DNA from: a virus
Virus record (IMG/VR): IMGVR_UViG_3300025598_000100
Span: 1 to 34,741 of that record
Length of the DNA: 34,741 bases
Strand: one strand, 5' to 3'
The notes beneath the pieces are model-generated. The model was not told where the DNA came from and ran no database searches. It saw nothing but the letters and a program-made list of their open reading frames with translations. Each line of letters begins with the position of its first letter. Within the stretch, counting starts at the first letter, position 1. The translations under genes and the position numbers were made by a program. This document shows positions 1 through 34,741 of the stretch, piece by piece.

Positions 1-120
1 GGTAGCAAATGGTGTAGCTTGTGCTGCATTAACAGCCATAACACCAGAGTAACGAATCACAGCAGGTGTAGCTACAAGTGCAGTTAAGCCAGTAAGGAAC
101 TTACGACGGGATATGGTCAT
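1..120 (-). CDS. Twin-arginine-signal protein, N-terminal part only
   Basis: The gene runs off the left edge, so only about 40 N-terminal residues are visible. The start reads MTISRRKFLTGLTALVATPA. SRRKFL fits the twin-arginine (Tat) consensus S/T-R-R-x-F-L-K, and a short hydrophobic stretch and alanine-rich segment follow. The ATG overlaps the stop of the gene at 117-377 in an ATGA, which implies translational coupling and argues that this start is real. In host proteins such a signal directs export of folded proteins, and here it suggests a product that crosses or sits in the inner membrane. Short phage proteins with similar N-termini are known to me, but I know no function for them. The rest of the protein cannot be seen. 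Confidence 0.6.
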   Translation of the reverse strand, partial: MTISRRKFLTGLTALVATPAVIRYSGVMAVNAAQATPFAT

Positions 121-377
121 GCTTGTGATTCCTTTGGTTTAAGCACGGCTAACGCGGCATGTGCCATTGAAGCTAAGCAATCAAGATACTGCTTATTTTC
201 TTCCCGCAACCGCTCAATCTCATCCATAAAGCTATTGCCAAAGTCTACAGAATGGGCAAGTTGTTTACGCAATAATTCAATTTCATCAGCTGCGGCATGG
301 TAGATGGCGTCTGACTTTACGTCGCCTACTTCCCAATCACCAAGTTCGCGTAATCGTTTTACAATATTTATAGTCAT
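117..377 (-). CDS. Small coiled-coil protein, unknown function
   Basis: This is an 86-residue protein that I do not recognise. It is charged and leucine-patterned: residues about 28-66 carry ADEIELLRKQL and DEIERLREENKQYL heptads, typical of a coiled coil. There is no signal peptide or membrane segment. It lies in a small minus-strand run, 2 bp after the stop of the 380-634 gene, and its stop overlaps the start of the Tat-signal gene by 4 bp, so the three are probably one transcript. An oligomerising accessory or virion-associated protein is possible but is only a guess. Confidence 0.5.
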   Translation of the reverse strand: MTINIVKRLRELGDWEVGDVKSDAIYHAAADEIELLRKQLAHSVDFGNSFMDEIERLREENKQYLDCLASMAHAALAVLKPKESQA

Positions 378-379
378 GT

Positions 380-634
380 TTATGGTTCCTTTTGTTTAGA
401 AGGAAATGATAAAACTTCAGCATTTAAAATGGGCGGCAATTTTATTTTTTCGTTTTCCAAATACTCAATGGTGCTTTTAAGGTTTTGAATAGTAAATGAT
501 TTTGCCCATTCTGATTCAAGCACCAAAGGGTGAAAATCAACTTTAAATTCTTCTTTATTGCTTGCGAAAATAACAATATCCGTCATCTCATGGGGCATGT
601 ATAGTCTAGCGTTTTTAAGTTCCTCTAAATCCAT
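380..634 (-). CDS. Small hypothetical protein
   Basis: This 84-residue protein has no recognisable domain. It looks soluble and mixed alpha/beta, with a segment around residues 18-34 (MTDIVIFASNKEEFKVD) followed by a helical C-terminal half. A GGAG ribosome-binding site lies about 8 nt before the ATG. It is the first gene of the leftmost minus-strand run. Directly upstream is the 1.1 kb gene-free region, which must therefore hold its promoter unless transcription reads through from the terminase gene. Confidence 0.45.
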   Translation of the reverse strand: MDLEELKNARLYMPHEMTDIVIFASNKEEFKVDFHPLVLESEWAKSFTIQNLKSTIEYLENEKIKLPPILNAEVLSFPSKQKEP

Positions 635-1456
635 TTCATTTTCTCCGTTATAGTTAAGGTGACGACTTGTAAGGTTTCATGGCTTAATACGACAAACTCA
701 TAGGAGTAACCAAACTTTACCTTGTAGTGCCTTCAGGGACGTTTTCGTACAAACGCTATCCTTTACACTTGCCCGTTGTTGCTGCGGCTGCAGGAGAGAC
801 CCTCCTATGAGTAACTGATGTAATTTGCATAGCGTGTAAAATATCACAGGTCAAGTACCGGAGTCCCAAGACTGTGTATGAGTTATACGGGGGTAGGGTC
901 TGCTAATGGAACCCCACCCCACCCCGTCTGAACATTAAAATGATGGTGTCCGTTGCCAACACGATTGGCTGGCACCCAACAAAGCCTCACACGGAATCAA
1001 CATGAGGGGGCAACAGGATACGCCGACCGCGACAGACCACAGTCCATTGTCCTGCATTAGCGTAGACTACTCAAGCTACAAGAACACCCAAGCGAGGCAG
1101 CCATGTAGCAAAGATGGCATTGCCCTACAAGGAATATTTTGTTGGGCAATAACTACCACAGGGGTGTCAGTTAGGGGCAATGTATGGCGTTAAGTGATAC
1201 AGTGGTAGGAGTTATACGAAACTGCGTATAAGGGGCGAATATACGGGAGGGCGTATATACCAAAGTACACCGGGGGTGGGGGTGATTATACCAAACAGGG
1301 GGGTAGGTATAGTGAAATGCACTTAACGGGGGTTAGTGTTCAGTTAAATTGGTTTTAGGGAAATTTTGGGGATGTTATGTGGGATGCACGGGACAGCTAC
1401 ACCGCCGCCTCGCCACCCTGCGGGGGGTGCCACCATACCCACCCCACCCCTTAAAA
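635..1456. other. Long gene-free region with many inverted repeats
   Basis: No credible gene occurs here. The one longer open frame (1002-1193, plus) has no ribosome-binding site and no protein-like composition. The stretch is rich in G-runs and C-runs (888-898, 911-925, 1270-1306, 1417-1450). It contains stems at 696-706/802-812, 887-892/922-927, 1119-1130/1139-1150, 1212-1218/1225-1231 and 1239-1245/1252-1258. Short direct repeats also occur: GAGTTATACG at 880 and 1209, and TATACCAAA at about 1256 and 1287. The density of dyads suggests an RNA gene, a packaging or replication region, or regulatory DNA. Confidence 0.6.
690..1265. ncRNA. Candidate structured RNA
   Basis: Several stems point to an RNA that folds. 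An 11-bp perfect inverted repeat (696-706 with 802-812) could close a domain of about 117 nt. The hairpin at 1119-1150 pairs ATTGCCC with GGGCAAT and, after one T-T mismatch, ACAA with TTGT around an 8-nt loop. Two adjacent 7-bp hairpins (1212-1231 and 1239-1258) both use the CGTATA motif with 6-nt loops, and the second loop is GGAGGG. Phages are known to carry large ornate RNAs (for example GOLLD and ROOL), but I cannot match this to any family. Stems are symmetric, so the strand is undetermined. Confidence 0.3.
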
Positions 1457-1610
1457 CTGGCACGAACATTGCATGACCATATTTGGCACGCATCTTGCAT
1501 ATGGTCAAACTTGGCATGAACATTGCTTAAGCATATTTGGCATGACTATTGCTTTGCATAGCTTGACTACAATTTTGCATAGCTTGACCATAGTTGGCAC
1601 AAAGCTTGCT
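1457..1610 (+). repeat. Tandem array of sigma54-like (-24/-12) or iteron elements
   Basis: Five elements fit TGGCAY-N5-TTGC, starting at 1458, 1484, 1512, 1538 and 1595. A degenerate sixth (TGACTA-N5-TTGC) starts at 1564. Start-to-start spacing is 26, 28, 26, 26 and 31 bp. The pattern is that of the sigma54 promoter consensus TGGCACG-N4-TTGCW, and the first two copies match it almost perfectly. All face rightward. Five matches at a regular pitch are hard to ascribe to chance. An alternative is an iteron array bound by a replication or packaging protein. Both readings are inference. Confidence 0.6.
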
Positions 1611-1640
1611 TGACTATAGATATGCTTATGTTCCTATAAT
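1610..1640 (+). promoter_or_regulatory. Possible sigma70-type promoter downstream of the repeat array
   Basis: TTGACT (1610-1615) and a perfect TATAAT (1635-1640) are separated by 19 bp, slightly wider than the optimal 17. The site faces right, towards the 3' end of the oppositely oriented terminase gene, so a transcript would be antisense to that gene unless it ends early. A small dyad (GACAGC at 1701-1706 with GCTGTC at 1715-1720) lies downstream. Confidence 0.3.
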
Positions 1641-1734
1641 GGAAACGGAACAAAACGTGAAAACGTCATAGGCGGCAGAAAGCAAGCTTGACTATACCAA
1701 GACAGCGCAGACCAGCTGTCGGACGCTGGCAACC

Positions 1735-1753
1735 CTTTAAAACGGTTTTAAAG
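1735..1753. other. Perfect 9-bp dyad over the terminase stop codon
   Basis: CTTTAAAAC (1735-1743) and GTTTTAAAG (1745-1753) form a perfect inverted repeat around one central G. The minus-strand TAA stop of the small terminase (1748-1750) lies inside the right arm. One central base is too short for an RNA hairpin loop, so a protein-binding dyad is more likely than a terminator. Confidence 0.35.
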
Positions 1754-2338
1754 CGTGTCCATGTCGCTGGCTGGCGAAATTGCTTTAAGCATGTCCGCAA
1801 GCGTTTCGCGTTCGTCAAAGTCCAGCTTAGCTATATTAACAGTCTGTAAAACAAGCGTATTCGTTGTTTCGTCGCCAGCATGCTTCAACTGGTCGCCGTA
1901 TTTTTTCGGACGCAGCTTTCCGACCAGCCACTTGCGCGTGTCGATTTGCAGCTGCGCCTTTCGTATTTGCTCGTTTGTGCTTTCGTCCGACAGCGCGTCC
2001 GCGATATTAAGCGTTTCGTCGAATAACGTATCGGCTTGCTGGTCGCGCGCGTAAGCGTATTGTTTGGCAAAGTCTGGCACGCGCGCCAACCATTTCCTGA
2101 TCGTGCTTCCGTCTGGCATGTTGTTTTGATTACAAATCCAGCGCAAGCTGCGACCGTCTGCGAGATAATCCAGCACTTTATCGGCTATTGCTTCACTATA
2201 TATGAGCGGACGACCGCGCGGACTTATTCCGTCTGGCTTGGCAATAACAACGGCGTCGCTGGCTGTTATGTCGCGCTTGCGGCTTGGCTTGATTACGCGC
2301 GGCTTGCTGGCTGGCTTTGTTTGGCTGGCGTTTGTCAT
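1748..2338 (-). CDS. Terminase small subunit (Sf6-like)
   Basis: The 196-residue product resembles DNA-packaging small subunits of the Sf6 gp1 type. After a basic, disordered N-terminus (about 1-40) comes a helix-turn-helix-like region (about 45-90). There LADGRSLRWICNQ and DGSTIRKWL recall the known 'sR.ic...gmP...tv..Wl' signature. A helical part follows with QIDTRKWLVGKLRPKKYGD, very typical of the family. It would recognise the phage packaging site and load the large terminase. The start has an AAGGT site about 11 nt upstream. Unusually, no large terminase follows: downstream lies 1.1 kb of gene-free DNA. Codon use (GAC over GAT, many CTGGC and GTCG words) matches the neighbouring cassette at 2587-5283 and not the rest of the window. 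Confidence 0.8.
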   Translation of the reverse strand: MTNASQTKPASKPRVIKPSRKRDITASDAVVIAKPDGISPRGRPLIYSEAIADKVLDYLADGRSLRWICNQNNMPDGSTIRKWLARVPDFAKQYAYARDQQADTLFDETLNIADALSDESTNEQIRKAQLQIDTRKWLVGKLRPKKYGDQLKHAGDETTNTLVLQTVNIAKLDFDERETLADMLKAISPASDMDTL

Positions 2339-2420
2339 TCTGGCTTTACCTTATCAGTCTGGCTTATTCGTCTGGCTTGTTTGTATTACTTTATATGTCT
2401 GGCTTTAAGTCTGTCTGTTT
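2339..2420 (-). repeat. Four AAGCCAGA repeats upstream of terminase small subunit
   Basis: The octamer AAGCCAGA (TCTGGCTT on the plus strand) begins at plus positions 2339, 2358, 2371 and 2398, immediately before the terminase start codon. Spacing is 19, 13 and 27 bp. The nearest copy lies between the ribosome-binding site and the ATG. It may be a binding site (autoregulation or pac), but GTCTGGC words are frequent across this whole block, so part of the signal may be composition. Confidence 0.35.
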
Positions 2421-2496
2421 AGGTCGGCCAGCCAGCGGAATTTCCGAAAAATCAAAACAAAATCAGTAACAATTGCTTAACCATAAGCCAGCGTTC

Positions 2497-2514
2497 GCTT
2501 GACTAAATTGTCAA
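2497..2514 (+). promoter_or_regulatory. TTGAC dyad upstream of the plus-strand cassette
   Basis: TTGAC (2499-2503) and GTCAA (2510-2514) flank a 6-bp spacer, and the left arm is part of a GCTTGACTA motif. The site lies about 75 bp before the gene at 2587, in the divergent region (2339-2586) between it and the terminase gene. It could be an operator or a -35 element, but I see no convincing -10 at the right distance. AAATCAG also occurs three times nearby. No other feature is visible in this spacer. Confidence 0.3.
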
Positions 2515-2586
2515 ATCAGATCAAAAATCAGTCTGGACCCTTGCGTCCAAACGAAACAAACGGCTTAAAACAAAGGAAATGTGAAC

Positions 2587-4026
2587 ATGTTCAATGTCTT
2601 ATGTTTAGAAACAAATCAGCTGGAATTAAATATATCAGGCGACCCGTTAATTTTTGAAAACGGCGTCGCAGCTGCGGACTACGCGCGCGCAATAACGGCG
2701 ACAGCTGGCAAGAAATACCAAGTCAGACGCGCCGAAAATAACGTGGACTGGAAAGCGCGCGAACAAGAACGCTTTAATTCTGGACACTATGAAAGCCCAA
2801 AATGGCTGGCGAAATATTGCGTCAAAATGGTTCGCGCTGGCTTTAATCCAGACCTATTTAGTGAACACGCAATACACGTTTCCAAACGCGACCCGTCAAA
2901 AATTGCATATACTCAAGACGCCATTAAAGGCGCAGCGGACATTCAGACGCCTATTCGTGTCGGGTCGTATTTGACGCAATATTGTCAAGAAATGTCGCCG
3001 GACATGGTTAAGGAAATAGCATTGGAACACGCCAATATTTACGTCGGACAATCGTTTTTAATTGCAACGACAGCGGACGAAATAGAGGAAGTTTATAGAA
3101 ATGGACCGAATAGCTGTATGTCGAAAGGATTGTCCTATTTTTCGTCCAGCCAGCATCCTGTTCGCGTTTACGGCGACAGCGACTTACAGCTGGCTTATTT
3201 AAAAAACGAAAATGACCATTTTTCTGCGCGCGCGCTTATCTGTCGTGAAACAATGACATTTTATCGGATTTACGGCGACGTCGAACGCTTGGAACACGCT
3301 TTAAAGCGCGCTGGATATAGTCGAGGCGACTTTGAAGGTGCGCGTATTCGTCGGCTGGTCTGCGAAAACAACAACCGTCTGATTTTGCCCTATCTCGACG
3401 GAATACAAAGCGTTTCGATTTTAAACGCTGAATTTCTTAAAATTGACAGCGACGGCGAAATTTACGCCGACACTACCGACGGCTTAGAACGTGGTGAAAC
3501 ATGCGAACGCTGCGAACGATCAACAAACGAAACGACAAGCGTTTACACAGACGTCCGATACACGGAACAATGGTGTTCGCGCTGCGTCGAAAACCATTCT
3601 TTTTACTGTGAAGGTATGAACGAAACAGTATCGGACGCCAGCGCCGTGACAGTCGACGGCGAAATGTATGCTGACTGGTACAATCGAGACGAACGCAATT
3701 TTTGCGATTTTTCGCAAGAATTTACTTTCGGCGAAATTGTTGAAATCCATTATATTTACGAACGCGCGTCGGCTTATAATGCGTCGCGTACGCCAACACG
3801 AACGCAGACAATTCAGACAAAATATTGTCGTGCTGATGAAGTCGCGACGTATGCTTTCAAATGTCGCGTGGACGGCGAATACTGGTCGCTGGATTGCAAA
3901 GCCGTCGACACTTGGGCGCAAGAACCACGATCAATTCACAACGAGCCAAACGACATTCCGGCTTGGTATGTCGGCGACGTCGCGCACAACGATACGCGCC
4001 AGCTGCAATTCTATCTGTCGGCTTGA
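2587..4026 (+). CDS. Unknown phage protein with CxxC motifs
   Basis: The 479-residue product has no function I can name. The middle part, around residues 175-275, includes PNSCMSKG, PVRVYG, LQLAYL, RALIC, FYRIYGD, a GAR..R motif and LPYLDG. This looks like a conserved core that I associate with uncharacterised phage proteins. The C-terminal third has two CxxC pairs (about residues 306/309 and 330/333) and another Cys near 341, suggesting a zinc ribbon. I prefer the ATG at 2587 (AGGA 9 nt upstream) over an in-frame GTG at 2581, where the spacing is only 3 nt. It is the first gene of a plus-strand cassette with the metallopeptidase 83 bp downstream. Composition is distinct from most of the window. 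Confidence 0.7.
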   Translation: MFNVLCLETNQLELNISGDPLIFENGVAAADYARAITATAGKKYQVRRAENNVDWKAREQERFNSGHYESPKWLAKYCVKMVRAGFNPDLFSEHAIHVSKRDPSKIAYTQDAIKGAADIQTPIRVGSYLTQYCQEMSPDMVKEIALEHANIYVGQSFLIATTADEIEEVYRNGPNSCMSKGLSYFSSSQHPVRVYGDSDLQLAYLKNENDHFSARALICRETMTFYRIYGDVERLEHALKRAGYSRGDFEGARIRRLVCENNNRLILPYLDGIQSVSILNAEFLKIDSDGEIYADTTDGLERGETCERCERSTNETTSVYTDVRYTEQWCSRCVENHSFYCEGMNETVSDASAVTVDGEMYADWYNRDERNFCDFSQEFTFGEIVEIHYIYERASAYNASRTPTRTQTIQTKYCRADEVATYAFKCRVDGEYWSLDCKAVDTWAQEPRSIHNEPNDIPAWYVGDVAHNDTRQLQFYLSA

Positions 4027-4109
4027 CAATAGTGACGGCGCGTCTGGCTTAGCTGGACGCGCTATCGCGATTGTCAATTCCGATAATCGAAAACAAAGGG
4101 AACAACAAA

Positions 4110-5177
4110 ATGACATTTCTTTCCAAACGAGAACGCAAGCGCGCGCTGCGCGAAACAAAACAAGACAATCCAGTCGCGACGCTGGCGACCATGTTGCAGA
4201 CCATGCGACCAGCGAAAACCGACGCCGTGGACCGTTTCGTCGACCAGTGGCTTGTTCCCTTAGGCGCGCAGCTGGACCATGCCGGAAACGCAATTCTGCG
4301 GGTCGGCGAGGGGTCGCGCGTTTTATGGTCAAGCCACACTGATACGGTCCACCGCGCAGCTGGCCGCCAGCGTATAAGTGTTAATGGCGATTTTTTTAAA
4401 GTCGCATATGGCGACGCAGCGTCTTGCTTAGGCGCAGACTGTACGACTGGCGCGTGGGTTATGCGAGAAATGGCAATGGCTGGCGTGGCTGGTCTGTATG
4501 TCTGGCATGCCGACGAGGAAATAGGCGGCCATGGGTCGGCTTGGCTGGCGAAAAATCATGCTGGCCTGCTGGACGGCGTGGACTATGCAATCGCGTTCGA
4601 CCGTAAAGGGACAGACAGCATTATCACTCACCAATGGGGCGGACGTTGTTGTTCTGATACGTTCGCGCGTTCGCTGGCGTCGCAGCTTCCAAACGCTTAT
4701 CGGACGGACGACACTGGTACGTTTACAGACACGGCGAATTATACAGACGCCATTGCAGAATGTACGAATATCAGTGTCGGATATTACGCGCAGCATACGG
4801 CCAGCGAAACGCAATCGATAAGCCACGCGCTTGCGCTGCGCGACGCCATGCTGCGATTTGATGAAACGAAATTGATACGGTCGCGGAAAGCTGGCGAAAT
4901 CGACAGGGACGATTACGACGGTCTGGCTTGGGGCTGGTCGCGCAATAGCTATAAGAAGACGTCTAAACGCTCTTATAAGGCGACGTCCAGCTGGTACGAC
5001 CGAAACGATTACGGCGCGCGCGATTATTACGACCGCTATGATTTCGACCAGCGCGACCAGCTGGCCGATTACGTTTTCGACAATCCAGACGGCGTAGCAG
5101 ACTTTCTAGAAATGTACGGTTTTTCGTTGGACGAAATACGCCAGCATGTCGACAGCCAAACAAAGGGAAAAGGATAA
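4110..5177 (+). CDS. Zinc metallopeptidase of the M20/M28/M42 type
   Basis: The 355-residue product has a complete set of co-catalytic dizinc residues: SSHTDT (H76, D78), LGADCTTG (D110, bridging), HADEEIGGHG (E136 base, E137), AFDRKG (D164) and a late His in YYAQHT (H229). Such enzymes hydrolyse peptides or amide-linked small molecules in the cytoplasm. There is no signal peptide, and the substrate cannot be inferred. After the catalytic domain, residues about 280-320 form a Tyr/Asp/Arg-rich segment (WYDRNDYGARDYYDRYDFDQ) unlike the core fold, then a short helical tail. ATG 4110 has AGGGA upstream, whereas an upstream TTG (4071) is less likely. The gene sits between an unknown CxxC protein and a tiny membrane peptide, ahead of a terminator. 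Such a peptidase is unusual as phage cargo. Confidence 0.8.
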   Translation: MTFLSKRERKRALRETKQDNPVATLATMLQTMRPAKTDAVDRFVDQWLVPLGAQLDHAGNAILRVGEGSRVLWSSHTDTVHRAAGRQRISVNGDFFKVAYGDAASCLGADCTTGAWVMREMAMAGVAGLYVWHADEEIGGHGSAWLAKNHAGLLDGVDYAIAFDRKGTDSIITHQWGGRCCSDTFARSLASQLPNAYRTDDTGTFTDTANYTDAIAECTNISVGYYAQHTASETQSISHALALRDAMLRFDETKLIRSRKAGEIDRDDYDGLAWGWSRNSYKKTSKRSYKATSSWYDRNDYGARDYYDRYDFDQRDQLADYVFDNPDGVADFLEMYGFSLDEIRQHVDSQTKGKG

Positions 5178-5178
5178 T

Positions 5179-5283
5179 ATGACACTCGCCGACACGCTCG
5201 ACGCGCTTATAGAACCAGCTGGCTGGCTGGTTCTGGTCGCGCTTATTTGGACAGCTGCGGACGTCGTTTTCGGCGGCCTTTAG
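5179..5283 (+). CDS. 34-residue single-span membrane peptide
   Basis: This is a very short gene starting one base after the metallopeptidase stop, with AAGGA about 5 nt before the ATG. The product MTLADTLDALIEPAGWLVLV continues hydrophobically (ALIWTAADVVFGGL), giving one membrane-spanning helix at about residues 12-33. A strong terminator follows 21 bp later, so it is the last gene of the cassette. Its codon use matches the two genes before it. Spacing, ribosome-binding site and composition support it, but no homology can be judged at this size. It could act as a membrane anchor, small toxin or regulatory peptide. Confidence 0.55.
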   Translation: MTLADTLDALIEPAGWLVLVALIWTAADVVFGGL

Positions 5284-5304
5284 TTTCATTCTAAAAATTT
5301 AGAG

Positions 5305-5339
5305 GCTGGCGCGACGTCGTTTCGCGCCAGCTTTTTTTG
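5305..5339 (+). terminator. Rho-independent terminator of the peptidase cassette
   Basis: A perfect 10-bp stem pairs GCTGGCGCGA (5305-5314) with TCGCGCCAGC (5322-5331) across a 7-nt loop. A run of seven T follows directly. The form is textbook for the plus strand and closes the 2587-5283 cassette. Confidence 0.9.
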
Positions 5340-5555
5340 TTCTCAAAATTCGGCGCGCTGGTCGGACTGAAAAATAGGTCTAGACCAAACGACCGACCGC
5401 GACCAAACGTCAAATAGGAATATTTACCCATGCAACGGAATAATTTCTTAAAGAACAAAAAGAGAACATTTTCGCCATCAAAAACCAGTAAAAGTTATAA
5501 CGAGCAAAATTAGGAAAAGTGATTTTTTTGCCAGCAAAATTGGCAAAACAATTTT

Positions 5556-5580
5556 GGTCAATTTTTTTTGACCCTTTTTT
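5556..5580 (+). terminator. Second terminator-like hairpin
   Basis: GGTCAA (5556-5561) pairs with TTGACC (5568-5573) around six T and is followed by C and six T. The stem is short, so this would be a weak backup to the terminator at 5305. Just before it, TTTTGCCA (5526-5533) and TGGCAAAA (5541-5548) form a perfect 8-bp inverted repeat without a T-run. The rest of 5340-5628 is AT-rich with no credible gene. A minus-strand open frame at 5410-5649 is low-complexity and looks fortuitous. Confidence 0.5.
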
Positions 5581-5628
5581 CTCAAGGAAGATTTTTAAAA
5601 AAATCATACTTTTTCCCGCGCATGGTTC

Positions 5629-5657
5629 TTGACTATAAAATTTAGTCATGCTTATTA
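5629..5657 (+). promoter_or_regulatory. Dyad and possible promoter of the early plus operon
   Basis: TGACTA (5630-5635) and TAGTCA (5643-5648) form an inverted repeat with a 7-bp AT spacer. TTGACT (5629-5634) inside it could serve as a -35, with TATTAG or TTATTA about 17-18 bp further as a weak -10. The site lies about 70 bp before the gene at 5700 and shares the CTTGACTA motif with 1561, 1608, 1686 and 2497. An overlapping promoter and operator is the simplest reading. Confidence 0.4.
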
Positions 5658-5699
5658 GGTATCTCCAAACACTGGAAAACGAAAAGAAAGGTTACAAAC

Positions 5700-6029
5700 A
5701 TGACATATATCCCTGCAATGGACTTAGTTGGTTTAACTGATACAGCTTTGGTTGATGAAGCTGCAAAAATTGACATGACTATTAAGGCACTCTCCAAGAA
5801 GCTTGATGAAGCCAAAGCTATCATCCGCTCCCGTGGCGTTAGCGAAGTCATGGGTACGAACTTCAAGGCTACTGTATCATCGCCCGGTCTGCGTTGGTCA
5901 TTGGATACCGACCGCGTTAAGCTTGAGATGGGTGAGGATTGGTATGTTGCTCACTGCAAGGTCAGCCAACCAGCGCCTTCCGTCAGCTTTAAACCTTACC
6001 TGTCACTTGGCGAAATCCAAGTCGCATGA
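5700..6029 (+). CDS. Conserved small early phage protein, unknown function
   Basis: The 109-residue product has an N-terminal helical half (residues about 15-50: VDEAAKIDMTIKALSKKLDEAK, then IIRSRGVSEVMG). A beta-like half follows (FKATVSSPGLRWSLDTDRVKLEMGEDWYVAHCK). This 'short coiled coil, RGV.E..G..F.A.VS, LD...VK.EMG..W' layout recalls small early proteins of alphaproteobacterial phages, and I know no established activity. AAAGG lies about 8 nt before the ATG. It leads a chain of seven overlapping or nearly touching plus-strand genes ending in the GcrA-like gene. Confidence 0.65.
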   Translation: MTYIPAMDLVGLTDTALVDEAAKIDMTIKALSKKLDEAKAIIRSRGVSEVMGTNFKATVSSPGLRWSLDTDRVKLEMGEDWYVAHCKVSQPAPSVSFKPYLSLGEIQVA

Positions 6030-6187
6030 TCTTACCGTGGATCATCAAAAAGAAGACGCGCGACCTGACTGGGCCGCGCGTCAGGACTTGGCTCATTGCC
6101 AAATACAAAATAGTTCAATCCACCCCTGATACGTTAACGTGCGTTAACATCACCGAAGAAAGGCAGAAAAATGGACGACGCAAATGA
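6026..6187 (+). CDS. Short basic protein overlapping its neighbours
   Basis: A 53-codon frame starts in an ATGA overlap with the previous stop and ends 17 nt inside the next gene. The product is basic (MILPWIIKKKTRDL, then GPRVRTWLIAKYKIVQ). The ATGA arrangement, seen at most junctions in this operon, and the otherwise empty 141-bp gap support it. A GC-rich inverted repeat (GACGCGCG at 6055-6062 with CGCGCGTC at 6075-6082) falls inside it. That repeat could instead mean this stretch is a non-coding hairpin in the leader of the next gene. Confidence 0.4.
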   Translation: MILPWIIKKKTRDLTGPRVRTWLIAKYKIVQSTPDTLTCVNITEERQKNGRRK

Positions 6188-6452
6188 AAAGATGGTTACT
6201 GTAACCATTAGAATCCCTGAGCGGGTTGGCAAAGTGCTTTGGGTTTTAGGTGAAGAAAGCTTTGCCGCCATCAATGGGTTTGAGGATATGCAACCAATCA
6301 GGCAATTTGCTTACATTGCGGATGTGGCCGGGTTTATTAATAAACTTAAAGACGGTCTGATGGTTGGTACAATTGCGGCATTGCTGGAAACAGTCTCCGA
6401 CATTGCTGACGATATGTACGAAGATGATGAAGATGAAGGAGCATTACACTAA
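6171..6452 (+). CDS. Small acidic hypothetical protein
   Basis: This 93-residue protein is unrecognised. It begins with a beta-like stretch (MVTVTIRIPERVGKVLWVLG), then helical segments, and ends in a strongly acidic tail (DDMYEDDEDEGALH). The first part is reminiscent of ribbon-helix-helix style starts, but no complete motif is visible. AAAGG precedes the ATG by about 8 nt. Its TAA stop overlaps the next ATG in TAATG, so it is translationally coupled to the KGG-motif gene. Confidence 0.55.
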   Translation: MDDANEKMVTVTIRIPERVGKVLWVLGEESFAAINGFEDMQPIRQFAYIADVAGFINKLKDGLMVGTIAALLETVSDIADDMYEDDEDEGALH

Positions 6453-6724
6453 TGGCTATTCGTATTGCGAAGGTTGAACCAAAACCAGCAAAGACAGTTG
6501 TTAAAGAGGTAACAAAACAGCGCGTAAAAAAGGCTGGAGCAGAGAACGATGGTCGCAAGCGGTCTGGCTTTGCGTCTATGTCACCCGAACGCCGCAAGGA
6601 AGTCGCGGCTAAGGGTGGCAAGGGAAGCAAAGCAGACAAACGGTATTTTGCAATTAACCCCGAAAAGGCTCGTGAAGCTGGGAAGCTTGGCGGTATAGCC
6701 AAAAAAGAAAAGGCAAAACAATGA
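6452..6724 (+). CDS. KGG-repeat (stress-protein-like) small basic protein
   Basis: The 90-residue product has a lysine/alanine-rich N-terminus (residues 1-33). Two KGG-type repeats follow: GFASMSPERRKEVAAKGGKG (about 39-58) and FAINPEKAREAGKLGGIAKK (about 66-85). This is the pattern of the GsiB/YciG-like 'stress-induced repeat' (KGG) family, whose biochemical role is poorly defined. Such short KGG proteins also occur in phages. Very basic and probably unstructured, it might bind nucleic acid, but that is inference. It is coupled to both neighbours (TAATG upstream, ATGA downstream). Confidence 0.65.
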   Translation: MAIRIAKVEPKPAKTVVKEVTKQRVKKAGAENDGRKRSGFASMSPERRKEVAAKGGKGSKADKRYFAINPEKAREAGKLGGIAKKEKAKQ

Positions 6725-6951
6725 CCGGATGGCAAAGTAAAAAGGAAAGCAGCAAAGTACGTTGGCTTGGTCCATATGCACCGACCGACCGTCATGCTGA
6801 TGATGCGACATTGGCTGAGTTAGTTCGTTTGCGGGTTGAAAACGATAACCTGAAAAAAGAATTGGCTGATGTTAAACTATGCTCATGCAAAAAGCGTGAT
6901 GCAGAACTTGAGCAAATGTTTGCTTACTTTGAAACCGAAAAAGGAGAATAA
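6721..6951 (+). CDS. Small coiled-coil protein with a CxC motif
   Basis: The 76-residue product is unrecognised. Residues about 28-52 (TLAELVRLRVENDNLKKELADV) are a clear coiled coil, followed by KLCSCKKRDAELEQMF. It starts in an ATGA overlap with the KGG gene and ends 2 bp before the next start. The size suggests a dimerising accessory protein of the early operon. Confidence 0.5.
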   Translation: MTGWQSKKESSKVRWLGPYAPTDRHADDATLAELVRLRVENDNLKKELADVKLCSCKKRDAELEQMFAYFETEKGE

Positions 6952-6953
6952 AG

Positions 6954-7295
6954 ATGGATAGATTTACTTTAGGCTACAATGGCGACCGTCACAAAGGTAA
7001 GCGGATTGGTACGCTTTGGACAAACCAAGATATTGATGGCGATGTGACATTAACCGATTTTTTTGACGAACAATATGATGTCGCCAAAATTGACATACTT
7101 AATGATTGCATTGCTTTGCTAAACAGGGAATTAGAATTATTGTTAAAAGATTATTCTAACCCAATGCGGCGAATGATGGGTTGGCCTATTGTAAAAACAG
7201 ATAATTGGTCAAATCAAGATGAAGAGCATCTTTTAGAAGAAGTAAAAGAATTGGTGCAGAAAATGGATCATCGGTTAGCGGAGAAGCGGTTATGA
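6954..7295 (+). CDS. Hypothetical early protein
   Basis: The 113-residue product is unrecognised. The first 40 residues look folded and mixed (FTLGYNGDRHKGKRIGTLWT). Residues about 45-70 and 88-110 are amphipathic helices (IDILNDCIALLNRELELLLKD; EEHLLEEVKELVQKMDHRL). GGAGAATAAAG precedes the ATG. Its stop overlaps the GcrA-like start in ATGA. AT content is slightly higher than in neighbouring genes. Confidence 0.5.
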   Translation: MDRFTLGYNGDRHKGKRIGTLWTNQDIDGDVTLTDFFDEQYDVAKIDILNDCIALLNRELELLLKDYSNPMRRMMGWPIVKTDNWSNQDEEHLLEEVKELVQKMDHRLAEKRL

Positions 7296-7831
7296 TTGTA
7301 ACACCTTGGACGCCCCAAGACCGTACGTTGTTAATTAAGATGTGGCAGGACGGTATAAGCGCCCATATCATTGCCGCAACGCTTGGTAATGGCCGTACAC
7401 GCAATGCCGTGTTGGGCTATCTATTTAGATTGAGAAGAAGCCATCCAGAATTGGGTCTACGAGTCGAGAACCCCAAGCCAAGGGAACGGGTTGGCTTGTC
7501 CCCTAAACCAAGAATACCTACCCCACCTAAACCAAAACGCGAACCAGCCGTTCAATTAAACCTGTTCACGCCCATCGAAGAAGTCCCTGCACCGGATGGT
7601 GGCGTTCCATACTTTGAAACGCGGCTATTCCAATGCAAATATATCCTCAACACCAGCAAAGACCCACACAACGTCAAGTGCTGTGGGGGTACGATATATC
7701 GCGGTACATCATGGTGCCGGACGCATTACCACGAGGTATTTACAGTACGTACTTACCCCGGAACACAGGTCGGCCATTTATCATCTGGCAAAACTCAGGC
7801 GGCATCAAAATTCCAGTTTCGTCGAATGTAA
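7292..7831 (+). CDS. GcrA-family cell-cycle regulator
   Basis: Residues 5-47 (PWTPQDRTLLIKMWQDG, SAHIIAATLG, TRNAVLGYLFRL) closely follow the GcrA N-terminal DNA-binding domain (WT.e....L..lW.eGlSa..IA..LG..tRNAViGk..RL). A proline/lysine-rich linker follows (about 60-92). A C-terminal cysteine cluster (CKYI, CCGG, CRTHYHEVF at about 114-150) resembles the GcrA sigma70-contacting region (CrwP...F CG......YC..H). GcrA binds CcrM-methylated GANTC promoters and activates housekeeping RNA polymerase in Alphaproteobacteria, so the phage copy may redirect host transcription. The last 29 residues extend beyond the family core and lie wholly antisense to the phosphoesterase gene. It starts in an ATGA overlap. 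Confidence 0.8.
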   Translation: MIVTPWTPQDRTLLIKMWQDGISAHIIAATLGNGRTRNAVLGYLFRLRRSHPELGLRVENPKPRERVGLSPKPRIPTPPKPKREPAVQLNLFTPIEEVPAPDGGVPYFETRLFQCKYILNTSKDPHNVKCCGGTIYRGTSWCRTHYHEVFTVRTYPGTQVGHLSSGKTQAASKFQFRRM

Positions 7832-8687
7832 GCACCGCGAAACCTTGATGCGCACGGTTTGGCGCACCCTCTCCATATTGGAAGGCTTTATGGTTAGGGT
7901 CGCCAAGCATGCCTGTTTCCACACCCCAATGCGTACCGCGACGATTACGAACAGCGGTCAGTTGCTGAGCATGAGTATGATTAGTAACTGTCGTCCATCC
8001 CGATACTTGCGCATTGTTGTAAGCCGCGTGAATACCTGCGCGGAAACGATGCCGGAATTCCACATCATCATTTAAATGGAATGCATAACAAAATTCCCAC
8101 ATTGGGAAACGGTCGGCTAATCGACCTGCGTAATCCTCTAATTCACTGGCTTGGTTGGCAAGATAGTTATCTACCCGCATATCATGGTTGCCAATGGTAA
8201 AAATACGGCGGCGGCACTTTGGAAGCTTATCCATCCATGCTTTAGCGGCGTCAATTTCAGCCGATACTTTTGGTGCTGCTGATCCTAGCGTTGATCCATG
8301 ACGTGAAACCCTTGCACCGTCTATAATGTCGCCATTTAAAATAATAACTTGGGGTTTTATTTGTTTCGCAATTTTAATAAATGCTTTCATCATAATCGTA
8401 TCAACGCCCGGCCAAATATGGGCATCTCCGCCTACGATAACACATCCATCTTTGATTTCATCTGTTAAAACTTGGGCATATAACCATTGCGCCCCAACAC
8501 CTTCATTTCCACTTTCGTATTGTTTCCACATTTCAGGATGTCGTCTTTGGATCATATCCAATCGGGCAGTGATTGTTGAAGCGGGCATACCCATCACCCT
8601 TGCCGTAGCCCTAACAATTCTATTTTGGCGATAATATTCTTTTAGTGTTTCTTCTAACACTTCTTTTGATAGCGGAGGCATGCCCAT
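7740..8687 (-). CDS. Calcineurin-like metallophosphoesterase with N-terminal HTH
   Basis: The 315-residue product has an N-terminal helix-turn-helix-like part (about 8-50, with RIVRATARVMGMPASTITARL) and then a metallophosphoesterase domain. Metal-ligand motifs are GGDAHIW (D88, H90), LNGDIIDG (D120), IGNHDM (N167, H168) and later GIH and NHTH histidines. Such enzymes hydrolyse phosphomonoesters or diesters, often nucleic acid or nucleotide substrates. The HTH fusion, common in phage homologues, suggests DNA-related work. The ATG at 8687 has AAGGA about 11 nt upstream. The C-terminus (INGRPVFRGKYVL) is a natural family ending. The gene converges on and overlaps the GcrA gene by 92 bp. Confidence 0.85.
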   Translation of the reverse strand: MGMPPLSKEVLEETLKEYYRQNRIVRATARVMGMPASTITARLDMIQRRHPEMWKQYESGNEGVGAQWLYAQVLTDEIKDGCVIVGGDAHIWPGVDTIMMKAFIKIAKQIKPQVIILNGDIIDGARVSRHGSTLGSAAPKVSAEIDAAKAWMDKLPKCRRRIFTIGNHDMRVDNYLANQASELEDYAGRLADRFPMWEFCYAFHLNDDVEFRHRFRAGIHAAYNNAQVSGWTTVTNHTHAQQLTAVRNRRGTHWGVETGMLGDPNHKAFQYGEGAPNRAHQGFAVLTFDETGILMPPEFCQMINGRPVFRGKYVL

Positions 8688-8771
8688 TTTTAAACATCCT
8701 TAATTGACGTTGGGTGCAAAATACACGAAAACGCATAAATTACAACCGCATAGTCAATCAAGGTTAACACG
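8688..8771. promoter_or_regulatory. Divergent control region between phosphoesterase and HTH gene
   Basis: This 84-bp spacer separates a minus gene from a plus HTH gene and must hold at least one promoter. ATTGAC (8703-8708) and GTCAAT (8753-8758) are inverted copies 44 bp apart, each containing a TTGAC-type -35 facing inward. No good -10 sits 17 bp from either, so exact promoters are not assigned. The HTH product is the obvious candidate to bind here. Confidence 0.4.
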
Positions 8772-9038
8772 ATGACCGCAGATGAGTTTACCGCTTTCGT
8801 TCGATACGTTCGTGAAGAGTTTGGCGTGTTTGAAAATTCCCTCGCAAAGTCGATGGGATTTAGCAGACAGGTTCTATCAAAATGGCGTAAGCATGGTTCT
8901 CCCGCTTACGCCGATCTTGTTGCTGCCGCTGTTATCGCTGGCCTTGATCCTTGGCGACCTGAGCCAGAACATCTGCCCAATCCTGCCCTACGACAGGCGG
9001 CACAAGAACCTGAACATTCATCCCATACTGAAGCGTAA
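8772..9038 (+). CDS. Small HTH regulator (Cro/CI-like)
   Basis: The 88-residue product has a helix-turn-helix at residues about 22-45 (SLAKSMGFSRQVLSKWRKHGSP), where SRQVLSKW is the recognition helix. The folded part ends near residue 60 (LDPW). The remaining 28 residues are Pro/Glu/His-rich and lie antisense to the primase gene, and the overlap (8932-9038) begins at about codon 54. AAGG lies about 10 nt before the ATG. It is the only plus-strand gene inside the minus-strand replication module, divergent from the phosphoesterase. A transcriptional switch role is likely but inferred. Confidence 0.65.
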   Translation: MTADEFTAFVRYVREEFGVFENSLAKSMGFSRQVLSKWRKHGSPAYADLVAAAVIAGLDPWRPEPEHLPNPALRQAAQEPEHSSHTEA

Positions 9039-9858
9039 GACGTTTAGCTAAAGTATAAGATGCCGCATGCCCTGTGAAGCTTTCGTCGTTGTCGGCAAAA
9101 ACTGTAACACTGCGTGTTATAGCTGGTGGCTTCCACTTGGCTAAGTTCTGCGCGTTAACTGCTGCCCATACAGGTATTTTAAACATAACAGATGCAGCTA
9201 TGGCTGTCTCAATGCCTTCAGCTATACCCATGTGTTCATCAGCAGGTGCAAGGCGAATCGCTGATCCGTCCGGCAATGGGCCAGACATAATCCTACGGCT
9301 AGGCAGTACATCTGCTTTATGCCCATCGTCGGTTAAATAGGTCAGGTGAACATTCTGAGCAGTATCATCCGACCCACAGATTTTGCTTACCATAGCCCAA
9401 TGGTGCTTTCCCTGTACTTCACGGATTGCATTAGAGGACCATACAAGGCCGAGACGGTTTTTTAGGTAACGATGCACCACCCCGCCAACCTTCGGCTTCT
9501 CAGCGGCTTCCCAAATATTTTTAATCGCGGCCCTTTGGCAATTTTCTTCCGTATAATCTTTCTGAACCAGAACAGGTTTTTCGCCCAAAAGATCAGAAAT
9601 AGCTTTGGCAATTTGCGTGAACGATTTGCCTGTCACACCCTGCACAAGTTGAAAGCCGTCTCCGGCCCCGCAAGAGTTACAAATATATCGGCCTCTGCCA
9701 TCCTTATCATCAAATCGGAATCGATCCTTGCCGCCGCATATTGGGCAAGGACCATGCCTATTTACGAGATACTTGGCATCTACGCCAAGCTGTGGGAGCA
9801 GATTACGCCACTTGCCCTGTGCTATATCTGCTGTACGGCGTTCTTGGTTGTTTGTCAC
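8932..9858 (-). CDS. DNA primase, zinc-finger plus Toprim type
   Basis: The 308-residue product has a primase zinc ribbon at the N-terminus (CPICGGKDRFRFDDKDG...YICNSCG; C38, C41, C60, C63), as in P4 alpha and T7-type primases. A Toprim catalytic domain follows, with IAEGIETA (E214) and VFADND (D256, D258) holding the metal ions. It would make RNA primers for phage replication. No helicase domain is fused, and the SF2 helicase directly upstream may partner it. The start lies inside the helicase gene (56-bp same-strand overlap), and the C-terminus overlaps the plus-strand HTH gene. Confidence 0.85.
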   Translation of the reverse strand: MTNNQERRTADIAQGKWRNLLPQLGVDAKYLVNRHGPCPICGGKDRFRFDDKDGRGRYICNSCGAGDGFQLVQGVTGKSFTQIAKAISDLLGEKPVLVQKDYTEENCQRAAIKNIWEAAEKPKVGGVVHRYLKNRLGLVWSSNAIREVQGKHHWAMVSKICGSDDTAQNVHLTYLTDDGHKADVLPSRRIMSGPLPDGSAIRLAPADEHMGIAEGIETAIAASVMFKIPVWAAVNAQNLAKWKPPAITRSVTVFADNDESFTGHAASYTLAKRLTLQYGMNVQVLVPPVVGQDWADVLAQVAKDQGQR

Positions 9859-11320
9859 GTTGTTTTGCCTTAACTATGTTTCTATGTTTGATCCAGCTTA
9901 GCGTAGCCGCTGATGGGGAGAGGGCGATGCCTTTGAACGAATTGGCCGGGCCAACCCCAAATTTATCCTTGTATGCCCAATATGCCCAACCGTCTTTGTA
10001 TCCGTGAGTAATCGCGTAGCCACGCAGTTCTGAATAGAATGTTTCCTTTTCCTTCGTGGTGTAAGCGCTGACTTGCTTTTTTCCATCACGAGAAAGTTCG
10101 TTGAGTGTTCCTGTAGTATGTTCAACCTTATCAACAGCCTCAGCCTTGAAACCACATGCAGGGCATTGAGGTGTGCGAGGCGGTTTAAGGAAGGTGCATT
10201 TAACGCATGCTTTGGGGAGTGGAATCTTCTTCTCACGTTCTGCTGTTCCTCTGCCTTGTCCATCATCCAATTTGTCGTAAATGATATCTGTTACAAATCC
10301 CAAGCGAAGAGTTGTATCGCTATGGTCAAGTATCAAACAATGATCTTTGCCTTCAGCCGTTCTCAACCCCCGGCCAATCATTTGCGTGTATAGAATTTCA
10401 GATTTAGTGGGCCGAGCCAAAATGATGCAGTGAACATTCCAATCCACGCCCGTAGTTAAAACGCCAACATTGCAAACAACTTTTAAATCGCCGTCCGCGA
10501 ATTGTTTGGCGATTTCTGCACGTTCTTCCATGCTGGTGTAAGCATCCATGTAACCCGCTGGGATACCCGCATCCAAAAATAACTTTTGAATGTGCTTGGC
10601 ATGCGTACGATTAACCGCAAAGCAGATCGTCGGGCGGTATTGGCCCTTCTCCATCCACGTTGAAACAATATCGGCAACCAATGGTTTCTTGTCCATTGCT
10701 GTACCAAGTTGCTTCTTGTTGTAATCACCTGCGACAATAGCCACGCCAGTAAGATCGGGATGGCTTGGTGCAAAGACCTTGAAGTCAGACAAATGCTTAA
10801 GGTCAATCAATTCTTGAGTCGTGGTGCCGATGATCAGGTCATCGTAAATGCGACCCATGCCTTTTGCCCAAGGCGTAGCAGTTAAGCCAACAACGGGGAT
10901 ATCTTTCCATTGTGGGCTATCAAACCACGTTTCGTAAAACTTGAACATGACATGGCACTCGTCCACGATGACCAAATCAGCTTCAGGCAAAGACTTGCGC
11001 CTTGCCAAGGTTTGGACGGAACAGACCTGAACTGGTTGGGTCGGGTCGGTGCGTTCATGCAGCGCTTGAATGACGCCAATTTCCCAAATGTCGTGCTTCT
11101 CAAACTTCTCAACGGTCTGGTCAATCAGGCTAAGCGCGGGTACGCAAAACAAAACCCGCTTGCCCTTTTCCCTCGCCATGCGGACAATTTCTGCCGCCGC
11201 AATTGTCTTGCCAGCACCCGTTGGCATCTGCACGACTGGACGTTTACTGCCGCTGCTAAGCGACTTGCGTAGCTTAACAATAGCGTCAGTTTGGTAGTCA
11301 CGTAGTATAGCTTTAGACAT
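9803..11320 (-). CDS. SF2 DEAD/DEAH-type helicase with zinc motif
   Basis: The 505-residue product carries the superfamily-2 signature: Q-like LRDYQ (residues 6-10), Walker A MPTGAGKT (32-39), DECH box (120-123), motif III GLTATP (145-150) and motif VI QMIGRGLR (313-320). After the second RecA domain comes a CxxC...CxxC zinc ribbon (372-375 and 386-389), as in RadD-like and phage replication helicases. It should unwind DNA or branched intermediates using ATP, together with the primase, DnaA-like protein and RusA of this module. AGGT precedes the ATG, and upstream is an AT-rich palindromic region. Confidence 0.88.
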   Translation of the reverse strand: MSKAILRDYQTDAIVKLRKSLSSGSKRPVVQMPTGAGKTIAAAEIVRMAREKGKRVLFCVPALSLIDQTVEKFEKHDIWEIGVIQALHERTDPTQPVQVCSVQTLARRKSLPEADLVIVDECHVMFKFYETWFDSPQWKDIPVVGLTATPWAKGMGRIYDDLIIGTTTQELIDLKHLSDFKVFAPSHPDLTGVAIVAGDYNKKQLGTAMDKKPLVADIVSTWMEKGQYRPTICFAVNRTHAKHIQKLFLDAGIPAGYMDAYTSMEERAEIAKQFADGDLKVVCNVGVLTTGVDWNVHCIILARPTKSEILYTQMIGRGLRTAEGKDHCLILDHSDTTLRLGFVTDIIYDKLDDGQGRGTAEREKKIPLPKACVKCTFLKPPRTPQCPACGFKAEAVDKVEHTTGTLNELSRDGKKQVSAYTTKEKETFYSELRGYAITHGYKDGWAYWAYKDKFGVGPANSFKGIALSPSAATLSWIKHRNIVKAKQRDKQPRTPYSRYSTGQVA

Positions 11321-11450
11321 GTTATTACCTGTTAGTTATATTATTATATATATTATATATCTTAGCTTAGCTTTAAAGCTAATACAATCCTTGGCTGGTA
11401 TGTATAGCTATACAGCTTACGTTAGCTTGTAGGTCGCGCGGTTAGTAAAG
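11321..11450. promoter_or_regulatory. AT-rich palindromic region; helicase promoter or candidate origin
   Basis: A very AT-rich tract (about 11336-11360, alternating TA steps) is followed by a perfect 16-bp palindrome (TTAGCTTT/AAAGCTAA, 11367-11382) and a perfect 12-bp palindrome (GTATAG/CTATAC, 11402-11413). On the minus strand several TATAAT-like hexamers occur ahead of the helicase. The position between a DnaA-like gene and a helicase gene would suit a replication origin with an unwinding element. I see no canonical DnaA box (TTATNCACA), so a regulated promoter is equally possible. Confidence 0.35.
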
Positions 11451-11451
11451 A

Positions 11452-11483
11452 ACCCGCCTCCAAGCAGGAGGCCAGAGGCGGGT
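11452..11483 (-). terminator. Probable terminator after the DnaA-like gene
   Basis: On the minus strand a 9-bp stem (ACCCGCCTC with GAGGCGGGT; plus positions 11475-11483 and 11452-11460) is followed by TTCTTT. The stem is strong and the T-rich tail moderate. It would end the RusA/DnaA-like transcript and separate it from the helicase. Confidence 0.6.
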
Positions 11484-11499
11484 CAAGTCACCGTTATCA

Positions 11500-11529
11500 G
11501 TGACGGCCAAAAGGGAGGAGTGCCGTCAC
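11500..11529. other. Second stem-loop after the DnaA-like gene
   Basis: GTGACGGC (11500-11507) and GCCGTCAC (11522-11529) form a perfect 8-bp stem with a 14-nt loop, between the DnaA-like stop (11540) and the terminator. GTCAC at 11487-11491 could pair alternatively with the GTGAC of the left arm, so two exclusive folds are possible. No T-run follows on either strand. Confidence 0.45.
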
Positions 11530-11539
11530 GGGGACAAAG

Positions 11540-11959
11540 CTAACAAAGATTTGCACCAGAGGCAATATCGTCTTCGTATTTTTTTATTCCGTAAATTACG
11601 GTCGAGTGCCGGACATCCATGAGTCGGCCAATTTCAGCATAAGGCAAGTTAAGTTCGTTCTTGGCTCGGTAAAATACTTCACGTCGAACCTTAACCACAT
11701 CTGACTTAATAGCTGGGCTTCTTACGATATTTGGATCGATGCCATGTATGGCGGCAACTTCCCGAAGCATAGCAGCAAACTTACGGTTATGCAGTCTAAC
11801 TTGGAGAACGGGCTGATCAGCTAATATCTTAGGTTCCTGCGGCAAAGTGACGCGTTCGATCGGAACGATACCAGTGGGGCCACTGACACCGCCTAACCGT
11901 TTCTTGACGGCCAAATATTTAGCCCTCAATTCATCATAAGTCTGCGGTTCTCTGTCCAT
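11540..11959 (-). CDS. DnaA domain-IV-like DNA-binding protein
   Basis: In the 139-residue product, residues about 62-128 resemble the C-terminal DNA-binding domain of DnaA. A helix (KSDVVKVRREVFYRAKNEL) is followed by LPYAEIGRLM and then VRHSTVIYGIKKYE. That last segment corresponds to the DnaA signature '..RDHTTVlha..kIe' that contacts the DnaA box. No ATPase domain is present, so it cannot replace DnaA, but it may mark the phage origin or compete for host DnaA boxes. The N-terminal 55 residues are unlike DnaA. The start overlaps the RusA gene by 34 bp. Confidence 0.75.
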   Translation of the reverse strand: MDREPQTYDELRAKYLAVKKRLGGVSGPTGIVPIERVTLPQEPKILADQPVLQVRLHNRKFAAMLREVAAIHGIDPNIVRSPAIKSDVVKVRREVFYRAKNELNLPYAEIGRLMDVRHSTVIYGIKKYEDDIASGANLC

Positions 11960-12309
11960 GTATCTTCCTCAATTCCGTAAATGGTTACTACCATTGGCAC
12001 GCCATGTTCGCCCCATTCAGCGGCAATTGCTTTACATTCCGAATCGTCCTCTACAACTTTAGTCTTAACTAGTAAGTCGCTAGTAGATTTCAATAAATTA
12101 TCCAAATCGCGACGCCTTTTGTCTGGTTTAGTCGCGGTGATGTGTACGATATACTGCCCAAGTATTTGATCCTTGGTCTGCGACTTGACCATCCAAGAAG
12201 CTTCTTCAAGCCAAGCCACGTATTCAGGGGAACGATACATGCGGCCACCTTTACCGACCTTCCATAAACGATTTGTACTGGGGGCCAATGGCAACTCAAG
12301 CCTGATCAT
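11926..12309 (-). CDS. rusA: RusA-family Holliday-junction resolvase
   Basis: The 127-residue product matches RusA in length and motifs: LPLAPSTNRLWK at the start, then KPDKRRRDLDNLLKSTSDLL (D68, D70) and VEDDSEC (D88/D89), which hold the catalytic metal ions. RusA dimers cleave four-way junctions symmetrically, resolving recombination or replication intermediates before packaging. I chose the ATG at 12309 because GGAAG lies 5 nt upstream, whereas the longer frame would need a TTG at 12324. The gene overlaps both the XRE gene upstream (14 bp) and the DnaA-like gene downstream. Confidence 0.85.
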   Translation of the reverse strand: MIRLELPLAPSTNRLWKVGKGGRMYRSPEYVAWLEEASWMVKSQTKDQILGQYIVHITATKPDKRRRDLDNLLKSTSDLLVKTKVVEDDSECKAIAAEWGEHGVPMVVTIYGIEEDTWTENRRLMMN

Positions 12310-12514
12310 GTTGCTTCCAATCAAGGAAAAAATGATGAAGAGTAATTTCCTTGTTTGTCGCTTTCACAATACGAACCATCAAATTTAATGATGGGTCTTG
12401 AACGCCACGCTCAACGCGGGAAATAGATGACGCAGTTGTTCCAGCCAACTTAGCAAGGTCGGTTAGAATTACGTTATTTTTCTTACGCCATAGGCGCAAT
12501 GGATGCTCACTCAT
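12296..12514 (-). CDS. XRE-family transcriptional regulator
   Basis: The 72-residue product is a single Cro/CI-type helix-turn-helix domain: LRLWRKKNNVILTDLAKLAGT, then TASSISRVERG (recognition helix) and SLNLMVRIVKATN. This is the canonical XRE pattern. With no extra oligomerisation domain it resembles Cro-type regulators. It is second in the minus operon and lies close to the divergent region 12756-12857, which contains a 17-bp dyad suitable as its operator. Autoregulation and control of the recombination operon are plausible inferences. Confidence 0.8.
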   Translation of the reverse strand: MSEHPLRLWRKKNNVILTDLAKLAGTTASSISRVERGVQDPSLNLMVRIVKATNKEITLHHFFLDWKQHDQA

Positions 12515-12755
12515 TCGGTACTACTCTTGGCCTTTCACGGGCAACGGGCAATGGAATTGCAACATTGGGGCGGCCCATAGTTACATTGGCCTGTCCACGT
12601 ATTTCTTTGTTGCTCCAAGTCCAACATTCGCCAGTTTCATCTTGAAATACCACCCAAAGCAAGTCATGTTCAGCGCCGTAGTCAATTAAAGCGTGTGCCA
12701 ATCCCTTGCCCTTGGGAGACATGACAGGAATTGGCGGGTTGAGTTGTAAAAGCAT
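12507..12755 (-). CDS. Conserved small phage protein
   Basis: The 82-residue product has the layout of a small protein I associate with phages of Rhizobiales and relatives. It starts with LLQLNPPIPV.SPKGKG.AH, then LIDYGAEHDLLWVVF, ETGECWTWSN, and IRGQANVTMGRP at the end. The function is unknown to me, and no catalytic motif is visible. It heads the minus-strand replication operon and overlaps the XRE gene start by 8 bp. Confidence 0.65.
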   Translation of the reverse strand: MLLQLNPPIPVMSPKGKGLAHALIDYGAEHDLLWVVFQDETGECWTWSNKEIRGQANVTMGRPNVAIPLPVARERPRVVPNE

Positions 12756-12857
12756 AATGGCCCCTTGACTTTGTTTACACCATACGTAAATGATTGGCGG
12801 GTAGACAGCAATAACGGATCAAAATCCTAAACAGGGATTTTGCGGGAAAGGATAACA
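12756..12857. promoter_or_regulatory. Divergent early control region
   Basis: This 102-bp spacer lies between the minus replication operon and the plus recombination operon. TTTAC (12774-12778) and GTAAA (12786-12790) form a 17-bp operator-like dyad with a 7-bp spacer, and a plus TTGACT (12765-12770) overlaps its left side as a possible -35 (weak -10 near 12787). Next to the Gp157 ribosome-binding site, AAAATCC (12821-12827) and GGATTTT (12835-12841) form a 7-bp hairpin that could modulate translation. Confidence 0.5.
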
Positions 12858-13355
12858 ATGGCTAATAAATACGATGTAGATATGCTCAAGCGTACGATTG
12901 AATTGCTTCTTGAGCGTTACCCAGAACTTAAGGAAGATGAAGAACTTAAGGCAGATATGCTTGAAGGTTCTACGGATTTTCGTGAAACTATGGAAAAGTT
13001 GCTGCGCCGCACACAGGATAACATTTACCTGTCTAAGGCATGCCAAGAAGCCGAACGCGATATCAATGACCGTCGCAAGCGGTTTGATAAGCGCGTGGAG
13101 TTTGGCCGCGAATTGATGAAGCGGCTATTGGAAGCAGCCAATGTGCGGAAAATGGAATTTCCTACGGCTACAATTTCTTTAATGAACACCGCGCCACAAG
13201 TCGTAATTTTGAATGAATACGAAATTCCAGACGATTTTATGCGAATTAAAAAAGAACCAAACAAAGTACTATTGAAAGAAATGTTGGAGAAAATGGATGT
13301 GCCGGGCGTCACGCTCTCAAACGGGGGAACCAGCCTCGTCATCAGGGGAGCATAA
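12858..13355 (+). CDS. Gp157-family phage protein
   Basis: The 165-residue product matches the Siphovirus Gp157 pattern. It has a long helical N-terminal two thirds (ELLLERYPELKEDEELKADMLEG at about 15-37, MEKLLRRTQDNI, DRRKRFDKRVEFGRELMKRLLEAA). A short beta domain ends it (FPTATISLMNTAPQVVILNEYEIPDDFMRIKKEPNK, then GVTLSNG). Gp157 proteins accompany single-strand annealing genes, and the original streptococcal member was linked to phage resistance, though the mechanism is unclear to me. I chose ATG 12858 because AAAGGA precedes it. It leads the recombination operon, 4 bp before ERF. Confidence 0.85.
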   Translation: MANKYDVDMLKRTIELLLERYPELKEDEELKADMLEGSTDFRETMEKLLRRTQDNIYLSKACQEAERDINDRRKRFDKRVEFGRELMKRLLEAANVRKMEFPTATISLMNTAPQVVILNEYEIPDDFMRIKKEPNKVLLKEMLEKMDVPGVTLSNGGTSLVIRGA

Positions 13356-13359
13356 ACCA

Positions 13360-14040
13360 ATGAGTGCAAAGATTGCATTGGCGCTTCACAACGTGATGAC
13401 CAAAGTTACGTATGTGCAGAAAGGCAGTGAAAATAAGTTTCACGGATACAAGTATGTTTCTGAGGCTGATTTGCTTGAGAAGCTACGGCCAGCTTTGATT
13501 GAGGAGGGTCTTATCCTCATCCCATCGATTGAAATGGTTCGCCCTATGGACGAGCATGGCAATACGGTTGTGGATATGCGGTATGAAATTGTCCACAAAG
13601 ATGGCGATATTTGGCCTCACCTGATTCGTGTGGCTGGATGTGGTAATGATCGTGCCAAAAATGGCACGGTGGGTGACAAGGGGCTTTATAAGGCCATCAC
13701 TGGCGCAAATAAGTACTTCTTGTTCAAGCTGTTCCAAATTGAGACGGGCGATGATCCTGAGCGGGATACTACGCCAGTGACGCATGAGTCAGTGATGCAT
13801 AGCGCTACGCCAAGCCATTGGCCGGACTATACTAAAGACTTATATAGCTATATGAAGGTGTTCCAAACAGCTATTGAGTTATGCCGGACGGTTAAAGAAG
13901 TTCAAGATTTCTGGAAGCAGGAACTGAAAGAAAACTTCCCGACAATGAAGTTGGAGAAGGACAGCGAAGATTATGAGGTTTTGCGTTTATTCTGCGCAGA
14001 CCGCGTAAAGGAAATTAACGAAGCCAAAAAGGAGAAATGA
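13360..14040 (+). CDS. erf: ERF-family single-strand annealing protein
   Basis: The 226-residue product has the ERF domain at about residues 3-140: alternating helices and strands with FHGYKYVSEADLLEKLRPAL, GLILIPS, YEIVHKDGD and the family hallmark DKGLYKAITGANKYFLFKLFQIETGDDPE. ERF proteins anneal complementary strands in phage recombination and genome circularisation. The C-terminal third is charged and probably flexible. GGGGA precedes ATG 13360. The Gp157-ERF-SSB order is a standard recombination cassette, and RusA on the other strand could resolve its products. Confidence 0.88.
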   Translation: MSAKIALALHNVMTKVTYVQKGSENKFHGYKYVSEADLLEKLRPALIEEGLILIPSIEMVRPMDEHGNTVVDMRYEIVHKDGDIWPHLIRVAGCGNDRAKNGTVGDKGLYKAITGANKYFLFKLFQIETGDDPERDTTPVTHESVMHSATPSHWPDYTKDLYSYMKVFQTAIELCRTVKEVQDFWKQELKENFPTMKLEKDSEDYEVLRLFCADRVKEINEAKKEK

Positions 14041-14041
14041 A

Positions 14042-14341
14042 ATGGCTTATGAACAGCGCGATAACAGTGGATCACTTTTTAAAAATACCTACAAGCAACG
14101 TGACAACCAGCCAGATTATACTGGAAATGGGATGATTGATGGTGTTGAATACAAGATAAGCAGTTGGGTTAAAGAAGGGCAGAGAGGCAAGTTCTTCTCC
14201 CTTTCATTTACCCCAAAGGACGAAACGGGCGAACGTGCATCCGCCCCGGCAAAGACCCCGCCTCAGAAGCCAGTTTCTAAAACATCTAGTAAACATCAAA
14301 TAGATGAATTAGAGATTGACGACGAAATCCCTTTTAATTAA
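14042..14341 (+). CDS. Single-stranded-DNA-binding-like protein
   Basis: The 99-residue product has an OB-like short segment (GMIDGVEYKISSWVKEGQRGKFFSLSFTPK, about 30-59). A Pro/Ala/Lys-rich linker follows, and the acidic tail DELEIDDEIPFN matches the SSB C-terminal peptide (D.DIPF) that recruits partner proteins. It is smaller than bacterial SSB. Its place directly after ERF supports single-strand DNA handling. It starts 1 bp after the ERF stop. Confidence 0.7.
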   Translation: MAYEQRDNSGSLFKNTYKQRDNQPDYTGNGMIDGVEYKISSWVKEGQRGKFFSLSFTPKDETGERASAPAKTPPQKPVSKTSSKHQIDELEIDDEIPFN

Positions 14342-14344
14342 CCT

Positions 14345-14374
14345 CTGCGAGACTGATTTCCCAACTCGCAGGGG
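14345..14374 (+). promoter_or_regulatory. Hairpin abutting the HNH gene ribosome-binding site
   Basis: CTGCGAG (14345-14351) pairs with CTCGCAG (14365-14371) around a 13-nt loop. The 3' arm runs into GGGG, the ribosome-binding site of the ATG at 14380. Folding could limit translation of the nuclease or partly end SSB transcripts. No T-run follows. Confidence 0.45.
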
Positions 14375-14379
14375 ATAAT

Positions 14380-14859
14380 ATGGGTACGACAAAAGTTTGC
14401 ACTTCTTGTGGTGTTGAAAAAGACCTTCACTCTAAGTTTTATATTCAAGCAAAAATGGCTGATGGCCATCTTAATAAATGCAAAGAATGCGTAAAACTTA
14501 GAGTGAGGCAACATCGTGCTAATAATGATCATGTAAGAGAATATGATAGAAATAGGTATTATAATGATCCCAATCGGCGCGAATATACAAAAAACCAAAC
14601 CAAAATTTGGTTCCAAATTAATAAAGAAAAAAGCATTGAACATAGTAAAAATTGGCAAGAAAGGCATCCTGAAAAGCGCGCCGCTCATGTCATTGTTGGT
14701 AATGCTTTAAGGAGTAAAAAATTGCAAAAGACGCCATGTGTAGTTTGTGGTAATTTAAAATCAGAAGCACATCACGAAGATTATTCAAAACCATTGGAAG
14801 TTATTTGGTTGTGCCGCATGCATCATATGGAAAGGCATAGACGATATGAGGCAACATAA
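14380..14859 (+). CDS. HNH-like zinc-motif endonuclease
   Basis: The 159-residue product has an N-terminal zinc pair (CTSCGVEK, residues 8-15, with CKECVKLR about 34-41). A basic, Asn/Arg-rich helical middle follows, and a C-terminal CVVCGNLKSEAHHEDYSKPLEVIWLCRMHHMERHR. The last part has the Cys, paired His and C..HH layout of small phage HNH-type nucleases. Compared with its neighbours the gene is AT-rich and lysine/asparagine-rich, suggesting recent insertion. It follows SSB after a hairpin and overlaps the next start by 14 bp. It may be a homing-type selfish nuclease. Confidence 0.7.
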   Translation: MGTTKVCTSCGVEKDLHSKFYIQAKMADGHLNKCKECVKLRVRQHRANNDHVREYDRNRYYNDPNRREYTKNQTKIWFQINKEKSIEHSKNWQERHPEKRAAHVIVGNALRSKKLQKTPCVVCGNLKSEAHHEDYSKPLEVIWLCRMHHMERHRRYEAT

Positions 14860-15067
14860 AGAAGAAGGCACTGAATACATCGTTCTTTCCTATCGTACCG
14901 ATAAGCACGGCCATGTGCGCAAAACCAAACTTGGCCGTGGGTTTACCGGACGCAAAGAAGGCACAATTAACGTAAACTTTGAAGCCGCCCCACTTCCCAA
15001 TCAAGACGGTGAATGTTGGGTGTCTTTAGTTCCGTATGATCCTAATTTTGGTGAGCAATACGAATGA
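14846..15067 (+). CDS. Small hypothetical protein
   Basis: The 73-residue product is mostly beta-like and basic in its first half (YIVLSYRTDKHGHVRKTKLGRGF), then NVNFEAAPLPNQDGECWVSLVPYD. I do not recognise it. Its start lies within the nuclease gene end, and its stop overlaps the next ATG by 4 bp (ATGA), which supports it as a coupled operon member. Confidence 0.5.
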   Translation: MRQHKEEGTEYIVLSYRTDKHGHVRKTKLGRGFTGRKEGTINVNFEAAPLPNQDGECWVSLVPYDPNFGEQYE

Positions 15068-15402
15068 CCAAGTTCATATCCGATGACATGATGGAAGAAG
15101 CTTTAACATTTCTTGCCACTCATAGTGCTTTAGGTGCTGAAGCTAGATCGGATAGGTTCAAAGCGGAACATGCGAGGAAGAGGATCAGAGCCAATCTGAT
15201 CCTCACCTCTGACGAAAAAACATCTGCCATGAAAGAAGCATGGGCGGAACAACACGAACGATACGCAGAAGCTGTAAGCGACGAGGCTGACGCTATACGC
15301 AACGATGAGTATTTACGGGCTGAACGCAGTCGTGCAGATGCTGTCATTGAGGCATGGCGATCGGAGCAAGCTAATCAAAGAGCGGGGAATAGTTTTAGAT
15401 GA
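15064..15402 (+). CDS. Helical hypothetical phage protein
   Basis: The 112-residue product is almost entirely helical and charged, with many Ala/Glu/Arg (AEARSDRFKAEHARKRIRANL, MKEAWAEQHERYAEAVSDEADAIR, RAERSRADAVIEAWRSEQ). Proteins of this appearance are common in recombination operons of alphaproteobacterial phages, but I know no function. It overlaps both neighbours by 4 bp. Confidence 0.6.
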   Translation: MTKFISDDMMEEALTFLATHSALGAEARSDRFKAEHARKRIRANLILTSDEKTSAMKEAWAEQHERYAEAVSDEADAIRNDEYLRAERSRADAVIEAWRSEQANQRAGNSFR

Positions 15403-15875
15403 CATTTTCTGTCACCCTAACACGAGAAGAAATGAATATAGTTCGCATCCTTGGCGAATTACGATCATCTATGAGTCGGTCGCACGGCGTTAAAAACAAT
15501 AAAGTGAGCGATCTTGCTGACCATGAGATTGATATTGATGGCGTGATGTCTGAATTAGCTTTTTGCAAACATCATAACATTTACTTTGATCCTACGATTA
15601 ATCCGCGATCAAGCACGTATGATTGTTTATACAAAGGCAAGCGTATTGATATCAAATCGACCCGCCATCAAAACGGCAGGTTAATCAAGCACATTAAGCA
15701 CAACCCAGATGTTGATGTTTTTGTACTGGCAATCATAAAAGATAATACCGTTACGTTTCCGGGTTATTGCACTGCCAATAATTTATACAAGCCTGAAAAC
15801 ATTAAGAAAATTGGATATGACGATACATACGTAATAGAAAATGAACAACTAACACCGTGGAAGTCTAATGACTGA
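15399..15875 (+). CDS. PD-(D/E)xK-like nuclease
   Basis: The 158-residue product shows a probable PD-(D/E)xK catalytic pattern: a helix with E52 (VMSELAFCKHHN), then D75 (YDCLYKGK) and D84-I-K86 (RIDIKST) on a beta hairpin. The spacing fits metal-dependent restriction or resolvase-type nucleases. Strands follow (DVDVFVLAIIKDNTVTFPGYC), also consistent with the fold. In this operon it may process recombination intermediates or degrade host DNA. The start overlaps the previous stop by 4 bp. The assignment rests on motif only. Confidence 0.6.
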   Translation: MTFSVTLTREEMNIVRILGELRSSMSRSHGVKNNKVSDLADHEIDIDGVMSELAFCKHHNIYFDPTINPRSSTYDCLYKGKRIDIKSTRHQNGRLIKHIKHNPDVDVFVLAIIKDNTVTFPGYCTANNLYKPENIKKIGYDDTYVIENEQLTPWKSND

Positions 15876-16224
15876 AGACGTAGGCACTACAGCGCGTGGC
15901 AGTTTGTCTGGTAAACGCAAGCTTGCTATTTGGGAACGCGAACGCGGATGCTGCATGGAATGTGGCGTAAAGCTAATGACAGGCCAGTTTATATACGAAC
16001 ATGTACGTGCTTTAGAACTTGGCGGGACTGATACAGATGACAATATACGGCTTACATGCAAGCCGTGCGCAAAAGAAAAAACAAAAAAGGATCATAAAAT
16101 GGCTGCTAAAGCAAAAAGAGTTAAGCAAAACCATTTGGGATTAAAACAGTCGCGCACACCAATGCCATATGGTAAAATGTCTAAGTGGAAAAAAAAGCTA
16201 GATGGCAGTATCGTTCCGCGTTGA
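15868..16224 (+). CDS. HNH endonuclease
   Basis: The 118-residue product carries a compact HNH (beta-beta-alpha-metal) domain at about 18-78: CCMECGVKL, then EHVRALELGGTDTDDNIRLTCKPCAKEK. The basic tail includes SRTPMPYGKMSKWKKKLDG, a C-terminal motif I associate with this phage HNH subfamily. Phage HNH proteins may cut DNA for packaging or recombination. This one belongs to the early plus operon rather than to the terminase. It overlaps the preceding nuclease by 8 bp. Confidence 0.8.
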   Translation: MTEDVGTTARGSLSGKRKLAIWERERGCCMECGVKLMTGQFIYEHVRALELGGTDTDDNIRLTCKPCAKEKTKKDHKMAAKAKRVKQNHLGLKQSRTPMPYGKMSKWKKKLDGSIVPR

Positions 16225-16229
16225 GCGGC

Positions 16230-16649
16230 ATGAAGCTATCGACCTTGATAGCTGTTGGATTGCTAACAGTCGGATGCCAAACTGTAGGCCATACAACAGA
16301 ATCTCCGTTGCATGAAATGATTCGTGTGGCAGCGATTTCGCATGACGTAAATCCACAAATAGCCCTTGGTTTAATTGATGTGGAAAGCACGTTTAAACCA
16401 ACCGCCCAAAAAGATGGAAACTATGGCTTGATGCAAATACGCATGGCTACGGCCAAGGCTATGGGGTTTAAAGGAAGTTTTAACGACCTATTAATCCCTG
16501 AAAATAATCTTGAGTATGGTATGCGGTATTTGCATTATTGTTACGAGAAGCACGGCGACGACCGTTTAGCGTTAGGTTGCTACAACGGCTCCACATCAGC
16601 TAAAAGCCGATATTCACGCCGCGTTCTTCGTGCTTCTGAAAAGTATTAA
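16230..16649 (+). CDS. Lipoprotein lytic transglycosylase (SLT fold)
   Basis: The 139-residue product begins MKLSTLIAVGLLTVGCQ, a lipoprotein signal whose lipobox LTVG-C puts the lipidated Cys at residue 16. A small SLT domain follows: NPQIALGLIDVESTF (E52 catalytic), GNYGLMQI, and later YNGS. It would cleave peptidoglycan without hydrolysis from the periplasmic membrane face. I chose ATG 16230 because it opens directly with the signal sequence. Being in the early plus operon, not beside the endolysin, suggests a role other than timed lysis, perhaps wall modification. Its stop shares TTAA with the opposing late gene. Confidence 0.8.
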   Translation: MKLSTLIAVGLLTVGCQTVGHTTESPLHEMIRVAAISHDVNPQIALGLIDVESTFKPTAQKDGNYGLMQIRMATAKAMGFKGSFNDLLIPENNLEYGMRYLHYCYEKHGDDRLALGCYNGSTSAKSRYSRRVLRASEKY

Positions 16650-18958
16650 GCTGCCACACTCCGTGCTATGTGCAAAGCCTGTACGATTGCATCATCAGGC
16701 ATGCTAAGCATATGCTCAGTGTGGTTAGCCAATAACTTTTGATTGCGCATGGTTTCGTTAACCAATGCACTTGCTGCTTTTTCAATAACTGCACCGCCAG
16801 ATTTTCGATTCATTCGATTAGGGTCTGGCGAATTTTCAGTTGTAAAAGCAGTTTCTGCAACAGGCGAAACCGCAGCCTGTACTGGAATAGTAATGTTTTT
16901 TAAGTCATAGGCTTTGTTCATGCCTTGTTGAAAGGCTGAAGCATCTTGAGGGCCGCCAGTAAGGTAATCCGCAAGACCTATCTTATAATCTTCTCCCAAC
17001 TGTCCGCGAACAGCTTTAATTGGCATATTAACGATAGATGTTCCTAAATGCGCAATTTCTTTAGGAATTTTCTGACTTGGGTTTTCAGATTCACCTAAAG
17101 CTGAAGAGCCAAGTTCCGAAACTCCTTCGTTTCTTGCCGCCCTTAACTTTTGAGCGGTATCATTATATCCAGCTTCGCGTTCGGCAGTATTAAGTAAATC
17201 TTCAACCGCATCTTCACCATAAAGTTGAACAAGGTTTTGGCGCAGAAAATCACCCTCGCCGCCTACGGATTTTCTTAAAGCCAAAACATCATTGGGTGAT
17301 GACCTTAACTTATTGTCAAATGCAGATCGAACGCCATTATAAAATGCTTTTGATTGATCTGGATCAGCAGTAAATGCAGCTATCTGATTTGGACGAAGAC
17401 CATTAGGGCCGCGGTTAAAAATATTTGCCCCAGCTTCGTTAGCATCAATTAAACCATAAATATCTGACTTTCCCTCCATGATGTCAGCGTAACCATCAAC
17501 ATCGGATTTAAGCAGATTGCTAACGTCTTTTTGGATTGATCCAACGGCCCGACTTCCAACCAATGTTTTAGGTTGAACGCCAATTGTCGCATCTCCAAAA
17601 TTAATCATAGTATCCATTGCATGCCGGGCGTTTTCTAAGCCCTTAGCACTTGTTTCATAAACTGGACCCGCAGTTTTGGCAGCAATTTGTGGTTGCGTTC
17701 CCAAATCAAAGTTTTTGAAAACATCCGCCGCATTAACATCCGAACCAGCCAATGGCGAAACAGGCTGACCTTCGTCAAGAACTAGATAACTTCTGGCGTT
17801 TCGCAAAGCCTTTGCGACTGGACCTTTGGCTGTTTCTAATTCATGGTCAATTTTAGAAACGATTGCCGCAACCTTTGATGGATCAATAGGAGGTGCGTTA
17901 TTTAAAATTGGGTCAAGTTGATCGGATAAAAGGCTTTTATTTCCTTTTAATAAAGCATCAAATTCACGCTCATCCGTTGTTTGTTTACCAAGATTACGCT
18001 CTAATGCATCTTGTACGCGTGCAGTTTTGCCGTTTTCTCTCAATTGAAGAGCGTTTTCAATGATATCTGCGGCAGACTTGTCTTGCCTCATTAGCGTAGA
18101 AGACAATGATTGAAGACGCTTGTCATCCAGCAAATAATCTGCCCCAGACATCGCGTCTGGTTTGATGTCCGACAAACGAAAATCATCAGCATATTTCATT
18201 AAAAAATTTTGCGTCCCGCGAGGTAGTTCAGAAAATACATCTGGTGACATAAGCCTATATAATGACCCTACGCCTTTAGCCGCCAAAGGGCCAGTTGCCC
18301 CCATCGCGCCAGAAAGCATAATTGATGCAGGGGAAATTGCTTGTTTTGAACCAGCAAATTGCGCACCTGTTTCTGTAGCAAATTCACCAGCAGCGCCAGC
18401 CCCCACTTGTCCTAAAGTAGAAAGTATTAATCCTGCGCTTGATTCTGGCAATGCGGCAGCGGCGGCTGCTGCAAATGGCAACCCCATTACCGTTTTAGTT
18501 GCAAACCGATTTGCATCAAACCGATTAAAGTCGGGCCGATCAATATGATACTTTTTCCCGTCAATAACCGCTAGCGGGTTGCCGTACATATCATTTGTGT
18601 ACTCAACTCCGGGATAATTGCTGCTTAAAATATCTTTAACTTCCTGAGGGTTAGAAGTTAAATTTAAACCATGCTGTAATGCCCAAACATTCTTTAAAGA
18701 ATAATTTGGTGGTGCTTTCCCCTCATATAATCCCGGCCATTTTTTTTCTGCAATGGTCGGATAATTTTCGTATTTTTGAGGAATTTTTTGACGCACTTGT
18801 TGAGTTGCACCAGTAGGTACACCTGAAAAAGGATCAATAACCGGAACATCCACAGTTTGATATGTGGGGATTGGCGCAGTTGGGTTTTTCCCCGCCAATG
18901 TTAAAGCGGAGTTAGGGGCAACTGGCTGTTTTTTAAAATTCCAATTAACTTCAGCCAT
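16646..18958 (-). CDS. Large internal virion or ejection-type protein
   Basis: The 770-residue product is the last gene of the late operon. Residues about 155-195 are Ala/Gly-rich and hydrophobic (LPFAAAAAAALPES, GLILSTLGQVGAG), possibly membrane-inserting. The middle is helical and charged. The end has GGAVIEKAASALV and DDAIVQALHIARS, motifs that recur in phage virion proteins. Size, position after the tail-closure genes and the membrane-like patch fit a DNA-ejection or internal virion protein delivered into the host envelope. No enzymatic motif is visible. Confidence 0.6.
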   Translation of the reverse strand: MAEVNWNFKKQPVAPNSALTLAGKNPTAPIPTYQTVDVPVIDPFSGVPTGATQQVRQKIPQKYENYPTIAEKKWPGLYEGKAPPNYSLKNVWALQHGLNLTSNPQEVKDILSSNYPGVEYTNDMYGNPLAVIDGKKYHIDRPDFNRFDANRFATKTVMGLPFAAAAAAALPESSAGLILSTLGQVGAGAAGEFATETGAQFAGSKQAISPASIMLSGAMGATGPLAAKGVGSLYRLMSPDVFSELPRGTQNFLMKYADDFRLSDIKPDAMSGADYLLDDKRLQSLSSTLMRQDKSAADIIENALQLRENGKTARVQDALERNLGKQTTDEREFDALLKGNKSLLSDQLDPILNNAPPIDPSKVAAIVSKIDHELETAKGPVAKALRNARSYLVLDEGQPVSPLAGSDVNAADVFKNFDLGTQPQIAAKTAGPVYETSAKGLENARHAMDTMINFGDATIGVQPKTLVGSRAVGSIQKDVSNLLKSDVDGYADIMEGKSDIYGLIDANEAGANIFNRGPNGLRPNQIAAFTADPDQSKAFYNGVRSAFDNKLRSSPNDVLALRKSVGGEGDFLRQNLVQLYGEDAVEDLLNTAEREAGYNDTAQKLRAARNEGVSELGSSALGESENPSQKIPKEIAHLGTSIVNMPIKAVRGQLGEDYKIGLADYLTGGPQDASAFQQGMNKAYDLKNITIPVQAAVSPVAETAFTTENSPDPNRMNRKSGGAVIEKAASALVNETMRNQKLLANHTEHMLSMPDDAIVQALHIARSVAA

Positions 18959-18960
18959 GT

Positions 18961-21900
18961 TTATTGTCCATAAGTTACGCCGGGTTGAGAAGCCATAGCA
19001 CGGTAAACATTTTCAGGGGGTACTTTTTGAATATTTTTAATGTTTACCTGATCAACACCATTCTGCTTAAAGTGCTTCACACCACTAATTTGAGCAATTT
19101 CGCCCGGTTGGAAACCGCTTGACCAGAGACGGTCATTAAATGATTGATCGTTTGGGTTCTGCGGAATTCGATAATCTTTAGGCATGTTGGGAACAACATA
19201 TGTTACGCCCTCAACAAAATCGTTGGGCTGAACAGGTTCTTTTTGCCCCTTAAATGTACCTAAAATGCGACCAGCGGCATTTTCAAACAAAGAGCGATCA
19301 TGCAACTGACGCCATCTGTTCTGATACGCTTCAAAATTTTGATTTTTATCTGATTTTGCATTGTACCAATCCCGCTCAAGTGCCTCTTGCCATAATAATG
19401 CAGCAAGTTGCGTTTGGATAAGGCTGTGGTTGGCATCTGGACTAATGTCAACGCTAGGGCTGCCTTGTGATGCGAGCGTTCTAAATTCAGCTTGTGTTGG
19501 ACGAGAGAAGCTTGAATTAAGTTTTCCAATGACGGTATCAATGGCGCTTTTCATAGCCTTTTGAACTGCTTCAATTGGCTTACCACCATCAATATCCTCA
19601 GCGATACTATCAAATCCTAATGCTCTGGCATAACCTGCCAATTGTGTTCTGTCAGATGTTAAAGCGCCTGTTTCAAATTGCTTCGCAGCAGCAGCAAATT
19701 TAAGCAAAGACATTTTTGCTTCTGACGTGCTGCCAGCAGACGTCATAAAATCATCTTCCATTTTTTTGCTGGAAGATTGCGCGCTATCAAATAATGGGTC
19801 TTTGTCAGTGCGAACGGTATTAGGCGGTATTTTGGTGGTTGGGAAACCATAGCTATTTGGATACCCAACATCGACTGGAACCGTTTTAATACGGCCAGTA
19901 TCTTCATCAATTGCGCCATGTGGAGTTTGTGCTGAAATTGGCGCAGGTGGTGGATTTTCAGGTTCCATTGCACCCGGCTCAACACGAACCTTCTGATTAT
20001 TTATAAACATATCTTGTTTTTGAATTTCATTTGCTTGAGAAACCAATGAATTTAATTCAGTTGCTTTTTGGCCCTTCCAAGAATCCGAAGCAAAGGGAGT
20101 CTCAGCAATTTGTTTTTCAATCGCATCCGCTTTATTTCGCAATTTCATAAAACGCCTAATTGACATAGCTGGTGGCGATCTGTCATTTGCATCAAGACCA
20201 AAGTCTTCATCAACGGTACTATCTGTTTTTGTTTTTGCAGGAGCATTTTCCGCGACTTGTACTTTAGGAGCAGCACTAGCTTGATCTGCACCCTCTCCTT
20301 CGCCAGCACCAAGAATGGATTTGGCTAAAGAGGTTACATCTGGATTCATTAAATTGGGGGTTGCTGCCACATCCTGATTTTCAGGTGGCCCACCCAAAGC
20401 AAAACCAATACGTCCTCCATTTGCGCGTTGAGAAGGAACCACGCCACTTCCTTGAGTTTGCGCTTGAATTACTTTATCCAAAGGCAAGCCAGACATTTTG
20501 GCAATGACTGCCATTTGTTTAATAAATTCGTCTTGAGGAATAATGTGACCATAAATGTCTTTGACAATCATGGGTTTTAAACCTGTAGTTGGATCAACAG
20601 GTGTTTCTGGTCGCTCATCTTGAATGACAGTATACATTGAGCGAATGTCTTCAAATTGCTTTAAACCAGCAAGTCGGGCTTGCGTATCTGCCGCTTGTTG
20701 CTCAATGCCCGTCTTTTCAGCTTCCAACTGACGCTGCATGAGTTGATTTTCATAATCGCGCTTATTTTTAAGTGCGCTGTAGTATGTACCAAGACCCTGT
20801 TGCGCGCCTTGTGCTACGCCAAGACCAAAGATGGGAGACTTGCTTGCCATCATACCAAGACCAGCAGCTAATAGGCCCATGTTGGCTTCATCCGATAAAG
20901 GATGACCAGCGACCATTTCACCTAAAGTTTTATGACCCGTATCTGCCGGAGGTGCGGAAGTTTGGTTATAAATATCCTTAAGCTGTGATGCAGTTTGCCA
21001 CGGGCTAAATTTATAGTTTTGGTCTGGCGTTGTTACTTCTCCAGATTGGCCGTCATCTCCGGCGTATCCTTTGCGGCCAACAAGCCCGCCAGATGCATAT
21101 CTTCCCAACATTCCAGGCAAAGATGTTTGACCTGCATAATTTGTATCTGGAATAACATCACTTGCCGATACAGTTCCAGGTGTATTGCCAATCAGCTTAT
21201 TAGCCCAACCGCGTAAATTAGCTTTTTCATATGGGTCAGCCATTGCTTGGCTTAAAACCTTGCTTGGATCAATTTCGCCTTCATCTGATAAAGATTTTTC
21301 AGATGGTTTAGTTGTCCAACCAGGGGATGACTTGCCTAAATGTCGGACACGCATAATGTCAGCAAGGGATAGTTGTTTGGTTGACCCACCCGTTGGTTGG
21401 TCAGAATAAGGAATATCAACACCGAATTGTGAATCTACGCCACCGGTTAACGCATACCCCTTGCGGTCATCACCTTCATGAACAGCGCCTCCCATTGAAT
21501 CATCATGGGAAACAACACCGCCTTTGTTAAATGGCTTAAACAGAGAACCTGCAGTCAACAGGCCACCAACAAGGGACGAGCCAATATTGCCCTGTGGTTG
21601 TGCTGTAAGAGCCGTACCACCCGACTGACCACCAATGCCGAGAAGCAGGTTAGCAAGATACTGAGTCGTTTGGAATGGGTAAGCCTGTTGCGCTTGGAAC
21701 TGCTGCTGATTCGCAACGTCTTGAGCCTGTTGAACGGCCTGTTGCGTAGCACCTGCGGCCATCTGCGCTTGTCCACCTGCAAGACCCGCCGTTTGTGCGC
21801 CCGTGCCAAGCTGACCCAACTGCGATCCGGCTTGAAGCTGACGGGCCTGATCTGCATTGAATTGAGCCAATGCTTGACCATATCCACCTTGATAGATGTT

Positions 21901-22368
21901 AGCCATTGTTTGACCACCAGCCAGGCCCTGCTGACGAGCCAATTCTGCCTGTGCAATACCTGCGCGATCGCCACCAAATGCGCCTTGGCTAATGGCATTG
22001 CCCAACAGTTGTTGCTGTTGTTGGGCATTGGTTTCATTAAGGTTGGCTTGAGTAGCCGCCGCCACACTATTAATATATGGCGACATATATTGGTTAAGCT
22101 GCTGTTGGCCGAATGGCGTAGCGGCATTGCCCACCAAACCTGCACCCGCCTGATAATATGGTTGCGCTTCAGCGGCGGCCGCATTTATGTTTTGGACACC
22201 TGCTTGTTGGCTAGGAGTTAGACCCGCAACCATTTCCCCTGTATACGGTGTAAAAGGTGTAGCCGCGACTTGCTGTGCTTGGGTTGAAAGCATGTCATAA
22301 TTCGCCTGTACCTGAGGTGGTGGCGAATACGTCGATGTGGTTGTAGCTGTACCTTTAGAACCGCACAC
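18961..22368 (-). CDS. Very large Gln/Ala-rich virion protein (ejection-type)
   Basis: The 1135-residue product starts at a GTG with AGGAG 6 nt upstream. Residues about 15-260 are Ala/Gln/Gly-rich with regular TQAQQVAATPFTPYTGEMVAGLT-like start and QARQLQAGSQLGQLG segments, typical of N-termini of large phage virion proteins. Three short basic glycine motifs (NKGGVVSHDDSMGG, ASGGLVGRKGYAGDD, ANGGRIGFALGG) separate modules. A coiled coil lies near 540-580. The C-terminal half looks globular. It probably enters the cell with the DNA or lines the tail tube. The location between the GNAT gene and the other large protein supports that, but no homologue can be named with certainty. Confidence 0.65.
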   Translation of the reverse strand: MCGSKGTATTTSTYSPPPQVQANYDMLSTQAQQVAATPFTPYTGEMVAGLTPSQQAGVQNINAAAAEAQPYYQAGAGLVGNAATPFGQQQLNQYMSPYINSVAAATQANLNETNAQQQQQLLGNAISQGAFGGDRAGIAQAELARQQGLAGGQTMANIYQGGYGQALAQFNADQARQLQAGSQLGQLGTGAQTAGLAGGQAQMAAGATQQAVQQAQDVANQQQFQAQQAYPFQTTQYLANLLLGIGGQSGGTALTAQPQGNIGSSLVGGLLTAGSLFKPFNKGGVVSHDDSMGGAVHEGDDRKGYALTGGVDSQFGVDIPYSDQPTGGSTKQLSLADIMRVRHLGKSSPGWTTKPSEKSLSDEGEIDPSKVLSQAMADPYEKANLRGWANKLIGNTPGTVSASDVIPDTNYAGQTSLPGMLGRYASGGLVGRKGYAGDDGQSGEVTTPDQNYKFSPWQTASQLKDIYNQTSAPPADTGHKTLGEMVAGHPLSDEANMGLLAAGLGMMASKSPIFGLGVAQGAQQGLGTYYSALKNKRDYENQLMQRQLEAEKTGIEQQAADTQARLAGLKQFEDIRSMYTVIQDERPETPVDPTTGLKPMIVKDIYGHIIPQDEFIKQMAVIAKMSGLPLDKVIQAQTQGSGVVPSQRANGGRIGFALGGPPENQDVAATPNLMNPDVTSLAKSILGAGEGEGADQASAAPKVQVAENAPAKTKTDSTVDEDFGLDANDRSPPAMSIRRFMKLRNKADAIEKQIAETPFASDSWKGQKATELNSLVSQANEIQKQDMFINNQKVRVEPGAMEPENPPPAPISAQTPHGAIDEDTGRIKTVPVDVGYPNSYGFPTTKIPPNTVRTDKDPLFDSAQSSSKKMEDDFMTSAGSTSEAKMSLLKFAAAAKQFETGALTSDRTQLAGYARALGFDSIAEDIDGGKPIEAVQKAMKSAIDTVIGKLNSSFSRPTQAEFRTLASQGSPSVDISPDANHSLIQTQLAALLWQEALERDWYNAKSDKNQNFEAYQNRWRQLHDRSLFENAAGRILGTFKGQKEPVQPNDFVEGVTYVVPNMPKDYRIPQNPNDQSFNDRLWSSGFQPGEIAQISGVKHFKQNGVDQVNIKNIQKVPPENVYRAMASQPGVTYGQ

Positions 22369-22380
22369 GGCTATCTCCTA

Positions 22381-22950
22381 CTAAGCAGCGTTGACAGCCA
22401 TTTCAGGCTGACCAGTTGACGCCCCATAAATAAAGAAAGCACCAGCGGGGTGGCCGAAGTGTTTCTCATATAACTCTACTTTAGCATTTGTTCGCTGATT
22501 TGACAAAACCCCGATCATTAGAGGCAGATCGAGGCCGTCAGCCGCTTTTTTAGCAAACTCAATTAGCTTGTGAACGCGGGAAACTGTAGCGTTTCTGTAT
22601 TCAGGGCGGACAAATACAGACATTTCTTCAAGGAATGGGGTATCAGAATACCAGTTGTTAGCAATCCGAAGAAGAATCATAGCCTCAAGATTATCTTTAG
22701 TTCCCACCACGCCAATAATACCAAAATGCTTATGTAGCAAAGGGCGAACCGTATCGCGAACCTTTTGCTCATTTAACTCAAACATGCCAATTTCTTGGTG
22801 AATCATTCTTGCGAGGGTCATGATGCCGTCCTCGTCATCCGGCTGAGCAGTCCTTACCAACGGTTCAGTTGTTACCCGTTCAAACTTTGGCATCCGCTTA
22901 CGGGCGCTTTTGGACAGGCGAATACGTTGCTTTTTAAACATTGATTCCAT
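22381..22950 (-). CDS. GNAT-like acetyltransferase in the virion operon
   Basis: The 189-residue product has an N-terminal basic stretch and then a GNAT-like fold: VRTAQPDDEDGIMTLARMIHQE (helix 1), FGIIGVVGTKDNLEAMILLRI (strands 2-4), LEEMSVFVRPEYRNATVSRVHKLIEFAKKAA (strand 4 and the CoA-binding turn) and NAKVELYEKHFG near the end. The R/Q-x-x-G-x-G/A loop is altered (RPEYRNATVSR). That makes CoA binding uncertain, and the protein may be structural. It lies 2 bp after the head-associated gene and has GAAGGA before the ATG. Such genes are frequent in podoviral structural operons. Confidence 0.65.
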   Translation of the reverse strand: MESMFKKQRIRLSKSARKRMPKFERVTTEPLVRTAQPDDEDGIMTLARMIHQEIGMFELNEQKVRDTVRPLLHKHFGIIGVVGTKDNLEAMILLRIANNWYSDTPFLEEMSVFVRPEYRNATVSRVHKLIEFAKKAADGLDLPLMIGVLSNQRTNAKVELYEKHFGHPAGAFFIYGASTGQPEMAVNAA

Positions 22951-22952
22951 TT

Positions 22953-23483
22953 TTAGTCCTTCTTGGGCGGTGAAAGTTTTTGTAGGGTCTTAATATGTTT
23001 CTTTCGTAACTTCATTACGAATTGGTCAAGTATGCGATGACCACGATTAAGATCGCCGCCGCCAATACCCACAACCGCGTACGGGGGAATAACGTACTCT
23101 CCACCAGCAGCAACAATAGGAACAGGGTTACCAGCATTGTGTGATCCATCGTCATGGTATTTTGATATCATTTCTGTGATGTTTTTGAAACCACTAAGCG
23201 TGTTCCCTTCACCAAGGTAAGCAACTTCTTCAGCCGGAATGACATAGGCTCCGGCGGGTACATGCATAGGAAGATGATCTGTGCGACCAGCCACGGGGCT
23301 ATGGATAGGACCAGTATGGATAATATTACGCCCATTTCCATGCGAATTTCCTCCATGTGCCTTTCCCGACCGCGCAATATTTAATGCCGCCGCTACAGCT
23401 TGATCGTGCGGATGACCCGCACGGGACATTTCGCTTATATTCTTGCTGATAGTAGCTTGAGATGAACCGTGCTTGAGTGGCAT
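22953..23483 (-). CDS. Virion-associated protein with a KHGSSQ...ISKNISEM motif
   Basis: The 176-residue product opens with [19 protein letters not shown], then [19 protein letters not shown]. This short helical module is known to me from many phage virion proteins and from C-termini of larger ones. A Gly/His-rich linker follows, then [20 protein letters not shown] and [17 protein letters not shown], two copies of a 'GEYVIPa..V..lG.G' element. The ATG at 23483 overlaps the previous TGA in TGATG, whereas the longer frame would need the GTG at 23486. Probably a minor head or tail component. Confidence 0.65.
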
Positions 23484-23821
23484 CACGAATATCCTACTGC
23501 GATTATGGAACCTGTGCCGGGCGAAAAATACAATCCCGTCGCAAATGGAACTTGGATTTGGTAAACGCCAAGCGTGTTAGGAACGGCATAAATGCGGCTA
23601 CCTGATGCGGCAGATGTCGCGTCATAAAGGTAACCCTGCGTGGAACCTGCCACGATAACGCTTACCGTAGCCAACCAGCCTGACGATGATTTAATCACTG
23701 ACGCCGTCGATACTTCCTTGCTGTTATAGAAGCCAGCATGGGTATTTATGGCAGTAACATAAGAGTTAATGCCAATAACGCCGTTTTTCTGCGTGGAAAG
23801 GATGTCGTCTAAAGATGCGAT
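23483..23821 (-). CDS. Small virion-operon protein with an apparent ATC start
   Basis: The frame is open from 23821 and gives 112 residues starting (M)[17 protein letters not shown]. It continues into [18 protein letters not shown] and ends IAVGYS. A perfect AGGAGG lies 5 nt before ATC at 23821, and an in-frame TAG sits four codons upstream. The only other usual start in frame is GTG at 23698, which would discard 41 residues and has no ribosome-binding site. The ASLDD.L..QKNGV..IN opening is one I associate with small phage tail-region proteins, so the long form is almost certainly real. The C-terminal half looks like a small beta fold ([28 protein letters not shown]). Confidence 0.7.
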
Positions 23822-23833
23822 GGTAGCCTCCTA

Positions 23834-26077
23834 TTAAAATTTGCCGTCTACCTGAAAACGATACTTAACCCCGCCCAAACGCCAGAACGTACCAACGTCT
23901 TGCGATGATAGTGAAAATGCCATGAAACGCGCCCTAATCCGGCATGAAATATATTCCGTGGATTGCGTCATGGGGAATGTTACTGAACTGACCGTGTTAG
24001 ACGGGGAACCAGAATAGTAACTGGTTGATGGTGAGGTGGCTGTATCAGTGGCATAGTTAGTGTAGTAAATAGTTAAGTAAACAGTAGCATTTTGGTTGCC
24101 GCTGTACGTACCCCATTTCATGTCCGGCCAGATTTGATCCACAAAGACCAAGTTTTCGCCTTCAGCCAATTGAAAATAACCTGTCTGAAATGACGACAAC
24201 ATGGCAGTGGTTGATGTTCCACTGGCGGCGTCATTGCCCACTTCATGCTGATAGATGTACGTATCGCCACCCGCCCCAATTGGTGGGCCAAGGACAGATT
24301 GGTCAATCCAAGCAGTTCTGCCTAGTGTGCCAAAATCCCACTGCTGAGTCTGCACGTTATACTTAACGTAGCTATCATTCTCAGTGGACGAGGCAGATGG
24401 ATAATACCACGTAATTTCGTTGTACTGGCTGTTAACGCCGCAAGCCACTTTGCTGAGATAATCTTTGTTAATATTTTGGAATATCACGTCAAAGATTGGG
24501 CATGGTATTGGCTGAGGGCCACCGCCCATCATCATAAAAAACTGTCTCTGGGACATCCAGTATACAGCGCCATTAAGCTGACCAACGCAATGTCGTGATA
24601 CCGCTCCGCAATTAGAGCCAATTTTGTTAAAGCTATAGACAAAGGGCGTTCCAACATATTGCATTGCCCATAAGTCTAAGTCAGTCCAAAGCAAACCTTG
24701 TTGTGGGCCTTGAATACCAGCCACAATTTTTGAACCTGTTGGGATGCGGTATGAACCAGCTTGGTTAGTTGACGAGGCTATCCAATTAGTGAAGTCGCCA
24801 ACATCACACCACCTAACAAGCATAGGGTCTGCTTGTAGATTAAATGACGAGCCATAAGCTATAATCTGACGTTGAGGCATGGCGACAAAAATGCCAGAAT
24901 TAACGAGCGGACCACTGCCACCCACAATCTGAGCATTTTGCAACTGCCCGTTAGGATCGTAATAATAGATTGCGCCACCTGCAGGACATGCAACTAGATA
25001 TGAACCAAAGTTATCTAATGTCCAATCCGTCGCAGTGATTGCTGTGCCGGGAACGGATGGTTGAGTTGACCCAACACCAAACCCACCTGTGCCATAACCG
25101 CCAACACCATACCCAGTCCCCGTGGGCTGGGGGCCAATAGCAATATAAAAATTAGACCGGACATTACCGCTATTTATTGCAGTTGGGCCAGCGGAGGACG
25201 TTGCGGTATTTGCGGCGGCAAAAGTAAACGAACTTGCGCTTGGAACTGTTAAAATGGTGTATAAACCAAAAAGTGTAATGCCCCCAACGGTCGTGGATAC
25301 ACCAACGTAAAACGTCGAACCTACGGAATACCCGTGGTTATCAAGGTAACATGTAACCGTAGATTGACCGTTTACTGTTTGGAATGCAGGAACACCAACT
25401 AATTTAGCTGTACCCGTGCCAGTTCCAACACCAGTAGCATTGAATATAATACCTACCGTATTGGCTGATGCGCCAATAAGGGTGAAATCAGTCGTGCCAA
25501 CAGTAACGATTTGATAGGTATTGCCAATCGTAAATGACCCAGCCGTTGTATTGGTTGAGGTATTAGCGGTCGAAGTTGCAGCAGAGGATGCTATAATTGA
25601 ATATGTCGTTCCAGCTGCAGTTGACAGTTGATACGGCCCTGAGAGAACTAATCCCCCCACTGCAACTGGCGTTATATATTCAACATAATCTAAAACAGAT
25701 GCTGTAATATTTGAATCAGTTATAGTTACCGTTTTAGACCCAGATGTTGTCGCAAATACTGGAGCCGTGTTGGTTATGCTTGTTTGTGGTGTAATGTTAA
25801 CAAGGTTATTGCCAGTCAAAACATTAAGAGACGATTCTGCTCCAATCCCAAGGTGGTTGATGGCATTAAGATCAGCCCAACCTTTAAGTGCGCGAATAGC
25901 TGAGCCAATAGCTGAATTATAATACGCTACCCAGCCGCCAAGCTTTTGGGCCAACCCAAATCCGTTTCGTTCCGGCAAAAAGCGAATCAATTGCGAAGAA
26001 GAATACGCCGCCTCATTTAAGGTTGGGGTGACGTTTGTATCAACGCCGGGTTTGAGTTTGATCGTACCAAAGGGCAT
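23834..26077 (-). CDS. P22 gp10-like packaged-DNA stabilisation / tail protein
   Basis: The 747-residue product begins FGTIKLKPGVDTNVTPTLNEAAYSSSQLIRFLPE, a beginning typical of the gp10 (tail nozzle and DNA-stabilising) family. A beta-propeller-like body follows, with repeated blades such as DNFGSYLVACPAGGAIYYYDP, MPQRQIIAYG and GLLWTDLDLWAMQYVG. Thr/Ser-rich insertions at about 100-330, with TVTITDSN-like stretches, look like Ig-like decorations. It would close the portal channel after packaging and form the distal tail. It is preceded by the adaptor gene (2-bp spacing) and followed by the ATC-start gene. Confidence 0.75.
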   Translation of the reverse strand: MPFGTIKLKPGVDTNVTPTLNEAAYSSSQLIRFLPERNGFGLAQKLGGWVAYYNSAIGSAIRALKGWADLNAINHLGIGAESSLNVLTGNNLVNITPQTSITNTAPVFATTSGSKTVTITDSNITASVLDYVEYITPVAVGGLVLSGPYQLSTAAGTTYSIIASSAATSTANTSTNTTAGSFTIGNTYQIVTVGTTDFTLIGASANTVGIIFNATGVGTGTGTAKLVGVPAFQTVNGQSTVTCYLDNHGYSVGSTFYVGVSTTVGGITLFGLYTILTVPSASSFTFAAANTATSSAGPTAINSGNVRSNFYIAIGPQPTGTGYGVGGYGTGGFGVGSTQPSVPGTAITATDWTLDNFGSYLVACPAGGAIYYYDPNGQLQNAQIVGGSGPLVNSGIFVAMPQRQIIAYGSSFNLQADPMLVRWCDVGDFTNWIASSTNQAGSYRIPTGSKIVAGIQGPQQGLLWTDLDLWAMQYVGTPFVYSFNKIGSNCGAVSRHCVGQLNGAVYWMSQRQFFMMMGGGPQPIPCPIFDVIFQNINKDYLSKVACGVNSQYNEITWYYPSASSTENDSYVKYNVQTQQWDFGTLGRTAWIDQSVLGPPIGAGGDTYIYQHEVGNDAASGTSTTAMLSSFQTGYFQLAEGENLVFVDQIWPDMKWGTYSGNQNATVYLTIYYTNYATDTATSPSTSYYSGSPSNTVSSVTFPMTQSTEYISCRIRARFMAFSLSSQDVGTFWRLGGVKYRFQVDGKF

Positions 26078-26079
26078 GA

Positions 26080-26793
26080 TTAACCCCTAGTTGGCGAAGC
26101 GGCGGGGGCAGGTGAGTAAGACGACCAAGCGGCTGCCTCGTACTTCTTGCGATTCTCTTCAACCAACGCACTGGCTTTCAAAGCCTGATACTGGCTTTCG
26201 TAGGTTTGCGCCATCTGCGGATCGTCATTAATCCGGCCAAAGTTGCGCTGAAATGCGGAGATGTAAATCATACTTGCCATGATAAACATATCTGGCAGGT
26301 AAGTTGAAATGTAAGTTGTCGTATTTGTGGCAGAAAGTGGCGCAGACCGGACAGTACCCGTAATGATCGTGCCGTAATTACTGTCAGGCGTTGGCCCCAC
26401 AATCATATATTGGCTAGTATTACCTGTAGTAGCAGTATCGCCCCCATAAACAGCAAAATACTGAGGTAAGCCTGTCGTAGAACCCGATCCGTAAACATTC
26501 TGTATAAATTCTTTAGTAACTGGCAATAGTGGCGATGACACGCCGGAATTAACTACTTCAAAAGTCTGCGGGACAATAAACTGCGACGTAGGTAAAGTTA
26601 ACGTATTGTTGTTGGAGGTAAGGGAATAAGCTGTCGTGCTAATTTGGGTAGAAAGAAAATCCAAATCACGCTGCATACGCAATTCTGCGTAGCTGATCAT
26701 TTGAGGCAAAATAATCGTGAAATTGGTATCATTGGACGGAATGACGGCCATTGTGCTAATTTGCTGCACGTAACTTGAGTATGTTAAGGCCAT
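26080..26793 (-). CDS. Tail adaptor (neck) protein, gp4-like
   Basis: The 237-residue product has a helical N-terminus (SSYVQQISTMAVIP, FTIILPQMISYAELRMQRDLDFL) and a beta-rich middle (LPTSQFIVPQTFEVV, PQYFAVYGG). A helical end follows with FIMASMIYISAFQRNFG and QYQALKASALVEENRKKYE. This matches podoviral adaptor proteins that join the portal to the tail. The MISYAELRMQRDLDFL element and the position directly before the gp10-like gene are the main support. No enzymatic motif is present, although P22 gp4 itself has muralytic activity. Confidence 0.7.
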   Translation of the reverse strand: MALTYSSYVQQISTMAVIPSNDTNFTIILPQMISYAELRMQRDLDFLSTQISTTAYSLTSNNNTLTLPTSQFIVPQTFEVVNSGVSSPLLPVTKEFIQNVYGSGSTTGLPQYFAVYGGDTATTGNTSQYMIVGPTPDSNYGTIITGTVRSAPLSATNTTTYISTYLPDMFIMASMIYISAFQRNFGRINDDPQMAQTYESQYQALKASALVEENRKKYEAAAWSSYSPAPAASPTRG

Positions 26794-26802
26794 AACTTAA
26801 TC

Positions 26803-27315
26803 CTACGATGCCATGTCAAAGGCAGCCTTTTCTACCGCCGCAACTCTATTTGACCAACCTTTGCCAAACGTACCATACGTGGGCAAACTTTGCAAAAAGG
26901 CTAGTCTTGCTTCACAGACTCCCGTAGCAACTTCACGAGCGTTAGCCGCTTCACAAGCACTAATTGTGGCTTGGCCGATTTGTCCGTCCGCACCAACGCC
27001 AAGTACCTGCTGAAGGGTTTTCGCCGCACGGCCTACCCCACTATTAACAGCCATATCAAAAGTGGCATAGTCAACGCCAAGAGGAAGTGAGTCGCCACCG
27101 ATTTTATCCCAATAATTAGCTTTATACAAAGGTGCTACGTCCTGCGGTCCCAAAGCCCTCATTTCAACTTCGGTAACTTCACGCCCCACCCAAGATTCCC
27201 ATACTTTTTGCGTTACGCCAAGGTTTGTACGGCCACCGGGGTCTTTTGGGTTATCCGTGTACCCGCCTTCACTTTTTAAAACCAATGCTAGGCATTGCTC
27301 AAAATTACCGTTCAC
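26803..27315 (-). CDS. GH108 endolysin
   Basis: The 170-residue product carries the glycoside-hydrolase 108 signature SEGGYTDNPKDPGGRTNLGVTQ (catalytic E16). A peptidoglycan-binding type 3-like C-terminal part follows (LPLGVDYATFDMAVNSGVGRAAKTLQQVLGVGADGQIG). It cleaves the glycan strand for host lysis. There is no signal peptide, so it needs the holin encoded just upstream. The start is GTG 27315, overlapping the holin stop in GTGA with GGGGAA upstream. Length is normal for the family. Confidence 0.9.
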   Translation of the reverse strand: MNGNFEQCLALVLKSEGGYTDNPKDPGGRTNLGVTQKVWESWVGREVTEVEMRALGPQDVAPLYKANYWDKIGGDSLPLGVDYATFDMAVNSGVGRAAKTLQQVLGVGADGQIGQATISACEAANAREVATGVCEARLAFLQSLPTYGTFGKGWSNRVAAVEKAAFDMAS

Positions 27316-27842
27316 TTTTTGTTCCCCAAGGAAGCAGTAAGCGCATCCGTCTTTTGCTTTGAACCAGCGGACGAACCAAAATAAAAACCCATTACGCTAG
27401 TCCAAGCAGTGCCAAGTGTACCGATGAGCATAAGCAATGCCTCGCCACCTGTGGCCGGAAGACCAAAGTGCAAAATATAAGCAATGATGCCAAAAAAACC
27501 GACCGTAACGCCTACTGCCAATACGCGAGGGATCCAATCGCGGGTTGCAATCTGCATATTACGGGCTGAATCGCGGTCTTGTTCGGAAATACGTTCCAGA
27601 TCAATGTCCAACGACTTCATCTGAACTTTGAAGTCCGCATCAATCTTTTTCAGGGCCGCCAACTGATCACCTGTTGGATTAGCAAGAGCCGACATGATGT
27701 CGTCTTCAGTGCCATTTTCATGACCAAAAAGGGCATTTGATATAGCTTTAACCGCCATGCCACCAACAGGTCCAAGCAATGCCGTCGCGATGGTTGGGGC
27801 GACTGAACCAAGCAATGGTCCAAAAGTTTTAAGAATGTCCAT
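27312..27842 (-). CDS. Holin, GTA-type 3TM family
   Basis: The 176-residue product has an Ala/Gly-rich N-terminal hydrophobic segment (about 8-38). A charged middle includes LERISEQDRDSARNMQIATRDWIPR, and two membrane helices follow at about 105-127 and 134-157. The EQDR.SARnMq..TrDWiPR and FYFGSSAGSKQKT stretches are characteristic of the 3TM holin family found in gene-transfer agents and alphaproteobacterial phages. It would permeabilise the inner membrane for the GH108 enzyme. It overlaps the endolysin start by 4 bp. Confidence 0.85.
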   Translation of the reverse strand: MDILKTFGPLLGSVAPTIATALLGPVGGMAVKAISNALFGHENGTEDDIMSALANPTGDQLAALKKIDADFKVQMKSLDIDLERISEQDRDSARNMQIATRDWIPRVLAVGVTVGFFGIIAYILHFGLPATGGEALLMLIGTLGTAWTSVMGFYFGSSAGSKQKTDALTASLGNKK

Positions 27843-27843
27843 G

Positions 27844-28311
27844 TTACTTCACCGTTATCATAAGAAATACGCCGATTGCGCCAATGCCTAATACCAGAAA
27901 ACCTACAATACTGCTAACCATAATCAAATCCTTGCGGTTTTCTTCCTGTTCTTTCAAGGCCGCTGCAGCCTGACGGGCAGCTTCCTTCCGCATCTCAATG
28001 ACTGACCGTTGAATACCTTCCCATGCGGCAGGGCCATATTGCCCTACGAACATATTCTTAACGTCCAACTGCATTTGCTGGGCCTTGGCTTTGGCGGCAT
28101 AAATTTTAACCGCTTCAGCCTCAAACTCAGCTTGGCTTTGGAATAATTTCTTTTTGCGTGGTGTCGACGCAATAGTAACAATTTGGGCAACCTTACTAAA
28201 AAGATTGCCCACTTTTTCTGCAGTTTCCATCACGTCCTGCCCTGCATCGACGGCGGACTTGATGCTATTGTAGATTGCAGTCGCGCCAGCGATGAGGGTA
28301 AACGGATCCAT
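27844..28311 (-). CDS. Membrane-anchored coiled-coil protein of the lysis cluster
   Basis: The 155-residue product starts DPFTLIAGATAIYNSIKSAVDAGQDV. It has a long charged helix (about 55-125, with EAEAVKIYAAKAKAQQMQLDVK and EMRKEAARQAAAALKEQEE) and one C-terminal membrane helix (about 130-153). I recall similar proteins beside holins in other phages. A lysis accessory or second holin-like role is possible. It lies 1 bp before the holin gene start on the transcript. Confidence 0.6.
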   Translation of the reverse strand: MDPFTLIAGATAIYNSIKSAVDAGQDVMETAEKVGNLFSKVAQIVTIASTPRKKKLFQSQAEFEAEAVKIYAAKAKAQQMQLDVKNMFVGQYGPAAWEGIQRSVIEMRKEAARQAAAALKEQEENRKDLIMVSSIVGFLVLGIGAIGVFLMITVK

Positions 28312-28323
28312 ACTTAGTCCATA

Positions 28324-28509
28324 TTATTCAGCAGGTGTATTTTCCGGCGCTACAGGCGTGGCTGCAGCAACTTGAATTTGCGGTTCTGCTTGTGCTTTTA
28401 TTTTTTCATAAACAGCAATACCCGCTTCAAGCGGTAACTTCCCAAGACCCGCCGCAATAATATTTGCTTCTGCGACCGTAAATTTGAAAGTAAGTTCGAG
28501 ATTTTCCAT
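28324..28509 (-). CDS. Small hypothetical protein
   Basis: The 61-residue product has one amphipathic part (LELTFKFTVAEANIIAAGLGKLPLEAGIAVYEKI) and an Ala/Pro-rich tail. The TVAEAN.I..GLG.LP pattern occurs in short proteins after tail fibre genes in other phages. Function unknown. Spacing (9 and 12 bp) fits the operon. Confidence 0.55.
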   Translation of the reverse strand: MENLELTFKFTVAEANIIAAGLGKLPLEAGIAVYEKIKAQAEPQIQVAAATPVAPENTPAE

Positions 28510-28518
28510 TGAATCCTC

Positions 28519-28827
28519 TTAAAATGGTGGTTGTTGGGTTTGTGACGTTGTTTCACCTAGTAGGTTAATTTGTGAAGCAATTTGTGCCTCAACGCCGGGC
28601 ATACTAATACAACCCGCAACCCATTGATAGGCCATTTGTTGTGTAATATTTGCATATGGGACAAATTCTGCGGGGTTTGGCGAACCTAAATTGGCCGTGC
28701 CGGATGTTGATGCTGTGTGTATTCCATCCGTACCCGTGCAAACCCAATTAATAGCCGTAACCACATTGGTCAGGCCATTAGAGGATGTGTTTACAATAAA
28801 TTGAGGAAACTCCCACGTATATTGCAT
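28519..28827 (-). CDS. Small fibre-operon hypothetical protein
   Basis: The 102-residue product opens with beta strands (YTWEFPQFIVN, VVTAINWVCTGTDGIHTASTSGTANLG). A helix follows (NITQQMAYQWVAGCI, VEAQIASQINLLGE), with a Gln/Pro tail. Proteins with this strand-rich 'W.vtgtDG....s.yGt..l' core often follow phage fibre genes; their role is unknown. The ATG shares an A with the preceding stop (TAATG). Confidence 0.55.
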   Translation of the reverse strand: MQYTWEFPQFIVNTSSNGLTNVVTAINWVCTGTDGIHTASTSGTANLGSPNPAEFVPYANITQQMAYQWVAGCISMPGVEAQIASQINLLGETTSQTQQPPF

Positions 28828-29780
28828 TACCGATACTCAATCCAAGATACCAAACTATCTGAACTGCTGACAGAATAAGTAGACCCTGATGGGACTATTC
28901 CAGACACAGTTTTATTGCCTGTGTAACTACCACCAGTTGAAAAACTGGATACCGCGTTTCCGGCAATTGTTAAAGTTGTCCCGCCAGAACCGTAAGTAAT
29001 AATGCTTATGTAAATAGCATATGATAAAGAATTTGTGTAAGTTGTTGAAAATGCTCTTGAACCAGTTAAATTATTTAAAGATGTTCCAATTACATTGACC
29101 GATTGCGAAATCCACGTTGTGCCATTGCTTGTTAATACGTTTCCGCTTGTGCCGGGGGCAACAACTTGCAATGCGCTTGTTCCGTTGCCTAAAAGAACAT
29201 TATTTGCCGTTAAAGTTGACGATCCAGTGCCGCCATTAGCCACATTAAGTGTGCCAGCCAAAGTAACCGCGCCAGTGGACGCCGTTGATGGAGTAAACCC
29301 AGTTGATCCGGCGCTGAAGGAGGAAACAACACCACCTGACAAAAGGCCATCATCCGCTTTTTTTACGTTTGTCCCGTCGCAATAAACAATAATGCTATAA
29401 CCCTGTGGGCAAGACACTGTAGTTCCAGCGGCTGCGTTACTGCCGTTATTTGATCCTAATAGGACGGTATACGCGTTAGATGTGCTATTGGTAACAACCC
29501 ACATACCTGCCACGCTTTGAGGCAAAAGCACATTTTGGTTGGCGGCTAATGCACCTGTAAGGTTAAACCGCATGGCTTGCGATGTAGAACCAGCCGCAGT
29601 CGCGCTTGGCGCTGCAATATTGGTATAAGTGGTAGACCCACCCGTATTTACGGATACAGATGTAGTATTGCCGTACATCTGATCAAGGATGGTCGCATTA
29701 TAGTTAAGCGGCTGATCCCACGTAGGAGACGTGCTATTATACGCTGGTTCGTTAAGGGCAAGGTTTGTCGTTACACTCAT
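28827..29780 (-). CDS. Second, shorter tail fibre-like protein
   Basis: The 317-residue product starts with a phage-type opening (TTNLALNEPAYNSTSPTWDQPLNYNATILDQMYG). Low-complexity Ser/Thr/Gly/Asn repeats follow, including GFTPSTASTGAVTLAGTLNVANGGTG, which closely parallels modules in the large fibre (30447-34741). It lacks an S74 chaperone. It is probably a host-contact or fibre-attachment protein. It overlaps the small membrane gene upstream by 4 bp. Confidence 0.7.
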   Translation of the reverse strand: MSVTTNLALNEPAYNSTSPTWDQPLNYNATILDQMYGNTTSVSVNTGGSTTYTNIAAPSATAAGSTSQAMRFNLTGALAANQNVLLPQSVAGMWVVTNSTSNAYTVLLGSNNGSNAAAGTTVSCPQGYSIIVYCDGTNVKKADDGLLSGGVVSSFSAGSTGFTPSTASTGAVTLAGTLNVANGGTGSSTLTANNVLLGNGTSALQVVAPGTSGNVLTSNGTTWISQSVNVIGTSLNNLTGSRAFSTTYTNSLSYAIYISIITYGSGGTTLTIAGNAVSSFSTGGSYTGNKTVSGIVPSGSTYSVSSSDSLVSWIEYR

Positions 29781-30016
29781 GGTTTGTCCGCCTTATTGTC
29801 AAGTTTGTCGTAGATACGTTGGAACATATCCTCAATATGCTTCATTCTCTGGTCCAAATCCACCTTCAGGACATATTCCTTTGGCATATTGGCTTCCAGT
29901 TTATTCAAATCACGTTGTAGTTCTTTGACCGCGCCCCAAAGTTCACGCAAGAACCACCCCGCCACCGTCAGGATTGCGCCGCCAACTATGTCTATAAGGG
30001 TTTGATAATCGTTCAT
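29777..30016 (-). CDS. Small membrane-anchored coiled-coil protein
   Basis: The 79-residue product has one N-terminal membrane helix (IVGGAILTVAGWFLREL, about 9-25) and a coiled coil (KELQRDLNKLEANMPKEYVLKVDLDQRMKHIEDMFQRIYDKL). This N-in topology with a periplasmic or cytoplasmic coil resembles phage lysis or spanin-accessory proteins, but no lipobox is present. It lies between an HNH nuclease gene and the second fibre gene, with ATGA overlaps on both sides. Confidence 0.6.
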   Translation of the reverse strand: MNDYQTLIDIVGGAILTVAGWFLRELWGAVKELQRDLNKLEANMPKEYVLKVDLDQRMKHIEDMFQRIYDKLDNKADKP

Positions 30017-30447
30017 GGGTGCGCGGCCTTATATGCGTCAAATTCTGCTTTAAGTTCTTTCTTGCGTCCTTTGTTCCAAACCGGAACCTTTAAAACGCGA
30101 TAGGCATGTAAACCATTTTCAGACACTGTAACCCATTCAAGATTGTCTACACAATTGTTGTGTTTGCTTCCATCTTTATGGTTTACTTGTGGTTTGTTTG
30201 ATTCATTGGGAATAAATGCTCTTGCGACTAGGCGGTGTACATTATGGTTGCTTTTAATGCCGTCAACACAAAAGCTAACAATCAAATATCCACTTTTGCT
30301 TTTTCCTTGTTTTAATAATTTGGAAGGAGAGCGTCGCAAACCATTGTGAAGACGGTTAAGAACCATTCTTTCAATAGACCTAACATTTCCAAAGTTGCTC
30401 ACTTCGTAATGCGTTTCAAAACCTGAACATGGATGCCAAATTTCCAT
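30013..30447 (-). CDS. NUMOD4-HNH homing endonuclease
   Basis: The 144-residue product has an N-terminal NUMOD4 motif (IWHPCSGFETHYEVSNFGNVRS, residues 2-24). An HNH_3 domain follows (NVHRLVARAFIPN about 69-81, QVNHKDGSKHNNCVDNLEWVT about 86-106). This pair defines free-standing homing endonucleases of phages. It cuts uninserted alleles so that its own gene is copied in. It sits between the large fibre and a small membrane gene with 1- and 4-bp overlaps, so it has been fitted into the translational coupling of the operon. Confidence 0.9.
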   Translation of the reverse strand: MEIWHPCSGFETHYEVSNFGNVRSIERMVLNRLHNGLRRSPSKLLKQGKSKSGYLIVSFCVDGIKSNHNVHRLVARAFIPNESNKPQVNHKDGSKHNNCVDNLEWVTVSENGLHAYRVLKVPVWNKGRKKELKAEFDAYKAAHP

Positions 30448-33400
30448 TATTTTGCCTCCAATGCGGCAATACGGGCGGTCAAGGCAGTGATGGTGACTTG
30501 TTGCTCTTGAATAGCGGCAACTAAATGCACGACAATCTTACTGTAATCTACGCCTTGGTGAATGGGCTTGCCACCTTCATCTACAGCGTCTTTTTCGCCT
30601 GTAACTGCATTAGGAATTATGGCTTGCAACTCATGGGCAATAAAACCTTCACCCGCAGATTTGTCGCTAATCCAATCGTAGGTAACAGGCTTTAATGCGC
30701 TGATCTTGGCAAGACCAGTCGTTATTGGGGTGACGTTTTCTTTTAAACGGTAATCGGATGACGTATTAAAGCTAACGCCTGTTGTTCCGGCTTGTTGAAC
30801 ACTTCCAATAATTGAGTTATTGTAAAGAAAATCTAAATAACCTTGGCCTGAAGTTGCGCTGGAATGCCCAATACGAACATAACCAGTTGTGCCGGAACTT
30901 CCGTTTGGAATAATTGCAATGCCAGCGTTTACTGAAGTTGTACTCGTCGTCCCCACCAGCAGATTGCCGGAGGAGTCGATGCGCATACGTTCTGCGCTAT
31001 TTGTAGCAAACGTCATAGGCGCATTTGCAAAACCTAAAATATTAAAACTGTTTGCACCGCCCCAAGCAGAAAAAGAACTACCCCCAGTGTTAATTTCGCC
31101 TCTTAATGTGCCATTATTGTAAAAATGGAACCCGCTTCCCGCTGTTGCGGCGGCTGCATCTGTGCTGTTCCAAACATCTCCTGTAGCAGCATAAGAAGCC
31201 AATTTGCTGTTTGTATATGTGCTTGGCGAAGTCGTCCCAATACCTACGTTGCCGGAGGAGTCGATACGGGCGGATTCGTTTGTGCCTTGATAGAAAATTG
31301 TGGTTCCATTTCCGCTTGAATTATCAAGTTTAATTGCAGCGCCAGCAGTCCCATATCCAGTTCCACTAGAAATATAAAGCCAAGTATTTCCCCCATTCCG
31401 GATAATAGAAGAATCGCTACCAGCAATTTGCAAATTACTGGTTGTCCTTATTGCTCCAGAAACATCAAGTTTATACCCCGGCGAAGTCGTACCAATCCCC
31501 ACATTCTGAGACGTATCAATCGTCATTGCTGTGGATTGCGAACCCGTTTTAAAGATAATACTGTCGGACGTACCCGCACCAGACGTGGATTCCAGTGTCA
31601 GCGTAGACGATGCTGTCGTTCCGCCAATGAGAAGCGGGGTAGTTAATGAAGTGGTTAATGTAGGCGAAGCAGAATAAGCAGGAGCCGTTCCCGTTCCTGA
31701 AGATACTAATACTGAACCAGTTGCAACAGCAGCCAATTTGGACAATGCAGTGGTGGTTGATGCATAAAGCAAATCGCCAACCGTATATGAAGATTGTCCC
31801 GTTCCGCCGTTTGCTGCGACAAGCGTTCCAGCAACCGTTACAGCGCCTTGCGTTGCCGTTGACGGGGTTAAACCCGTTGTTCCAAAATTGATTGATGTTA
31901 CTGCCAGTCCGCTAACATTTGACCAAGAAGGCTGTACTGAAGAACCACCAGATGTAAACACCTGACCAGATGTTCCGTAATTTACAGTTGCACCAGCAAC
32001 AGAGCCAATACCCCAAGCGCCCGACGTATTAATGGCAAACTGACCAGAGCCGTTCGTGTAGAACGATAGCGGCAAATACGTACCTGTGCCGTTAATGCCC
32101 GACACCAACTGGACGTCCGTGGAGCCGTTCGTCGCAATCAAAATTTTGGATGCGTTGGTAGGATCAGCGGCATTGGTTGCTTGCCAAGAAGCCGCTGTGG
32201 ATGTGCCGTTAGGCAGAGCATAAATGCCCGTTGTGCTGTTGGTCGTGCTTGTTTGGAAAGCCAAACGGTTTGTGATCGTGGCATTGGTAAAGTCACCAAG
32301 AATACGCGCACCAGTCCCTGTGTGAGTTTCGTTACCGCTAATGCTGATGCTGCCCGTCGTTAAGGCCGTAACCGTAGGCGAATTAGACCATGCAGGAGCA
32401 ACACCAACGCCGCCCGACACAAGAACTGATCCGGTAGCAACGTCAGCCAGTTTGGATAGCGTTGTAGAGGCAGAAGCGTACAGAAGATCGCCCACTGTGT
32501 AGGACGTGATGTTCGTGCCGCCAGAGGCTACAGGAACCACGCCGCCAAGGGTTGCAAGCGTAACCGTCGTCCACGATGGAGCGGCAGATGCGCCACCAGA
32601 CGTTAAGAACTGACCGGACGTGCCGTATGTAGCGCCACCAATGCCAAACTGACCCGCAGGGCCAAAGCGGAAAGCTTCAGCAATAGAGTTGCTGCCCGTT
32701 GGTGTTGTGTAGATACCCGCATATGTACCTTGCGCCGTGTCCGTAAAGTTTTCCGCCGCAGAAAATGCAATGTAGCCCGTGGACGCCGTGCCAAATCCAG
32801 TTGCACCATAACCACGGGCCGTAAACTGCGCTAAAAAGTCGCCCGATTGCGATGCTGTAGGGGATGCAGCCGTGCCACGGGCCATACGCGCAGTAAATAC
32901 GCCATAAGCGCCAGTGCCATAAGCATCTTGCGTAATACGGGTATTGGCGGCATTTGCGCCAACAATATACAAGTCAGTACCCGCCGGAAGGGAGCCTGTT
33001 GGCGTGGTTGTTTGCGTATTGGAAACAACAGTCAACTGCGTCTGCGGCGTAGCAGTATTGATGCCCAAACGGTTATTGGTGTTATCCCAGAAGAACTTGG
33101 CATTGTTTTGGCTGTAAACGCCGGACGCACCAGCAAACACGACTGATCCGGTGGTAAAGGACGTTCCCGTGCCCGTACCACCATTTGTAACACCAAGTGT
33201 GCCAGTGACACCCGCGCCGCCAAGAGCCAACTGACCAAACGAAGGGGCCGTTGAAGCGCCCGTGGATAGCAACGGATAGCCTGATGTGGATGGCGATATC
33301 TGGCCCACAGAAGACGTGCTTGCGGCGTATAACAACGCATATGCCGTTAATGACGTTAAGCCCGTTCCACCGTTTGCAACGCCCACCGTGCCAAGGCCGA

Positions 33401-34741
33401 TGGTATTACCCGTCTTGGTAATTGGAGCGGATACGGTGATATTGCCGGAAGATGATGTCTGCACCCAAACAAGAGCCGTTGTACCAACTGTAATTGTACC
33501 AGTCGTGTTCATAACCCATGAAGTTGAACCCCATGTTGTACCACCGCTGACAAATGTAGATGCGCCCGTTTCAATGTAATTAGGGCCGCTGCCAGTCGTA
33601 TTAAAGTCAGTTGCGCGGGTAAGCACCCAATTGGTTGAGCCAGAACCAAGCGTTGTGACGGTGTAAATACCGTTTTGTGCGCCTGTGCTTTGGTCTTTAA
33701 CAAGGATGCGGTCACTTAATGAGGCGGTATAACCATCAACGGCAAAAGCGGCCTGTGCGCCACTATTGGTAAGCGTAGCACCAACACCAGCCGTGCCGTT
33801 ATTATAGATAGCAGTCAGGTTGGCCGTAGTAGCCGCCGCAGAAGCCGTATGAAAGGTCGTATTGCTGACCGTGGCGACTTGGTTATCAACGTATTGCTTG
33901 GTGGACAATTGCAACGATGCGGTCGGGTCTTGCGTAACGGTGACCGTTGTCAAACCTGCCAACGTGGACGTTGAAGCGCCCAAGGCAATAGATGTTGAGC
34001 CAATCGTAACGGATGAGTTGGTTAGCCCGGCGTTTGGAATTGTAGCCTGTGCCGTAAACGCACCCGTACCATTACCAACAAGATAACCCGTTAATGTGGT
34101 TGCGCCTGTCCCGCCATTGGCAACAGGCAGTGTGCCACTCACATGCGTAGTAAGACCAATCTTACCCCAAGACGGAGCAACACCGACCCCTCCAGAAATA
34201 AGAGCATTGCCAGTAGCCACGTCATTAAGACGGGCCAAGGTGGTAGATGACGAAGCATAAAGAATATCACCCGTCGTATACGATCCATAGCCCGTGCCGC
34301 CCTGAGTTTCAGACAATGGCGTGGTCAGGCCAGAAAGGGATGTGATATCGCTATTTGCGCCAGAAGCCGCCGCGCCAAGGTTAGTACGCGCAGCCGATGC
34401 CGATGTAGCACCCGTGCCGCCGTAAGCAACAGCGATAGGCGTACCCTGCCATGTGCCGGAAGAAATAGTTCCGATTGAAACCGTGCCAGTGGCAGTAAAA
34501 TTTGTAAATCTTCCAGTTGACGCGGTTGTTGCCCCAATTGCTGTTTGATCAATTGTGCCGCCCGTAATAGCAACAGCATTAGCATTCTGCGTTGCCATCG
34601 TTCCAAGGCCAGTGATTTGGCTTGTTGGAATCAAAATATTTACGCGAGAAGCAGAGGTTATTTGGCCCTGTGCATTAATTGTGATTTGCGGAACGGCTGT
34701 TGCGGTGCCATAGGTTCCAGAGGTAACGCCCGTTACATCAA
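30447..34741 (-). CDS. Large tail fibre with S74 chaperone (5' partial)
   Basis: The frame is open to the right edge, so the N-terminus lies outside; at least 1430 residues are visible. A TTG at 34634 is only an internal codon, because the upstream part also reads as fibre repeat (GVTSGTYGTATAVPQITINAQG). The body is built of Ser/Thr/Gly repeats with the recurrent VANGGTG motif. The last 103 residues, from SDYRLKENV (near 30758), are the S74 intramolecular chaperone, which in other phages trimerises the fibre and then cuts itself off before that Ser. A C-terminal coiled coil (IQEQQVTITALTARIAALEAK) completes it. It should bind the host surface. Confidence 0.85.
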   Translation of the reverse strand, partial: DVTGVTSGTYGTATAVPQITINAQGQITSASRVNILIPTSQITGLGTMATQNANAVAITGGTIDQTAIGATTASTGRFTNFTATGTVSIGTISSGTWQGTPIAVAYGGTGATSASAARTNLGAAASGANSDITSLSGLTTPLSETQGGTGYGSYTTGDILYASSSTTLARLNDVATGNALISGGVGVAPSWGKIGLTTHVSGTLPVANGGTGATTLTGYLVGNGTGAFTAQATIPNAGLTNSSVTIGSTSIALGASTSTLAGLTTVTVTQDPTASLQLSTKQYVDNQVATVSNTTFHTASAAATTANLTAIYNNGTAGVGATLTNSGAQAAFAVDGYTASLSDRILVKDQSTGAQNGIYTVTTLGSGSTNWVLTRATDFNTTGSGPNYIETGASTFVSGGTTWGSTSWVMNTTGTITVGTTALVWVQTSSSGNITVSAPITKTGNTIGLGTVGVANGGTGLTSLTAYALLYAASTSSVGQISPSTSGYPLLSTGASTAPSFGQLALGGAGVTGTLGVTNGGTGTGTSFTTGSVVFAGASGVYSQNNAKFFWDNTNNRLGINTATPQTQLTVVSNTQTTTPTGSLPAGTDLYIVGANAANTRITQDAYGTGAYGVFTARMARGTAASPTASQSGDFLAQFTARGYGATGFGTASTGYIAFSAAENFTDTAQGTYAGIYTTPTGSNSIAEAFRFGPAGQFGIGGATYGTSGQFLTSGGASAAPSWTTVTLATLGGVVPVASGGTNITSYTVGDLLYASASTTLSKLADVATGSVLVSGGVGVAPAWSNSPTVTALTTGSISISGNETHTGTGARILGDFTNATITNRLAFQTSTTNSTTGIYALPNGTSTAASWQATNAADPTNASKILIATNGSTDVQLVSGINGTGTYLPLSFYTNGSGQFAINTSGAWGIGSVAGATVNYGTSGQVFTSGGSSVQPSWSNVSGLAVTSINFGTTGLTPSTATQGAVTVAGTLVAANGGTGQSSYTVGDLLYASTTTALSKLAAVATGSVLVSSGTGTAPAYSASPTLTTSLTTPLLIGGTTASSTLTLESTSGAGTSDSIIFKTGSQSTAMTIDTSQNVGIGTTSPGYKLDVSGAIRTTSNLQIAGSDSSIIRNGGNTWLYISSGTGYGTAGAAIKLDNSSGNGTTIFYQGTNESARIDSSGNVGIGTTSPSTYTNSKLASYAATGDVWNSTDAAAATAGSGFHFYNNGTLRGEINTGGSSFSAWGGANSFNILGFANAPMTFATNSAERMRIDSSGNLLVGTTSTTSVNAGIAIIPNGSSGTTGYVRIGHSSATSGQGYLDFLYNNSIIGSVQQAGTTGVSFNTSSDYRLKENVTPITTGLAKISALKPVTYDWISDKSAGEGFIAHELQAIIPNAVTGEKDAVDEGGKPIHQGVDYSKIVVHLVAAIQEQQVTITALTARIAALEAK

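Follow-up and report, generated by a model that had tools for sequence, protein, structure and literature searches.

Close-packed arrays of sigma54-type elements near phage packaging genes, candidate docking sites for host RpoN

The array and its surroundings

The window, by which we mean the whole stretch of DNA analysed, is a linear IMG/VR virus record of 34,741 bp with a phage gene set. About 1.1 kb of it, without convincing genes, lies between small minus-strand genes on one side (from 634 leftward) and, on the other, the gene for a small terminase subunit of the Sf6 type (terS; 1748-2338, minus strand; PF20901, E=4.9e-37; phrog_1482, E=1.4e-41), whose 3' end points toward the array. In this region, five exact matches to TGGCAYNNNNNTTGC follow each other on the plus strand: TGGCACGAACATTGC (1458-1472), TGGCACGCATCTTGC (1484-1498), TGGCATGAACATTGC (1512-1526), TGGCATGACTATTGC (1538-1552) and TGGCACAAAGCTTGC (1595-1609). 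They span 1458-1609, with starts 26, 28, 26 and 57 bp apart, and are the only matches on either strand of the 34.7 kb. Scored with a weight matrix (PWM) built from the arrays of other phages, the five reach 23.3 to 27.0 out of 33.2 (23.3 for the first, 27.0 for the second, 23.9 for the fourth); the next best site of the window reaches 11.7, and the fifth-best site in each of 60 Markov shuffles 10.2 or less. Dinucleotide shuffles of the window contain 0.24 motif matches on average, two at most and never five, and the same letters at spacer lengths of 1-9 other than 5 occur at most once each in the window; shuffles and spacer controls together rule out a chance origin. The five elements listed in a preliminary description of this DNA are thereby confirmed, and the scoring against shuffled sequence that it proposed comes out in their favor. 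A degenerate sixth element that it placed at 1564 (TGACTACAATTTTGC) is not a site: its GG is missing and its score is -6.6. Its proposed repeat pitch of 26-31 bp is therefore too simple: it holds for the spacings of 26, 28 and 26 bp and fails for the 57-bp gap left once the sixth element falls away. Other phages, too, favor a spacing of 57 bp, among several others.

Immediately 5' of the array, the sequence reads as a C-rich tract (1438-1450, plus strand); immediately 3' of it follows a block (1610-1672, plus strand) that aligns with a relative, described below as L241. The block contains TTGACT (1610-1615) and TATAAT (1635-1640), which abut the array and, at 19 bp apart, make a poor sigma70-like promoter; a promoter scan allowing 16-18 bp spacing did not call the pair. 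Searches with Rfam and for tRNAs gave no match in the array region. Direct repeats with a role as replication iterons are expected beside a replication initiator; direct repeats are present here, and the primase and helicase genes of the window (8932-11320) lie 7-10 kb off.

Further genes of the window deserve mention in their own right. Adjoining terS, 2581-4026 encodes a protein of 481 residues without a Pfam or PHROG match, and on the minus strand 1-119 holds the start of a gene whose product begins with a twin-arginine-like signal (MTISRRKFLTGL), unusual for a phage; both are conserved in the relative (there as L122, the same contig as L241). Also encoded, at 7292-7831 and 11540-11959, are a GcrA-like protein and one that has the C-terminal DNA-binding domain of DnaA. 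We take the GcrA-like family to be associated with alphaproteobacteria, which suggests a host of the window phage and does not establish it.

Motif, packing and recurrence

The sigma54 consensus has been published as TGGCACN5-7TTGCT (PMC12316311), the GG and TGC of such sites lying at -24 and -12 (PMC3844500). The elements of the phage arrays, TGGCAY-N5-TTGCW and intergenic, resemble these promoters in carrying GG at -24 and GC at -12 at a fixed distance of 10 bp, and in their flanking positions: among 443 elements, the positions outside the search pattern follow the extended consensus, with Y before TGG at 0.89, G at position 7 at 0.75 and W after TTGC at 0.93, next to weak purine preferences upstream. 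The spacer is rigid. In and near the arrays of 214 array-bearing loci, 899 sites have N5, against 0-2 at every other spacer of 2-8; outside the arrays of the same loci the counts are 110 against 1-7, and in loci picked by terS homology alone 78 against 0-5. In an unbiased subset of 13 pairs of elements from relatives, mismatches amount to 5% in the core and 40% in the spacer; the extreme core conservation seen in the full comparison is inflated by ascertainment and was set aside.

The arrays differ from sigma54 promoters in being tandem and close-packed at preferred spacings, sometimes with convergent pairs. Neighbors on the same strand peak at 26-28, 35-37, 46-47 and 57 bp, the peaks following each other at about 10 bp, roughly one helical turn; they almost never lie less than 24 bp apart, and the minimum distance between starts is 19-22 bp for convergent and 21-25 bp for divergent pairs. 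Read as exclusion, these limits imply a bound protein that covers about 24-25 bp and so extends beyond the 15-bp element by about 5 bp upstream and 3-4 bp downstream, which is close to the region that sigma54 protects. Most array sites lie on one strand (706 versus 116); sigma54-type sites outside arrays show no preference of orientation (33 versus 28).

A search for the array in related phage genomes, also proposed in the preliminary description, succeeded, and the arrays recur far more widely. Two elements 23-39 bp apart with an N5 spacer occur in at least 119 viral contigs; the same search over the whole viral collection with N4 and N6 spacers returns 12 and 50 stretches, respectively. For the stringent three-copy form, the viral collection gives at least 119 contigs and 257 Gb of bacterial genomes just 6 matches; two of these six are repeats that lie within long open frames or overlap them. 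These prevalences are lower bounds, taken from a sample of arrays that is not random and represents lineages unequally; most loci were found via the motif itself, the loci chosen by terS and the Vibrio phages described below serving as checks that depend less on it, and gene calls in the loci are simple open reading frames. Four contigs (L059, L086, L019, L087) have, instead of a single array, several separate clusters of TTTGGCAYRAYATTTGC type distributed over the genome.

The array contigs listed all bear metagenome identifiers, none of isolate form; BLAST found no cultured phage with a tandem array, and no cultured-phage match to the small terminase of the main array-bearing family. A counterpart is seen in isolated Vibrio T5-like phages (Demerecviridae; L286, L287, L368-L374), where conserved sigma54-type elements with the same core and spacer adjoin DnaA boxes in the non-coding terminal-repeat region; unlike those of the arrays, they are one or two, separated and oppositely oriented, not tandem. 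VPT02 and VPG01 have three strict matches each in 120 kb, every one of them in the first 3.4 kb, against none for the reversed control; in VF16, the element region lies inside the annotated left terminal repeat (1-7427). Across nine such isolates, the element next to the DnaA boxes varies in its spacer and retains its core.

Genomic position and the small terminase

Arrays keep to one genomic position, mostly the point from which the terminase operon and another operon diverge. In 124 of the 214 loci, a gene for the large terminase (TerL) lies within six genes of the array, and in 122 of these 124 it is transcribed away from it. The TerL genes of the array loci fall into 25 subclusters at 45% identity, and one podovirus-like family contributes 84 of the genes. 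When loci of this main family are chosen by terS-like homology only, the 900 bp upstream contain one or more elements in 26 of 63 and two or more in 19, and the 900 bp downstream contain none in any locus; 63 of the 76 elements are directed away from terS and 13 toward it.

Several features accompany the arrays in this position. A C-rich tract (e.g. CCCCTCCCCCGCCCC), similar to the one at 1438-1450 of the window, adjoins the array, or the place where it would be, in almost every main-family member (L288-L366, upstream of terS). Relatives that are poor in elements or lack the array have other short repeats at the same position (CACCATTGGG, CCTGAGA, CTTGAGAA and GAACAAACCG, in L292, L294, L318, L332 and L241). 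A close pair, the array-bearing L325 and the array-less L332, have both flanks in common, including the C-rich tract and an intact sigma70-like promoter, which in L325 lies downstream of the array. An exchange of promoters, in which the array takes the place of a sigma70 early promoter, was considered and dropped: a strong sigma70-like promoter is found in 13 of 35 array-less loci versus 2 of the 21 that have two or more elements, but these loci are related rather than independent, and in some of them both occur. So was a genome end at the array; contig ends fall within 100 bp of arrays 28 times versus 3.8 expected, but not at a single base, and repeats also break assemblies.

Arrays of terminase-binding sites are known, for example, from phages lambda and P1, and the phage arrays resemble lambda cosB and P1 pac in being short repeated sites, in many loci beside terminase genes. 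They differ in that their motif is independent of the small terminase family and equals the consensus of a host factor. The contig L241 encodes a terS 96% identical to that of the window and has three elements, one every 26 bp. The flanking sequences of the two align closely, with repeats of GAACAAACCG type replacing part of the array in L241, the third element of the window recurring unchanged and the fifth with the same core and a different spacer. Among 80 loci with a window-like small terminase, this contig is the only one with an array; of the other 79, two have one stray element each and the remainder lack any. Conversely, the terS of the window and that of the main family are unrelated (hhalign probability 0.2%), and their arrays have the identical motif. 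In these comparisons, the array site thus does not co-vary with the small terminase, an argument against recognition as pac or cosB and in favor of a host factor that is conserved; a motif common to 25 TerL subclusters likewise needs such a factor. The small terminase was therefore rejected as the reader of the elements, and a site specific to one terminase appears unlikely from the sequences compared.

A candidate reader and its possible roles

The best candidate for the reader is host RpoN (sigma54), the only bacterial protein known to us with a site of the TGGCAY-N5-TTGC type; its binding here is inferred from the sequence of the elements. The sigma54 reading of the preliminary description is thus borne out in part, by the motif, the rigid spacer, the independent consensus positions and the recurrence in unrelated phages; as that description also said, the window encodes no enhancer-binding protein. 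Likewise, 30 array-bearing records, of which many are fragments, yielded neither an RpoN DNA-binding domain nor an enhancer-binding protein, and on these records a phage-encoded RpoN or activator was set aside as unlikely; activation would accordingly rest entirely on the host. In bacterial bins with an intergenic array, RpoN is encoded in four of four, the assignment of viral contigs to bins being unreliable.

We give about even chances to a reading in which the array is a set of close-packed sites for RpoN, forming a control region by the packaging genes with a directional role. Host RpoN, free or, probably, as RNA polymerase holoenzyme, would dock on the array; the holoenzyme would form stable closed complexes on the elements, which an active enhancer-binding protein of the host would cause to fire, so driving or gating rightward transcription. 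In the window, a transcript would start antisense to terS and then run toward the plus-strand genes from 2581; as rightward here means antisense into terS, a role as promoter is less straightforward than in the main family. The bias to one strand and the direction away from terS favor a directional role, as promoter or gate, which we hold to be the most likely role of the array, with less confidence than that its elements are RpoN sites. Pairs that converge at 19-22 bp cannot all function as promoters, and the indifferent orientation of the sites outside arrays and the sigma70-like promoter downstream of the array in some phages also count against promoter use; the arrays come, moreover, unlike sigma54 promoters, without an activator gene in the records searched and without a known target gene.

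The convergent pairs, the tight packing and the missing activator favor instead one of two serious rivals of the directional reading, each of which we think improbable. In one, sigma54 complexes that do not transcribe would act as a roadblock or operator where the early and terminase operons diverge, by occluding, bending or insulating that junction, or would act on the genome end as it enters. Arrays do lie at divergent junctions, L325 keeps the sigma70-like promoter that the array-less L332 also has, and the isolated Vibrio phages retain their elements by DnaA boxes in the terminal-repeat region; sigma54 sites that adjoin other promoters may repress or activate these (PMC3844500). The non-promoter sigma54 sites of Salmonella, for which repression or interference has been proposed, are similar in having no evident promoter role, but are many single sites within genes, whereas the phage arrays are intergenic (PMC3844500). 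The sequence data analysed here appear to fit a roadblock and promoter use alike. In the other rival, the array would be a decoy, its sites multiplied by replication and drawing RpoN or its holoenzyme off host genes such as those for motility, nitrogen or phage shock. Such titration would account for packing near the apparent footprint limit, for the use of both strands in some phages, where convergent pairs could not serve as promoters, and for extra sites of indifferent orientation outside arrays, and it would suit the lack of a phage activator in the records searched; a decoy does not, however, call for a preferred strand or a direction away from terS, and three to eight copies kept at a single genomic position make a small sponge.

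Two readings without sigma54 are less probable still. That the small terminase binds the elements as a packaging site of cosB or pac type would suit the 124 loci with nearby terminase genes and the neighboring C-rich tract, which is conserved; we consider it quite doubtful in view of the unrelated terS proteins with the same motif, the 79 array-less relatives of the window terS and the presence of elements in just 26 of 63 loci of the main terS family, and the preliminary description's alternative of an iteron set for packaging is disfavored on the same grounds. It is equally hard to credit that the array serves another phage or host protein, such as a replication or early-gene regulator, whose site happens to coincide with the sigma54 consensus: the other short repeats of array-less relatives do look as though this were the place of fast-changing operators, but a 9-base core and a spacer that are unchanged over 25 terminase subclusters require a reader that is itself conserved widely.

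Phages are known mainly for exploiting or inhibiting sigma70-type transcription, and a literature search found no paper describing such arrays. Their recurrence in many unrelated uncultured phages suggests an undescribed way to engage host sigma54. We put at roughly one half the probability that they form a widespread, undescribed class of phage element: closely packed arrays that bind RpoN and that unrelated phages of uncultured bacteria have gained time and again. On this view, the phages would use them, as infection or packaging begins, to dock the sigma54 machinery of the host, to gate it or to titrate it. If so, sigma54 and the host signals that activate it would be a general point of contact between phage and host, and the array would mark phages whose hosts have RpoN. 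With their conserved single elements, the Vibrio T5-like isolates offer a system for testing the sigma54 idea.
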